From assembly GCA_013388645.1 (NCBI GenBank), contig JACAEV010000112.1, positions 1 to 53,737 of the forward strand: 53,737 nucleotides of DNA. Reading direction: 5' to 3'. Below are positions 1 to 53,737 of this stretch, piece after piece. This stretch comes from Syntrophaceae bacterium (GTDB lineage Bacteria; Desulfobacterota; BSN033; UBA1163). Each line of letters begins with the position of its first letter. Positions within the stretch are counted from its first letter, which is position 1. Made by a program: the position numbers and the translations under genes. The notes below the pieces were generated by a model. The model worked only from the letters and a program-made list of their open reading frames with translations. It searched no databases and was not told where the DNA came from.

Positions 1-2
1 AT

Positions 3-350
3 GACCAAAAGAATAAAAATGTCCTCAGTCAACTTAAAAAATATTTAAAAGGAAAACTTCAGCGGTTTGATTGCCGATTGGATTTAAAAGGGACGCCATT
101 TCAGAAAAAAGTTTGGCGTGCATTAGAAAAAATTCCTTATGGGCAAACACATTCCTATAAAGAAATTGCAAAGTCTATCGGTCATCCAAAAGCCTATCGG
201 GCAGTTGGAAATGCAAATGGACAGAATCCCATTCCTATAATTATACCTTGCCATCGGGTGATTGAAAGCAATGGAGGTCTGGGTGGTTTCGGCCACGGGA
301 TTCAGATAAAGAAGCGGTTACTTGATTTCGAAAAGGCTCATGGATGTTGA
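3..350 (+). CDS. ogt: Methylated-DNA--protein-cysteine methyltransferase (5' end cut by window)
   Basis: Repairs O6-alkylguanine in DNA by moving the alkyl group to its own cysteine, a single-use reaction. The active-site block IPCHRVI is present, preceded by the helix-turn-helix DNA-binding part (GTPFQKKVWRALEKIPYGQT, then SYKEIAKSIG) and followed by the GGLGGFGHG loop typical of the family. A TTG at 78 could be taken as the start, but the frame stays open to the left edge of the window and the upstream codons (LKKYLKGKLQRFDCRL) match the usual sequence before this domain. I therefore read it as a gene whose beginning lies outside the window. About 115 residues are visible; the family is usually 150-180. 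Assignment to the Ogt/AdaB type is firm; the exact subfamily is not. Confidence 0.93.
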   Translation, partial: DQKNKNVLSQLKKYLKGKLQRFDCRLDLKGTPFQKKVWRALEKIPYGQTHSYKEIAKSIGHPKAYRAVGNANGQNPIPIIIPCHRVIESNGGLGGFGHGIQIKKRLLDFEKAHGC

Positions 351-394
351 GCCATTCAGCAAATTGGTATAGCCTTTAGCCCCTTACTGAATAG

Positions 395-1819
395 CTATAA
401 TCGTGGGCCTCCGTACCCCAGATTATTGCTGCGGCCTCCCCCCTGAGGTGTTCTGGAGAATCCCATGCTACCCGTAGGGAATGAGCCACTTTGCCTGGCT
501 CCACCCTGCAAAGGCGGATTGAAAGATCTTATGCCTCCTTGTGTCGGGGGGCTGAACGAACGGATTTCACCTGCCGGAGGTCTCTGAAACTCCATCCCTT
601 TTTGTCTATTGAAACTGTCTGGTCGGCTGAAAACCCTTTCATTCGTGCGATAGGGTCCAGTTTCACCAGGAGATCTGTCCATTCTGGGATCCGCAACAGA
701 TGGCCTGACATAATCTCTATTTCGACTATTGAAACCCGAAGGTCTACTTTCCCTATTATAAACTTGCTTTTCTGGGTTGCGGTTGGACGTTGTATAAACA
801 GGATTTCGATTATTGAACGCCCCATCTCTTTTAGGAGGTATCGTATTGCCTAAAGCCAATCGTTCACGGCTGCGATCATAGATTGACCGAGCACTGTTTT
901 TGATCTCTGGAGAATTAAATCCCCTCTTAGGAGTCACCTCCCTGCCTTCAAACATCCTCCCGTTGTATCTTTTGGCAGGATCAATAGCAAAAACCCTACC
1001 AGTATTGGGGTCTCTAAAGTGATTGGTGACGACACAGACACGCTTATTAATGATAATCACTGTGTGAAAATCATAGAGGATGTAAAAACCAGGGAAGAAA
1101 AACCCCGAATACCAGAATGGACTTGGTATCCAGGCATAGAGGTAATAATAATCAGGGGGAGGGGGATAATAGGTCACGATTGGAGGCCCCTCCGTATAGT
1201 AGTAATTATTGATGACCGAGGGTTCGGTATATTGAGGAGTGACTGGAGACGGGCTTTCAGCATATCTATCTCGCGTTTCGGCAACAATGGGTAATCCGAG
1301 TTCCATAGCGGCTGTCCGGAATATGCCTACTGCTTCATTCCTTCCCATTGGCAATCTGCCGGAATCCGCTGCTTCAACTATGGCGTTTTCCAATTCTCCA
1401 ATGACGTCGGGAGTCACAGGGTAATCGGCAATCCACCCATTTTTAGGTGCGATCCCAAATGAAGCCAATATGGCCTCAGCATCTGCCTCGCTTTTGGCCT
1501 GTCCTATCTTTAATGATCCAACCAGTTTGATTGCAAAATCTCCTTCACGGATCAGGGTTTGTGAAATGGGGGGGGCCTGTGTTGCTGGCATTGCTGACTG
1601 GGTCCCACCGGTTATAGTTCCAGATGAGCTTGAAGTAGGAAGAAACAACCCCGTTTTGGCAATACTGATTTCTTCAACCCTCTGGTGATAATCAGAAGGG
1701 ATTTTGCTATAGTCATCTGAAAAGTTCGTGACCCCTTTTTCATCAACCCATTTGTATACAGCAGCCGATGCAGAAGAGACGAAAATAAATAGAAATATAA
1801 TAAGAAAGAATTTTTTCAT
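395..1819 (-). CDS. DUF4124-domain secreted protein with Pro/Tyr and Arg/Asn-rich tail
   Basis: A 474-residue exported protein of unknown function. It begins with a signal peptide (residues 1-19, ending ASA) directly followed by a DUF4124 module (VYKWVDEKGVTNFSDDYSKI), a short domain common in proteobacterial envelope proteins. A small helical domain follows at about 95-170, then a stretch rich in Tyr and Pro (about 200-250, including EGPPIVTYYPPPP and an aromatic run). The C-terminal 200 residues are low complexity, rich in Arg, Asn, Ser, Gly and Pro, with repeated SFNPP/SFSPP and GG motifs, and are probably disordered. The ATG at 1819 has an AT-rich upstream region with GGGGGAAAAA just before it as ribosome site. 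The gene stands alone. Confidence 0.8.
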   Translation of the reverse strand: MKKFFLIIFLFIFVSSASAAVYKWVDEKGVTNFSDDYSKIPSDYHQRVEEISIAKTGLFLPTSSSSGTITGGTQSAMPATQAPPISQTLIREGDFAIKLVGSLKIGQAKSEADAEAILASFGIAPKNGWIADYPVTPDVIGELENAIVEAADSGRLPMGRNEAVGIFRTAAMELGLPIVAETRDRYAESPSPVTPQYTEPSVINNYYYTEGPPIVTYYPPPPDYYYLYAWIPSPFWYSGFFFPGFYILYDFHTVIIINKRVCVVTNHFRDPNTGRVFAIDPAKRYNGRMFEGREVTPKRGFNSPEIKNSARSIYDRSRERLALGNTIPPKRDGAFNNRNPVYTTSNRNPEKQVYNRESRPSGFNSRNRDYVRPSVADPRMDRSPGETGPYRTNERVFSRPDSFNRQKGMEFQRPPAGEIRSFSPPTQGGIRSFNPPLQGGARQSGSFPTGSMGFSRTPQGGGRSNNLGYGGPRL

Positions 1820-2150
1820 TTTTTCCCCCGTCTTAATTATAAATTGAACAACTCCGGATACGATTTTAACTTAAATACATTCATGTTATATTTATTTTGA
1901 CGTATTATTAAATCCCTTTATTCATAAAACGTACAAAGATTTTATACAAATTTGAATAATATCAACCAATCCTTTTTATTTTTGGGTTACCATAAAAGGT
2001 TAAATGTTTGTTCAAAATTGTAACTCTTTATAAAAGATATCTCTGTTTTTTTTTATTCTCATATTCTTACTTTTAAAAATCCCTTAATATTTAAGGGACT
2101 TAGTGATTCATATATAATGGCATCTATATTGCATAAGTATTTTAGAATCT
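1820..2150. other. AT-rich divergent intergenic region
   Basis: About 330 bases with no credible gene. It must carry the promoter of the DUF4124 gene on the minus strand and that of the riboswitch transcript on the plus strand. A TATAAT at 2113-2118 is a reasonable -10 box for the latter, but the expected -35 position (about 2090-2095) is poor. Short inverted runs such as CCCTTAATATTTAAGGG (2081-2097) are visible. Confidence 0.4.
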
Positions 2151-2157
2151 AATTTAA

Positions 2158-2240
2158 TGAGCGATAAAGCCAAACTTCGAGTAATCGAAGGGCGGAAAGC
2201 CACGGGTCCCAAATTTCTGGGATAGCCGGGTTGCCGAAAC
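2158..2240 (+). promoter_or_regulatory. Cyclic di-GMP-I (GEMM) riboswitch aptamer
   Basis: The conserved core is present in order: GCCAAAC, a hairpin CTTCGA/TCGAAG (2174-2190), GGCGGAAAGCCACGGGTCCC (2191-2210), the TCCC/GGGA stem, then ATAGCCGGGTTGCCG (2222-2236). This is the arrangement of class I c-di-GMP riboswitches, and the wording is like that of Geobacter members. Aligned with the Vc2 aptamer from memory, the ligand-contacting position 20 is G, which favours c-di-GMP over 3',3'-cGAMP, and the 21-46 pair is C-G instead of G-C. The aptamer sits 100 bases before a small Cys-rich gene and is followed by an intrinsic terminator, so it should act on transcription. Confidence 0.88.
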
Positions 2241-2242
2241 CA

Positions 2243-2264
2243 CTTTCTGCTATTAAGCAGAAAG
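2243..2264 (+). promoter_or_regulatory. Linker hairpin in riboswitch expression platform
   Basis: Perfect 8-bp stem CTTTCTGC/GCAGAAAG with a 6-base loop between the aptamer and the terminator. It probably brings the aptamer and the terminator arm together or insulates them; the function is inferred. Confidence 0.5.
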
Positions 2265-2274
2265 AAATCCATTC

Positions 2275-2306
2275 AACCCGTGGCTAATATTTGCTACGGG
2301 TTTTTT
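2275..2306 (+). terminator. Riboswitch-controlled intrinsic terminator
   Basis: A 10-bp stem AACCCGTGGC/GCTACGGGTT (one G-U pair) followed by a T run (2301-2306). The left arm ACCCGTGGC (2276-2284) is the exact reverse complement of GCCACGGGT at 2199-2207 inside the aptamer. Aptamer folding and antiterminator pairing therefore exclude each other. Ligand binding should free the terminator arm and stop transcription, making this an OFF switch. That direction is inferred from base pairing only. Confidence 0.82.
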
Positions 2307-2339
2307 ATTAGCCGCCTTTTATTGAAAGGAGGGGAGGTT

Positions 2340-2531
2340 ATGACTTTTATCGAATCCTGTATCTATTATAAAGATTCTAAATGTGTGCTTAAGGATAGTT
2401 GTTGTGATCTCAACTGTGATATGGCCGACACGGATAAAGTTGATCGTTTTTACGGTGAGACCGACCCGTTTACACAGTGGCAAGTTGAGAAAGCTCAAGA
2501 AGAAAAAAATTCAGATTCGAAATTGAGGTAA
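2340..2531 (+). CDS. Small cysteine-rich protein under c-di-GMP riboswitch control
   Basis: A 63-residue protein that I do not recognise. It has five cysteines in the first third (positions 7, 16, 21, 22 and 26), spaced as in small metal-binding or disulfide proteins, and a charged C-terminal tail (about 45-63). No signal peptide or membrane segment is visible, so it is probably cytoplasmic. The start chosen is the ATG at 2340, which has a very strong ribosome site (AAAGGAGGGGAGG) 2-10 bases upstream. An in-frame start at 2280 would lie inside the terminator stem and is rejected. Being the only gene between the riboswitch terminator and the convergent dehydrogenase gene, it is the direct target of the switch. 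Confidence 0.75.
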   Translation: MTFIESCIYYKDSKCVLKDSCCDLNCDMADTDKVDRFYGETDPFTQWQVEKAQEEKNSDSKLR

Positions 2532-2588
2532 AGGGGAGGCATTTTTCTTTCATCAAATGATTTGACTTACCGACGATTTCTGTTCATA

Positions 2589-3587
2589 TTACATTCTTAA
2601 CACGCCTGCCCCCTGGATCTTTCCTTGTTTTAATAAAATGAGAGCCTGATTTGCCTCTTCTAATTCAAATTCTTGGACTTCAGGAATAATTGGGATTTCT
2701 GCAGCCAGAGATAGAAAATCCGACGCATCTCCCCGAGTAATATTGGCCACACTTTTAATTTCTTTTTCGTCCCAGAGATATTGAGTGTAATCAAGGGGAG
2801 GGATTGGATTTCTCTTTCGGATGACCGCCAAAATTAACCTTCCACCTTTTTCCAAAACTCTTAAGGCGTGTAGGACGGTTTCTCCGACAGGGGTAAAATC
2901 GATGGCACAATGGAGTTTTTTAGGAGGGGTATCCTCTGGTCTTCCTGTCCAGAGAGCTCCTAATTTTTTTGCAAGTTTACGATGTTCATCCCCTCTGGTG
3001 AAGACAAATATTTCACAACCCCAGAATTTCGCTATCTGAATGACGATATGAGCTGAAGCTCCAAACCCAAAAAGCCCAAGGGTTTGGCCTTTTTTAATTC
3101 CAGAAAGGATGAGGTCTCGATATCCAATGGCGCCAGCGCACAAAAGCGGAGTCGCTTCAGCATCAGAAAACCTTTTAGGGATGAAGTAGGCAAAGTCTTC
3201 TGAAATGACAGTGTATCGGGCATACCCTCCATTGGCATGGCATCCCGTCCCTTGAAATTCGAGGCATAAATTTTCATTTCCATTTTTACAAAAATAGCAT
3301 TTTCCACAAGCCGAATGGATCCAGGCAATTCCCACTCGATCTCCTAAATTAAATTTGGTTGCCCCCGGACCTAAACATTCCACTCTTCCGACGATCTGGT
3401 GTCCCAGAACCATTGGTAGCTTTGGTGGAAGTCTCCCCTCGATTTCGTCAAGTTCCGTATGGCAGACGCCACAGGCTGAAATCTTAATTAAAATTTCTTT
3501 AGGTCCGGGAATGGGGTCTGGCAAGTCGATCATCATTAAAGGCTCCTTTTCGATAGGAGCGATTTCTTTCAGCACCATGGCCTTCAT
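2589..3587 (-). CDS. Zinc-dependent alcohol dehydrogenase (MDR family)
   Basis: A 332-residue medium-chain dehydrogenase/reductase, expected to oxidise an alcohol or reduce an aldehyde with NAD(P). The N-terminal GroES-like domain has the catalytic zinc ligands in GVCHTELDE and GHQIVGRVE, and the structural zinc loop CGKCYFCKNGNENLC with all four cysteines. The Rossmann nucleotide-binding domain starts near residue 165 (GLFGFGASAHIVIQ). The closest named group by pattern is the AdhP/AdhA-like zinc-binding dehydrogenases. The ATG at 3587 has AGGAGGATTGAGAA upstream. Its substrate cannot be told from sequence. It converges with the Cys-rich gene and has no partner gene nearby. Confidence 0.88.
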   Translation of the reverse strand: MKAMVLKEIAPIEKEPLMMIDLPDPIPGPKEILIKISACGVCHTELDEIEGRLPPKLPMVLGHQIVGRVECLGPGATKFNLGDRVGIAWIHSACGKCYFCKNGNENLCLEFQGTGCHANGGYARYTVISEDFAYFIPKRFSDAEATPLLCAGAIGYRDLILSGIKKGQTLGLFGFGASAHIVIQIAKFWGCEIFVFTRGDEHRKLAKKLGALWTGRPEDTPPKKLHCAIDFTPVGETVLHALRVLEKGGRLILAVIRKRNPIPPLDYTQYLWDEKEIKSVANITRGDASDFLSLAAEIPIIPEVQEFELEEANQALILLKQGKIQGAGVLRM

Positions 3588-3787
3588 TTCTCAATCCTCC
3601 TCCCTTGGGTTCCATCCCTTCATATCATATCATACAATATTTGAGGTCTCTTTGAGTAGATAAATTGAAACCCTATGAGTCATTATCAAAAGGACATTAA
3701 AGATTTATTTTAAGATCATTTGAATTAAAATTTTCTGAAGGAGGGGTGTTCCATATTGGATCAGTAAAGGGAAGTAAAAATCAATTT

Positions 3788-3822
3788 GGAAGAGTGGGGA
3801 TTTGATTCAACCCCACTCTTCC
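3788..3822 (-). terminator. Intrinsic terminator of the W/YxPGxW-repeat gene
   Basis: Perfect 12-bp stem GGAAGAGTGGGG/CCCCACTCTTCC with an 11-base loop, about 25 bases after the stop of the minus-strand gene at 3847. Read on the minus strand it is followed by a T-rich stretch (AAATTGATTTTTACTT). Confidence 0.75.
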
Positions 3823-3846
3823 AAGGCGAGACCATCGTAAGTAACC

Positions 3847-4263
3847 TTAATTTCGATAATAGCCCTCCACCCAAACCCTTTTCTCTACATAGTAACCAGG
3901 GGTTTGTCTGTCCTCATAATGTCCTGCCACCCAATTCCCCCAACGATCGTAATAACCAGGAACCCAAACTCTTTGCCAAGTGCCTGGAACCCATTCACGT
4001 GTCGTTTCCCAGTGGCCTGGTACATATTCCTGTGGCGGGGGTGAGTAGTAAGGTTCTGGAGGAGGGGAGTAAACGACCTGAGGAGGAGGCGGGGGAAGAG
4101 CACGAAGTCCATGAAGGACCAACCCTCCTAATGCCACTGCTCCTAAAGCAATTCCAGCCCCAGCCCACATGTGGCGTTGCTTGGGTCCTGCCTCCGCTGG
4201 GGTGATGGTAAAAAGGGAGAGCAACGCCAAAATTAAAACCATTGATGCTAATTTCTTGAACAT
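3847..4263 (-). CDS. Secreted W/YxPGxW-repeat protein
   Basis: A 138-residue exported protein of unknown function. The signal peptide covers residues 1-25 (ending AEA). A hydrophobic glycine-rich helix follows (AGAGIALGAVALGGLVLHG, about 35-53), then a Pro/Tyr-rich linker and a C-terminal half made of repeats of aromatic-V-P-G-aromatic type (VPGHWE, VPGTWQ, VPGYYD, VAGHYE, TPGYYV, VEGYYR) with one YXWGXW-like block (YDRWGNW). Such repeat proteins are common in proteobacterial envelopes without an assigned role. The start ATG at 4263 is preceded by AAAGGAGGG. It ends in a strong terminator, so it is a single-gene unit. Confidence 0.75.
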   Translation of the reverse strand: MFKKLASMVLILALLSLFTITPAEAGPKQRHMWAGAGIALGAVALGGLVLHGLRALPPPPPQVVYSPPPEPYYSPPPQEYVPGHWETTREWVPGTWQRVWVPGYYDRWGNWVAGHYEDRQTPGYYVEKRVWVEGYYRN

Positions 4264-4384
4264 AAAAATCCCTCCTTTCGGATGTAGCTGTCCTTTTTAT
4301 CTTTTTAGACGGAGGGAAGGGAGAATTTATTCAAAACAAAATTTCCTTAAATGAAAGGGGACTGAGGCTAAATGGAAAGGGGAA

Positions 4385-4825
4385 CTAAAATTGGCCAGAG
4401 AGGGTGACAATGATCACTCCTTCCCCATGTTTTGGGCCACCAATTGAAACCGTTCTTCCAGGGGAAAGTCTAACCTGAGTATCAAGAATATCCCTCTGCT
4501 CTCTTTTGATCTTTACCCTTACCTCGGCTACATTTTTATCCTGCCTGATTAAAGTGAGCTCGATGACTCTGCCAGGATGAGCAGGCGATATGACAGGACG
4601 GTTAGGGTAAAGGGTAGGGGTTTCGTCTTTCAAAAGACGATAGGAAGAAAAATCGACAAGAGGCTTGAATTGATCCCTCATATCCCTGAGGGATGAATCG
4701 ATTCTAGATCCGACATTGGAAGCCTCAAAAACTCTAAGCCGAACCTGGACTTGGGCAGAGGACAAAGAAGCCGAGAAAAGAGAGAGGAAAAGAACAAAAA
4801 GTAAAAAAGGGAACGCTCTTTTCAT
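4385..4825 (-). CDS. Secreted protein of ECF-sigma operon
   Basis: A 146-residue exported protein that I do not recognise. A clear signal peptide (residues 1-24, ending SSA) is followed by a beta-rich domain of about 120 residues without cysteines. The C-terminal part (SPGRTVSIGGPKHGEGVIIV) resembles short secretin-like or anchoring beta segments, but I cannot name a family. Its ATG overlaps the stop of the anti-sigma gene by 4 bases, so the two are translationally coupled. This makes it part of the sigma/anti-sigma unit, either a periplasmic sensor partner or a product whose demand is tied to the sigma factor. Confidence 0.72.
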   Translation of the reverse strand: MKRAFPFLLFVLFLSLFSASLSSAQVQVRLRVFEASNVGSRIDSSLRDMRDQFKPLVDFSSYRLLKDETPTLYPNRPVISPAHPGRVIELTLIRQDKNVAEVRVKIKREQRDILDTQVRLSPGRTVSIGGPKHGEGVIIVTLSGQF

Positions 4826-5334
4826 GATTTGGATGATTCCTGATCCCCCTCATCGAATAGCCAGATCATCGTCATTTTTGCGTTTTCGGATTCGTAAACC
4901 ATGATATGATGGGTCTGACTTTCGACATATTTTACAACAGATGCATCAGAATAGGAAGGGGTTTTTTTAAAAATAACTTGGGTGGTCAGCGCCATAAGGA
5001 GAACCGCCGTTGCGACGGCTGGGACCCAAACCTTCTTTTTGAGAAGGGGAGAAGGGACAAGCCAGAACCTTAAGGATGGCCACCTGCCTTGTTTTTCCTG
5101 CGGCTGAATTTCCCTTTTGATTTTCTGCCAAACCCAAGGGAAATCTTCCTCCTGAGCAGCCTTTTCAACAGGAGCTTTTATTAATGACTTGAGTCCCTCG
5201 AGGGAGGTCAGCGTATCTCGGCATGAAGGACAGTTCTGAAGATGGTTCTCTACTAAATGTTTCTCTCCCTCTGTGACCTCTTGGTCAAAATATTTTTCTA
5301 AGAGCTCTGATATAGATAAACAGGAATCTTTCAT
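4822..5334 (-). CDS. Anti-sigma factor with zinc-finger (ZAS) domain and one TM helix
   Basis: A 170-residue membrane-bound anti-sigma factor, expected to hold the upstream ECF sigma factor inactive until an envelope signal arrives. The N-terminal cytoplasmic part has the ZAS-type motif HLVENHLQNCPSC (about 26-38). A single membrane helix lies at about 105-123 (VWVPAVATAVLLMALTTQV), leaving a short C-terminal domain of about 45 residues outside. The start ATG overlaps the sigma gene stop by 4 bases, and its own stop overlaps the next start by 4 bases. Three genes are thus coupled in the order sigma, anti-sigma, secreted protein. The signal sensed is unknown. Confidence 0.87.
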   Translation of the reverse strand: MKDSCLSISELLEKYFDQEVTEGEKHLVENHLQNCPSCRDTLTSLEGLKSLIKAPVEKAAQEEDFPWVWQKIKREIQPQEKQGRWPSLRFWLVPSPLLKKKVWVPAVATAVLLMALTTQVIFKKTPSYSDASVVKYVESQTHHIMVYESENAKMTMIWLFDEGDQESSKS

Positions 5335-5939
5335 CTGATTCCCTCCCCTTTAATTGGATTGGAAGGGCCGCTGGTTTGGCCGTGGGGACCGACATAATCC
5401 TTCAACAATTCTTGCATCCTTTTTCTACCGTAATGAAGACGGGACATGACCGTTCCAATCGAACATCCCATGGCATCGGCCATTTCTTGGTAGGAGAGCC
5501 CTTCCACTTCTCTAAAAAGAAGCGCAGCCCTCTGTTCTCCAGGGAGTTTCTCCATCGCCCACTTCACCTTTTCTTCTAATTCCTTTTGGAGGAGAGTTTT
5601 TTCTGGCCCTTTTTCAATTTCTTCAGAGGGTTCGAAACTTCCCTCCGCATCGAGGCTTGAAATAAATTGTTTTCCAATCTTTCTGGAATGATCAATGGCT
5701 GTATTCATGACCATTCGATAGAGGTAAGTATAGAATTGTGATTTCCCTTTAAAATTTTTAATAGAACGAAAAAGTTTGATAAAGACTTCCTGAACAATAT
5801 CAAGGGCCTCCTCCCTATGTCTGACCACACCATAAGCAATCCGATATACTCTCTTATGGTATTTATCAAAAATCTCTTTTAAGGCCTCTTGATCTCCTTG
5901 TTGACATCTGGAGATCATCCGGGTTTCCTCAAAGTCCAC
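5331..5939 (-). CDS. ECF RNA polymerase sigma factor (RpoE-like)
   Basis: A 202-residue extracytoplasmic-function sigma factor. Region 2 is clear (about 12-80, with EALDIVQEVFIKLFRSIKNF and the YRMVMNTAIDHSRK helix). Region 4 has the helix-turn-helix GLSYQEMADAMGCSIGTVMS (about 148-167). The linker and the 35 residues after region 4 are longer than in minimal ECF factors. The start is a GTG at 5939 with AAAGGA about 8 bases upstream. It heads a three-gene coupled operon with its anti-sigma factor, so activity is probably set by membrane-proximal release rather than by transcription alone. Confidence 0.9.
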   Translation of the reverse strand: MDFEETRMISRCQQGDQEALKEIFDKYHKRVYRIAYGVVRHREEALDIVQEVFIKLFRSIKNFKGKSQFYTYLYRMVMNTAIDHSRKIGKQFISSLDAEGSFEPSEEIEKGPEKTLLQKELEEKVKWAMEKLPGEQRAALLFREVEGLSYQEMADAMGCSIGTVMSRLHYGRKRMQELLKDYVGPHGQTSGPSNPIKGEGIR

Positions 5940-6225
5940 TCTCTTTTATCCTTTAGACGAGAAAGATGCTTAAATATTCAAATACTAAAATTATATTGAT
6001 TATCCCTTAATTGTCCACCATTATTTTAATTGAAAAATGAAAAATTTCTATGTAATGTTTCAAAACAGGGTGTCACCCTTGAACCATGAAATCACCCATG
6101 TCCCTCTTTTACAAATGGGGAGGTCACTGCTCCCTTTTGAAAAACCTGCTTGCCCTTGCCTACCAGGTGGCAGGGATAGGGAAGGAGTGCGCTGAGGGAT
6201 GTTGAAACGAATACAAGAGGGATCT

Positions 6226-6903
6226 ATGGCCGACCGATATTCCATCTGGTTCTTGTTGGTCTCCTCCATTTTTATCACCTGTTTGATCACCTCCAATATC
6301 ATCGCTGTTAAACTGATCCATATTTTTGGTTTGGTATTACCGGCGGCTATCCTCATCTTTCCCATCAGCTATATTTTTGGCGATGTGCTCACCGAAGTTT
6401 ATGGTTACCGCCAAGCGAGACGCATAATCTGGCTCGGTTTTTTCTGTAACCTCATTGCTGTCATAGCCATCTGGTTGGGCCAAATCTTGCCTGCTGCCTC
6501 TTTTTGGGATGGGCAAGCTGCGTACGAACGAATTCTGGGCTATACGCCCAGATTGTTAGGAGCGTCATTTCTGGCCTATTTGGTAGGAGAGTTTGCGAAC
6601 TCCTTTGTCTTGGCCAAAATGAAGATCATGACTCAGGGACGTTGGTTATGGACCCGGACGATTGGTTCGACCCTCGTCGGTCAAGGTTTAGATTCCCTCG
6701 TGTTTATGAGCCTGGCCTTTGTAGGGACGATTCCTTTAAGCATTCTCGGAAGCGCTATTGTGATTCAATGGCTTTTCAAATCAGCTTTTGAAGCCATTGT
6801 TACACCACTGACTTATGGGGTGGTGAACTTCCTGAAAAAAAGGGAAGGGAAGGATGTTTTTGATTTGGACATTCGATTTAACCCTTTTTTGTTTGGAGAA
6901 TAA
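6226..6903 (+). CDS. yhhQ: Queuosine precursor transporter YhhQ family (DUF165)
   Basis: A membrane protein of about 225 residues with around six membrane helices. It has the family hallmarks ITSNIIAVK near the first helix, PISYIFGDVLTEVYGYRQAR, and the later ANSFVLAKMK and GSTLVGQGLDSLVF blocks. Characterised members import the 7-deazaguanine precursors preQ0/preQ1 for tRNA queuosine; substrate here is inferred from the family. Two starts are possible: ATG at 6199 with GAGGG touching it, and ATG at 6226 with GAGGG 4 bases upstream. I prefer 6226. The upstream leader has a hairpin (CCTGCC..GGCAGG near 6160-6175), but I do not see a convincing preQ1 riboswitch. Confidence 0.9.
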   Translation: MADRYSIWFLLVSSIFITCLITSNIIAVKLIHIFGLVLPAAILIFPISYIFGDVLTEVYGYRQARRIIWLGFFCNLIAVIAIWLGQILPAASFWDGQAAYERILGYTPRLLGASFLAYLVGEFANSFVLAKMKIMTQGRWLWTRTIGSTLVGQGLDSLVFMSLAFVGTIPLSILGSAIVIQWLFKSAFEAIVTPLTYGVVNFLKKREGKDVFDLDIRFNPFLFGE

Positions 6904-6910
6904 GGACTCC

Positions 6911-7156
6911 ATGGATTCGATTAAAAGAATTGGAATACTGATGATCGGCTGGTTTTTTATTGCATTGGGGATCCTTGGCCTCTTTTTGCCTTTTTTGCAA
7001 GGCATTTTATTCATCCTGATCGGTCTGGCTATCCTCTCATCTCGAAGTGAAATCATTAAGCGTTTATTAAAACATCTTGAAACGCGTTATCCTCACCACC
7101 ACGAACGGATGGAGAAATGGAGAGAGAAGATGAGGAGTTGGTTTAAAAAGGCCTAA
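6911..7156 (+). CDS. Small membrane protein (PGPGW-like)
   Basis: An 81-residue protein with two adjacent hydrophobic helices (about 5-45, GWFFIALGILGLFLPFLQGI then LFILIGLAILSS) and a strongly basic, His-rich C-terminal tail (YPHHHERMEKWREKMRSW). This layout matches small inner-membrane proteins of the PGPGW type, though the signature is only loosely kept. The start chosen is the ATG at 6911, 7 bases after the YhhQ stop, so it is co-transcribed. Function is unknown. Confidence 0.72.
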   Translation: MDSIKRIGILMIGWFFIALGILGLFLPFLQGILFILIGLAILSSRSEIIKRLLKHLETRYPHHHERMEKWREKMRSWFKKA

Positions 7157-7215
7157 ATTCGAGTTAAGAGTTTAGAATTTAGATTTTAGAATTTATAACC
7201 CACAACCCTTAACCC

Positions 7216-7333
7216 TTAAGGGAACCTCTAATAATTCCTAATTCGTCACTCCCGCGAAAGCGGGAGTCCAGTAATTTCAAAAGATTATGGATTCCTGCTT
7301 CCGCAGGAATGACATTTTTAGAGGTTGCCTTAA
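7216..7333. mobile_element. MITE/REP-like element with 16-bp terminal inverted repeats
   Basis: The ends TTAAGGGAACCTCTAA (7216-7231) and TTAGAGGTTGCCTTAA (7318-7333) are inverted copies with 15 of 16 bases matching. Inside are two perfect 8-bp hairpins, ACTCCCGC-GAAA-GCGGGAGT (7248-7267) and ATTCCTGC-TTCC-GCAGGAAT (7291-7310). Both outer ends are TTAA. The element fills the gap between two convergent genes and ends one base before the aldolase stop codon. It has no gene of its own and is probably mobilised in trans or fixed as a terminator. Confidence 0.7.
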
Positions 7334-7334
7334 C

Positions 7335-8261
7335 TCATATTGCTTTTCCGGAACTCCCGAAAAGTCTCATCTTGGTCTGAACCGTTTGTTTGATTGCCTC
7401 CCGGCCAGGTCCCAGAATCTTTCGAGGATCAAATTCTTCGGGTTTATTAGTAAGAACCTCGCGAATGGCCCCGATGAAACTTAATCTTAAGTCTGTATCG
7501 ATATTGATTTTAGCGATACCCAGGGAGATGGCCATTTGGATGGTATCGTCGGGGATCCCTTTTGCTCCAGGAAGTTTCGCACCAAATCGTTCTGCTCTCT
7601 CAAGAACAGCTTGAGGTACACCCGATGCCCCGTGGAGGACCAAAGGGATATCCACTCTCCGTGCAATTTCTTTCAGACGTTCAAAGTCAAGCTTGACCTC
7701 TCCCTTAAATTTGTAAGCCCCATGAGATGTCCCAATCGCAATGGCCAGGGCGTCCACCTCCGTCTTTTTTGCAAACTCCTCTGCTGCTTGTGGGTCGGTG
7801 AGAAAAGCCTCCCGTTCGGAAACAGAAACTTTGTCCTCAATTCCTTTCAGCCTCCCCAACTCTGCTTCAACCGAAACCCCCCTTTTTTTGGCCATCTCCA
7901 CCACTTTTTTTGTGATGGCCATATTTTCTTGAAATTCGAGGTGTGATCCATCAATCATGACGGAGGTGAATCCATTTTCAACACAAGACCGGATGATATC
8001 CAGGTCTTTTCCGTGATCGAGGTGGAGAGATAATGGAACCGGGGTTTGATCCGACGCGATCCGAACCATGGATACGATGTAGGCTAAGCCTGCATACTGA
8101 ATGGCTCCTTCTGAAACGGCGATGATGGCAGGAGATTTTTCCGCCTCTCCTGCGGAAACAATGGCTTGAAGGATTTCCAAATTATTCATGTTGAAAGCCC
8201 CCACTGCATAGCCTCCCCGTTTTGCGAGGGATAATAGTTCCTGATTGGTCCTTAATGCCAT
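7335..8261 (-). CDS. fba: Class II fructose-bisphosphate aldolase family protein
   Basis: A 308-residue zinc-dependent aldolase of the FbaA/GatY/KbaY superfamily, expected to cleave fructose 1,6-bisphosphate in glycolysis or run in reverse in gluconeogenesis. Key blocks are present: LHLDHG (catalytic Asp and zinc His), SVMIDGSHLEFQENMAIT, EAELG, IGTSHGAYKF, LVLHGASGVP (zinc His) and KINIDTDLR (phosphate binding). The start is the ATG at 8261 with GGAG about 8 bases upstream; the in-frame start at 8303 lies outside the usual family N-terminus (MALRTNQELL). Tagatose-bisphosphate aldolase is the main alternative. It stands alone and is transcribed away from the HD-GYP gene. Confidence 0.9.
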   Translation of the reverse strand: MALRTNQELLSLAKRGGYAVGAFNMNNLEILQAIVSAGEAEKSPAIIAVSEGAIQYAGLAYIVSMVRIASDQTPVPLSLHLDHGKDLDIIRSCVENGFTSVMIDGSHLEFQENMAITKKVVEMAKKRGVSVEAELGRLKGIEDKVSVSEREAFLTDPQAAEEFAKKTEVDALAIAIGTSHGAYKFKGEVKLDFERLKEIARRVDIPLVLHGASGVPQAVLERAERFGAKLPGAKGIPDDTIQMAISLGIAKINIDTDLRLSFIGAIREVLTNKPEEFDPRKILGPGREAIKQTVQTKMRLFGSSGKAI

Positions 8262-8482
8262 ATTGATTCTCCTTTCTTGATTAAGTATTATCAGGAAGCG
8301 CATTGAATATCAACTTTTTTTGAAACATGATCACGAATGATTCGAATGACAACGAATTTAACAAAGCACAAAGCATGAGGTGATTTCGCCTCATTCGATG
8401 TGACCCGTTTCGTTCGTTTTTGTGTAGATTTTGATTGACAAAGAGAATAAAATTAGTTAACCCCGTTAATGAGGGAAAGAAA

Positions 8483-9613
8483 ATGCCAGCGAAAAAGATG
8501 GATATCGAGCAATGGTTAAACAAGTTCAAACGTATTGAGGAGAAGTTGAAACGCCTCGCCTTACTCTCCCAATTAAGTCAGATTCTTAACTCCACATTAG
8601 ATCCTAAAGAAATTCGAAGGAGAGCCATGGAGGCGGCTACACAATTGATGAAAGCAGAGGCAGGCTCCCTTCTTCTCGTTAACGAGGAGAAGCGTCATCT
8701 CTATTTTGAAGTCGCCTTAAGTGAAAGAGAAGAAGATATTAAAACGATCTTTCTGAATTTTGGGGAAGGGATTGCGGGATGGGTGGCTCAGCACGGGAAA
8801 CCTCTGATTGTGAATTCTCCCGAGAAAGACGTTCGTTTTTTTAAAGGGGTCGATGAGAGAACCGAATTTAAAACCCGAAATATCATTTGTGTTCCTGTCA
8901 GGGTGAAAGAAAAGATCATTGGGGTTTTAGAGGCCATCAATAAGAAGGGAAAAAGGAGATTTAATAAAGAGGACCTCTCCCTTTTCACTTCCTTGGCCGA
9001 CCAAGTGGCCATTGCACTGGACAACTCCCGTCTCTATCACGAATTGGAGGAGATGTTTTTTCAGACGGCTGAGTCCCTGGCCGAGGCGATAGAAAAGAGA
9101 GATCCCCATACAGGTGGACACACGAAACGTGTGACCTTATACAGTCAAGCCATTGCGAAGTATCTCCATTTGGATCCATCGGAGACGAAATGGGTTAAGA
9201 TCACCTCCGTGCTCCATGATATCGGTAAGATTGGGATTGAGGATGATATCCTAAAAAAACCAGAAGAGCTAAGTCCCGAGGAGTTCGATATTATTAAACG
9301 ACATTCAACTATCGGAGCGGAGATCATTGAACCGGTTCGGCAATTGAAAGAGGTCATCCCCGGAGTGAAATACCATCATGAGCAGGTGGATGGAAATGGA
9401 TACCCAGATGGCCTGAGAGGGGAAGACATCCCCATGCTTGCTAAGATCGTAGCTGTCTCGGATACCTACGATGCAATGACGATGGACCGACCCTATCGAA
9501 AAGCAAAGGATAAGAAGGTGGCAATCGAAGAACTGAAGCGGTGCTCCGGGACGCAATTGGACGAGGAAGTGGTAGAGGCGTTCATCCAAGCCTATCAGAA
9601 TGGAGAAATATAG
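8483..9613 (+). CDS. GAF-HD-GYP cyclic di-GMP phosphodiesterase
   Basis: A 376-residue protein with a short coiled-coil N-terminus (about 8-35), a GAF sensor domain (about 40-185) and a complete HD-GYP domain (about 205-376). The HD-GYP core has GHTKRV, HDIGKIGI, the KRHSTIGAEII helix, YHHEQVDGNGYPDGLRGEDI and VSDTYDAMTMDRPYRKA, so all metal ligands and the GYP loop are intact. The enzyme should hydrolyse c-di-GMP to pGpG or GMP. The start ATG at 8483 has GAGGGAAAG 5-12 bases upstream. It has no membrane segment, so its GAF domain likely senses a cytosolic ligand. It lies 6 kb from a c-di-GMP riboswitch, but a direct link is only a possibility. Confidence 0.93.
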   Translation: MPAKKMDIEQWLNKFKRIEEKLKRLALLSQLSQILNSTLDPKEIRRRAMEAATQLMKAEAGSLLLVNEEKRHLYFEVALSEREEDIKTIFLNFGEGIAGWVAQHGKPLIVNSPEKDVRFFKGVDERTEFKTRNIICVPVRVKEKIIGVLEAINKKGKRRFNKEDLSLFTSLADQVAIALDNSRLYHELEEMFFQTAESLAEAIEKRDPHTGGHTKRVTLYSQAIAKYLHLDPSETKWVKITSVLHDIGKIGIEDDILKKPEELSPEEFDIIKRHSTIGAEIIEPVRQLKEVIPGVKYHHEQVDGNGYPDGLRGEDIPMLAKIVAVSDTYDAMTMDRPYRKAKDKKVAIEELKRCSGTQLDEEVVEAFIQAYQNGEI

Positions 9614-9765
9614 AAAGTTAAATCCTAAACTCTAAATCCTAAATTCTAAACAATTTTAAATTATCAAAATCCAAAATATAAAAGATTTTAACCTTATGAT
9701 TTGGAAATTTTGGGTTTTGTGCTTGTTTAGGATCTCGAAATTAGGATTTGAATTTGCTGAGGTAT
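9614..9765. repeat. Intergenic inverted repeat, AAATCCTAAA/TTTAGGATTT words
   Basis: The left half carries repeated AAATCCTAAACTCTAAATCCTAAATTC-like words and AAATCCAAAAT; the right half carries their complements (ATTTTGGGTTTTG, TGTTTAGGATCTCG, TTAGGATTTG). The region folds into one long imperfect hairpin between the phosphodiesterase and helicase genes. The same wording recurs at 12165-12290. Confidence 0.55.
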
Positions 9766-9770
9766 ATTGG

Positions 9771-12122
9771 ATGTCGATTGACGAAATCCTTGAGTCTTGG
9801 AGACGATCTCGCGCCATCTCCCCTTGCATCACGGACCTTCGGATTTTCAAAAAAAGAGAAGGACAATTTCGCCCTTTTCCAAAGTTTCTTCACCCCCTCA
9901 TCCAAGAGGCTTTAAGGAGGGAAGGGATTGATCGGCTTTATTCTCATCAAGCCGAAGCGATTGAGGCGATCCGTGAGGGAGGAGATGTAGTGGTGGTGAG
10001 CCCGACCGCTTCGGGGAAAACACTCTGTTACAATCTGCCTGTGCTCAATACAAAACTGGAGATGCCTTCTGCCAAAGCGCTTTATCTTTTTCCAACCAAA
10101 GCCCTTTCTCAAGACCAGATGGTCGAACTTCAGAGCTTCATCCACCGCATTGGAAAAAAGATCGCCATCTTCACCTACGACGGGGATACTCCCCAGGATG
10201 CTCGGCAAGCGATCCGGACGCAGGGGGATATTGTGATCACCAACCCTGATATGCTTCACACCGGTATCCTCCCCCATCACACCAAATGGATGAACTTCTT
10301 CCAGAATTTGAAATTTGTAGTCATCGATGAACTTCATACTTATCGAGGGGTCTTTGGTTCGCATATGACCAATGTTTTGAGACGGTTGAATCGAATCTGT
10401 CATTTTTATGGAGCAAAGCCCCAATTTATTTGTTGCTCCGCAACGATTGCCAATCCGAAGGAGTTGGCAGAAAAGCTTCTCGGGCGAGAGATCTCCCTCA
10501 TCAATCAAAATGGCGCTCCCTCCCCTGAAAAAATTTTCCTCTTCTATAACCCACCTGTGGTCAATAAGGAATTGGGAATACGCGGAAGCCATATTCATGC
10601 TGCCAGGCGGTTGGCCTCACCGTTTTTGGAGCAGGGAATCCAGACCATCCTCTTTGCGACCAGTCGGCTTTCCGTGGAGGTTTTGACGAAATATTTAAAA
10701 GATCGCTTTGAGAAGAAATTGGAGGATAAAGGAAAAGTTAGGGGATATCGGGGCGGGTATCTACCGAAGATGCGAAGGGAGATTGAGAAAGGATTAAGGG
10801 AAAGGGAAGTCACAGCCGTAGTTTCCACCAATGCCCTTGAACTTGGAATCGACATTGGCGACTTAGAGGTCTGCTTGATCGCAGGGTATCCCGGCACCAT
10901 CGCGAGTACCTATCAACAGGCAGGTCGTGTGGGGAGACGATCAGAGAAGTCCCTGGCCATTCTCATCGCCCGGAGTCAACCTCTGGATCAATTCATCATC
11001 GAAAATCCAGACTACTTTTTTGGACAGTCGCCAGAACATGGTTTGATCAATCCGGATAACCTCCTCATTCTACTCAGTCATATTCAGTGCGCGGCCTTTG
11101 AACTTCCCTTCAGAGACGGAGAGCGCTTTGGCGGGGAAGATTTGAACGAAATGTTGAAGTATCTCGAAGAGAAAGGGACGATCCATCATGTGGATCGAAG
11201 TTGGTATTGGACGCAAGATGCCTACCCTGCTGAGAAGGTCAGCCTCCGATCGGCCTCGGAGGAGAATTTTGTAGTAATCGATACCACCAAGAGGAAGGAA
11301 GAGGTGATTGCGGAAGTAGATTTCACCGGTGCCCATACGACGCTTTATGAAGGAGCGGTTTACCTCTGTGAGTCAGAGCTCTATACCGTGGAGAAGCTCG
11401 ATTACCCCAACCGTAGGGCCTATGTCAAGAAGACAGAAGGGGACTATTATACCGATGCCATTGATTACACCGATGTCTCCATTCTGGAGGGGTTTGAGAG
11501 AAATCAAGGAGAAGGAACCGTTTTTGAACATGGTGAAGTGAAGGTTGCTACGAAAGTGGTCGGCTATAAAAAGATCAAGTTCTACACCCTCGAAAATTTG
11601 GGTTATGGGAAAATTGAACTTCCGGACCTCCAGTTTCATACCACCTCTTACTGGATCACTTTCCGGAGAGGTTTGTTAGAGAGACTTCCTTATTCTCGCT
11701 TGGAAGTGATTGATGGAGTGCTGGGACTCGGTTATGCCCTTCATTCCGTAGCCGCCCTTCATCTGATGTGCGATCCTCATGACCTCAACCGTTGTGTTGG
11801 AGATCGAGGGGCAAAGTGGTTCTTGAGACTCTCGAGAGATTCAAAAGGGATTTATTCTTCCTTCAATGCCCCGAATGAACTTCCTCTTGAAAGAATGGAC
11901 CTCTTTGAACCCACTCTCTTTCTCTATGATAATTATCCAGGGGGGATGGGCTTCAGCCCTCAACTCTTCGATGATACACAGGCACTTCTTGAGAAAGCGG
12001 TGAAACTTATCTCCAAATGCGAGTGTCCATTTGGTTGTCCCTCCTGTGTGGGGCCCACCAAAGAGGTCGGTGAAAAATCAAAAGAGGTAGTGCTCTCCTT
12101 GTTAAGAGAAATTTTGAAATAA
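9771..12122 (+). CDS. mrfA: MrfA-type DEAD/DEAH helicase with C-terminal DUF1998
   Basis: A 783-residue superfamily 2 helicase. Walker A is SPTASGKT (about 77-84), the Walker B box is VIDELHTY (near 185), motif III is CSATIANP, and motifs V-VI are NALELGIDIGDLEV and QQAGRVGRR. The C-terminal DUF1998 region ends with four cysteines (CECPFGCPSC, then VGP), a probable zinc site. In Bacillus subtilis the MrfA helicase works with the exonuclease MrfB to remove mitomycin C damage without UvrABC. The next gene here is an MrfB homologue, which supports the name. The ATG at 9771 has a GAGG about 8 bases upstream and begins with the natural sequence MSIDEILESW; the in-frame start at 9696 lies in the repeat region and is rejected. 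Confidence 0.9.
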   Translation: MSIDEILESWRRSRAISPCITDLRIFKKREGQFRPFPKFLHPLIQEALRREGIDRLYSHQAEAIEAIREGGDVVVVSPTASGKTLCYNLPVLNTKLEMPSAKALYLFPTKALSQDQMVELQSFIHRIGKKIAIFTYDGDTPQDARQAIRTQGDIVITNPDMLHTGILPHHTKWMNFFQNLKFVVIDELHTYRGVFGSHMTNVLRRLNRICHFYGAKPQFICCSATIANPKELAEKLLGREISLINQNGAPSPEKIFLFYNPPVVNKELGIRGSHIHAARRLASPFLEQGIQTILFATSRLSVEVLTKYLKDRFEKKLEDKGKVRGYRGGYLPKMRREIEKGLREREVTAVVSTNALELGIDIGDLEVCLIAGYPGTIASTYQQAGRVGRRSEKSLAILIARSQPLDQFIIENPDYFFGQSPEHGLINPDNLLILLSHIQCAAFELPFRDGERFGGEDLNEMLKYLEEKGTIHHVDRSWYWTQDAYPAEKVSLRSASEENFVVIDTTKRKEEVIAEVDFTGAHTTLYEGAVYLCESELYTVEKLDYPNRRAYVKKTEGDYYTDAIDYTDVSILEGFERNQGEGTVFEHGEVKVATKVVGYKKIKFYTLENLGYGKIELPDLQFHTTSYWITFRRGLLERLPYSRLEVIDGVLGLGYALHSVAALHLMCDPHDLNRCVGDRGAKWFLRLSRDSKGIYSSFNAPNELPLERMDLFEPTLFLYDNYPGGMGFSPQLFDDTQALLEKAVKLISKCECPFGCPSCVGPTKEVGEKSKEVVLSLLREILK

Positions 12123-12164
12123 TGATCATGGAGGAAATCCGAAGCACAAAACCTGAGACGGTTT

Positions 12165-12295
12165 TAAACTCTAAACGCTAAACTCTAAATTCTAAAGAAA
12201 TCCAAAATCTAAAACTCAAAAGATTATAGCGTTTTGAGTTTCGTGGTTCGGAGATTTGGGTTTGTTTAGAGTTTAGGATTTAACCTCTTTGTTTC
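12165..12295. repeat. Intergenic inverted repeat between mrfA and mrfB
   Basis: Repeated words AAACTCTAAA, AAATTCTAAA and AAATCCAAAATC on the left match TTTTGAGTTT, GATTTGGGTTTG and TTTAGAGTTTAGGATTT on the right. It forms a long imperfect hairpin in a gap where the two genes would otherwise be expected to be close together. Confidence 0.55.
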
Positions 12296-12313
12296 GAATT
12301 TGAGTAGTTTGCG

Positions 12314-13612
12314 ATGGATCTTAAAGAACGTCTCAACCGACTTACTTCAGTTTCCAAAAGTCCACCCGAGGAGAAGTCCCAAGTCCTCAGTGATTTGAGG
12401 CAAAGGCTGGATCGACTTCTCGAACCGAAAAAGATTTATCGCAAGGAAGTGACCGTCCCCATCGAACAACTGATTAGGGGAGAGGTCATTTCAACCTCCG
12501 AGGGAGAAACTTTCCTGACGAAGATATACTTTCCTCCTCACTTTCAATATGGCGAAATGACCCTGGCCGATGTCCTGACTATTCCCACTTATCCCGCCCA
12601 TCTTCTTTCGAGGGATGATCGGCTGAGGGAATTAGACTTCAGAAGGGCGTTGTTTCTCGATACCGAAACAACTGGTCTCACCGGGGGAACTGGTACCTTT
12701 GCTTTTATGGTGGGATTGGGTTTTTTCGAGGAGGATCACTTTGTGATTCAACAATTCTTTATGAGGGACTATTCTGAAGAGAGGGCTACCCTCTCTCTGC
12801 TTAAAGACATGATCAATACTTTTCAGTTTTTAGTCACCTTCAACGGACGGCAATATGACATCCCCCTTCTCGAAACCCGATTTATTCTTTCTCGCATCAT
12901 TTCAAAAATAAGGGAGGTTCCCAATTTTGATCTTCTCTATCCCTCCAGGAAAATTTGGAAAGGGGCTTATGAAAACTGCCGGCTGGTCACCCTTGAATCG
13001 CAACTCTTAGGGATAGAAAGGACAGATGATATTCCATCAGAATGGATTCCCTTCCTCTATTTTGATTATATCCAGACGGGGGATGCAAGGAAGATTCATC
13101 AAGTTTTTTACCATAACCAGATGGATATCCTCTCCATGGTGGCGCTGGCTGGAAGAATCCATCTCGTCTATCATGACCCTAAAGCAGCGCGACCGAGAAA
13201 GGGGATCGAGCATTTCGCCTTAGGAAGACTTTTCTGGGAACATGGTCAGAAGGACAAGGCCATCCCTTGTTTTGAAATTGCCCTAAAACGTTGTAATGAC
13301 GATCTTTCTTGGGATGTGATGAAATGGCTCTCCATGGCTTTTAAGAAAACAGGGCAACCCGAAAAAGCCCGATCTCTCTGGGAAGAAATGGCGAGTTGGC
13401 CTTACAAAAAAGATGCCTTTCCTTACGTCGAATTAGCAAAATATTACGAACATCGGCTTAAGGATTGGGAAGGGGCCATGACCTATGTGAATGAGGCGTT
13501 AGGGCTTGTCCCGTCTCATCAGCAGAGAGAGGTCGAGCTTCTTCAAAATCGAAGGCGAAGGCTGGAGCAGAAAAAGGTCTCGAATAGGAATCGAAGACAG
13601 GTTGGGTATTGA
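12314..13612 (+). CDS. mrfB: MrfB-type DEDDh exonuclease with TPR tail
   Basis: A 432-residue protein with an N-terminal extension, an RNase H-fold exonuclease domain (YprB/PF13482 type, about 105-285) and a C-terminal TPR-like region (about 290-415). The acidic residues are visible: FLDTETTG (D about 116, E about 118), FNGRQYDIPLL (D about 182) and YHNQMDIL (H about 267, D about 271), which fits the DEDDh class of 3'-5' exonucleases. Family knowledge from B. subtilis pairs it with MrfA for mitomycin-type lesion repair. The ATG at 12314 lacks a strong ribosome site. The gene lies 190 bases after mrfA across a repeat, so co-transcription is likely but not certain. Confidence 0.88.
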   Translation: MDLKERLNRLTSVSKSPPEEKSQVLSDLRQRLDRLLEPKKIYRKEVTVPIEQLIRGEVISTSEGETFLTKIYFPPHFQYGEMTLADVLTIPTYPAHLLSRDDRLRELDFRRALFLDTETTGLTGGTGTFAFMVGLGFFEEDHFVIQQFFMRDYSEERATLSLLKDMINTFQFLVTFNGRQYDIPLLETRFILSRIISKIREVPNFDLLYPSRKIWKGAYENCRLVTLESQLLGIERTDDIPSEWIPFLYFDYIQTGDARKIHQVFYHNQMDILSMVALAGRIHLVYHDPKAARPRKGIEHFALGRLFWEHGQKDKAIPCFEIALKRCNDDLSWDVMKWLSMAFKKTGQPEKARSLWEEMASWPYKKDAFPYVELAKYYEHRLKDWEGAMTYVNEALGLVPSHQQREVELLQNRRRRLEQKKVSNRNRRQVGY

Positions 13613-13637
13613 CAGCTCCCTTTCAAATTTCTATATT
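13609..13637 (+). promoter_or_regulatory. Sigma-70 promoter of the FmdB zinc-ribbon gene
   Basis: TTGACA at 13609-13614, a 17-base spacer and TATATT at 13632-13637. The -35 box overlaps the mrfB stop codon. The start codon it serves is at 13693. Confidence 0.6.
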
Positions 13638-13692
13638 ATTAGTCAGTGACTTGGGGAATTTATGAATTAGATAAAGAAAGGAGGGAGAGGGA

Positions 13693-13857
13693 ATGCCGAG
13701 CTACGAGTATCGATGCCCGAAATGTAGCAAGAAGTTTACTCTCATTCTCAGCATTGGAGAGCACGAGGCCGGAAAGGCCAAATGTCCAAAATGCGGTGGG
13801 AAAAAATTGGAACAATTGATTTCCGCTTTCCAGGTTAAAACCTCCCGAAAAAGTTAG
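13693..13857 (+). CDS. FmdB-family zinc-ribbon protein
   Basis: A 54-residue protein starting MPSYEYRCPKCSKKF, the typical FmdB/CxxC_CxxC_SSSS opening, with two CxxC pairs (CPKC at about 8-11 and CPKCGG at about 31-36) that should bind one zinc. The C-terminal half is a short basic helix. The ATG has GGAGGGAGAGGGA just upstream. Members of this family are regulators or assembly helpers of uncertain role. It has its own promoter and ends in a long inverted repeat shared with the convergent MBL gene. Confidence 0.88.
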   Translation: MPSYEYRCPKCSKKFTLILSIGEHEAGKAKCPKCGGKKLEQLISAFQVKTSRKS

Positions 13858-13873
13858 TACTTTAAGAAAATTT

Positions 13874-13972
13874 CAAATGTCAAAGTTCAAATTTCAAAAA
13901 AAGGTTGAGGTTAAGGCTAAGAGGGTTCCATTCTAAACCTTAGCCTTAACCTTAGCCTATCTTTGACATTTG
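13874..13972. terminator. Two-way terminator-like nested hairpin
   Basis: CAAATGTCAAAG (13874-13885) pairs with CTTTGACATTTG (13961-13972), and inside it GGTTAAGGCTAAG pairs with CTTAGCCTTAACC. The stem separates the convergent FmdB and MBL genes. It belongs to the class of word-repeat hairpins seen elsewhere in the window. Confidence 0.6.
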
Positions 13973-13982
13973 GCATTGTTTC

Positions 13983-14900
13983 TTATCTTCCTTCCATCTC
14001 GATCCCAAAATGTTCCAGTGTCCTTTGAATCAATAATTTCCAGAGGCGGTAGTTTTCTTCGGCAGGGAAAAATTCAAGAAACCCTCTGGAAAAATGCATG
14101 GTCACATCCTGGGTGATCTCTTCAACCGACCAACCCGCTTGAATTTTTTCCAAAACAAAGGACTTAAAATTCTCAATGGATTGACGGTTCCTCTGTAAGT
14201 GTTTCCTAACGAGGTCTTTTCCGATCATAGCTCCATAGTGGCCTCTGCAAAGAATTTCAGGATCGATTGCCTTCATCTTATCGAGTGATTTTTCAGCATC
14301 ATCCAGCCGGTACCAATAATTGGGTCGAAAGAAATCAGGGGGGGTATAAAAGCCTGCCCCGTCTGAACAGAAAAGAACGCCTTCGTGCTCCAGGAAAGCG
14401 CCGACACAATCGGGAGAGTGGCCTGGGATCTCCAGAAATTTCATCTTCATTCCTTTGCCTAGGTCGAGGACCGATCCTTCTTGGACCGTGATATCCAGCG
14501 GGAAAAAGTTATAAGACTGAAGGGTTGGAGCTTCTGAAATCATATTTCGCTCTTTGAGGGCGAGTGTTATTTTCCGATCGAAATCAAAAATTTTAGCAAG
14601 GATTTTTTCACTTGTAAAAATTGTTCGGTTCAAATCAGAAGTGACAATTTTCATCCAAGGATATCTTCCCTTGAGAGTGGGAAAGACCATCATGTGGTCG
14701 AAATGGGAATGGAGGATGACAAGGTGGGAAATGGCCTCGGGAGGGACATTTAAATCGGTTAATTGTTCTAAGAAAGGGTATGTTACGCCGCTGACGCCTC
14801 CTTCAATGATGGCACAGGTTTCCCCTTTTACAAGGTAGAGGTTGAATAACTCGCTTCCCAATAAGGTGATGTTTTTTGTTACCTGAAATGGGAGATGCAC
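13983..14900 (-). CDS. MBL-fold metallo-hydrolase
   Basis: A 305-residue metallo-beta-lactamase-fold protein. The metal site is complete: HSHFDHM (about 64-70), GHSPDCVGAF with its His, the Asp in FCSDGAGFY and the late His in CRGHYGAM. A C-terminal helical region of about 90 residues (from ENFKSFVLEKIQAGWSVEEIT) is characteristic of longer MBL hydrolases and may form a substrate lid or dimer contact. The start is a GTG at 14900 with a weak ribosome site. No substrate can be named; thioesterase, glyoxalase or lactonase activity are all possible. Confidence 0.85.
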   Translation of the reverse strand: MHLPFQVTKNITLLGSELFNLYLVKGETCAIIEGGVSGVTYPFLEQLTDLNVPPEAISHLVILHSHFDHMMVFPTLKGRYPWMKIVTSDLNRTIFTSEKILAKIFDFDRKITLALKERNMISEAPTLQSYNFFPLDITVQEGSVLDLGKGMKMKFLEIPGHSPDCVGAFLEHEGVLFCSDGAGFYTPPDFFRPNYWYRLDDAEKSLDKMKAIDPEILCRGHYGAMIGKDLVRKHLQRNRQSIENFKSFVLEKIQAGWSVEEITQDVTMHFSRGFLEFFPAEENYRLWKLLIQRTLEHFGIEMEGR

Positions 14901-15170
14901 AAGTTCAAATAACTCATTCCTGTCTATGATTCAACCCTATGGAGGTTAAATTACAAGCCATCCAAAGGACTCTTAAGAAGAGGGAAGAAGAGAGGCGTAG
15001 GTTCTAAAACAACTTGACATCGGTTGGTCATTCTTAAAAAAGTGGTAATTTTTGAGAAATACCTTAACATGTTTTAGAAACAAAGTCCCTCCAAATTTAC
15101 GTTGTGTCCAGCAATCCAGGTTACGGGTAAGGATTAGTTTGCCAAGGGGGGGATAAAAACCCCCTAACTG
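14901..15170. other. Gene-poor region with inverted repeats
   Basis: No complete gene is seen. GTTCTAAAACA (15000-15010) is matched in inverse by TGTTTTAGAAAC (15069-15080), and a GGGGGGG/CCCCC hairpin lies at about 15146-15165. A 22-codon open fragment at 14939-15007 (MEVKLQAIQRTLKKREEERR) may be the remnant of a lost gene. Confidence 0.4.
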
Positions 15171-15386
15171 AGAAGCTGTGAAAAAATCGAATTTCATAGA
15201 GGGCAAGCGGGGAGATTGAAAAATTTTTAGAGCGATCCCTTTTTATCTCCCACTGTAAACGATCCATCACTTGAATGATACTCATCCGTTCCGTAGCTCT
15301 ATGACCGATGCCTGTCAAACATCGCCAATCTAAAAATTTGAAGATATCTCGGCTTGACCGACGTTCCTAATTTTTTCACAGCTTCT
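15171..15386. mobile_element. MITE-like element with perfect 17-bp terminal inverted repeats
   Basis: AGAAGCTGTGAAAAAAT (15171-15187) and its exact reverse complement (15370-15386) bound a 216-bp segment. The inside has only short open frames, none recognised. No clear target-site duplication is visible. The right end lies 24 bases upstream of the toxin-antitoxin promoter. Confidence 0.7.
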
Positions 15387-15410
15387 GAGGCATTCCTTGA
15401 AATGAGATGA

Positions 15411-15440
15411 TTGACGTTTTAACGTTATAATGTTATAGTT
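15411..15440 (+). promoter_or_regulatory. Promoter and probable operator of the toxin-antitoxin pair
   Basis: TTGACG at 15411-15416, a 17-base spacer and TATAGT at 15434-15439. Repeated GTTATA words (15425-15430 and 15433-15438), bracketed by TAAC and GTTA, overlap the -10 box. RHH antitoxins usually bind such repeats to repress their own operon. Confidence 0.55.
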
Positions 15441-15466
15441 ACATTGCTGGACCAGGAGGTCATACG

Positions 15467-15700
15467 ATGACCACACAAGCCAAGAGAGCTACAGTATATT
15501 TGGACCCTGATTTACATAAGGCATTGCGGCTGAAATCAGCGGAGACTTCCCGATCTATATCCGAGCTTGTCAACAATGCCATCAAAGAAGCCCTTGCAGA
15601 AGATGCTGAGGATATTGCGGCGTTTGAGGAAAGGTCTAGAGAGCCATTGATTAGCTACGACGAAATGGTCAAAAGGCTAAAGAGAGATGGCCGTATATAA
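15467..15700 (+). CDS. Ribbon-helix-helix antitoxin (RelB/CopG-like)
   Basis: A 77-residue antitoxin. The N-terminal beta strand and two helices of a ribbon-helix-helix fold are clear (KRATVYLDPDLHKALRLKSA then SRSISELVNNAIKEAL), which should form a DNA-binding dimer. The acidic, flexible tail (EDAEDIAAFEERSREPLISY) is the usual toxin-masking part. The ATG at 15467 has GGAGG 7 bases upstream. Its end overlaps the toxin start by 14 bases. It should neutralise the toxin and repress the shared promoter. Confidence 0.9.
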   Translation: MTTQAKRATVYLDPDLHKALRLKSAETSRSISELVNNAIKEALAEDAEDIAAFEERSREPLISYDEMVKRLKRDGRI

Positions 15701-15944
15701 GGTCCTTTTCAAAGCCTCTGTTGAGAAAGATTTTGCCGCAACACCCAAGAAGGATCTGAAGAAGATCCTCAAACGTATTGAAGGGCTCTCTGAGAATCCA
15801 AGGCCGTGGGGTTGCGAAAAGCTGACAGGGCAAGAGAGATATCGACTCCGCCAGGGACGGAATCGCATCGTCTATTCGATCCAGGACGATGACCTCACGG
15901 TTTGCATCGTCAAAGTGGGACACCGTAAAGACATTTTTCGGTAA
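15687..15944 (+). CDS. RelE/ParE-family toxin
   Basis: An 85-residue toxin of the RelE superfamily, with the usual pattern of an N-terminal strand (YKVLFKASVEKDF), two helices (PKKDLKKILKRIEGL), then PWGCEKLTG, YRLRQGRNRIVYSI and the C-terminal VKVGHRKDIFR. The Arg residues in RLRQGRNRIVY and the HRKDIF end are kept as in active mRNA interferases, so it is likely functional. RelE cleaves mRNA at the ribosome, while ParE inhibits gyrase; the sequence fits RelE better. It overlaps the antitoxin gene by 14 bases. Confidence 0.9.
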   Translation: MAVYKVLFKASVEKDFAATPKKDLKKILKRIEGLSENPRPWGCEKLTGQERYRLRQGRNRIVYSIQDDDLTVCIVKVGHRKDIFR

Positions 15945-16084
15945 GCCGAATAAGGGCATGCAGCGGATCACCAATAAACACAGCTCCCGCTGATGCCCGG
16001 CCGTAAGTATCAAAAAATGAATAAGAAGAAAAGAGTACTCTCCTTTTATGTACTTGAACCCTTGCCTTTTGAACCCTGTATTTA

Positions 16085-16870
16085 TTAGTGTGGATGGGCA
16101 AAAGTTTTGGGATGTTCAAAAGTTCTAACTTCTTCTTCGGGTTTAATATCCCCTCGGATTCCAATTTTTACTTTCTTTAAGGGGATATTCTTTCCTGAGG
16201 CTGCGATGGCATCCTCTGTGGCCTTCACCAATCCGAAGCAACAAGGGACTTCCATATAAGGAACTGTGATGCTTTTAATGGAATTCATCTTAAAGATCTC
16301 TGTCAGTTTTTCCTTATAGAGTTGGATATCATCCAACTTTGGGCAACCGACGACAACGGCTTTCCCTTTAAGGAAATCTTGATGGAAGTTGGCATAGGCG
16401 AATGGAACGCAATCAGCCGCAATCAGAAGATCCGCATCTTGAAAATAGGACGCATTAATTGGGACCAGTTTAAGCTGGACAGGCCATTGGGTAAGTTGAG
16501 AAACCGCTGATGTTGTGGAAATGGATTCGTTCCCTGCTTCGGGAACCTTAAAATGCATGGCCCTTGAAGAAGGGCATCCCGCAAATACTGGAGCAGGTTG
16601 AGGTTTAGATTGAGGTTGAGTTTCCATTTGTTTATGAAGGAAAGCTTCCACTGCCTTTTCGTCGAATTCTTCGGCTTCTCTTTCAATAACAGTAATAGCA
16701 TCCTCCGGACAGTGTCCGAGACAGGCCCCTAGACCATCACAAAACTTTTCGCTAACCAACCTTGCTTTTCCATCAATAATTTGAAGGGCCCCCTCCACAC
16801 AGTTTGGGATACAGAGACCACACCCTGTACATTTCTCCTCATCAATTTTAACAATCTTTCTCTTCGCCAT
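16085..16870 (-). CDS. Ferredoxin-like 4Fe-4S protein with Cys-rich C-terminal domain
   Basis: A 261-residue cytoplasmic iron-sulfur protein. Two 4Fe-4S motifs lie in the N-terminus: CTGCGLCIPNC (about 13-23) and CDGLGACLGHCP (about 44-55), the second with a widened first gap. After a Gln/Pro-rich linker (about 85-105) comes a domain with three further cysteine blocks (AADCVPFAYA, VGCPKLDD, VPCCFGLV). The start chosen is the ATG at 16870 with GGAGG upstream (MAKRKIVKIDEEKC); an earlier in-frame start at 16897 adds only unconvincing residues. This architecture is common in anaerobes; an electron-transfer or sensor role is likely but the partner is unknown. Confidence 0.87.
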   Translation of the reverse strand: MAKRKIVKIDEEKCTGCGLCIPNCVEGALQIIDGKARLVSEKFCDGLGACLGHCPEDAITVIEREAEEFDEKAVEAFLHKQMETQPQSKPQPAPVFAGCPSSRAMHFKVPEAGNESISTTSAVSQLTQWPVQLKLVPINASYFQDADLLIAADCVPFAYANFHQDFLKGKAVVVGCPKLDDIQLYKEKLTEIFKMNSIKSITVPYMEVPCCFGLVKATEDAIAASGKNIPLKKVKIGIRGDIKPEEEVRTFEHPKTFAHPH

Positions 16871-17152
16871 GGGTTTTTCCTCCTTATCCCCTCCCATCCC
16901 TCTCTCTCAACAGGGGAGGGTGAGGGTGGCGGTGTTATTTCTAATTTAAAATTAACTTTTTCTCAAATCTTTTACCTTGATCTAAGTCAAAAACTCGAAG
17001 AAACTTTTAACTAATTGAATTTTAAATTATTTTAATCATTATAAAATCCCCTTTTGCTAAAAAATAGTAATCGTTTTCCTTTCTTCCTTGATGGGAAAAG
17101 GTATCAGTGAGAGTGTTTTAATTTGATTTAAAATAAGGTAAAGTTACTTATT

Positions 17153-17386
17153 ATGAAACGGGTTCCAATTGGTTTAGAAAACGATCTTTATGAGACATTA
17201 AGGGAGCGAGCATCTCGGGAGAAGAAATCGATTGCGGAAGTAGTTTGCGAGATTATAAAAAGAAACATTTCCCCATCGGGAGGCCGACGATCTTCTTCGG
17301 CCCAAAATTTTGCTTTTATTAGCGTATGCCGTTCAAAGCAGGTTCCTCTTAAGCCATTATCCGAGAGACACGATGATGCCCTGTAG
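17153..17386 (+). CDS. Orphan ribbon-helix-helix antitoxin, ending at an in-frame TAG
   Basis: A 77-residue CopG-like protein with a recognisable RHH part (KRVPIGLENDLYETLRERAS, REKKSIAEVVCEIIK). Its tail ends PLSERHDDAL, close to the SERHDExLAE ending of VapB-type antitoxins. Beyond the TAG at 17384-17386 the same frame continues without interruption for 20 codons (ELFQKGLPSINSDEFPYESI) to a second TAG at 17447-17449. This looks like a nonsense mutation in the tail. No PIN-domain toxin follows, so the gene is probably a decaying solitary antitoxin. Confidence 0.6.
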   Translation: MKRVPIGLENDLYETLRERASREKKSIAEVVCEIIKRNISPSGGRRSSSAQNFAFISVCRSKQVPLKPLSERHDDAL

Positions 17387-17470
17387 GAGTTATTCCAAAA
17401 AGGCTTACCCTCTATTAATTCAGACGAATTTCCATATGAATCAATTTAGGTTGGATTTAGGATTTATTTT

Positions 17471-17492
17471 GTCAAAATAAAAGATTTGACCC
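17471..17492. repeat. Short palindromic repeat GTCAA...TTGAC, copy 1
   Basis: GTCAAAATAAAAGATTTGACC closely matches a second copy at 37945-37967 (GTCAAGAATAAAGATTTGAC). Each has GTCAA and TTGAC as inverted ends. Similar words occur near REP-associated transposases in related genomes, from memory; no transposase is in this window. Confidence 0.45.
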
Positions 17493-17516
17493 TCAGCCTT
17501 TCCTCCCCGCTACCTA

Positions 17517-19484
17517 TTATTGCCTTTCATTTAGCGTCCAGCGAGGGACCACTTGTTCTCTGTAACCTTCAGGGCGATCTCCATTCAGGAGATAACAGGC
17601 ATACGAAACTTCAGGTTTCCTCGGAATTTTGCCAGAATGGGCTGAATTGCAGAACGGACTTTTCAATCTACCATGATCTTTCTTTGCCCAGAATTTATCG
17701 TAGCAATCTTTTAAATTCTTCACTCCTTCTTTTACATCCTGGCCCCAACGTCCTGCAAAAACAAGCCACCATACCTGTCCTACATTGACTTCACTGGGAT
17801 TTAACCAACCATTTCCCGCATACCGTATAACTTTCCCACTCTCCGATCCATAACCATTGAAGAGATAGTTTTCTAAATCCTGAAAAAGTGGAGATTTGAT
17901 CCCTTTTTGGACTTCTCCTACCGGCACTTTCCCCTTAAGAATTAAATCTTCTTTATGTATAATTTCACGAGTATTCACCACCCGCACAAGATTATAGTAA
18001 GCCTCCTCGGCTGAACGGGTTGGCCTGGCCAAAGATTCTATCAGAAAGTGTAAAACTGCCCCATTTAATTCTGGATGAATCGATGACTTCCAGGCAAAAT
18101 GAGCCTTTGCTTGAATGGCTTCTCTCAACTTTTCTGTAGAGTCTGTATAACAAGCTCCCGTATAAAAAAGGGTTTTTTTGAACGAGACTGGACGGGCTAC
18201 AACCCACTGTAAATAGAACCAAAAATAAGGTTTAATTGAAACAAACCAGGCAGAGTCTTGTTGAACCTTTAGGTCAAGTTCAACTTTCATTATCCCTACC
18301 CCATCATTCTCAACTAACCTTCTATGACCGGCACCCTTGAGGCGATTTTTGAGTTCCTCAAACTTCTGATTTGCTTCATCCACATCATCTGTTTCAGTTA
18401 ATTGCTCACCAATCAATAGAGAACCACTGCTTGTCCCATGGGTTAAAAATATGACAATTCCTGGATCTTTCAAATCTATAAAGGTTTTAATCAATCTTTC
18501 CACGGTCACGTCTTCATCCTTGAGTTCTTTAATGTTGTAACCGCGTTTTTCCAAACGCTCCTTGATTTTATCCCATGGAAGGCCTTCAGTGAGTTTAGAA
18601 ACAACTCCACTGTTTTTTGCCTCACTGAAAAGTCTATCAAACCAGCTAATGATTCGGCCAGTGTGGAGCGGAGAGATGAAAAGCGCAGTTTTGTTATCAG
18701 GATCAAACTTTGTATTACCGCTCGGTTTTGCATTCAGATGGACACGTGGGTCAGTAACAAGCTTGCTTGGTTTAAGTTCAAGTGTTCCAGGAGGTGGAGG
18801 GGACCAGCTGAAAAGGAGAATCTCTGCCTTTGTACCATCTTCATATTCCACTTCTATGCCATTTTTTAATGGTCTGACCACCTTTGGCAACTTATTTTGG
18901 CTATTTGATGCATTAGCAAGACTCATAAAGAAGCTCTTTGCTTGTCTTTTCCCAATCTGAATAACGGCATTAGCAAAATCAACAGCACGAGTAATCGCTT
19001 TATCGGCATCGATTTTTGGTGCTTCACTTAGCACCTCTCCCCGGAAAACAAATGTCACCGCACGTTCCACTATAACGGGTTGACGCTTCCATCGCGATGT
19101 CCCCCTGTCAGAGGAAAAAAGCCGAAAAGGCATCCCCACTTCATCCTTTTGCAAATCGATGGGGAATGTAGTGTTTACCCGAAGTTCCTCTGTTTGAAAC
19201 TGGAGGGAAAGTTGCCCACTTCGGTAAGACCAGGTTCCCTTCATGGCCATATGATCGCTTTTACCTTCTACATAAATAATGGCACGGCCATCAGGTTCAA
19301 ATAGGAGAATTACATCGGTATCCTTAGTCGGTTTGGTTCCATTATCATCGGAAATATGGTAGTAAAGGTTTTGAATAGGTGAGATGATTCGGGTCTGACC
19401 AAGGATAAGTTTTGGCCCCATCGTTGTAAGAAGAATAAAAATTGCAACAGGAAGAATCGCAAGATAAACTTTTTTCCCTTTCAA
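17517..19484 (-). CDS. Secreted caspase-like (clan CD) cysteine peptidase candidate
   Basis: A 655-residue exported protein with a signal peptide (1-29). An N-terminal beta-rich, lipocalin-like part covers about 35-150. A possible peptidase domain begins near 265 with a hydrophobic strand (TALFISPL), a helical segment and the caspase-like pattern RGYNIKELKDEDVTVERLIK. It then shows the two clan CD blocks: GIVIFLTHGTSSG with H349-G350 and KTLFYTGACYTDS with A444-C445. These are the expected catalytic dyad, though their 96-residue spacing is wide. The C-terminal 150 residues are unrecognised. The start is a TTG at 19484, well supported by AAGGAGGAG. It lies downstream of seven co-directional envelope genes, 316 bases away. 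No named family is claimed; the fold assignment is inference. Confidence 0.7.
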   Translation of the reverse strand: MKGKKVYLAILPVAIFILLTTMGPKLILGQTRIISPIQNLYYHISDDNGTKPTKDTDVILLFEPDGRAIIYVEGKSDHMAMKGTWSYRSGQLSLQFQTEELRVNTTFPIDLQKDEVGMPFRLFSSDRGTSRWKRQPVIVERAVTFVFRGEVLSEAPKIDADKAITRAVDFANAVIQIGKRQAKSFFMSLANASNSQNKLPKVVRPLKNGIEVEYEDGTKAEILLFSWSPPPPGTLELKPSKLVTDPRVHLNAKPSGNTKFDPDNKTALFISPLHTGRIISWFDRLFSEAKNSGVVSKLTEGLPWDKIKERLEKRGYNIKELKDEDVTVERLIKTFIDLKDPGIVIFLTHGTSSGSLLIGEQLTETDDVDEANQKFEELKNRLKGAGHRRLVENDGVGIMKVELDLKVQQDSAWFVSIKPYFWFYLQWVVARPVSFKKTLFYTGACYTDSTEKLREAIQAKAHFAWKSSIHPELNGAVLHFLIESLARPTRSAEEAYYNLVRVVNTREIIHKEDLILKGKVPVGEVQKGIKSPLFQDLENYLFNGYGSESGKVIRYAGNGWLNPSEVNVGQVWWLVFAGRWGQDVKEGVKNLKDCYDKFWAKKDHGRLKSPFCNSAHSGKIPRKPEVSYACYLLNGDRPEGYREQVVPRWTLNERQ

Positions 19485-19800
19485 AATATCTCCTCCTTAT
19501 CCCGATGTCTCACGAGAGGAATTTCCATTTTGAGCCAGCAACCATTTTCTCCATTTTTTGTTTTATTTTCATCAGAGAATATGGGGTCATCCATTTTAAA
19601 GGCACCTGTCAAGAGAAAAAATTATTCCTCATGCCCCTTTATAAAATCTATTAAAATCTATTAACCCATCTGCAAATTTCTCTTCCCCAAGGATACTCTG
19701 AGCGTTAACATCATCCCAAATTCGATGACCTCCTATCCCATCAAAAACGAATTCTCTATATCTTTTCTCTGCCACTCTTCAATGGGTGACCCCAAATCCT
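19485..19800. other. Intergenic gap in the minus-strand envelope cluster
   Basis: About 315 bases between the RDD gene and the caspase-like gene, with no credible gene. No strong hairpin terminator or promoter stands out, so it is unclear whether the caspase-like gene is expressed with the genes upstream. Confidence 0.4.
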
Positions 19801-21255
19801 TTACTTCACTTCGAAATTTGCCTCGTAATCGACCTTGGTGTTGGCGACCCGGTCGGTCATCGCATATTTCCAGGTATATCTTCCTCTGGGAGCATTGGAG
19901 GGGAGTGAAGCATGGGCAGAGATTCTCTCGAAGAAAGTGACTGGATGATAAAAATAGGAATCACTTATTTTTATTAGTTCAGGGTTTTCAATAATGGTCT
20001 CTCCCTTAGGTCCTATTATTTTGAGACCAATCACTACATCTGGTCGGTCTTCTCGAAACTGCATCCCGGCGATGATACACTGGGAATATATCCTTTCTCC
20101 CACCCGGATGACAGGGTTGGTTACAGGTGGGCCACCTTCGGAGAGCGAGAATTGAAAATTCCTGAATTCAAGACGAGAAGTGGTCTCTGTAGCCCCTCCC
20201 TCAACAGAGAAAGAACGAATAAACTCTGAGTCTGTATTTTTTACTGAGTCATGAACCTTTATCTGGATATTAAATTTTCCAGATGGAACACAGGGGTGAA
20301 GGTCGAAGTTGAAGTAGCCACTCACGGGTTCATCCGGTCTTGGGACAGCCTTGTGCAGTTCATGTTTATAGGGTGGGTATAAAGGGATACCTGCAGGATC
20401 AAAGGCAGTTAAAGTGTAAAGCAGGTGCAATTTTCCTTCTTGGTCAGTTGTAAATCCTATTACATTGTAATCTGTGTAAACCTTGTCCCCAGGCTTATAA
20501 GGAGATTCCGGGCGTACAGGGCCATCTTTAGATTCAGTGAACCTAAAATTTATGATCTTCACATCTCCAGAGACGATGGTTGGGGTGGTGACCTCAGGGG
20601 CTGACGGAGCAGGTGCCGTGGGCTTGGTATATAGAGTTTTTGGAATTCCCCGATGGAGGGTATAGGAGAACCACACTCCTCCTCCAATGCTAAAAACCCA
20701 CAGAATAATGAACAGTGCTCTTAAACTCTTTCCCACCCTCACTTCGACGACCACCGTATTTGCAAGATGATCGCCAAGCCTCTGACGGAATTTTGAAAGG
20801 AGGGCTATAAAAAAGCCTACCAGATAAACTCCGATGATATCGATAATCCTCATGAGATTGCGGATCAATGATGATCTTAGATCGCTTTTCGTGCCATCCT
20901 TTTTTATAACCTTTATACCAATAATGGCTTTGCCGAGTGTGACACCAAAGAGACCTTCGAGAACCCAGTAATAAAGGAATCCAAAAATGATCGTTAGGGC
21001 AAGAGTGATGATTGCAGGCTTTCCTTCCATCGAGAATCCTCTTTCAGTAACACCACCCAACTTGGAAGCCACAGACATCCCGATCACTACAAAGGCAGCT
21101 CCCATGAGGAAGGTATCGAGGATTACGGCTATTAGTCTATCTCCCAGTCTTGAGATTCGCTTTCCGGCAATCATAATCTCCTCAGGTTGTGGAGAAGTTT
21201 GAGTCAACTTTTCGGGCAAATCCTGATCATTTTTAATGCCTTCTTTCATTTCCAT
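19801..21255 (-). CDS. RDD-family membrane protein with duplicated exported domain
   Basis: A 484-residue protein. The first half is an RDD domain (about 30-170; RLGDRLIAVILDTFLM, TLGKAIIGIKVIKKDG, RQRLGDHLANTVVVEV) with several membrane helices. One more helix at about 178-198 (LFIILWVFSIGGGVWFSY) leads to two tandem beta-rich domains of about 120 residues. Both open alike (IINFRFTESKDGPV and FRNFQFSLSEGGPPV, then KPGDKVY and RVGERIY), which shows an internal duplication. These should face the periplasm. The start is the ATG at 21255 with GGAGGGAGCT; the earlier ATG at 21306, overlapping the gene before it, has its GGAGG touching the codon. Function is unknown. Confidence 0.78.
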   Translation of the reverse strand: MEMKEGIKNDQDLPEKLTQTSPQPEEIMIAGKRISRLGDRLIAVILDTFLMGAAFVVIGMSVASKLGGVTERGFSMEGKPAIITLALTIIFGFLYYWVLEGLFGVTLGKAIIGIKVIKKDGTKSDLRSSLIRNLMRIIDIIGVYLVGFFIALLSKFRQRLGDHLANTVVVEVRVGKSLRALFIILWVFSIGGGVWFSYTLHRGIPKTLYTKPTAPAPSAPEVTTPTIVSGDVKIINFRFTESKDGPVRPESPYKPGDKVYTDYNVIGFTTDQEGKLHLLYTLTAFDPAGIPLYPPYKHELHKAVPRPDEPVSGYFNFDLHPCVPSGKFNIQIKVHDSVKNTDSEFIRSFSVEGGATETTSRLEFRNFQFSLSEGGPPVTNPVIRVGERIYSQCIIAGMQFREDRPDVVIGLKIIGPKGETIIENPELIKISDSYFYHPVTFFERISAHASLPSNAPRGRYTWKYAMTDRVANTKVDYEANFEVK

Positions 21256-21302
21256 AGCTCCCTCCTTTTGGAATGTTCTCTGTGAGCGATCAAGGTTAAA
21301 AT

Positions 21303-22421
21303 TCATCCTCCCATGATCTTAGAGAGAAACAGCACCTGTTTGTATTTCCACCCACTTTGAATCACCACATTCACAATAGGGTTCTTCAGCTCATCGTAAC
21401 TAAATTTGTATTCATAGACCTTGTCAAAAGTGAAATTTCCGTTTTTGAAAATCAATCCATATTGCTTTTCAAATTCCCACTGCCCAAAGATGACCCCCCG
21501 GGAGAAAAAGGTGTCGAATGAAAAAGCTGTTTTTAAACCATCCGCCGTTGCTCTCACTGACTTTGTGATATCAACGGCACGACACGCTTTCTCTGGCTCT
21601 GAGAGTTTCAAACGGATCACTTGAATTTTTGTGACCTTATTTAGGGTCATCAGCCCAACCCATTTGGCATCGGCCAGCCGCCAGGTGATGTCTATCTTTC
21701 CATCCTTTCTCTCAGATACCCGGAAGGGTACATCCATTTCGTTAAGAGAGAGGAGACGGCGCTTCAATTCTGATTCGCTCAAGGGCGTAACTTCAGGTTT
21801 CGGGTTAACCACGGTTGCCCAACCTACTATCCGATTCCAGATGGGAAACTGAAGAGCGGCATAGATAAGAAAGATAATTAAAATATAGGACCAATATCTG
21901 CCTCCTTGGAATATATCGGTGAGGATGTTCGCTTTTGGATTGGGAGTGATCAATCCGGCCTGCTGAAATGTTTGATCAATTGTCTCTTCCTTCCTCGCTT
22001 CTACATGTAAGATGACTTCGTCGATGCGCTTGATACGACCCCAAATTCCAACCTTAGGATCCTTGTAGTTATGGTAATTGGGGCCAGAGGACTGGTGAAT
22101 TCCAATCCCTGTCGTTACTTTTTTGGCATAGTTTTTAAAAACAGTCTTTGCTTGCGTTTTATCTATGCAGACTAATAGCCAAACCTTGCAGTTATCATCC
22201 TGACTTGCGAGTCCTGCGAGGGTTCCAGGATATTGGAATGCTTGTTTAGACTTTAGGTTTGGAAAGAGACGATCCGAATTTTTTAGGACTCCACGTTCAA
22301 CAGCAACCGTTTCCTTGTCCAAGACAAATTCAGGAGGGGCCAAGAAAAAACCAAGCCATAGTAAACCAAAGATAACAAGGATGGAGCCAATAAAATAGGT
22401 AAAGGCAAGAATGGTCTTCAT
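21303..22421 (-). CDS. Two-TM membrane protein of the envelope cluster
   Basis: A 372-residue protein that I do not recognise. It has a membrane helix at about 5-29 (YFIGSILVIFGLLWLGFFL), a periplasmic part of about 140 residues, a second helix near 178-197 (YILIIFLIYAALQFPIW), and a C-terminal domain of about 170 residues that should be cytoplasmic. That domain is beta-rich (RKDGKIDITWRLADAKWVGL). The product is 64 bases from the CsgG-like gene and close to the RDD gene, so the three are probably one transcript. No active-site motif is visible. Confidence 0.7.
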   Translation of the reverse strand: MKTILAFTYFIGSILVIFGLLWLGFFLAPPEFVLDKETVAVERGVLKNSDRLFPNLKSKQAFQYPGTLAGLASQDDNCKVWLLVCIDKTQAKTVFKNYAKKVTTGIGIHQSSGPNYHNYKDPKVGIWGRIKRIDEVILHVEARKEETIDQTFQQAGLITPNPKANILTDIFQGGRYWSYILIIFLIYAALQFPIWNRIVGWATVVNPKPEVTPLSESELKRRLLSLNEMDVPFRVSERKDGKIDITWRLADAKWVGLMTLNKVTKIQVIRLKLSEPEKACRAVDITKSVRATADGLKTAFSFDTFFSRGVIFGQWEFEKQYGLIFKNGNFTFDKVYEYKFSYDELKNPIVNVVIQSGWKYKQVLFLSKIMGG

Positions 22422-22485
22422 GCCATTAAAGTTAGGCGTATCTATAATTTTTTTCTATGCCAATGTTTAAATAAAGCGAGAATTT

Positions 22486-23556
22486 TTATGGATTTTCAGA
22501 TGTCGTTGCCTTGCCGATCCATCCTTCCTGGCCATCCTCAAGTCTGACACGAATCCATTGTTCCTTCTCTTCTAAGATCTCAAGGGCAGTTCCCTTTTTG
22601 ATCTCGGCTATGGATTTGAAATTCGTTCCAGGCCCCTCACGAAGGCTTACGGTCTTCCATTTCACATAAACCACTCGGGCTTCAGGTCCTGGTGGAGGAG
22701 CCGAACGTTGTTGTATTTGACTCGGAGCACTGACAGCTTGTTGACGTTGTGGTGTTACGGGAGGTGCTTCTGGAGTCGGAGCACCAGCCGAGATCCTATA
22801 ATACTCCTTTGGTGTCTTGGTCTCTATGACTCTTACCGCTTCATTAATGCATATTCGAATTGCCTTCTCCATTGGAGTCTTTGAATAACCACCAAAGGCA
22901 CCCGCTAAGGCCCAACCTCCCATACCAGCCATGCCACCGATATCCGTTGCTTTCCCTTCCACCTGCTCTGAGGCAAGTCTCCGACCTGTTCTCGCGTCGA
23001 CGACTTTAATGATTATCGCCACATGTGAAGTCTTAACCCCCCCGGCAATTCCTCCTATTCCTCTTGCGATGTGTCCACTTCGCCCTGGCAATGGAATGAT
23101 ACCTCCTGCTCCACCTCCTGCCCCTGCTGTTCCAGGCTCGAATTCTGTTATCGTCCCCATGATCAAGAGATCGGCTCCCTCTACTTCACCAATCCGCGCT
23201 GCTGTCTGCTGCTTGACACGGCCCGAAGCTCCCAGGTCTTGTTCCTGAAGGACGTCGTCTAAAGCTTGACGTTCCAAAACAATAAAGCGATTCGTTGCAA
23301 ATAGGGCGTTGCTCAACATCTCAGCCATGCCGTTCCCTATCTCTGATGACCCCTTTGCCGATTTATCCTCGAATCTCGTCACGGCTACCCTCGCCTTTGG
23401 TCCCATTTCGTCTTCTTGCTGAGCTTGGTCAATGGTGGGGCCTCCAGAGGGAGTGGTTCGAGCTTTGGGTTTAATGACTTGTGCTGAAGCAAAATCTGAA
23501 ACGAAGAAGATCATAAGAGTGACCAAAGCGAGAGAAAAAATGGTTGATTTTTTCAT
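22486..23556 (-). CDS. CsgG-like lipid-independent exported protein with C-terminal SH3 domain
   Basis: A 356-residue exported protein. Signal peptide 1-25 (ending ASA) has no lipobox, unlike classical CsgG, which is a lipoprotein. The CsgG-like domain (about 50-225) is marked by RVAVTRFEDKSAKGSSEIG, FIVLERQALDDVLQEQDLG, GADLLIMGTITEFEPG and the VKVVDARTGR-like block. A Pro/Gln-rich linker follows, then a bacterial SH3 domain (about 293-352, SLREGPGTNFKSIAEIKKGT). CsgG forms the curli export pore, but many CsgG-like proteins have other envelope roles, and no curli subunits are nearby. The start ATG at 23556 has AAGGAGG upstream; the long in-frame extension to 23883 lies over the preceding gene and is rejected. 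Confidence 0.8.
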   Translation of the reverse strand: MKKSTIFSLALVTLMIFFVSDFASAQVIKPKARTTPSGGPTIDQAQQEDEMGPKARVAVTRFEDKSAKGSSEIGNGMAEMLSNALFATNRFIVLERQALDDVLQEQDLGASGRVKQQTAARIGEVEGADLLIMGTITEFEPGTAGAGGGAGGIIPLPGRSGHIARGIGGIAGGVKTSHVAIIIKVVDARTGRRLASEQVEGKATDIGGMAGMGGWALAGAFGGYSKTPMEKAIRICINEAVRVIETKTPKEYYRISAGAPTPEAPPVTPQRQQAVSAPSQIQQRSAPPPGPEARVVYVKWKTVSLREGPGTNFKSIAEIKKGTALEILEEKEQWIRVRLEDGQEGWIGKATTSENP

Positions 23557-23608
23557 CAACATCCACCTCCTTTGTTTTAAAAAGATGTTGCTTGTGGTAT
23601 TTGAAGCT

Positions 23609-24283
23609 CTACCTCCTTCTCGGGCGGCCTTCAGGCATCTGGGGCATCTGGGGCATTTGAGGCATCTCAAACTTCTGAGGTGTCTCGGTAATCTGTGTCT
23701 TTGCACCGGTTCCGTATCCGAACAGGACCATCTCTGTATCCTTTGATACGGACTTGACCATCCCATAAGGGGAAACATCTTTATAGACCCAGGTATCCAC
23801 AACACCCTCTGCATCCTGATACTGAGAGTGCTGGGTCTTGAATGTCCCTGCAGGAACTTTGATCGTCTCCGTCCCTTTATCAATCACCTTACCCGTTTGT
23901 CCCTGAGCTTTCGGTGATTGTCCCATCATCTGAACAGGCATCTCCATGGCAGGTTCATTCCCTTGTTTGACGATCATTCTTTTTATATTTTTCTGATCTT
24001 CCGGATTTCCAGAGACAAGCATTTTCATGATGGTGCGTCCATGTTTTCCTCCTTCCATCACGGTTTCATACCAGTAAGCGTCTCCTTCCTTCCCAACCAC
24101 AGCCACCTTCATCTTCATCGATCCTTCCCCCTTGGTTGTGATCTGGTATTCTGACCATCCACCCACCACGGGTTTGAATTCACCACGGAATGAAGGTCCA
24201 GAGGACTGTCCCATCTGAGCAAAAGCAATTTGTGTAAGAGATAAGATAAAAAGTGTTGTTATCATCCAACTTATTTTTTTCAT
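23609..24283 (-). CDS. Secreted beta-rich protein with PQM-repeat tail
   Basis: A 224-residue exported protein of unknown function. Signal peptide 1-22 (ending AFA) is followed by a beta-rich domain resembling DUF3108-type or periplasmic lipid-binding folds (WSEYQITTKGEGSMKMKVAV, KVPAGTFKTQHSQYQDAEG, DTWVYKDVSPYGMVKS). The last 20 residues hold four PQM copies (MPQMPQMPQMPEGR), a simple tandem repeat with 9-base units. It is 52 bases from the CsgG-like gene and 41 from the gene before it. Function is inferred only as envelope-associated. Confidence 0.72.
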   Translation of the reverse strand: MKKISWMITTLFILSLTQIAFAQMGQSSGPSFRGEFKPVVGGWSEYQITTKGEGSMKMKVAVVGKEGDAYWYETVMEGGKHGRTIMKMLVSGNPEDQKNIKRMIVKQGNEPAMEMPVQMMGQSPKAQGQTGKVIDKGTETIKVPAGTFKTQHSQYQDAEGVVDTWVYKDVSPYGMVKSVSKDTEMVLFGYGTGAKTQITETPQKFEMPQMPQMPQMPEGRPRRR

Positions 24284-24324
24284 AGTATTTTCCTCCTTAT
24301 ACTTAATTTTTTAAAACAATTGTA

Positions 24325-24747
24325 CTACTTCTTTTCCGATACGACAATGGCCGTCACATCACGGACGTCCTCCCCGATATAGGGACGCTGAACCTTAACC
24401 CAGAGTTTTGAACTGGCAAGATCTTTCGCACCATCAAAGATGAAAAAGGCCTCATATAGATCGTAGCTTTCATATTTTTTGGGTTGGCCTGAGGTTCCTG
24501 AAGCACGGGGCATTGTATATTCCTTAGCAATGCCTTTGTAAAAGGAAGAAACTTTAGAGAAAGAATCTGTGGTTGTGTAAATCGTGGCTTTGACGTTGGA
24601 CATCTTGGCTGCTTGAGCAGCATCATTTGCCTCTTTGGTGGCCTTCTCATCAATCTTAGCACCAGGATAGAGTTTAAACTCTCCGGCAAAAATAAATGGA
24701 GAAAATACGAGAAAAATGAACAGGCTAACAATGGCTATCTTCTTCAT
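24325..24747 (-). CDS. Small secreted protein of the envelope cluster
   Basis: A 140-residue exported protein that I do not recognise. Signal peptide 1-21 (ending IFA) and a single small alpha/beta domain (FKLYPGAKIDEKATKEAND, then KATIYTTTDSFSKVSSFYKG and LYEAFFIFDGAKDL). The pattern resembles small periplasmic proteins that hold a phosphate- or peptide-binding strand, but no motif is diagnostic. It lies 27 bases after the HExxH gene and 41 before the next, with ribosome site AAGGAGGTAAC before the ATG, so it is part of the same transcript. Confidence 0.7.
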   Translation of the reverse strand: MKKIAIVSLFIFLVFSPFIFAGEFKLYPGAKIDEKATKEANDAAQAAKMSNVKATIYTTTDSFSKVSSFYKGIAKEYTMPRASGTSGQPKKYESYDLYEAFFIFDGAKDLASSKLWVKVQRPYIGEDVRDVTAIVVSEKK

Positions 24748-24774
24748 GTTACCTCCTTCTCATTTACATCTGGA

Positions 24775-26235
24775 TTAGGGTTTGATCCGTTCACGGTTGA
24801 TCTCCTTTATTTTTTCCTCAATTTGGCCCGTCCAGTACTCCGGGCATAACCGCTTGAGACTTTTAAGCATGTGGTCAATACCGATCAGATGGGCTGCCAC
24901 TTCCATGTTGCCCCATATCGCCGTGTCATTGGCGTTGTAACGGGTGCGGTCCGTTTTACATTGACTCATATGGGTTTTTTCGTGAGCGATAATCCCCTCG
25001 ATCACTTCCTCGGGTGTGCAGTTCTTCCTGGCTTTCTCGCGGTAAGCTTGTTCGTTTACAAGATTGCAGTTCTCGTCAACTCCAATCTCATCACCCGCTC
25101 CCAACCCCTCACCTTCCTCATTTCCTCCAGCAGAGCTACTCCCAGCACCCGGGTCGCCTGGTTTTTTGTCGCACTCTAAAACACCTGCTGGAGGAGGTGA
25201 GCCGTAGAGTATTTCATAGGCCTTCCGATCGACATAACATTTATACTTGTCCATGTCTGTTGTTTTCTGTCTTGTAGCTTTGTCCAAATAGGCTTGGGCA
25301 TATGCCAGATCGTGCCTGATCGCTTCGATCAAGTGCGGGCAAGGGTCGTTGGGTTTAAACTTCCAGTGGACGGTCAGGGTCTGCTCAAAACGAGGTTTTT
25401 TCTCTTGGAGCAGGGTCTGAGAGCCGCTGCAACCGTTGGGGTTGAAGTCTATGAATACGTTGGTGGCTGCGCCGCCCAAGGGCGTTGACAGCATGTACGG
25501 ATTGGCGAGAACGACCGTGTTGGAATTTTGTGACCCAATAACTGTCTGGCTTGGTTTCGATCCGGGCGGTACAGGTTCCCACTCGAGTCGATTCTCCGTT
25601 GTGATTCCTGTGCACACATTGTGGCGCTGAGTGACGGAGTAACCGGACGTGGCCTGGAATACTTTCGTATCCAAAAAAAGATGGTATCTGCCCGCAGGCA
25701 TCCCGCCTTGCCCGGAAGACCCGGTTTTATCCGCGTATTTCCCGTCAGAAACACGGTTCATGGAAAAGCCGGGTCTATAATTGAAGGTGGTTTTGAATTT
25801 TTTTTGGGCCACTTCCGGTTCCAGAATCACTTGTTTAAGGTTCAACGCTGTTCTTTCCCAGTTTCCCGGTCTACGGATATCTAAATTTGATCGGGTACGA
25901 TGGATAGGCGTACAATCGGTCTTGTCGTACACCGTTTTAACATCCTTTTCTTGAAGATACTTGAGGTCATGTGTGACATCTCCTACCATGGCTTTACCGT
26001 TCTGTATGCAGACCTTTGCTTTTGTTGTCATGACATGTTGTGTTGAAAGCCCCTTGCCCGTGACCGTAGTGCCCGATGATGCCTGAAGAGGTTCGCTCGC
26101 CTTATTGGCTTCGTATTGAATTGTGATTTCCCCTATTACCTGGGAACTATCTGCAAAAGCAGAGTGAAACCACATCCCCATCCATAATGCGGCGAATAAC
26201 GACAAACTTATTTTCAGAATAGCTTGCTTTGCCAT
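24775..26235 (-). CDS. Secreted putative zinc metallopeptidase (HExxH)
   Basis: A 486-residue exported protein. Signal peptide 1-28 (ending AFA). Residues 30-330 form a large beta-rich region with scattered cysteines; a Gly/Ser/Glu-rich linker (about 355-380) follows. The C-terminal domain holds HEKTH (418-422) inside EGIIAHEKTHMSQC, and a Glu at 445 (NMEVAAH) could be the third zinc ligand, as in gluzincins. Conserved cysteines nearby may form disulfides. I know no named family for it. The ATG at 26235 lies 39 bases after the OmpA gene. A peptidase role is inference from the motif. Confidence 0.68.
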   Translation of the reverse strand: MAKQAILKISLSLFAALWMGMWFHSAFADSSQVIGEITIQYEANKASEPLQASSGTTVTGKGLSTQHVMTTKAKVCIQNGKAMVGDVTHDLKYLQEKDVKTVYDKTDCTPIHRTRSNLDIRRPGNWERTALNLKQVILEPEVAQKKFKTTFNYRPGFSMNRVSDGKYADKTGSSGQGGMPAGRYHLFLDTKVFQATSGYSVTQRHNVCTGITTENRLEWEPVPPGSKPSQTVIGSQNSNTVVLANPYMLSTPLGGAATNVFIDFNPNGCSGSQTLLQEKKPRFEQTLTVHWKFKPNDPCPHLIEAIRHDLAYAQAYLDKATRQKTTDMDKYKCYVDRKAYEILYGSPPPAGVLECDKKPGDPGAGSSSAGGNEEGEGLGAGDEIGVDENCNLVNEQAYREKARKNCTPEEVIEGIIAHEKTHMSQCKTDRTRYNANDTAIWGNMEVAAHLIGIDHMLKSLKRLCPEYWTGQIEEKIKEINRERIKP

Positions 26236-26274
26236 GACACCGAGCTACATCCTGAGCTCATGTTTTGTGAGAAG

Positions 26275-27126
26275 CTACTGTTTTACCAGCTCAACGCGGC
26301 GGTTTTTGGCTTTTCCTTCCTCGGTATCATTTGAAGTAACGGGGGCCAAAGGACCTACACCGCCAGCCTTAAGACGGTCTGGTGCAATCTTGTATTTTGA
26401 AACCAGTTCTTTGACCACAGCCTCGGCTCTTTGCTGTGAGAGCTTCATATTATAATCAAGGCCACCGACATTATCGGTGTGACCTACCACGTAGAGTTTC
26501 AGCTTGGCATCCTGTTGAAGCAGTTTTGTTATTTCTTTCAAAGCGGGTTCGGATTCGGGCTTGACATCAGCTTTGTTGAAATCGAAGTAGATTCCGTAAA
26601 TGGCTACATGACCAGTAGAACTTAAACCCTCGGCCATGAACTTGGCATTGGCAACTATTTCCTGAGTCATTGCCTGTTTTTCGACAACCGTAAGGTGGAT
26701 ATTTTCGGCGTCGGTATCAATGTGAATCCAAGCCCAAATTTCCTTATCGTCTTTAACGAGTTTCATGGATGTTCTGTAAGGTTTTTTGGGATCAATCACC
26801 CAGAAGGTTCCTCCAATCTTTTCGATGGCATTTGTGTAATTACGTGACACCTGGATGTATGAATATTTCCCTTTAAATCCCTTTTTTGTTGAATAACCTG
26901 TATAGAGTTTCCGCCCCTCAACCGTAACCTTTTGTTTTGTTGCGGGATCAATGAAGTCAAAGGCGTCAAATTCCTTTGATTCGCAAGTGTAAAGATAGTA
27001 TCCTTCCATTCTTGAAAAGAGCGGATGATCCTTACAACCCTTTTTATCCTCCTGGGCCGATGCGATCCCTGTGGCCAACAAAATTCCCAACATCAAACCC
27101 AAAATAGTTTTCACTGTCTTTTTCAT
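26275..27126 (-). CDS. OmpA-domain envelope protein
   Basis: A 283-residue exported protein. Signal peptide 1-23 (ending ASA), a central domain of unknown type (about 25-165) with Tyr- and Lys-rich strands, and a C-terminal OmpA/MotB peptidoglycan-binding domain (about 178-283). That domain has IYFDFNKADVKPES, VVGHTDNVGG, LSQQRAEAVVKELV and AKNRRVELV, all family hallmarks, so it should bind peptidoglycan non-covalently. The start ATG at 27126 has GAAGGAGG upstream; an in-frame start at 27195 is rejected. It is the first gene of the eight-gene minus-strand envelope cluster and has a promoter at 27309-27337. Confidence 0.88.
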   Translation of the reverse strand: MKKTVKTILGLMLGILLATGIASAQEDKKGCKDHPLFSRMEGYYLYTCESKEFDAFDFIDPATKQKVTVEGRKLYTGYSTKKGFKGKYSYIQVSRNYTNAIEKIGGTFWVIDPKKPYRTSMKLVKDDKEIWAWIHIDTDAENIHLTVVEKQAMTQEIVANAKFMAEGLSSTGHVAIYGIYFDFNKADVKPESEPALKEITKLLQQDAKLKLYVVGHTDNVGGLDYNMKLSQQRAEAVVKELVSKYKIAPDRLKAGGVGPLAPVTSNDTEEGKAKNRRVELVKQ

Positions 27127-27308
27127 TGGTCCTACCTCCTTCTCGTAAAAAGATCTTCTCTTTGATCCAAGGCAAAAAAAAACCCATTTGGTCAAACTTC
27201 CAATATTCAGTGTCGGAAAATTGACTCAAAAAGGGCATCCTGGAATTTTAAATGGGCTTCTCATCATGGATATCTCGAAATCCTTTAGCCCACTTCAAAA
27301 CCCAAACC

Positions 27309-27337
27309 TATTTAACTAATTATTTAAAAAATGTCAA
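27309..27337 (-). promoter_or_regulatory. Candidate promoter of the envelope cluster
   Basis: On the minus strand: TTGACA (27337-27332), a 17-base spacer and TAAATA (27314-27309), about 180 bases before the OmpA gene start. The -10 box is only fair, so this is a candidate. Confidence 0.42.
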
Positions 27338-27433
27338 TGTGTTATTCATATTAGACGAATTTGAGAATAGAATATTCGTGAAACTTTTTCTTATTTATGA
27401 TAAGAATGCAAGGATCGAAAAGGAGAAATAAAT

Positions 27434-28321
27434 TTGTCCTGGCCGGCCTTGTGGGCAATTATATTCTGGGGATTATCTTTCATAGCTACCAAAGTGGTCC
27501 TGAGGGAGATCCATCCCTTTACCCTTCTGACGCTGCGGTTTGGAATGGGCGGTTTGCTTCTTCTCCTTTTTCAACTCAAGAAGGATAAATATTTTCTAAA
27601 AAAATTTAATTCCAAAGATTGGCTTTCCATTATTGTATTGGCCCTCGTGGGAGTTTCCGGTCACACCCTTCTTCAAGCGTATGGACTTCTCTATACCACT
27701 GCCATCAATACAGGATGGCTGATTGCCATTATGCCCCTCTGCATTGCATTTGCCGCTCGTTTTTATCTCGGAGAACCCATCACCCTCAGAAAAATCGGAG
27801 GGATCATCCTCGGTTTTTTTGGAGTCTCCTTGATTATTTCAAAAGGCATGTTTTCACTTTCTATATTTTATTTGGGCTCGACTTTTGGTGATTTTCTCAT
27901 CCTCATCAGTGCACTTACCTGGACGGCTTTTACCGTAGGGGGAAGGGAATTCCTTTCAAGGTTTTCACCGCTTGCGGCGATTACACCGATCATTATCATC
28001 GGGTCGGTCATCACTTTTCCTTTCACCCTGTTTAAATGGGAATGGAATCTTCTTTTTCAATTGTCTTTGGCGGCATGGATGAGCCTCCTTTTTTTGGGAA
28101 TATTTTGTTCCGGTCTGGCCTATCTTTTCTGGTACGCTGCCTTAGAGAAGAAAGACTCGAGCATTGTAGGAATATATCTTTATCTGGAACCCTTTGTAAC
28201 ATTGATCGGGGCTTACTTTTTATTGAATGAGGAAATTCGATGGATTACTCTCATGGGTGGCGGGATGATCCTTCTTGGAGTCTACCTGGCAACGCGGAAA
28301 AGTTTGATACAAAAATCTTGA
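27434..28321 (+). CDS. EamA/DMT-family transporter
   Basis: A 295-residue inner-membrane protein with ten predicted helices in two EamA repeats, of the drug/metabolite transporter superfamily. Recognisable blocks are WAIIFWGLSFIATKVVL near the start, LLQAYGLLYTTAINTGWLIA in the first repeat and LAYLFWYAALEKKDSSIVGI in the second. The start is a TTG at 27434 with AAAGGAGA about 9 bases upstream, which puts the first helix in the usual place. Substrates vary widely in this family (metabolites, amino acids), and none can be named. It is divergent from the envelope cluster. Confidence 0.9.
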   Translation: MSWPALWAIIFWGLSFIATKVVLREIHPFTLLTLRFGMGGLLLLLFQLKKDKYFLKKFNSKDWLSIIVLALVGVSGHTLLQAYGLLYTTAINTGWLIAIMPLCIAFAARFYLGEPITLRKIGGIILGFFGVSLIISKGMFSLSIFYLGSTFGDFLILISALTWTAFTVGGREFLSRFSPLAAITPIIIIGSVITFPFTLFKWEWNLLFQLSLAAWMSLLFLGIFCSGLAYLFWYAALEKKDSSIVGIYLYLEPFVTLIGAYFLLNEEIRWITLMGGGMILLGVYLATRKSLIQKS

Positions 28322-28437
28322 CATCCAAATTAATTAGTGATATCAAATGCCGCTGTAGAGCCTCATGGGCTAAAACCCATAGTTCCTACGAATGCTTCGA
28401 AGGGTAAAGACCGTTTTGGAAAAGGAGGGCAATCATC

Positions 28438-28641
28438 TTGGCAAAAGGGGTTGTGAAGTGGTTTGACACAAAAAAGGGGTATGGATTCATCGAACAACTT
28501 GGCGGCGATGATGTGTTTGTCCATTATTCGGGGATTACGGGGGATGGTTTTAAATCCCTTCGCGCAGGAGAGGAGGTAGAGTTCGAGGTCACCAAGGGTC
28601 CCAAAGGGCCTCAGGCGACCAATGTAACGAAGACGAGTTAA
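28438..28641 (+). CDS. Cold-shock protein (CspA family)
   Basis: A 67-residue single-domain OB-fold protein. The nucleic-acid-binding motifs are KGYGFIEQ (RNP1) and DVFVHYSGI (RNP2), the standard CspA pattern. It binds single-stranded RNA or DNA and melts RNA structure. The start is a TTG at 28438 with AAAGGAGGG upstream, giving MAKGVVKWF. It is a single-gene unit with a leader of about 120 bases. Confidence 0.93.
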
Positions 28642-29047
28642 CTCGCAAAGCGCATAGCGCCGCCTACCCTGCCTACTGGCAGGCAATCGCAGGTGGGCAA
28701 ATTCTAAGTTATTTTTAAGCACTCATTTCGAATGACCGAAACGGTTTTGTTTGGAATTTCGAATTTTTTTATTTGGACCTTGGTGCTTGTAATTTGAATT
28801 TATTATTTTCCGTGTTCTTTGATCTTTTTTAAGGATTCTTTCGTTTTTTGGGTCAAAGGCCTTTTAAGGATCCTACCATTTTTTCAATCCTCTTTTTTCT
28901 AATATCTCGAAAAGGATTCCTTCCAAATTAATTCCGTCAACCAAGTACTGAATGGAGGGCAACCCCTTACATTTATACTGGGGTGTCGAAGGGTTGACTT
29001 TATGAAGGGGAGTTTATTAAATTTGAATTTTAAGAACGTGGCAGAGG
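28642..29047. other. Gene-poor region with degenerate repeats
   Basis: About 400 bases without a credible gene. CTGCCTACTGGCAGG (28668-28682) forms a short hairpin, and a related block CCTACCAGGTGGCAGG is seen near 6159-6175. A stretch at 28728-28800 (GAAACGGTTTTGTTTGGAATTTCGAATTT) looks like a decayed copy of the word-repeat sequences found elsewhere. No clear promoter for the ABC gene stands out. Confidence 0.4.
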
Positions 29048-30802
29048 ATGAGGTCGTTTAAAACCCTTAAAATGGATTTCATTGAGAACCGATGGCGGAT
29101 CCTGGTCGGGCTTACGGCTCTCCTCATCGTGGACGTCCTCCAACTCTTCATCCCAAGGGTCATTAAATATGTGATCGATGATCTTACCTTAGGCATTGCC
29201 ACTCCTTCTCGGCTTATTTTTTATGGCGTAGAAGTCCTTCTCCTGGCTTTAGGCATCGGCTGTTTCCGATATGTCTGGAGGTATTTCTTATTGGGAGCGG
29301 CTCGCCGCATCGAAAAGACATTGAGAGACCGTTTGTTCGTTCACCTCCAAACTCTCTCCCCTTCTTATTTTTCACACACTAAAGTCGGGGACCTGATGGC
29401 CCATGCCACCAATGACATCGAAGCGGTCCGGATGTCACTTTCTTTGGGAATTGTGTTTTTAGTCGATACCATCATCTTGGGAGTGATGACAATCTTTTTC
29501 ATGATTTACATCCATCCCCAGTTAACCCTTTATGCCATACTCCCCATGCCTTTGATCACGATGATCACCCTTCTTTTTAGCCGTGCGATCCATCGCCGCT
29601 TTGAAATTCTTCAAAAAAGTTTTGCCTCCCTCACCGAGAGAGTGAGGGAAGCGATCGCAGGGATCCGAGTCATCAAAGCCTACGTTTTGGAAGAAAGGGA
29701 AAAAGAGAAACTCTCTCAGTTGAGCCGAGAATATATCCAGAAAAATTTAAATGTCACCAAAGTTTGGGGGATGTTTTTCCCGATCATCCTATTTTTCTCT
29801 AATCTCTCTATGGCCATCGTGCTTTATTTGGGCGGAAAGCTGACCATCTTCCAATCGATTTCCACAGGTGATTTCGTGGCCTTCATGAGCTATCTCGGGT
29901 TGCTGGCCTGGCCGATGATGGCGTTGGGTTGGGCAATCAATGTGATCCAAAGAGGGAGCGCTTCCATGACCCGGATCAATCGAATCCTTACAGAGGTCCC
30001 AGAAATCTTCGATTCTCCCCAAATCCTTCCATTAAACAGTTTAGAGGGAAGAATAGAGGTGAGAAATCTCACCTTTTCCCCGGGAAATGGGGGAAACCCT
30101 CTACTTCAAGATATCCATCTCACGGTCGAAAAAGGGGAGGGGATTGTCATGGTTGGAAGGACTGGGTCTGGAAAGACGACCTTCTGCAATCTGGTGGCGA
30201 GGATTTTAGAGCCTCCGCAAGGCCACCTCTTTTTTGATGGGATCGAGGCGCACCAAATCCCTTTGGAGGTGTTGAGGAAATCTGTTGGATATGTGCCGCA
30301 GGAAACCTTCCTTTTCTCAGATACGATTCGCGAAAACATCGCCTTTGGGAAACGGGATGCGACCGATCAAGAGATTGAAGAGGCAGCACGTCTCGCCCAG
30401 ATATACGATGAGGTGATGGAATTTCCGGAGGGGATGAATACCATGATCGGAGAAAAGGGGATCACCTTGTCCGGTGGACAAAGGCAACGTATTGCCATCG
30501 CCCGAGCCATCCTCATGAACTCCCCCATCTTTATTTTAGATGATGCCCTTTCATCGGTAGACATTCAGACGGAAGAGAAGATTCTGGAGGGTTTAGCGAG
30601 GTTCCTCCAGGGAAAGACAAGCATTCTGATTACCCATCGCATCGCTCCCCTCCGAAGGGCGGATCGGATTATTGTTCTTGAAGAAGGAAGGGTAGTTGAG
30701 GAAGGAAACCATCACACCCTTCTCTCTAAAGGAGGGGTCTATACCCAGCTCTATTGGCAGAGGCAATTGGAGGAAGAACTGGCAAAAGAGAATAATCGTT
30801 AG
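29048..30802 (+). CDS. ABC exporter half-transporter, subunit 1 (MdlA/BmrC type)
   Basis: A 584-residue fused membrane and ATPase protein. The six-helix export domain covers about 15-310 and the nucleotide-binding domain about 335-575. Walker A is VGRTGSGKTTF, the signature is LSGGQRQRIAIARAIL, Walker B is FILDDALSSVD and the H-loop is LITHRIAPL. The usual catalytic Glu after Walker B is Asp here (DDA instead of DEA). That marks the degenerate subunit of heterodimeric exporters. It is followed by its partner 85 bases on. It should export drugs, lipids or peptides; the substrate is unknown. Confidence 0.9.
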   Translation: MRSFKTLKMDFIENRWRILVGLTALLIVDVLQLFIPRVIKYVIDDLTLGIATPSRLIFYGVEVLLLALGIGCFRYVWRYFLLGAARRIEKTLRDRLFVHLQTLSPSYFSHTKVGDLMAHATNDIEAVRMSLSLGIVFLVDTIILGVMTIFFMIYIHPQLTLYAILPMPLITMITLLFSRAIHRRFEILQKSFASLTERVREAIAGIRVIKAYVLEEREKEKLSQLSREYIQKNLNVTKVWGMFFPIILFFSNLSMAIVLYLGGKLTIFQSISTGDFVAFMSYLGLLAWPMMALGWAINVIQRGSASMTRINRILTEVPEIFDSPQILPLNSLEGRIEVRNLTFSPGNGGNPLLQDIHLTVEKGEGIVMVGRTGSGKTTFCNLVARILEPPQGHLFFDGIEAHQIPLEVLRKSVGYVPQETFLFSDTIRENIAFGKRDATDQEIEEAARLAQIYDEVMEFPEGMNTMIGEKGITLSGGQRQRIAIARAILMNSPIFILDDALSSVDIQTEEKILEGLARFLQGKTSILITHRIAPLRRADRIIVLEEGRVVEEGNHHTLLSKGGVYTQLYWQRQLEEELAKENNR

Positions 30803-30884
30803 GAATTCGAAGTTCGGAGCAATTTGTTTTTAATTAGCTCTTTTACTCCTAACTCCGAACTCTAAACTCCGATCTGACGAGTTT
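30803..30884. repeat. Intergenic inverted repeat with GTTCGGAG words (copy A)
   Basis: GAAGTTCGGAG on the left (near 30810-30820) and CTCCGAACT plus CTCCGA on the right. The same words recur at 33004-33063 and 37449-37552. Confidence 0.6.
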
Positions 30885-30887
30885 TTT

Positions 30888-32999
30888 ATGTACACTGATT
30901 TTGGCTATATGGAAGAGGGGAAATTAGGGAAACCGTATGACCTGAAATTGATGGCCAGGTTGGGGGAATTTCTCAGGCCTTATTGGAAACTGATGGTTCT
31001 TTCCCTTCTTTTCGTTTTGATAATGGCTGGGTTAGACCTCTTGATTCCCTATTTGACGAAAGAGGCAATCGATCGATACATCGTCGTGGCGGCAAGAGAA
31101 ATTATTTTGAAGGAAGACGGCTCGTCTGAGGAGCATCGTTTCATGACCCTCTATGGTTCTTCGCTCATTTCTAAAAATGAGAAAGGAAAATTTCTTCTTC
31201 CTCCCGATGGATGGAGGGGAATGGATCGAAAAGAGATGGCCCTTTTTCAAAAAGCCGGTCTCCTTACGGAAAATCGATATTATCTGCTTATTCCGGAAAC
31301 CCAGAAGGAACATGACCTCTTAAAAAAATATCCTCATCTATTTGAAAGGAGTGGTTCCCATTGGTTCCTCTCTTTTGATCGGATGAAGGAGTTGAAAAAG
31401 GAAGACCTCCTCGTTTTAAGAGGGAAGGATGTGGACGGGGTTTTTCGGATCGCCCTTCTTGTTGTTTTTATTTTGGTAGCCAATTTTGGTATCAGTTTTT
31501 CTCAGGTCTATGCGATGGAGGTGGCAGGTCAAAAGATGATGCACAGCCTCCGCATGAAAGTTTTCTCTCATCTCCAAGCCCTTCCCGTCTCTTTTTTTGA
31601 TAAGAATCCAGTGGGAAGATTGGTGACCCGAATGACCAACGATATCCAGAACGTCCATGAAATGTTTACCTCGGTTCTCATCCATCTTGTCAAAGACATT
31701 CTCTTGCTGATCGGGATTATTATCCTGTTACTTCATCTCCATCGGGAGCTTGCCTTGGTCTCTTTCTCTGTCATCCCTTTTATTTTCGTCACCACCCTTT
31801 TCTTCAGTCGTCGAGCCAGGGATGCATTTCGGGAGATCCGGTTAAAGATCGCTCAAATGAATTCTTTCTTCCATGAAAATTTCTCTGGCATCAAGGTCGT
31901 CCAGCTCTTTCGCAGGGAAAAAGAGAATAGCCGACGATTTGCAAAAGTAAATCAAGGGCATTATCTGGCCAACCTGAGACAGATTTCCATCTATGCCTTT
32001 TTTGTACCGCTCGTTGAAATCCTGAGCTCAGGAGCCATTGCCCTTCTCCTCTGGTATGGAGGCGGAAAGGTCATTCAGGAGATGATCACCCTTGGAGCGT
32101 TGGTTGCATTTCTTTCCTATATTCGGATGTTTTTTCAACCCATTCGAGACCTTTCCGAGAAATATAATATCCTTCAATCCGCAATGGCCTCCCTCGAAAG
32201 GATCTTTTCATTACTTGATGAGAAGCTGAAGGAGGTCCTGTCCTCCTCTTCCGAAAAAGAGGAGATCAAGGGAAATATCGAATTTCGCCACGTTTCCTTT
32301 TCCTATAATGGAGAGGATCAGGTCCTAAAGGATGTCTCCTTCACCGTAAGGGAAGGAGAAACGGTGGCCATCGTGGGGGCGACGGGAGCCGGAAAAACTT
32401 CTCTGTTACATCTTTTCGAGCGATTCTACGAAATAGAGGAAGGGGCAATTCTTCTCGACGGGGTTGACATTCGGATGAGAGATCTCTCGCATCTCCGTTC
32501 CCAAATCGGGTTGGTGATGCAGGACACCTTTCTTTTTGCCGGGGATATCGAGGAGAATATTCGATTGGGGAATCGAGCGATGGATGAAGAAGCCATCCGA
32601 GAGGTGGCGCGCCTCGTCAATGCTGAGAAATTTATTCAACGGTTGCCTAATGGGTATCGAACGAAAGTGGGAGAAGGAGCGGAAACCCTATCCGCAGGGG
32701 AAAGGCAACTATTAGCCTTTGCCAGGGCTTTATCCATCAATCCTAAAATTCTTATCCTCGATGAAGCCACCTCTCATATCGACCCTGAAACAGAGCGATT
32801 CATTCAGGAAGGGCTGGTCCGGTTGCTCAGGGGGAGAACGGCCATCATCATTGCCCACCGGCTTTCCACCATCCAACATGCAGATCGAATCGTTGTTCTC
32901 CATAAAGGAAGGGTTCGAGAAATCGGAACCCATCCGGAGCTGATGGCCCAGAAGGGAATCTATTATAGACTTTATCAAATTCAGTTTGGCCAGGCCTAA
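30888..32999 (+). CDS. ABC exporter half-transporter, subunit 2 (MdlB/BmrD type)
   Basis: A 703-residue partner of the preceding subunit. The export domain has an extra stretch of about 110 residues (about 68-182) between its first two helices, a feature of one subunit in the BmrCD/YheHI-like heterodimers, probably an extracytoplasmic domain. The ATPase domain (about 455-690) has VGATGAGKTSLL, LSAGERQLLAFARAL, LILDEATSHID and IAHRLSTIQ. Its catalytic Glu is intact but its signature is altered (LSAGE for LSGGQ). That pairs with the degenerate Walker B of subunit 1, as expected of one inactive site. The ATG at 30888 lacks a clear ribosome site. Confidence 0.9.
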   Translation: MYTDFGYMEEGKLGKPYDLKLMARLGEFLRPYWKLMVLSLLFVLIMAGLDLLIPYLTKEAIDRYIVVAAREIILKEDGSSEEHRFMTLYGSSLISKNEKGKFLLPPDGWRGMDRKEMALFQKAGLLTENRYYLLIPETQKEHDLLKKYPHLFERSGSHWFLSFDRMKELKKEDLLVLRGKDVDGVFRIALLVVFILVANFGISFSQVYAMEVAGQKMMHSLRMKVFSHLQALPVSFFDKNPVGRLVTRMTNDIQNVHEMFTSVLIHLVKDILLLIGIIILLLHLHRELALVSFSVIPFIFVTTLFFSRRARDAFREIRLKIAQMNSFFHENFSGIKVVQLFRREKENSRRFAKVNQGHYLANLRQISIYAFFVPLVEILSSGAIALLLWYGGGKVIQEMITLGALVAFLSYIRMFFQPIRDLSEKYNILQSAMASLERIFSLLDEKLKEVLSSSSEKEEIKGNIEFRHVSFSYNGEDQVLKDVSFTVREGETVAIVGATGAGKTSLLHLFERFYEIEEGAILLDGVDIRMRDLSHLRSQIGLVMQDTFLFAGDIEENIRLGNRAMDEEAIREVARLVNAEKFIQRLPNGYRTKVGEGAETLSAGERQLLAFARALSINPKILILDEATSHIDPETERFIQEGLVRLLRGRTAIIIAHRLSTIQHADRIVVLHKGRVREIGTHPELMAQKGIYYRLYQIQFGQA

Positions 33000-33003
33000 G
33001 TGA

Positions 33004-33085
33004 AGTTCGGAGGGGTGAGTTCGGAGCCTTGACTAAAAACTCCGAACTAAATGCTCCGAACTCATCTGCAATCCCAATTGCAGAT
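33004..33085. terminator. Word-repeat hairpin (copy B) and second hairpin after the exporter genes
   Basis: AGTTCGGAG (33004-33012) and GAGTTCGGAG (33017-33026) pair with CTCCGAACT (33040-33048) and CTCCGAACTC (33054-33063). Directly after comes a perfect 9-bp hairpin ATCTGCAAT-CCCA-ATTGCAGAT (33064-33085). Together they should stop transcription from the exporter genes. Confidence 0.6.
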
Positions 33086-33095
33086 TGATGAAAGG

Positions 33096-33124
33096 TTGAC
33101 AAAATAGGATGGCTATCCTATATA
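33096..33124 (+). promoter_or_regulatory. Promoter with palindromic operator for the zinc-ribbon operon
   Basis: TTGACA (33096-33101), 17-base spacer and TATATA (33119-33124). A palindrome ATAGGAT-GGCT-ATCCTAT (33104-33121) lies exactly in the spacer, a typical place for a repressor to block RNA polymerase. The -10 box ends only 12 bases before the ATG at 33137, so the transcript may have a very short leader or start at the GTG at 33131. Confidence 0.6.
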
Positions 33125-33136
33125 GGAGAAGTGGTT

Positions 33137-33346
33137 ATGGAAGAGAAGGAAGAATCCCCACAGAATGTGGGCAATGAGCAAGAGAAAAGGCGAGAGATTG
33201 ATCTCAATACGCTTTTCCCCTCGAAGGGTTATGATTTAAACCGCCTTTTCCCCGATGAGGGAACGAAGAAACTTCTTTACGAGCTGAGGCGAAACAAACG
33301 GGATATTGAACGATTTATCAAAAGCCTTCATGTTGAGGAGGAGTAA
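33137..33346 (+). CDS. Small charged protein, first gene of zinc-ribbon operon
   Basis: A 69-residue cytoplasmic protein that I do not recognise. It is strongly acidic at the start, then carries two similar blocks (LNTLFPSKGYD and LNRLFPDEGTK), a small internal repeat, and ends in a basic helix (ELRRNKRDIERFIKSL). The ATG at 33137 has AGGAG 8 bases upstream; a GTG at 33131 is the alternative. Its stop is directly followed by the next ATG, so the pair is coupled. The internal repeat may be a peptide-binding motif; this is speculation. Confidence 0.65.
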   Translation: MEEKEESPQNVGNEQEKRREIDLNTLFPSKGYDLNRLFPDEGTKKLLYELRRNKRDIERFIKSLHVEEE

Positions 33347-33583
33347 ATGGAGTGCCCCCATTGTGGTTATCTATTAGCTTTTTCATCCTGTGCAGAATGC
33401 GGAGGAGAGATTCCTGCCAAGAGTCGTTACTGCTGTTGGTGTGGGAAAACAATAACGGTCGAGCAAGAGGAGACGGATTTGTCAGAAAGAAAATTGTGTA
33501 GTGATGGTTCTTGTGTTGGCACGATCAACGGAAAGGGATTTTGTAACATTTGTGGGAAACCTTACTTAAGTGAACCGGTCTAA
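33347..33583 (+). CDS. Double zinc-ribbon protein
   Basis: A 78-residue protein with ten cysteines in CxxC-type pairs: CPHC, CAEC, CCWC, CSDGSC and CNIC. Two zinc ribbons are likely, one of the zinc-ribbon_2 type (CPHCGYLLAFSSCAECG, CCWCGK). Such small proteins often help bind nucleic acid or protein partners. Its start overlaps nothing but follows the upstream stop without a gap, and GAGGAGGAG is placed at the end of the upstream gene. The two genes form one operon under the palindrome-bearing promoter. Function is unknown. Confidence 0.75.
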   Translation: MECPHCGYLLAFSSCAECGGEIPAKSRYCCWCGKTITVEQEETDLSERKLCSDGSCVGTINGKGFCNICGKPYLSEPV

Positions 33584-33661
33584 TTCTTTTTATAAATAGA
33601 CCAACCCCTTAACGGCATGACCATCGTCGGAAAACCTTTTTAATTCAGGGAATTGGTGACA

Positions 33662-33690
33662 TTGACAGGGAGGACGATAGTGATTATGTT
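33662..33690 (+). promoter_or_regulatory. Promoter of lon
   Basis: TTGACA (33662-33667), a 17-base spacer and TATGTT (33685-33690), 39 bases before the Lon start. This is a housekeeping-type promoter; I see no CIRCE or sigma-32 box. Confidence 0.55.
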
Positions 33691-33728
33691 ATTGGAGTAG
33701 GTTTAATTCATTCAATTTATAGGAGGAA

Positions 33729-36146
33729 ATGATGATATTTTTACCCAGAGGGGGGGCCGATCGAGATGAAAAAGGGAAGGACGATAAAGTCGTTGTTCCC
33801 CAGGAACTCCCCATATTACCATTGAGAGGGACGGTCCTATACCCTGACCTCATTCTACCTATCATGGTCGGCCGAAAGAAATCTGTAAAACTGGTGGATG
33901 ATGCGATGGATTCTGACCGCATTATCGGTGTGATCACTCAAAAAAGGTCTGAGATTGAAGATCCGAGAGAGTCAGATCTTTATTCTGTCGGTGTCGCTGC
34001 CCTTATTTTAAGGATGATCCGAGAATTAGATGGAAGTCAACGAGTGATCGTCCAGGGAGTTTCAAGGATCAAGGTCAAAGAATATATTCAGCGAGAACCT
34101 TATTTTAAGGCAAGAAGCGAAGTGATTGAAGAAGGTCTGGTCCAAGGGGTCGAGATCGAGGCCCTTATGATGAATTTGAAGAATCTTTTTCAAAGGGCCG
34201 TCGAGTTGGCTCCTTATCTTACGAGCGAATTAGGGACCATGGTCTCAAATATTAAATCACCTGCTATCCTCGCTGATTTGATTGCCTCGAACCTGAATAT
34301 CTCCACCACAGAAAAGCAGGGAATTTTGGAGACCTTCGATATTCGGGAACGATTGACCAAAGTTCATCTCTTTCTGAATAAGGAGGTTCAGGTCTTGGAA
34401 CTGGGCAACAAGATCCAATCACAGGTCAAAGAAGATATGGATCGAACCCAGAGGGAATACTATCTCCGAGAGCAATTAAAAGCGATCAAAAAGGAACTGG
34501 GGGAATTGGATGAACATTCCACCGAGATCAAAGAGCTGAAAGATAAGATTAAAAAGGCCAAGATGCCTCCCGAGGCGTTGGCAGCGGCGGAAAAGGAGTT
34601 GGATCGTCTGGCCAAGATCCCTCCAGCCTCTGCAGAATATACCGTCGCCAGAACCTATTTAGATTGGTTGGCAGAGCTTCCATGGTCTGAAACCACAGAG
34701 GATAATCTGGATATTGATAATGCTCAAAAGACATTGGATGAAGACCACTATGATCTGGAAAAGGTGAAGAAAAGGATTTTAGAATACCTGGCAGTAAGAA
34801 AACTAAAGGCAGATATGAAAGGACCGATCCTCTGCTTTGTGGGCCCTCCAGGGGTAGGAAAGACATCTCTCGGGAAATCGATCGCTCGAACCATGGGCCG
34901 TAAATTCATCCGGATCTCATTGGGGGGTGTTCGAGATGAGGCCGAGATCCGTGGACATCGCCGAACCTATGTTGGGGCACTACCCGGCCGGATCATTCAA
35001 GGAATCAAAAAAGCAGGGTCGAATAATCCGGTTTTCATGTTGGACGAAGTGGATAAGATTGGAATGGATTTTCGTGGAGATCCTTCCTCAGCCCTTCTGG
35101 AGGTGTTGGATCCTGAACAGAACTTTTCCTTTTCAGATCATTATATCGATGTCCCTTTTGATCTCCAGAAGGTGATGTTCATCACTACAGCAAATGTCTT
35201 GGATACCATCCCCCCTGCACTCAGAGACCGGATGGAAACGCTCGAGCTCCCTGGTTATAGCGAAGATCAAAAGATGATGATCGCTAAAGAGTTTTTAATC
35301 CCCAAGCAGATCAATGAACATGGATTGAGTTCGGACTACATCGAATTTCAAGATGCTGCCATTCAGACCATCATCAGTTCCTACACGCGAGAGGCCGGGG
35401 TTAGAAATTTGGAGAGAGAGATTGCGACCACATGTCGGGGAGTGGCTAAAGATGTGGCTCGGGGGATCAAAGAGAAGGTAGTGATCGGTCCAGAGAACCT
35501 GAATAAATTTTTGGGACCGGTTAAATATTTTCCTGAGGTGGCAGAACGGACATCTGATCCAGGGGTGGCAACGGGTTTGGCATGGACTCCTACCGGCGGT
35601 GATATCATCTTTGTGGAAGCGACGAAGATGAGAGGAGAGAAGGGGCTGACCTTGACAGGGCAATTAGGAGATGTGATGAAGGAATCCGCCCAGGCCGCAT
35701 TAGCCTATGTGCGGTCCAAGTCGAAAGAACTCAATATCGCGGAGGATTTTTTCGAAAAGAATGATATCCACATTCACGTCCCGGCTGGTGCTATTCCTAA
35801 AGATGGGCCATCAGCAGGGATCACGATGTTTGTGGCGCTGACCTCTCTATTGACCAACAAACCTGTACGAAATGATGTCGCCATGACAGGTGAAATTACA
35901 CTGAGAGGATTGGTTCTTCCAGTAGGAGGGATTAAAGAAAAGGTCCTCGCTGGGATGCGGGCCGGGATTCGGACCATCATCCTTCCAAAGAAGAATGAAA
36001 AAGATCTGGAGGAGATCCCCGAGCACATCCGAAATCAGATGAATTTCAAATTTATCCAGAGGATGGATGAGGCCATTGAACTGGCGCTCAAACCGACAGA
36101 GCCACTGAGCACAGAAAGAGAGACCTTTAGCGTTCCGGTGAGTTAA
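33729..36146 (+). CDS. lon: ATP-dependent protease Lon
   Basis: An 805-residue Lon protease, normal in length. The N-terminal LON substrate-binding domain (about 22-220; [14 protein letters not shown]) is followed by a coiled region, the AAA+ domain with [13 protein letters not shown] (about 372-384), and the protease domain with the catalytic Ser in [12 protein letters not shown] (about 695) and Lys in [10 protein letters not shown]. It should degrade damaged and regulatory proteins in the cytosol. The ATG at 33729 has AGGAGGAA immediately upstream; ATG at 33732 is an equal alternative. It has its own promoter. Confidence 0.97.
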
Positions 36147-36215
36147 GACTCTAAATTTCATTACCTCCTTTTCCGATGCTTACCTGGAGTTTCAGCTTCT
36201 CGTCTGAGGCCAATC

Positions 36216-37442
36216 GTGGATTTTCCAAAGCTTAGATCCATCCATATCTTTCCAATCCAACGTTCTGGACAGACAATGCTCTGTCTTCAAGATCCACAAA
36301 ACATCAGTGAGAAGGCCCTTTTTTTGTCCCCTCCTCTTTATTTCATCATTTCTCTTTTTGATGGGCAGCATTCGCTTTTGGATATCCAGACTGAATATAT
36401 GAGAAGGTTTGGAGAATTTCTTTATACAGAGAAACTGGAGGAGATCATCACTCAATTGGAGGAAGCTTTCTTTCTCGAAGGGGAACGATTTCAAGAGGCA
36501 TTGAGGCAAAAAGAGGAGGATTTTAAAAGGGCTCCATTGCGGGAAGCGATGTTTGCCGGGAAAAGTTACGAGGGGAATCCAGAAAAATTGAGGGTTCAAC
36601 TTGAAAGGTATTTTACAGGGGTAGAGGGTCCAGGGGCTCTTGGAGAAAAGTCAGGGGGAGGAGGTTTAAAGGGAGTGGTTGCACCCCACATCGATTTTCA
36701 AAGGGGGGGATATTGCTATGCCTTTGCCCACCGGGAGATATGGGAGAAGAATTCTTCCCATTGCTTTATCATTTTTGGGACGGCCCACACTTCCATGGAC
36801 AATCCCTTTTGCATGACACGGAAGGATTTCGTCACCCCATTAGGGACGTTGAATGGAGACAGGGAATTGGTGGAGGCGATCCAATCCCGATGTCCTTATG
36901 ACCTGTTTAGAGATGAAGGGGTGCAGCGAAGCGAGCATTCCATTGAATTTCAATGTGTTTTTCTTAGGTATCTTTATCCAGAACCCATCCCACTAAGAGT
37001 CGTCCCTATCCTGAGCGGATCCTTTCATGAGGTGATTGAGCAAGGCATTTCACCCATGGCATTCAAATCCATCCACCAGTTCATCCATGCCCTAAAAGAG
37101 GCTGTTTCATCCATGGGGAGAGAGGTTTGTTATATCGCCAGTGCCGATCTTTCTCACATGGGGCTTCAATTTGGAGATCGAGAAGGCATGAACGAATATG
37201 GGCTCAGAATCCTCTCTCAACAAGACCAAGAGATGTTGGAATATGTGGAAAGGGTGGATGAGGAGGGGTTCTTTTCATCCGTCGCAAGGGAGAAAGATCG
37301 AAGGAAAATCTGTGGTCTTCCTGCCATCTATGCCATGTTGAAAACCCTCGAACCCAAGGAGGGGAAGCTCCTCAAATATGGTCAGGCTTTTACTCCAGAG
37401 ACCCAATCCGCCGTCACTTTTGCCAGCCTTGCGTTCTACTAA
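36216..37442 (+). CDS. amrB: AmmeMemoRadiSam system protein B (MEMO1 family)
   Basis: A 408-residue protein. The N-terminal 140 residues are a helical extension of the kind found in bacterial AmrB proteins. The MEMO domain (about 148-408) has VAPHIDFQRGG, FGTAHTSMDNPFC, SEHSIEFQ and SADLSHMG, with the conserved His/Asp residues of the dioxygenase-like fold. MEMO proteins are often found with AmrA and a radical SAM AmrS, neither of which is in this window. The start is a GTG at 36216 with GAGG about 8 bases upstream. The biochemical role is unsettled in the family. Confidence 0.9.
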   Translation: MDFPKLRSIHIFPIQRSGQTMLCLQDPQNISEKALFLSPPLYFIISLFDGQHSLLDIQTEYMRRFGEFLYTEKLEEIITQLEEAFFLEGERFQEALRQKEEDFKRAPLREAMFAGKSYEGNPEKLRVQLERYFTGVEGPGALGEKSGGGGLKGVVAPHIDFQRGGYCYAFAHREIWEKNSSHCFIIFGTAHTSMDNPFCMTRKDFVTPLGTLNGDRELVEAIQSRCPYDLFRDEGVQRSEHSIEFQCVFLRYLYPEPIPLRVVPILSGSFHEVIEQGISPMAFKSIHQFIHALKEAVSSMGREVCYIASADLSHMGLQFGDREGMNEYGLRILSQQDQEMLEYVERVDEEGFFSSVAREKDRRKICGLPAIYAMLKTLEPKEGKLLKYGQAFTPETQSAVTFASLAFY

Positions 37443-37448
37443 ACAGTA

Positions 37449-37552
37449 ATGAGTTCGGAGTTCAGAGTTCGGAGGGGTAAACCTAAGAAAAATTCCCAAC
37501 CAAATATTTTTAACGAGATACTCCGAACTACAAACTATTCACTCCGAACTAT
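37449..37552. terminator. Two-way word-repeat hairpin (copy C)
   Basis: GAGTTCGGAGTTCAGAGTTC (from about 37450) pairs with CTCCGAACTACAAACTATTC and a further CTCCGAACT (about 37521-37549). It lies between two convergent genes and shares wording with copies at 30803 and 33004. Confidence 0.6.
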
Positions 37553-37564
37553 TTGCGAAGCAAA

Positions 37565-37804
37565 TCAGGAGGGTTTTTGTTTTAATTTTTCGATGGAGGG
37601 GTAGAGTTCGGAAAGTTTTTTCTCTACGTCTTGGGGAAGATCAACTTGGAGATTGAGAATCTTTTCCCTGAGGAGGGCTAAAGCGCCTAATTTTTCACTC
37701 ACTTCTTTTGGAGTGATCCGGCTCAGTCTTTTCGAAACCTCTTTTACTTCCTCGTTGAGGAATTCAACCAGTTTTAAAATCTCGAGAATCTTTTTTTGAG
37801 ACAT
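37565..37804 (-). CDS. Small helical protein
   Basis: A 79-residue protein, almost entirely helical and rich in Lys, Glu and Leu, with a probable coiled coil over residues 3-50 and a PxDVEKKLSELYP segment. I do not recognise it. The ATG at 37804 has AGGAGGGG about 7 bases upstream. It converges with the AmrB gene across a hairpin. Confidence 0.65.
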   Translation of the reverse strand: MSQKKILEILKLVEFLNEEVKEVSKRLSRITPKEVSEKLGALALLREKILNLQVDLPQDVEKKLSELYPSIEKLKQKPS

Positions 37805-37875
37805 CTGAATTCCCCTCCTCTGAGTTATCTCACCATACCTGATTTGGGATAAGATTTCAAGGAATTTTATCCACT

Positions 37876-37941
37876 TTACTCATTTATCACTTCTTCTCTT
37901 TTAAAATCCGATAGGCTGTGGCCCTCTGCTTCTTCTAAAAT
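37876..37941 (-). pseudogene. Remnant copy of the transglutaminase gene tail
   Basis: Read on the minus strand these 22 codons give ILEEAEGHSLSDFKREEV and INE before a TAA. The end of the neighbouring transglutaminase gene reads GLEKAEGPSLSKFEREEV and LED before its stop, with 15 of 21 residues equal. It looks like the only surviving piece of a second copy, in a gap between 37805 and 37993. Confidence 0.65.
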
Positions 37942-37944
37942 AAA

Positions 37945-37967
37945 GTCAAGAATAAAGATTTGACCCC
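37945..37967. repeat. Short palindromic repeat GTCAA...TTGAC, copy 2
   Basis: GTCAAGAATAAAGATTTGAC followed by CCC. It nearly matches the copy at 17471-17492 and lies between the transglutaminase gene and its tail remnant. Confidence 0.45.
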
Positions 37968-37993
37968 ACTTTAACGACAAGACCAGTAATGGT

Positions 37994-38692
37994 TTAGTCC
38001 TCTAAAACCTCTTCTCTTTCAAATTTCGAGAGGCTAGGCCCCTCGGCTTTTTCGAGTCCTTTTATCCATGTGTTGACACGATCCTCCCCGTAGGCTTTTT
38101 TCCAAGCATCAACGATTTCATCCACAGGGATATCTGCATAGACCCCACGAAACGCCACATATTCCATAAATTTTTGTTTCTGCAAATTATAGGGTTGAAA
38201 AAGGGAGTCTTCACGGCCATTAAATTCAAGGGGTGGCACATGATGTTTTATACAAAGTTCTCTGTTAAAAGCAGGAGTGGCCTTCACCCACTTCCCCTCA
38301 AGATAGAGCTCTACAAAACCATGACAAACAAAGAGATCCGTTCCCATGAAATCAACAAGTTGCTGTGTGGTAAGGTGGTTACGGACATCCGCCAACCCGA
38401 CACGCGAAGCAATGCCACAGGTTCTCCCTAAAGCGCAAAGAAGGGAGGCTTTGGGGACGCAGAAACTTTTACCACGGTTGAGCACATAGCTCGCGCGATA
38501 ATGCTCCGGCGAATAAAAGGGAGAGTAGGGATCATATAGAATCATATCACGAACGGCATAATATAGTTTGATCGCTATCTCAATTGGGTCTTTGCTTTGG
38601 CCAATGGTCTTGATTGCAAAGTCCCTGATACTTTTATGATCGCTATCAATAATCGGTGTCGCGATTAGGTATGGCGTATGATCTTGATCCAA
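37994..38692 (-). CDS. Transglutaminase-like superfamily protein
   Basis: A 232-residue protein with the papain-like transglutaminase core. The catalytic Cys lies in RGKSFCVPKASLL (about 73), the His in FVCHGFVELYLEGKW (about 126) and an Asp/Asn-type residue in KATPAFN. A Y-rich block (YDPYSPFYSPEHYRA) precedes it. No signal peptide is visible, so it is likely cytoplasmic. Family members are peptidases or amidases more often than true transglutaminases. The start is a TTG at 38692 with GAGGG about 8 bases upstream. It lies 76 bases after the ECF T-component gene and may belong to that transcript. Confidence 0.82.
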   Translation of the reverse strand: MDQDHTPYLIATPIIDSDHKSIRDFAIKTIGQSKDPIEIAIKLYYAVRDMILYDPYSPFYSPEHYRASYVLNRGKSFCVPKASLLCALGRTCGIASRVGLADVRNHLTTQQLVDFMGTDLFVCHGFVELYLEGKWVKATPAFNRELCIKHHVPPLEFNGREDSLFQPYNLQKQKFMEYVAFRGVYADIPVDEIVDAWKKAYGEDRVNTWIKGLEKAEGPSLSKFEREEVLED

Positions 38693-38768
38693 TCTCCACC
38701 CTCATCGAAATAATTTATTATAACCCTTTACTTCAATATTCCACCATTTCATGGAAAAGACAAGGACC

Positions 38769-39563
38769 TTAGAGTCGTCGAGGTAGAATCGCACCGAGAT
38801 GCAACCCAATTCGAAGGTAGAGCAATGCTCCAAGGACCAAAATAAGCAGAATAAGCACCCCATAATCTATTCCTCGCATATGTGGTTCATAGTAAAGGGT
38901 ACGTTTTGATTCAGGGCTAAACCCCTTCGATTCTAAAGCCATGGCTAAAAGATTGGTGTGGCGGATGGCGTAAATGAAGAGAGGCACAGCTTGGGGAATG
39001 AACTTACTCAGCCGGCTAAAGATGTTTCCAGATTCGAGATCCAATCCCCGTGATATTTGAGCTTGGATGATGGTGGCTCCTGCACCGGCGAAGGTCGGTA
39101 CAAGTCTTAAGGCAGTTGAGAGAGCAAAAGCAATGGCATAAGGACACCCCATTCGAATGAGACCATTGGTGATTTCCTCATTTCGGGTGGTTGAAAGAAA
39201 GATCAGACCGGTGCCTACAAAGGTGGCCAAACGCAGTCCCATGGCAATGCCATAAAGAAGGGATTCTTGGCTCACCTGAATGGATCGAAATGACCACAAG
39301 AGGGTTGGTCCTTTGACAAAAAAGGGCCACATGACCGTGCTGAAGATAATGAGAAGTGCAAGGATCAATCGGAGACGCCAGAAGTTTTTCAATGCCCTGG
39401 CTGAGACGGCGATCCATGTGACACCCAAACTGATAGCCGCCATATAAAAGGGATGATTGAAACATAAACAAATGGAGAAGATGATCAACACACCAATCAT
39501 CTTTGTCCGTGGGTCAAGGCGATGAAGCCAGGTATCTTGATCAAGGTAGAGAAAAATGTTCAT
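38769..39563 (-). CDS. ecfT: Energy-coupling factor transporter T component
   Basis: A 264-residue membrane protein with five to six helices, of the EcfT/CbiQ family. It couples the ATPases to the substrate-binding S component. The two short ARG-type coupling motifs appear as AQISRGLDLES and ALESKGFSPES, the second with Ser-Lys in place of the usual Ala-Arg. The N-terminal DQDTWLHRLDPRTKMI is the standard opening. It follows the fused ATPase gene by about 90 bases that contain an inverted repeat. Confidence 0.9.
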   Translation of the reverse strand: MNIFLYLDQDTWLHRLDPRTKMIGVLIIFSICLCFNHPFYMAAISLGVTWIAVSARALKNFWRLRLILALLIIFSTVMWPFFVKGPTLLWSFRSIQVSQESLLYGIAMGLRLATFVGTGLIFLSTTRNEEITNGLIRMGCPYAIAFALSTALRLVPTFAGAGATIIQAQISRGLDLESGNIFSRLSKFIPQAVPLFIYAIRHTNLLAMALESKGFSPESKRTLYYEPHMRGIDYGVLILLILVLGALLYLRIGLHLGAILPRRL

Positions 39564-39578
39564 ACAACATTATCCTTT

Positions 39579-39648
39579 GCAAACTGAAAGATGAAAAATT
39601 CAAAATACCTTTCAATCTTCAATTCAAACTTGAATTTTTCAGTTTGCA
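39579..39648. repeat. Inverted repeat in the ECF transporter operon
   Basis: GCAAACTGAAA...AATTCAA (39579-39602) pairs with TTGAATTTTTCAGTTTGC (39631-39648); the left arm has a 7-base insertion. It sits between the ATPase and T-component genes. Confidence 0.55.
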
Positions 39649-39652
39649 TTTT

Positions 39653-41347
39653 TCAATTTGCATCGGGTTTATGCTCCTTTAATTCTTTTACCAACTGTTC
39701 TACCGTGAGGGCCTCCGTGCCCAACCAGTTGCTCAATCTTACAAGCGAAGGTGGAGAGAGCGAGGCTTCTGCCATTTGGGCTTCGTTTGCAAAGACCGAA
39801 CGGGTGGGCCCATCTAATAAAATACAGCCCTCTTTTATGACAATCGTTCGACGGCCATATTCAGCGGCCACCCACATGGAATGGGTAATGATGATGATGG
39901 TGTGCCCCTGTTGGTTTAAACGTTTTAACATTTCCATCATGTTCCGTTGATGTGGATAGTCAAGGCCGGTGGTTGGTTCATCGAGGACGATCACCTGGGG
40001 TTGAGCGGTTAGGACCGAAGCCACAGCCACACGTTGCCTCTCCCCTTTAGTCAAAGCAAAAGGGATTTTCTGCTCATATCCCTGCAAACCCACGGCTTCC
40101 AAAGCCTCCGCCACACGCCTCTCAATTGTTTTAACAATTTCGCCTTGCATCTTAAGCCCAAAGCCCACTTCCTCGGCGACTGTCCTGGCAAAGATTTGGT
40201 GATCCGGATTTTGAAATACATATCCCACGAATCTTGCTAACTCTCGATGGCTATAGTCCGTGGTGGGTTTCCCCTTCACCCACATACGTCCAGAGGTAGG
40301 TTTGAGCAAACCATTGAAGTGCTTGGCCAGGGTTGTTTTACCAGATCCATTTTGGCCCAAAAGGGCAATGAATTCGCCTTCACGGATAGAGAGATTAATC
40401 CCTTTCAGTGCCTCGACGTGGTAAGTGGGATAGAGGTATTTTAATTCGTCAGCATTGAGAATTGGCGAACCGATGGTGTTGCCCATTGAGACTGTCTTGA
40501 ACTTTGGTTTACGGCGTTGAGTTAAATTGTACTTCTGAATGAGTTCGATCGCATTTTCCGCTGTTAAAGGATTTCCAGGCCAGTTCATCAAATGGAATAG
40601 TTCTACCATTGGTAGCGCTTTGATCCCACATGACTCCATCTCAGGGAGGTTCACGAGGATTTCCGAAGGGGGTCCCTGTGCAGCAATCTGACCTTCACGC
40701 ATCAGCCACACCTGATCCGCCGTGACCGCGACTTCCGGTTCATGATCCACGATGAGAAGCGTGCGGCCCTCTTCCCGGATATTTTTAGCCACCGAGATGA
40801 CCTCTTTTTGGCTTAAGGGATCAAGGTCAGTGGTGGGTTCATCCATGACCAGGATGTTCGATTCCAATGTCAGGACCGAACCGATGGCGAGGCGTTGCTT
40901 CTGCCCTCCGGAAAGGCTCGCTGGCTCACGATTGCGGAGTTTTTCTAAACCAACGTAAGTCAGGTACCGTTTAATCCGTCGCTCAATCTCAGAACGAGGA
41001 AGACATTGGTTTTCTGGCCCAAAAGCCATTTCCAATTCCACATTGGTGGAAAAGAGTTGCGCCTCAAAGTCTTGAAGGACCAGACCAACGAGGCGTGACA
41101 TCTCTGCCACTCGCTGTCGTGTCGTATCTTGCCCTTTGATCAGGACACGTCCTTGAAATTGGCCGCGAAAGAATTTTGGGACAAGGGCATTGAGGCTAAA
41201 GCAAAGTGTCGATTTTCCTGCTCCACCATAACCCATGATGACGATGAAACTTCCTTCTTTAATTTGGGCTTGGATATTTTGCAGGGCAGGTCGTTTCATC
41301 CCCTGATAGGTAAATGTCAGATCTTCGATGGAAATGGCGATACCCAT
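39653..41347 (-). CDS. Fused ECF transporter ATPase (A-A')
   Basis: A protein of about 564 residues with two ATPase domains of the CbiO/EcfA type in tandem. The first (about 1-230) has MGYGGAGKSTL, LSGGQKQRLAIGSVL and LVMDEPTTDLD. The second (about 300-540) has LGQNGSGKTTL, an ALTKGERQRVAVASV signature and IVLDEPTTGLD. The second signature lacks the SGG core (TKGER), so the two sites are not equal. ECF modules use two ATPases; here one gene supplies both. The start chosen is the ATG at 41347 (MGIAISIEDLTF), since the in-frame extension to 41449 runs into a repeat-rich gap. Confidence 0.9.
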   Translation of the reverse strand: MGIAISIEDLTFTYQGMKRPALQNIQAQIKEGSFIVIMGYGGAGKSTLCFSLNALVPKFFRGQFQGRVLIKGQDTTRQRVAEMSRLVGLVLQDFEAQLFSTNVELEMAFGPENQCLPRSEIERRIKRYLTYVGLEKLRNREPASLSGGQKQRLAIGSVLTLESNILVMDEPTTDLDPLSQKEVISVAKNIREEGRTLLIVDHEPEVAVTADQVWLMREGQIAAQGPPSEILVNLPEMESCGIKALPMVELFHLMNWPGNPLTAENAIELIQKYNLTQRRKPKFKTVSMGNTIGSPILNADELKYLYPTYHVEALKGINLSIREGEFIALLGQNGSGKTTLAKHFNGLLKPTSGRMWVKGKPTTDYSHRELARFVGYVFQNPDHQIFARTVAEEVGFGLKMQGEIVKTIERRVAEALEAVGLQGYEQKIPFALTKGERQRVAVASVLTAQPQVIVLDEPTTGLDYPHQRNMMEMLKRLNQQGHTIIIITHSMWVAAEYGRRTIVIKEGCILLDGPTRSVFANEAQMAEASLSPPSLVRLSNWLGTEALTVEQLVKELKEHKPDAN

Positions 41348-41503
41348 AAAATTGGTTTTTAGTATATGGGTTAGGGTTAGAGAGCCCGTCTCGTTTAAGG
41401 TTAAAAGGTTAAGGTAAAGGGTAATATGTTTTTGAGACGAAAAACTCAACCCAGTAACGAAACCGGCCTCTTTACCTTGATCTCTAAACGATTATCGTTC
41501 TGT

Positions 41504-42250
41504 TTACAGCAAGAGGCTCCCAAGGATAATGGCAATGGCGGAGATCCAGCCGATTGTTGTTTCTGAAAAATCAGTGATCATCCCGCCCAAGAGGCCAAAA
41601 ATTGAAGCCACTGTCACCAGCCATGCGCCAATAGGTCCGGTCCGAGGCAGGCCAATATCATTCTCATCCATCACATCAGCCCAGAATAGACCCAGCGATT
41701 GTTTGGTGACGCTGTAGACGGAGAGGAGCAGGAGAAATCCGATCCAACTGGCGATGGTATCGTTCAGGGTGATGATTTTGATGAGGATGGGATAGGGTAC
41801 AATTCCCAAAGTATCCGCAGCGATGCTGATGATCACAGCGCATGCAGCACTGGAGATAAAGGCGATGAGAATGTAGCTCACCCAACAACGCCAACTCTGC
41901 GATCTCCATTCTCGCGATTTTACGGAGAGAGGGAATAAAGTCATCCACATCGTGTAGGGCAAATAGCCCAGCAGAAAATTGCCTACAAAACCTGCAACGG
42001 AAGTCGGACCCAGCGTTCCCCCGAAAATGTCGCCAATGAGATTGCCGATTGCCGTTCCCCAGGCCCCAGCCGGGCCAAAAAGTAATCCGAACACCATCGG
42101 AAAGATATTGGCAACTCGCACTTCCGTAATTCCCGGTATAATAGGAATGGCAGTTTTAAAGGCGACCAGCGCTGCCCCGTAGATCGCTGCACAGACGGCC
42201 ACCAGAATAATCATTCGCGTGTTTTTCCACATTCTCATGGCAGCCTTCAT
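41504..42250 (-). CDS. ECF transporter substrate-binding (S) component
   Basis: A 248-residue membrane protein with about six helices. The stretch EVRVANIFPMVFGLLFGPAG then GAWGTAIGNLIGDIFGG is the glycine-rich S-component signature of the broader QueT/ThiT/BioY group. Substrate is not clear; the patterns resemble a family found for several vitamins or precursors. The ATG at 42250 has GGGAG about 7 bases upstream (MKAAMRMWKNT). It is the first gene of the S-AA'-T transporter operon and probably sets its specificity. Confidence 0.85.
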   Translation of the reverse strand: MKAAMRMWKNTRMIILVAVCAAIYGAALVAFKTAIPIIPGITEVRVANIFPMVFGLLFGPAGAWGTAIGNLIGDIFGGTLGPTSVAGFVGNFLLGYLPYTMWMTLFPLSVKSREWRSQSWRCWVSYILIAFISSAACAVIISIAADTLGIVPYPILIKIITLNDTIASWIGFLLLLSVYSVTKQSLGLFWADVMDENDIGLPRTGPIGAWLVTVASIFGLLGGMITDFSETTIGWISAIAIILGSLLL

Positions 42251-42412
42251 TTCATTCTCCCTATCGTATTGGAATTTACTAAATTGGGATACGGGAGTCA
42301 ATAAGATTCAATCAACCTGGAATTTCAGACCTCTTGACGCAGATCGATCTACTGACTTATGATGGGAATCAATTTAAATCAGGAACAAATTCCCCTTGAG
42401 AAGGAAACGATC

Positions 42413-43498
42413 ATGCCAGCCAGTATTGCCCATCTTTTGATTTGTAATAAAGCTGTTAAAGTTCTTCAGGAAGGAGGTGAGTATGAAGCGTTCATCAACA
42501 TCCTTGACCAAGATGAGCGCAAACCTTATCTCAATCTCGGATCCATCGGCCCGGATTTATCCTACTATGGAAGTCCGTGGGAAGGGTTGAAGAACCTCCT
42601 TCTTGAGCAATCGGACAAACCGCTTGGGGTCGACGGATGGTCTTACCTTCTTCACTCAAGGGACCCCAATCAATTTCCCCTGACTCTCATTGAGCTGACT
42701 TGGAAAGACACTCGATGGGAAGAACAAGAATGGGAAGGCAATGATTTTGATAAATTCGCCTTTGTCTGTGGATTTCTTTCCCATATGGCTGCGGATCAGA
42801 TCATCCATCGTTTGGTCAATGATATTGCCGGCCCTTATTACCGAAAGGGAGAGAATAGGAAAATCCACCGAGAATGCGAGATCTACCAAGATGTTGGCCT
42901 CTTTCATTCTCTTTATCCGAAAGAAGATTTCGTGAAGAAGTCCTTTCATCTCTGGGTTGACCTCGATCCGCAGAGCTCCTTAAATGCACCTAAGTGGTTT
43001 CGATATTTTATTCAGAGGGGTTTTGTGGAAAGCCACGGCGTTTATCCAAAGGAGGAGGAGATTGAGGATTGGGTGGATGGTCTCCTGCTCATTCTGAGAG
43101 GGATTAAATGGATCGGACCTTATAAAACTGCTTATGAAGAGTTGAAGGAGCAGGAGTTCTCGTCGGAGAAATTTATCCGGTATTTTAAAGATTATATGAA
43201 TTTTTTCTTCCAGGCGGTGGAATTGACCAGCATCTATTGGAGGGCGGTGTTTGAGCTCTATGATCCCCCGGGTCACGTTCTTCAGATCTCGGATCCCATG
43301 CGGAAGCGATTCAAGAGGGTAGTCCAGAATTCCGACCTCTCTTCCCCTCTTCAAAAAAATATTTTAAAAGACGCGAAAGAAGCCCTTCAAACAGATGTGC
43401 CCCGTAAATTTAATGCCCTTTTGAGCAAAAGAAAGTTGGCCATTCGAAGAGAAAAAATTCTTTCCATTCATTCGGAAGATGTGGGGAAGTTTTCTTAA
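42413..43498 (+). CDS. Zinc-dependent phospholipase C-like protein
   Basis: A 361-residue protein with the PF00882-type zinc-dependent PLC fold: MPASIAHLLICNKAV at the start, LGSIGPDLSYYG, and FVCGFLSHMAADQIIHRLVN, with His residues placed to bind metals. The C-terminal third is helical and unrecognised. No signal peptide is visible, unlike secreted clostridial phospholipases, so it is probably an intracellular member of this widespread bacterial family, whose substrates are unknown. The start ATG at 42413 has AAGGA 7-8 bases upstream; the in-frame ATG at 42359 is less likely. Confidence 0.82.
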   Translation: MPASIAHLLICNKAVKVLQEGGEYEAFINILDQDERKPYLNLGSIGPDLSYYGSPWEGLKNLLLEQSDKPLGVDGWSYLLHSRDPNQFPLTLIELTWKDTRWEEQEWEGNDFDKFAFVCGFLSHMAADQIIHRLVNDIAGPYYRKGENRKIHRECEIYQDVGLFHSLYPKEDFVKKSFHLWVDLDPQSSLNAPKWFRYFIQRGFVESHGVYPKEEEIEDWVDGLLLILRGIKWIGPYKTAYEELKEQEFSSEKFIRYFKDYMNFFFQAVELTSIYWRAVFELYDPPGHVLQISDPMRKRFKRVVQNSDLSSPLQKNILKDAKEALQTDVPRKFNALLSKRKLAIRREKILSIHSEDVGKFS

Positions 43499-43505
43499 TT
43501 CGAGG

Positions 43506-44135
43506 TCAAGAGTTAAAAAATGGATTTGTTTTTCTCTCCCTGCCCACGGTGGTTTTGGGGCCATGCCCTGGATAGACAGTGACGTCATCCCCCAGGGTGA
43601 AGATCTTATTTCTCACATGGCGTAACAGGCCTTCGTAGTCTCCTCCGGGGAAATCGGTCCTTCCGATGGAACCTGCGAAAAGGGTATCCCCGACAAAGAC
43701 AATTTTATCGGTAACCAAAGAAATGCCTCCAGGAGAGTGGCCTGGAGTATGGAGCACTTTCAGTGAGAGGTCTCCAATCGTGATGATATCTCCTTCTTTA
43801 AGATAACGATCTGGAGGAGGAGAATCCTCGACAGCCATTCCCCACATACCTCCACCCCGACTTTGATTTAAGATCATCGGGGCATCGGCAGGGTGAATGA
43901 GAAGTTGAGCGCCAGTCACTTTCTTTAAGCGTTTATTCTCGGCTGAGTGGTCGAAGTGACCATGGGTATTGATGATATAGAGGCAACGCAATCTATCTTT
44001 GGCGAGCGCAATCAAGATTCTATCCGCGTCACCGCCCGGGTCGATCACAGCGGATTCCTTGGTCCGCTCGCAACCTAAAATATAGCAATTGGATTGAATG
44101 GGCCCAACGACCAACATCCGTAATATCAACGTCAC
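43506..44135 (-). CDS. MBL-fold hydrolase, glyoxalase II-like
   Basis: A 209-residue single-domain metallo-beta-lactamase-fold protein. The binuclear site is complete: THGHFDHS (about 57-64), HTPGHSPGG with its His, the bridging Asp in VFVGDTLF and the last His in YPGHGPKT. This is the pattern of glyoxalase II and related thioesterases. The GTG at 44135 is the start used, with an ATG at 44117 as alternative. It converges with the PLC-like gene and is divergent from tryptophanase. Confidence 0.9.
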   Translation of the reverse strand: MTLILRMLVVGPIQSNCYILGCERTKESAVIDPGGDADRILIALAKDRLRCLYIINTHGHFDHSAENKRLKKVTGAQLLIHPADAPMILNQSRGGGMWGMAVEDSPPPDRYLKEGDIITIGDLSLKVLHTPGHSPGGISLVTDKIVFVGDTLFAGSIGRTDFPGGDYEGLLRHVRNKIFTLGDDVTVYPGHGPKTTVGRERKTNPFFNS

Positions 44136-44210
44136 ACCCCCACAATTATTATTATTATCAAAATAAATTTAATTACGACATCGGGTATCGTCAAGGATCA
44201 TTATATTCTT

Positions 44211-44239
44211 TTGACAAAAGCCTTGAAGTTACATATACA
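44211..44239 (+). promoter_or_regulatory. Promoter of the tryptophanase gene
   Basis: TTGACA (44211-44216), a 17-base spacer and TATACA (44234-44239), about 30 bases before the start codon. There is no room for a TnaC-type leader peptide between promoter and gene. Confidence 0.6.
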
Positions 44240-44270
44240 TTAAAGATCATTTCATAGAGGGAGGAATCTG

Positions 44271-45656
44271 ATGGGACAGGAAAAGGAGATCATGGGGGCG
44301 GAGCCCTTTAAGATCAAAATGGTAGAGCCCATCCGTTTAATTCCCAGGGTGGAGAGGGTGAAACGGATGGAGGAGGCCTATTTTAATGTGTTCAGACTCA
44401 AACCGGACGATGTCTATATCGATCTTCTAACCGATAGCGGGACCTCAGCGATGAGTGATTATCAATGGGCGGGGCTGATGATGGGTGATGAATCCTATGC
44501 AGGATCAAGGAATTTTTATCACCTCGAACAGGTGGTTCAAGACCTCATGGGATTTCGATACGTGATTCCAACCCATCAGGGAAGACCGGCTGAAAATATT
44601 CTATTTTCCGCTCTGATCCAACCTGGCCAAATGGTACCGGGAAATGCACATTTCGACACCACCGCAGCACATATCCGTCACAAGAAAGGGATTCCTGTAA
44701 ACCTCCCTATCCCCGAAGCGCTCCGAACGGGAGAATTTCATCCCTTTAAAGGAAATGTCAATATCGGTGAACTGGAAGCGCTCCTCAATCAGGAGGGCAA
44801 AAATATCCCTTTCTTTCTGATGACCATTACCAATAATACGGGTGGGGGACAACCTGTCTCGATGGAAAACATCAGGAAGGCTCGCGAGATCACATCGAAG
44901 TATCGTATTCCCCTTTATTTTGATGCGGCCAGGTTTGCAGAGAACGCCTATTTTATTAAGGAGAGAGAAGAGGGGTATAGAGACCGATCGATCAAGGCCA
45001 TTGTGAAAGAGATGATGTCTCACGGGGATGGATGTGTGATGAGCGCGAAGAAAGATGGTTTGGTGAACATGGGTGGCTTCATCTGTACGAATGATGAAGG
45101 AGTTTATCAGAGATGCGGTGAGTTGCTCATCTTGATGGAGGGGTTTCTCACTTATGGGGGGTTATCCGGAAGGGATCTGGAGGTGATGGCTCGAGGATTG
45201 GAGGAGGTGGTAAGTGAAGATTATCTGACTTATCGCATTAGACAGGTTCGCTATCTCGGGGAGAGACTGATGGATGCTGGGATTCCGATTATCCATCCAA
45301 CCGGTGGGCACGCGGTCTATATTGATGGAAGGGCTTTCCTTCCTCATATCCCCCAAAGTCAATTCCCGGCTCAAGTCACTTCTGTAGAGCTTTATATGGA
45401 GGCAGGGGTTCGCAGTCTTGAGATCGGAACCGTTGCCTTTGCAAGAAAAGATGAGAAGACTGGAGAGACGATCTACCCTCCCTTAGATCTGACTCGTCTG
45501 GCGATCCCCCGCAGAGTCTATACGGATCGTCACATGGATGTGGTTGCAGAGGGAGTCATTCGTATCTCCAAAAGGAAGGAAAGTATTCGGGGCCTCAAAA
45601 TCAATTGGGAGCCCAAAGTATTGAGACACTTCTTAGCGAAATTCTCAAGGGTATAG
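44271..45656 (+). CDS. tnaA: Tryptophanase / beta-eliminating lyase
   Basis: A 461-residue PLP enzyme of the tryptophanase and tyrosine phenol-lyase family. The PLP lysine lies in MSAKKDGL, with LLTDSGTSAMSDYQWAGLMM, THQGRPAEN and FDAARFAENAYF as other hallmarks. Three substrate-site positions, judged from remembered alignments with E. coli TnaA and Citrobacter TPL, are tryptophanase-like: Asp in HFDTTAAH (TPL has Thr), Ile in RSLEIG (TPL has Arg) and His in LRHFLAKF (TPL has Phe). It should therefore release indole, pyruvate and ammonia from tryptophan. GGGAGG lies 6-11 bases before the ATG. It has its own promoter. Confidence 0.85.
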   Translation: MGQEKEIMGAEPFKIKMVEPIRLIPRVERVKRMEEAYFNVFRLKPDDVYIDLLTDSGTSAMSDYQWAGLMMGDESYAGSRNFYHLEQVVQDLMGFRYVIPTHQGRPAENILFSALIQPGQMVPGNAHFDTTAAHIRHKKGIPVNLPIPEALRTGEFHPFKGNVNIGELEALLNQEGKNIPFFLMTITNNTGGGQPVSMENIRKAREITSKYRIPLYFDAARFAENAYFIKEREEGYRDRSIKAIVKEMMSHGDGCVMSAKKDGLVNMGGFICTNDEGVYQRCGELLILMEGFLTYGGLSGRDLEVMARGLEEVVSEDYLTYRIRQVRYLGERLMDAGIPIIHPTGGHAVYIDGRAFLPHIPQSQFPAQVTSVELYMEAGVRSLEIGTVAFARKDEKTGETIYPPLDLTRLAIPRRVYTDRHMDVVAEGVIRISKRKESIRGLKINWEPKVLRHFLAKFSRV

Positions 45657-45827
45657 GGGGGCCATGAAAAGGGCGAGCGGGGAGGTAGAGATAGAAAATC
45701 TAATGGAGGCAGGACCATATAAAAGATGATGGATGATTCGGGAAATTGGTAGAGGAATTAAATATTCAGAGAGGATATGGTTTAGTGGAGTCAAGGATCG
45801 ATTTCCGAAAAGGGTTGCTTCAACTCT

Positions 45828-46463
45828 TTAGGGCAATACGATGCTGATGAGGGAGACAATGATCCATCGAAAGAATCCGATCAGTGGATTCAGAATCCCA
45901 AGATAAAGGAAAGCGATGATGATAAAAAACCCATAAGGCTCCAGGCGGGAAAGCAAATACTGCGTTCCTCTCGATGCCATTCCCATCAGTATTTTTGAGC
46001 CATCCAGTGGTGGGATAGGAATCAGATTCAGAGCGGCCAGCGTGATATTGATCAGGGCTACATAATGACATACCTTGAAGACCAAGTTGAGGGCTCCTCC
46101 AGAAGGGAGGGTCGAAAATAACCGTATACATAATAGGGCGAGAAAGGCGAAAAGGATATTCGCAAGGATTCCGGCTGAAGAGACAAAGATGAGCCCTTTC
46201 CGCCTGTCTGAAATGTTATTGAAGTTGACTGGAACGGGTTTGGCCCACCCAAAGCCAAAAAGAAAGAGCATGAGGGTACCGATGGGGTCGAGGTGTTTAA
46301 GGGGATTGAGGCTCAAACGGCCCAACCATTTGGCAGTTGGGTCCCCCATCTTATATGCGACCCAACCATGGGCCACTTCATGGATGATAATCGAGAACAA
46401 GAGAGGAATGGCGACCAGAGCAAAAGCCAAAGGGTCACTCGTTAGAAGCTTCAAAAGTCCCAT
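45828..46463 (-). CDS. Site-2 protease family (M50) membrane protein
   Basis: A 211-residue membrane protein with five to six helices. The zinc-binding HEVAHGW (about 28-34) and the second motif NLIPIPPLDGSKIL (about 140-153) are the M50 hallmarks, so it is probably an active intramembrane metalloprotease of the small, PDZ-less type. No linked anti-sigma or substrate gene is adjacent; the ECF/anti-sigma operon is far away in the window. Its substrate is unknown. The ATG at 46463 has no strong ribosome site. Confidence 0.9.
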   Translation of the reverse strand: MGLLKLLTSDPLAFALVAIPLLFSIIIHEVAHGWVAYKMGDPTAKWLGRLSLNPLKHLDPIGTLMLFLFGFGWAKPVPVNFNNISDRRKGLIFVSSAGILANILFAFLALLCIRLFSTLPSGGALNLVFKVCHYVALINITLAALNLIPIPPLDGSKILMGMASRGTQYLLSRLEPYGFFIIIAFLYLGILNPLIGFFRWIIVSLISIVLP

Positions 46464-46562
46464 ATAAAAAATTTTACAATATATTCATGTATAAATAAAG
46501 AAAATAAGATGATGGATCAGTGACCCAACGTGATATCCGTTTTAAGCGAAGGCAACTTAAGT

Positions 46563-47726
46563 ATGGGGAATTGGTATACTCTTTCATCAATCGAAAAGAT
46601 CTTTGAACAAAAATTTTCGATTGCCACAGGTGTGCAATTACTATGGAAAGGTAGAGATTCTTTCCAAACCATTTTTGATGCTATCCAGCATGCAAAACAA
46701 TTCATTGGTCTTCAATTCTATATATTTAAAAATGATGAAACCGGGGTCGCCTTGGCAAAACTGCTGAAGCAGAAGAGCCGAGAAGGGGTGAAGGTCTATC
46801 TCTTATATGATCACTTTGGGTCTTTCGGAACTTCAAAAAGTTTTTGGGATGAAATGAAACGGGAGGGTATTCAGATCAAAGCCTCCCACCCCTTCAAATG
46901 GACGGCTCCCTTTCATTATGTCCATCGAGATCACCGAAAGCTCATAGTGATCGATTCGAAAAAGGCCTTCACCGGGGGTCTGAACATCGCCAACGAATAC
47001 AGCGGATTTCATCTTCGGAGGCGAAGTAGGGGTTGGCGCGATACGGGAGTCTTGGTAGAGGGACCGATTGTCAACGACCTTTTCGACACTTTCAAGAAGA
47101 GCTGGAAGACCTGGAGTGGCCAAAAGATTGTTTTAAAGGGAATCCAAGATGATTCATCCAGCCCATTACCGAAATCCCAAATTCCCGCTCTCCCCATCTT
47201 CGCTTATTCCAGAAGACGGAGGCAGAGGATGAGGAAACTTCTTTCCTATAGCATTGATCAAGCTCACATCTGTATTCTGTTAACCACCGCCTATTTCATT
47301 CCAAGCCGAAGGTTGATTCGAAAATTAGAGGACGCAGTCGGACGTGGCGTTCGAGTGAGGCTGCTGGTGCCCGGCAAAAGCGATGTTCCCGCTGCGTCCT
47401 ATGCGGGAAGAGCTTTTTTCTCACGACTGTTAAAAGCAGGGATTGAAATCTACACCTACCGTGGGGAAATGCTTCATGCAAAAACTTATTTGTTTGACCA
47501 TTGCTGGGCCATCATTGGGTCCACCAACTTAGATTATCAATCCCTCCGGTATAACGATGAAGGAAATATCGGTATCCTGGATTCCACGTTTGGTTTGAAA
47601 ATGGGGGGAGTTTTCGAAGAGGACCTGAAAAACTCCAATTGCATAGATCGAGAGGCTTGGCACAAAAGGCCTTTTTTAGAAAAAATGAAAGAACACTTTT
47701 TCGCCCTTTTCAAGAAAAGGCTTTAA
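46563..47726 (+). CDS. Cardiolipin synthase-like phospholipase D protein
   Basis: A 387-residue protein with two HKD motifs: HRDHRKLIVIDSKKAFTGGL and MLHAKTYLFDHCWAIIGSTN, the signature of phosphatidyltransferases such as cardiolipin synthases. No N-terminal membrane helices are seen, so it fits the soluble ClsB type. It should join phospholipids at the membrane. The start chosen is the ATG at 46563 (MGNWYTLSSIEK); a GTG at 46530 is the alternative and adds 11 residues. Neither has a strong ribosome site. Confidence 0.88.
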   Translation: MGNWYTLSSIEKIFEQKFSIATGVQLLWKGRDSFQTIFDAIQHAKQFIGLQFYIFKNDETGVALAKLLKQKSREGVKVYLLYDHFGSFGTSKSFWDEMKREGIQIKASHPFKWTAPFHYVHRDHRKLIVIDSKKAFTGGLNIANEYSGFHLRRRSRGWRDTGVLVEGPIVNDLFDTFKKSWKTWSGQKIVLKGIQDDSSSPLPKSQIPALPIFAYSRRRRQRMRKLLSYSIDQAHICILLTTAYFIPSRRLIRKLEDAVGRGVRVRLLVPGKSDVPAASYAGRAFFSRLLKAGIEIYTYRGEMLHAKTYLFDHCWAIIGSTNLDYQSLRYNDEGNIGILDSTFGLKMGGVFEEDLKNSNCIDREAWHKRPFLEKMKEHFFALFKKRL

Positions 47727-47839
47727 GGATTCTTTTACCCCATACCCTCCCGAAATTCCCAGTTTTCAGATAGGGGATGAAAGCCATTTTAATCTCGACC
47801 TTAAAAAATCCTGTCCTTTAGAACAAGGGTCTATGAAGT

Positions 47840-48427
47840 TTACTTTTTCTTTTTGGTTGGTTTCGGTTTTGTCGTCACCATTTCTTTAAAGGTGGTCTCC
47901 CATTTCTCGATCAAGGTTTTCAACTCATCCAATTTGGATTTCGCTTCGGCTGGACTGGAGGCGATCATCTCTTTTGTTTTGGTTAACCCCTCACGAATGG
48001 CCTTGGCATCGGCTAACCAAGCTTTCTTCTTTTCTTTCAGTTTCTTCTCCATCTTTTTAGCTGTGGCTTCCAATTTCTTCCAAGCCCCTTCAAGGGTTTT
48101 CAGGGTTTCATTAGCCTGGTCGGCGATGGCTTTTTTCCCCGCCTCAATGGCTGCGGTGGCTTTTTCGAAAGCAGACTTCGCTTCGACGTAGGCTTGTTTC
48201 GCTTCTTTATACTTCTTCTCTTTCATCTGAATTTCTGCTGTCTCCCAACTCTTTTTGGCAACTTCCGTCTCAGCCGGTGCATATTTTTCTGCACCAGCGG
48301 AGAAAGCCGCATCCATTGCTTTCTTCGCAGCCTCTTTTTCTGCCTCAGGGGGTCTTGAACAGCCTGTCCATGAAATCACCACGGAGAGCATCAAAAGGAT
48401 AAACAATGAGCATCTGAAATTTTTCAT
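47840..48427 (-). CDS. Coiled-coil lipoprotein
   Basis: A 195-residue lipoprotein. The signal peptide ends in a lipobox-like SWTGC (Cys 23). The rest is a long Ala/Lys/Glu-rich helical domain with heptad character (KKAMDAAFSAGAEKYAPAE, then AYVEAKSAFEKATAAIEAGK) and a Pro/Lys-rich tail (KPKPTKKKK). Its pattern resembles DUF4398-type and TolA-like stalk proteins. The lysine-rich end may bind nucleic acid or peptidoglycan; this is inference. GGAGGGAATGG lies before the ATG. Confidence 0.78.
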   Translation of the reverse strand: MKNFRCSLFILLMLSVVISWTGCSRPPEAEKEAAKKAMDAAFSAGAEKYAPAETEVAKKSWETAEIQMKEKKYKEAKQAYVEAKSAFEKATAAIEAGKKAIADQANETLKTLEGAWKKLEATAKKMEKKLKEKKKAWLADAKAIREGLTKTKEMIASSPAEAKSKLDELKTLIEKWETTFKEMVTTKPKPTKKKK

Positions 48428-48631
48428 AAAACCATTCCCTCCCTCAATCTTTTTCGTTAAAAACTTAAACAGTATAAATCAGGTTTTTCTGGATAGCAAT
48501 AGCAATAAGGTTCCAGTGGCAATCCCTCTACGCTTCAGTGGCATATTACTTCCAATTCAATATTACTCTCTCGTTTAAAATGAACGGAAATACACGTTGC
48601 TTTGGGCAATCAAAAAGGTTATTTTAGAAGT

Positions 48632-49270
48632 ATGACACCTGAAGAGATCCTAAACAGTGAGGCATTCCAGCAATGCGCTAAGTTCCATGGCCATGTCTGT
48701 CCTGGGTTAGCCATCGGTTTTAAAGCAGCCCAAACCCTGATGGCGCGTTTGGGCGTGACTCGGGCACCGGATGAAGAGTTGGTTGCCATCGTGGAGACCG
48801 ATGCATGCGGTGCCGATGCCATCCAAGTCATGACAGGTTGTACCCTTGGCAAAGGAAATTTGATCTTAGAGAGTTATGGAAAGCATGCTTTTTCCTTGGG
48901 TGATCGGAAACGAGGCAAGATGTTTCGGGCGTGCCTGCGCCCTGAAGCAATCCTGTCGGATCCAGAGCACCTTGCTTTATATGAAAAGATCCGTAAGGGG
49001 GAAAGCGAAGCAGAGGAGATGAAGAGCCTTGAGCAGCTTCGCGAGAGGCGGCTCGAGGCGATTCTGAGAGCGGATCCTGATGCTCTTTTTATGGTTAAGG
49101 AAATAATCGCAGGAATCCCCCAAAAAGCGAGAATTGTCGAATCCGTTGTTTGTAATCAATGTGGAGAACTCACAATGGTGGATCTTCTCCAAGAGATCGG
49201 CGATCAAAAAGTCTGCATCCCCTGTGCCAAGAAGATTCTTAACGGGAAAAAGGGATCGAGTAAAATTTAA
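48632..49270 (+). CDS. FmdE-family protein with C-terminal zinc finger
   Basis: A 212-residue cytosolic protein. The FmdE domain has CAKFHGHVCPGLAIG, DACGADAIQVMTGCTLGKGN and a Gly/Lys-rich loop, with His and Cys residues for a metal or cofactor site. A C-terminal treble-clef finger (VCNQCGEL and CIPCAKK) resembles DksA/TraR zinc fingers. FmdE proteins are linked to molybdenum or formate-type redox enzymes in anaerobes, but no such enzyme is in this window. The ATG at 48632 is the start used; the TTG at 48602 is the alternative. Confidence 0.87.
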   Translation: MTPEEILNSEAFQQCAKFHGHVCPGLAIGFKAAQTLMARLGVTRAPDEELVAIVETDACGADAIQVMTGCTLGKGNLILESYGKHAFSLGDRKRGKMFRACLRPEAILSDPEHLALYEKIRKGESEAEEMKSLEQLRERRLEAILRADPDALFMVKEIIAGIPQKARIVESVVCNQCGELTMVDLLQEIGDQKVCIPCAKKILNGKKGSSKI

Positions 49271-49311
49271 ATCTCATTTCCACTTGTGTATCCAGACCAT
49301 AATGTATCAAG

Positions 49312-49641
49312 ATGGAGCTGCATCAACCCACACGCCCGATCAAGATAGGGTGGGTGCTTATTTTGTTAGGGATCGTTTATAGCATTGTGATCCGTTACCA
49401 GCACACCCTCACAGGAATGAATGAAGTCGATGGAGCCATCGGGGTGCTGCTGGGCCTTTATATTTGCTCACATCCGGCAGCTAATGTCGTCGATAAACTT
49501 TTCTTCAGGCGAGGTCCTGGACGTCTATTTTCAACAAAACGATCTGCTGTTTTATGGTTAGCTCATAATGGCGTGGTGTTGCTAATCGGTTGGGTGGTTA
49601 TGTTTATCGGAACGACACGTTTTTTCACGAAAATGGATTAA
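49312..49641 (+). CDS. Small membrane protein
   Basis: A 109-residue protein with two to three hydrophobic helices (IGWVLILLGIVYSIVI, AIGVLLGLYICSHPA and LAHNGVVLLIGWVVMFIG), with an Arg-rich loop (FFRRGPGRLFSTKRSA) between the last two. Not recognised. It follows the FmdE gene by 41 bases and precedes the LUD gene on the same strand, so the three may be co-transcribed. Confidence 0.68.
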   Translation: MELHQPTRPIKIGWVLILLGIVYSIVIRYQHTLTGMNEVDGAIGVLLGLYICSHPAANVVDKLFFRRGPGRLFSTKRSAVLWLAHNGVVLLIGWVVMFIGTTRFFTKMD

Positions 49642-49775
49642 GGCCGCTATGCTCAGGGGATGGGCGCAGATCTGGAATTGTCCTCATTCTCAATCGGAAG
49701 GGGAGGACTTTCAAGATGATACGGGGTAAATTAAGCCGCCTATAAAAAAGGCATTTATTAAAGGAGCATGAAGAC

Positions 49776-50417
49776 ATGGAACAGTGGGAGCAGTGGTTTA
49801 AAGAAAAGCAGATCCAAAGGACAATCCATGCCTTGAAGAAGAATCGTTTCGAAGCTCTCTTTGTCCCGGATGCAAAGGCAGCCTTCGAGGAAGTGATGAA
49901 ACGGATTCCAGATGGCGTCACCGTGGGAATAGGGGGGTCTGTGACTCTCGTTCAGCTTGGATTAACGGAGGCTCTGAGCAAACGGAAGATTCAGTTTATC
50001 TGGCCTCAACAACAGGCAAAGAATGATGAAGAACGGCTTGACCTATTTCGGAAGTCCTTTGCCTCCGATATCTTCATTACGAGTACGAATGCTGTGACAG
50101 AGAGTGGGAAATTGTTTAATGTGGATGCTACTGGCAACCGGGTCGGTGCGATGTTTATTGGGCCCCCAAAGACGATTGTCGTCTGTGGGGTGAACAAGAT
50201 CGTCAAAGATCTGGATTCCGCAGAAAAGAGGGTAAGGGAGTGGACCGCTCCACAGAACGCGAAACGGCTGGGTAAAAAGACGCCCTGTGTCGAGACAGGT
50301 ATTTGTGAAGATTGCCACTCACCGGACCGGATTTGTAACATCTATGTCACTCTGGCTAAAAAACCGGCTCGCACCGATGTCGTTGTCATATTGGTTGGGG
50401 AACATCTTGGAATTTAG
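49776..50417 (+). CDS. LUD-domain protein (LutC/YkgG-like)
   Basis: A 213-residue protein of the LUD family, related to the lactate-use protein LutC. Hallmarks are VGIGGSVTLVQLGL, TSTNAVTESGKLFN and GPPKTIVVCGVNKIV. A Cys-rich segment lies in the C-terminus (CVETGICEDCHSPDRIC), which may hold an iron-sulfur cluster or zinc, and is usual in this subgroup. No LutA or LutB partner is near. ATG at 49776 has AAAGGAG 9 bases upstream. Confidence 0.9.
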   Translation: MEQWEQWFKEKQIQRTIHALKKNRFEALFVPDAKAAFEEVMKRIPDGVTVGIGGSVTLVQLGLTEALSKRKIQFIWPQQQAKNDEERLDLFRKSFASDIFITSTNAVTESGKLFNVDATGNRVGAMFIGPPKTIVVCGVNKIVKDLDSAEKRVREWTAPQNAKRLGKKTPCVETGICEDCHSPDRICNIYVTLAKKPARTDVVVILVGEHLGI

Positions 50418-50443
50418 TCTTTTTTTTCTTTCGGTTCTCAACG

Positions 50444-51319
50444 CTATCCCTTGAGATATTTATTAAACCAAGCAATGCAGCGGGCCCATGCGTCCTTGGC
50501 GGCTCCTTCCCGGTAACTTGGTCGGTAGTCTGCATAGAAGGCGTGTGGTGCTCCTGGGTAAAGGATAAATTCAGCAATTTTCCCCGCTGCTTTGAGACCT
50601 GCCTCTATTTCCTTGACGTCGGCTACAGGAATGCCGAGATCCGCTTCACCGTAAAGGCCAAGGATAGGTGAATGAATCTTTGCAATGATGTCGAGGGGTC
50701 CTTCGGTTCGAAGGCCTGGCGTCTTGGTCGGGCGAAGCTGACCGTACCAAACAACCGAAGCCTTCACCTCTCGGCTATGGCCGGCGAAGAGAAGGGTGTA
50801 TAATCCACCTCGGCAAAACCCTGTGACGCCAATCCGATCGGCCCTCCCTGCGGGATGCCGGGAGGCATAGGCTATGAGGCTGTCCAAATCTGCCATGACC
50901 TGTGCATCAGGAACTGCGTCAACTATTTTCCGTACAGCGGCTATGTCAGTGAGGTGCAATACACCTCCCTCCCGGGCATAAGGTTCAAAGGTGATGCCAA
51001 GAAAACCTTCTTTGGCAAACCGTCGTGTGACGTCTTTTATGTGTTCGTGCATTCCGAATATTTCTGGAATGACTAACACCACTGGATATTTGCCAGGGGA
51101 CGAAGGCCGTGCTTCATAGATCGGTACCTGGAAATGACCTGAAGGGACTTTCCCCTCTTTTATGGTAAGCCCTTCTGTAGGAGTGGTGATGATTTCGCCG
51201 GCCACTGGACTTGCGGCGATCGCAAAACCGGCAAGACCAATGCCTGCAGCAGTCATCCGTGCAAGAAATTGCCTCCTTGACATTCCTTCATAGGCATTTG
51301 CCAACCAATCTTCGACCAT
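50444..51319 (-). CDS. Tat-exported dienelactone hydrolase family protein
   Basis: A 291-residue alpha/beta hydrolase. The N-terminus holds a twin-arginine signal (SRRQFLARMTAAGIGLAGFA), so the enzyme is probably exported folded. The dienelactone hydrolase core has a Cys nucleophile in GVTGFCRGGLYT, an Asp in YGEADLGIPV and a His in GAPHAFYAD. The Cys nucleophile is typical of DLH proper, Ser in esterases. The start is ATG 51319 with AAGGAGG upstream. Substrate is unknown; no aromatic-degradation genes are near. Confidence 0.9.
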   Translation of the reverse strand: MVEDWLANAYEGMSRRQFLARMTAAGIGLAGFAIAASPVAGEIITTPTEGLTIKEGKVPSGHFQVPIYEARPSSPGKYPVVLVIPEIFGMHEHIKDVTRRFAKEGFLGITFEPYAREGGVLHLTDIAAVRKIVDAVPDAQVMADLDSLIAYASRHPAGRADRIGVTGFCRGGLYTLLFAGHSREVKASVVWYGQLRPTKTPGLRTEGPLDIIAKIHSPILGLYGEADLGIPVADVKEIEAGLKAAGKIAEFILYPGAPHAFYADYRPSYREGAAKDAWARCIAWFNKYLKG

Positions 51320-51380
51320 GGGTTCCTCCTTATTTTGAGTGAGACAAAAAAGGATAATCACTTTCCTTTATCGTTTATTA

Positions 51381-52919
51381 TCAGTGAAAAGATCCTGAGT
51401 CAAGACCTTGGCTTTTTCCTTTTTTCATGAAAAGAACAAGAGGGAGAATGAACATCATCATGGTTGAAAGAAGATAAAAGGCATCATTAAAGGACAACAT
51501 GGATGCCTGTTTGATCACCTCGCTATAAATCAGACCCAGGCTTCCCTGATCAGAGAAGGACGGATGAAAGCCCCTCCCGTGGAGCTGTTGAGAAATCTGT
51601 GGGAGAGCATTTTGGAGATTTCTATCAAAAGGGGTCATATGTTCAACAAGATGAAGTTGATGGAACTGTGCTCTCCTGCTAAGCATCGTTGTAATAAAAG
51701 CCACACCAAAACTTCCCCCGAGATTTCTCAAAAGGTTGAAGATGGCCGTCGCATTTCCCATTTCTTCCTTTCTGATGCTTGACATGGTCATCGTTGTCAG
51801 GGGGATGAAGAGAAAACCCATTCCTATCCCCAGTACAACCCTTGGCCAAAAAATAGTGGTAAAATCAGCTTGCAGATTAAACTGCGCCATCATATGAACC
51901 GAATAACCCGCCACAGCAATGCCAAACGCAAGAATGACCTTCGGATTAACTTTCGTTACAAGTTTACCAGCGATGGGCATGGCAATCATCGTCGCAATAC
52001 CACCAGGGCCCAGTGCCAGACCTGCCAAAAAAGATGTATATCCCATCAATGTCTGGAGGTAGATAGGCAACAGAACAATACTCCCAAAAAGATTAAAGAA
52101 AGTGAAGAACATGATGATGTTCCCTGTGCTGAAGGAAAGGTTCCCGAAAGTCCTTAAATTGATGATGGGGCTCTCTGCAAAGAACTCTACCAGGATAAAC
52201 ATTATCAGAGAAGAAATGGAGAGATAGCTCATCCAGGTAATGAACCCAGAAGCAAACCAATCCTCTCTTTCTCCTTTATCGAGAACGATCTGAAGGCATC
52301 CCAGACCAATGGTAAGAAATAAAAGCCCCCAGGTGTCAATCTTCATCTTGATTCGTTGCATGTAGGGTGGGTCAACAATAAAAAGAAGGGTCATCAGGAT
52401 GGAGATGATTCCGATCGGGACATTGATATAAAATATCCATTGCCAGGACCAGTTGTCTGTAATCCATCCCCCCAGCAAGGGGCCAATGATGGGTCCGAAC
52501 ATGATGCCCATACCAAAAATGGCCATGGCCATTCCGTGCTGATGGGGAGGAAAGGTCTCCAGAAGAATGGCCTGCGAGATGGGCTGAAGGGCGCCCCCGC
52601 CCAGACCTTGGAGAACCCTAAAAAAAACAAGGCTCTGGAGATTCCAGGCAGAACCGCACATCAAAGAGCTGAAGGTAAAGAGAGAGATTGAAAAGATAAG
52701 ATAACGTTTTCTTCCAAAGAGGCGGCTCAACCATCCCGAGATGGGAATGATGATGGCATTGGAAACGAGGTAGGAAGTAATCGTCCAAGTGGATTCATCA
52801 ATGCCCGCGGAGAGGCTTCCGCGGATATGATCGAGAGAGACATTGACGACCGAAGTATCCACGATCTCAATGAGTGTAGGAAGCATGACCGTGATGGCAA
52901 CAATCCACCGATTCATCAT
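51381..52919 (-). CDS. emrB: DHA2-family (EmrB/QacA) MFS drug transporter
   Basis: A 512-residue inner-membrane transporter with 14 helices, of the DHA2 family. Blocks include LPTLIEIVDTSVVNVSLDHI, WLSRLFGRKRYLIFS (motif A), FRVLQGLGGGALQPISQAIL (motif B-like) and GPIIGPLLGGWITDNWSWQW (motif C). It should use the proton gradient to drive drugs or organic ions out. The upstream gene, 10 bases away, is its HlyD-type adaptor, so the pair forms an EmrAB-type tripartite pump with an outer-membrane channel from elsewhere. Confidence 0.93.
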   Translation of the reverse strand: MMNRWIVAITVMLPTLIEIVDTSVVNVSLDHIRGSLSAGIDESTWTITSYLVSNAIIIPISGWLSRLFGRKRYLIFSISLFTFSSLMCGSAWNLQSLVFFRVLQGLGGGALQPISQAILLETFPPHQHGMAMAIFGMGIMFGPIIGPLLGGWITDNWSWQWIFYINVPIGIISILMTLLFIVDPPYMQRIKMKIDTWGLLFLTIGLGCLQIVLDKGEREDWFASGFITWMSYLSISSLIMFILVEFFAESPIINLRTFGNLSFSTGNIIMFFTFFNLFGSIVLLPIYLQTLMGYTSFLAGLALGPGGIATMIAMPIAGKLVTKVNPKVILAFGIAVAGYSVHMMAQFNLQADFTTIFWPRVVLGIGMGFLFIPLTTMTMSSIRKEEMGNATAIFNLLRNLGGSFGVAFITTMLSRRAQFHQLHLVEHMTPFDRNLQNALPQISQQLHGRGFHPSFSDQGSLGLIYSEVIKQASMLSFNDAFYLLSTMMMFILPLVLFMKKGKSQGLDSGSFH

Positions 52920-52929
52920 TTCTTACGCC

Positions 52930-53737
52930 TTATTGAGCATTAATTAAAATCGTGGGGACGACGGACATCCCAATTCTGAGGATATGGGTAGGATCGGTGT
53001 TTCGATCAAGAGTGATCTTGACAGGAACTCGCTGTACAATCTTCACATAATTTCCTGTCGCATTTTCAGGTGGGAAGAGGGAGAAAACCGCTCCCGTGCC
53101 CGCCTGAACGCTCTCTACTCTCCCAGAAAAAATTTTTCCAGGGAAGGTATCGACTTTTATTTTCACCTTCTGCCCGGGTTTGACCCTTTCCAGTTGGGTT
53201 TCCTTGTAATTGGCAGTGATCCAAATATCATTTAAAGGAACTACAGCCAATAAGGGTTGTCCGGGCTGGATTTGATTGCCGACCTCCACGGACCTTTTGG
53301 AGATGTAACCCTCCGAGGGGGAAAAAACCTTTGTGTAGCTCTTGTTTAATTCTGACCCTTTGAGGATGGCCTCCTTCTGCTGGATCTGCGCCTGCTGTGG
53401 GATGAGAGATGTTTCTGTTTGTTTGATCACTGCCTTCTGAGTTTCAAGAGATGCCTCGAGCTGCTTAATGCGTTCTCTGGCTGCCTTGACCTGAGCGATC
53501 GCCACGTCGTAAGTCGTTTTGGCTTTATCGTACTGTTCCCTTGGAATGACTTCCTTCTTAAGAAGAGATTCTGCTCTTTTGAAGTCGATCTCAGCTTGTC
53601 GAAGATGGACCTCCTGAAGTTCGAAATAAGCTTTTGCCTCTTCCCATGAGGCGATGATGCCGATCAGTTGTTTTTTAGCAGTTTCCACCTTGTCCCGAAT
53701 CTCAAAAAGTTTTGACCTCTCGGTCTCAAGACCAGCC
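52930..53737 (-). CDS. emrA: EmrA/HlyD-family membrane fusion protein (5' end cut by window)
   Basis: The C-terminal 269 residues of a periplasmic adaptor. The visible part has the long coiled-coil hairpin (QLIGIIASWEEAKAYFELQE to QTETSLIPQQAQIQQKEA), the lipoyl/barrel part with SYTKVFSPSEGYISKRSVE and VGNQIQPGQPLLAVVP, and the beta barrel with GQKVKIKVDTFPG. The frame stays open to the window's right edge, so the GTG at 53688 is not a real start and the N-terminal helix lies outside. It links the EmrB pump to an outer-membrane channel. Confidence 0.9.
   Translation of the reverse strand, partial: AGLETERSKLFEIRDKVETAKKQLIGIIASWEEAKAYFELQEVHLRQAEIDFKRAESLLKKEVIPREQYDKAKTTYDVAIAQVKAARERIKQLEASLETQKAVIKQTETSLIPQQAQIQQKEAILKGSELNKSYTKVFSPSEGYISKRSVEVGNQIQPGQPLLAVVPLNDIWITANYKETQLERVKPGQKVKIKVDTFPGKIFSGRVESVQAGTGAVFSLFPPENATGNYVKIVQRVPVKITLDRNTDPTHILRIGMSVVPTILINAQ

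Follow-up and report, generated by a model that had tools for sequence, protein, structure and literature searches.

Clan CD includes peptidases with roles in cell death, immunity and virulence; its bacterial members are mainly known through the C14, CHAT and C25 families and a few others. Gingipain (C25) and legumain (C13) are exported and carry a dyad of the His-Gly and small-residue-Cys type. In C14 peptidases, the Asp of the D-x-C motif contributes to an acidic specificity pocket. Non-metazoan C14 peptidases have such a pocket and cleave after Arg/Lys (PMC5756287, PMC6426788). Inactive caspase homologues also occur in bacteria, among them pseudo-variants that swap the dyad for Tyr-Ser (PMC6426788).

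Here, we describe a gene from a Syntrophaceae bacterium of the Desulfobacterota, found in a window that comprises positions 1 to 53,737 of contig JACAEV010000112.1. We consider it likely that the gene product is an exported cysteine peptidase whose catalytic domain is of the caspase type (clan CD), and that it represents a rare, unassigned branch. If so, the protein would be a caspase-like enzyme that is exported and in which the nucleophile block, and probably also the S1 pocket, is altered. A branch missed by every family model would also mean that profile libraries overlook part of clan CD. Only two further carriers were found in the phylum, one of them with a decaying copy, and this rarity restricts the wider importance.

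Gene structure and domain organization

The gene occupies positions 17517..19484 on the minus strand, as the preliminary description had it, and is intact, with 655 codons and a stop; a full-length homologue in another genome (G646) agrees with this extent. By our reading of the sequence, the ORF starts at a TTG codon 5 nt downstream of a Shine-Dalgarno-like AAGGAGGAG (19490..19498, minus strand). The N-terminus, MKGKKVYLAILPVAIFILLTTMGPKLILGQ, resembles a Sec signal and by inspection lacks a lipobox. We assign residues 1–29, MKGKKVYLAILPVAIFILLTTMGPKLILG (19398..19484, minus), as the probable signal.

Residues 30–140 (19065..19397, minus) form an N-terminal domain that shares 35% identity with G646 and is probably beta-rich. 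The putative caspase-like catalytic domain, residues 263–520 (17925..18698, minus), begins close to the first strand (KTALFIS) and reaches the helices beyond the Cys. Identity to G646 is 32% over residues 263–380 and 46% over residues 421–520. Between the predicted dyad residues lies a variable stretch, residues 381–420 (18225..18344, minus), with just 12.5% identity. The C-terminal region, residues 521–655 (17520..17924, minus), is conserved at 45% identity and contains GWL, VWWLxFAGRWGQD and SPFCN motifs and two conserved Cys residues.

AlphaFold returned unusable models for the full protein (three alignment rows, pLDDT 34.4) and for residues 256–520 (two rows, pLDDT 32.5). The low-confidence model has a helix at residues 5–27 and strands in the N-terminal part. 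The large N-terminal beta domain of the preliminary description is thus seen as strands, at low confidence only (pLDDT ∼34).

Relatives and distribution

The family is rare within the phylum. Our search covered 59 relatives, together with 23 genomes from the class and a further draw of 395 from across the phylum, and the sole clear match was in one genome (G006), on record CALIBK010000119.1. This copy has decayed: it carries a stop after the His block as well as deletions, one of which removes the first-strand stretch, and remnants of the C-terminal region are present further along the same region. The contig scan recovered the G006 copy alone because its patterns were taken from the N-terminal domain only. 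Four genomes of the same genus lack the gene.

The full-length relative, G646, lies elsewhere in the phylum, where a class-wide search with a two-row profile detected it. This protein of 830 aa has an N-terminus that looks export-like, and its extra N-terminal region contains a PASTA domain. Beyond this extra region the two proteins are collinear to their last residues, with 35.5% identity over 633 aligned residues. The phylum genomes searched therefore hold two carriers besides the window, the decaying G006 and the full-length G646. Plasmids, phages and viral contigs yielded no relatives of the family; the lone plasmid match of G646 spans the PASTA domain only and was rejected. Two other weak matches were also set aside, one in G011 (E 0.002, with stops) and one in G217, which is off-frame within a dnaK locus and contains six stops.

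A predicted His-Cys dyad

Alignment of the window protein with its relatives highlights one His and one Cys. H349 lies in IVIFLTHGTSSGS, within the THGTSS block (residues 348–353; 18426..18443, minus; H349 codon 18438–18440), which falls on the catalytic His in C14 profiles and, more weakly, in CHAT profiles. C445 lies in TLFYTGACYTDST, within the TGACYTDST block (residues 442–450; 18135..18161, minus; C445 codon 18150–18152), which aligns weakly on the CHAT and C14 Cys and whose A-C-x-T-D-S-T is kept in G646. Each block follows a hydrophobic run (IVIFLTHG and TLFYTGAC), as had been noticed from the sequence beforehand.

Two of the 12 His (H249 and H349) and three of the four Cys (C445, C594 and C612) are conserved with G646. 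Within residues 263–520, H349 and C445 are the only His and Cys conserved between the two full-length sequences. The H349-G350 pair is invariant in the window protein, G006 and G646, and C445 is shared by the two full-length members. Across the family the Cys block reads G/A-A-C-x-T-D-S-T (G-A-C-Y-T-D in the window, A-A-C-S-T-D in G646). The conserved pair follows the clan CD order of His then Cys, in a comparison of two full-length sequences only.

We also counted a loose motif pair, defined as a hydrophobic run plus HG and, 30–130 residues on, a hydrophobic run plus two small residues and Cys. The pair occurred in two of 20,000 shuffles of the window protein, and the studied ORF is the one frame of 44 in the window (≥150 aa) that contains it. 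The count is post hoc, since we fitted the pattern to this protein. Conservation with G646 is the best direct support for H349 and C445 as the predicted dyad, stronger than the motif-pair count. The wide spacing claimed for the dyad was borne out: 96 residues separate H349 from C445, compared with 50–87 (median 51) in 30 C14 domains and 42–79 in 25 CHAT domains.

Profile comparisons with C14 and CHAT

Curated family models do not recognize the protein. The window protein matched nothing in Pfam, NCBIfam, PADLOC or PDB sequences, and PDB sequence searches with it and with a three-member profile returned nothing relevant. Neither it nor G646 reaches the cut-off of PF00656, a PF00656 search of its own genome was empty, and the family does not match the Pfam CHAT model (PF12770). 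Matches to PepSY_2 and other Pfam families were short and sub-threshold and were rejected. PADLOC PD-T4-6 matches of G646 were not read as defence because they fall on the PASTA region.

Comparisons with the family profile point to C14. A search of 384 genomes with the two-row family profile picked out a single outside protein, L022 of G049; its E of 0.0013 for that genome is not significant by itself because L022 is the best outside match over all 384. L022 is an exported-looking protein of 457 aa with a Pfam C14 domain (1.2e-12), and the match is in register on the strand-HG (His) block. The weight of this match lies in its being to a caspase homologue, in register.

We gathered 31 C14 domains from the phylum, in 30 of which the Cys could be located, and compared them with the family by HHalign. 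The two-member family scored 34.9 (maximum of 300 column shuffles, 23.6), falling to 24.5, with one shuffle higher, when the two closest C14 sequences were removed. The three-member family scored 41.3 (P 3e-5, probability 73%; maximum of 100 shuffles, 25.5), and 32.4 against the reduced C14 set (shuffle maximum, 24.8). G646, which played no role in finding L022, scored 38.3 alone, whereas none of 73 natural protein segments exceeded 25.4. Against the reduced C14 set, the single members scored 27.2 (window) and 26.7 (G646), and the top natural decoy 28.9. In the single-sequence comparison, the window slice lay ∼33 residues further upstream than planned and included both blocks. With a plain HMMER profile built from the same C14 set, the query did not stand out from shuffles, ranking 4 of about 3000. 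An unforced MAFFT alignment with four C14 domains contained seven invariant columns, including H349, G350 and C445.

The C14 catalytic His sits in a strand-(x)HG block; the family has this feature, and HHalign places the two in register. All 30 C14 domains with a located Cys carry D-x-C-x-S/A, then G or N, around the nucleophile; the D-x-C-x-S/A-G motif is absent from the window protein and G646. Three C14 proteins from other genomes of the phylum (L025, L043 and L050) have DTCYSNG for DxCxSG and a long post-Cys insert.

Scores against 25 collected CHAT domains were barely above decoys: 25.0 for the two-member family (shuffle maximum, 24.6) and 25.2 for the three-member family (maximum of 100 shuffles, 24.4). 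The His blocks aligned in these comparisons, and a second, weak alignment sets KTLFYTGACYTDST on the CHAT ADLVVLSACETG block.

Genomic context

Upstream on the same strand are genes for an RDD protein, a 372-aa membrane protein, a CsgG-domain protein with SH3, small exported proteins, a 486-aa exported HExxH protein and an OmpA-domain protein. The cluster is patchy: relatives retain parts of it, and only a 224-aa neighbour (23609–24283) recurs beside the G006 copy, where its homologue adjoins the decayed gene at positions 1–1131 of CALIBK010000119.1 (L007). We claim no functional linkage because the OmpA/HExxH/CsgG/RDD cluster is patchy among relatives, and a gap of ∼320 bp ahead of the gene argues against a single operon with these neighbours.

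Several other frames in the window deserve mention. The 486-aa exported protein (24775–26235, minus) contains IAHEKTHMSQC (HExxH), has no Pfam match and is possibly an unassigned metallopeptidase; G013, one other family member, has a protein 83% identical to it, and most relatives yielded no match. At 22486–23883 (minus), a CsgG domain is fused to a bacterial SH3 domain, and the true start of this gene is probably further in, because the TTG called as its start lies within the end of the 224-aa gene. An 85-aa protein at 15687–15944 (plus) looks RelE/ParE-like by eye and may be the toxin of a toxin-antitoxin pair. At 17153–17386 (plus), a 77-aa frame that begins with MKRVPIGLENDLYETLRERASREKKS looks ribbon-helix-helix-like by eye and converges on the 3′ end of the studied gene.

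Proposed function and alternative explanations

The evidence makes clan CD kinship of the family probable. The preliminary description took the His-Gly and Ala-Cys blocks to be those of caspase-fold peptidases; the register of the His block on C14 above decoys and the invariant dyad support this in part, while the CHAT and Cys-half alignments are weak. The His half carries a strong clan CD signal; that of the Cys half is weaker, with order, invariance and weak alignments as the evidence. The same description held that the protein stands apart from known bacterial metacaspases. The dyad spacing does set it apart; the case for the signal peptide and N-terminal region is weak, since the C14 protein L022, from the same phylum, likewise has an export-like N-terminus and an N-terminal region. 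Judging from the aligned sequences, the true distinguishing marks are the Cys motif, G/A-A-C-x-T-D rather than D-x-C-x-S-G, and the longer His-Cys distance.

The fold, catalysis, substrate and location of the window protein are predictions, from which we propose the following scheme. Export of the family is probable, given that the window protein carries an N-terminal signal and G646 a PASTA domain. After Sec export, the protein would be periplasmic or surface-located. His349 and Cys445, each ending a neighbouring parallel strand, would form the active site, with His349 polarising Cys445 and the Cys445 nucleophile attacking a peptide bond in an envelope or extracellular protein. Residues 381–420 may form a loop or a processing site, and the N- and C-terminal domains may bind a substrate or partner or keep the enzyme inactive. 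Metacaspase-like cleavage after Arg/Lys would not be expected because the D-x-C Asp is Gly/Ala here.

Three other explanations deserve weight. The protein may have a caspase-like fold and no peptidase role, acting in binding or as a scaffold in the manner of pseudo-orthocaspases, with the dyad structural or serving another reaction. Bacteria do possess inactive caspase homologues (PMC6426788), and both the post-Cys S-G and the D-x-C Asp are missing from the family. We nonetheless regard this as unlikely: H349 and C445 are kept while the remaining His and Cys of the domain vary, whereas the described pseudo-variants replace the dyad with Tyr-Ser (PMC6426788). It is somewhat less likely still that the protein is an exported enzyme of another alpha/beta fold, in which the strand-HG and strand-C motifs arose by convergence with clan CD. 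The lack of any curated match, the pLDDT values of 34 and 32 and the drop in C14 signal once the closest C14 sequences are removed would fit such a protein. Against it, two members separately reach the full C14 set in the same register and above natural decoys, and the three-member profile exceeds shuffles in all three comparisons.

The broken G006 copy and the four same-genus genomes that lack the gene could also suggest that the gene is a relic, unexpressed or in decay, that no longer has a function. This we find very improbable for the window copy, whose intact frame of 655 codons has a strong ribosome-binding site and is collinear with G646 at 36% identity. Our preferred reading is the exported caspase-type peptidase, which probably belongs to a small undescribed branch of clan CD because the predicted dyad is kept in the only other full-length relative found.

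Comparison with known clan CD families

The protein resembles gingipain (C25) and legumain (C13) in its predicted export and, in broad terms, in its dyad type; unlike them, it has no profile match to any Pfam family. With CHAT proteins (PF12770; TPR-CHAT/Csx29), a His block and an A-C-x-T Cys block align in register at a score barely above decoys. By eye, the Ala-rich strand after the Cys, the long helix and the A-EEA motif are also CHAT-like and closer to CHAT than to C14. The family differs from CHAT in its His-Cys distance (96 versus 42–79 residues), its predicted export, its lack of a Pfam match and its marginal profile score.

Similarities to the bacterial caspase homologues of C14 (PF00656, the metacaspase/orthocaspase type), and especially to L022, include the order strand-helix-strand-HG, then strand-AC, as well as GYN-x(3)-LKD-x(3)-T ahead of the His block and A-C-Y at the Cys. 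With L022 the protein further shares an export-like N-terminus and an N-terminal extension, which is non-catalytic in L022. Unlike C14, the family has G/A in place of the D-x-C Asp, C-x-T-D in place of C-x-S-G, and 96 rather than 50–87 residues between His and Cys. After the Cys, it carries AKAxFA and SLARPTxxAEEAYYN where C14 has FTYFLLKGL, and it ends in an extra conserved C-terminal region; the protein has no Pfam match. Because the Cys motif, the spacing and the post-Cys sequence differ, the family should be placed under neither C14 nor CHAT. We lean, by a little, towards a new clan CD family of exported or surface cysteine peptidases, characterized by a G/A-A-C-x-T-D-S-T block, a long variable inter-dyad segment, a Trp/Cys C-terminal region and a specificity unlike that of Arg/Lys metacaspases.
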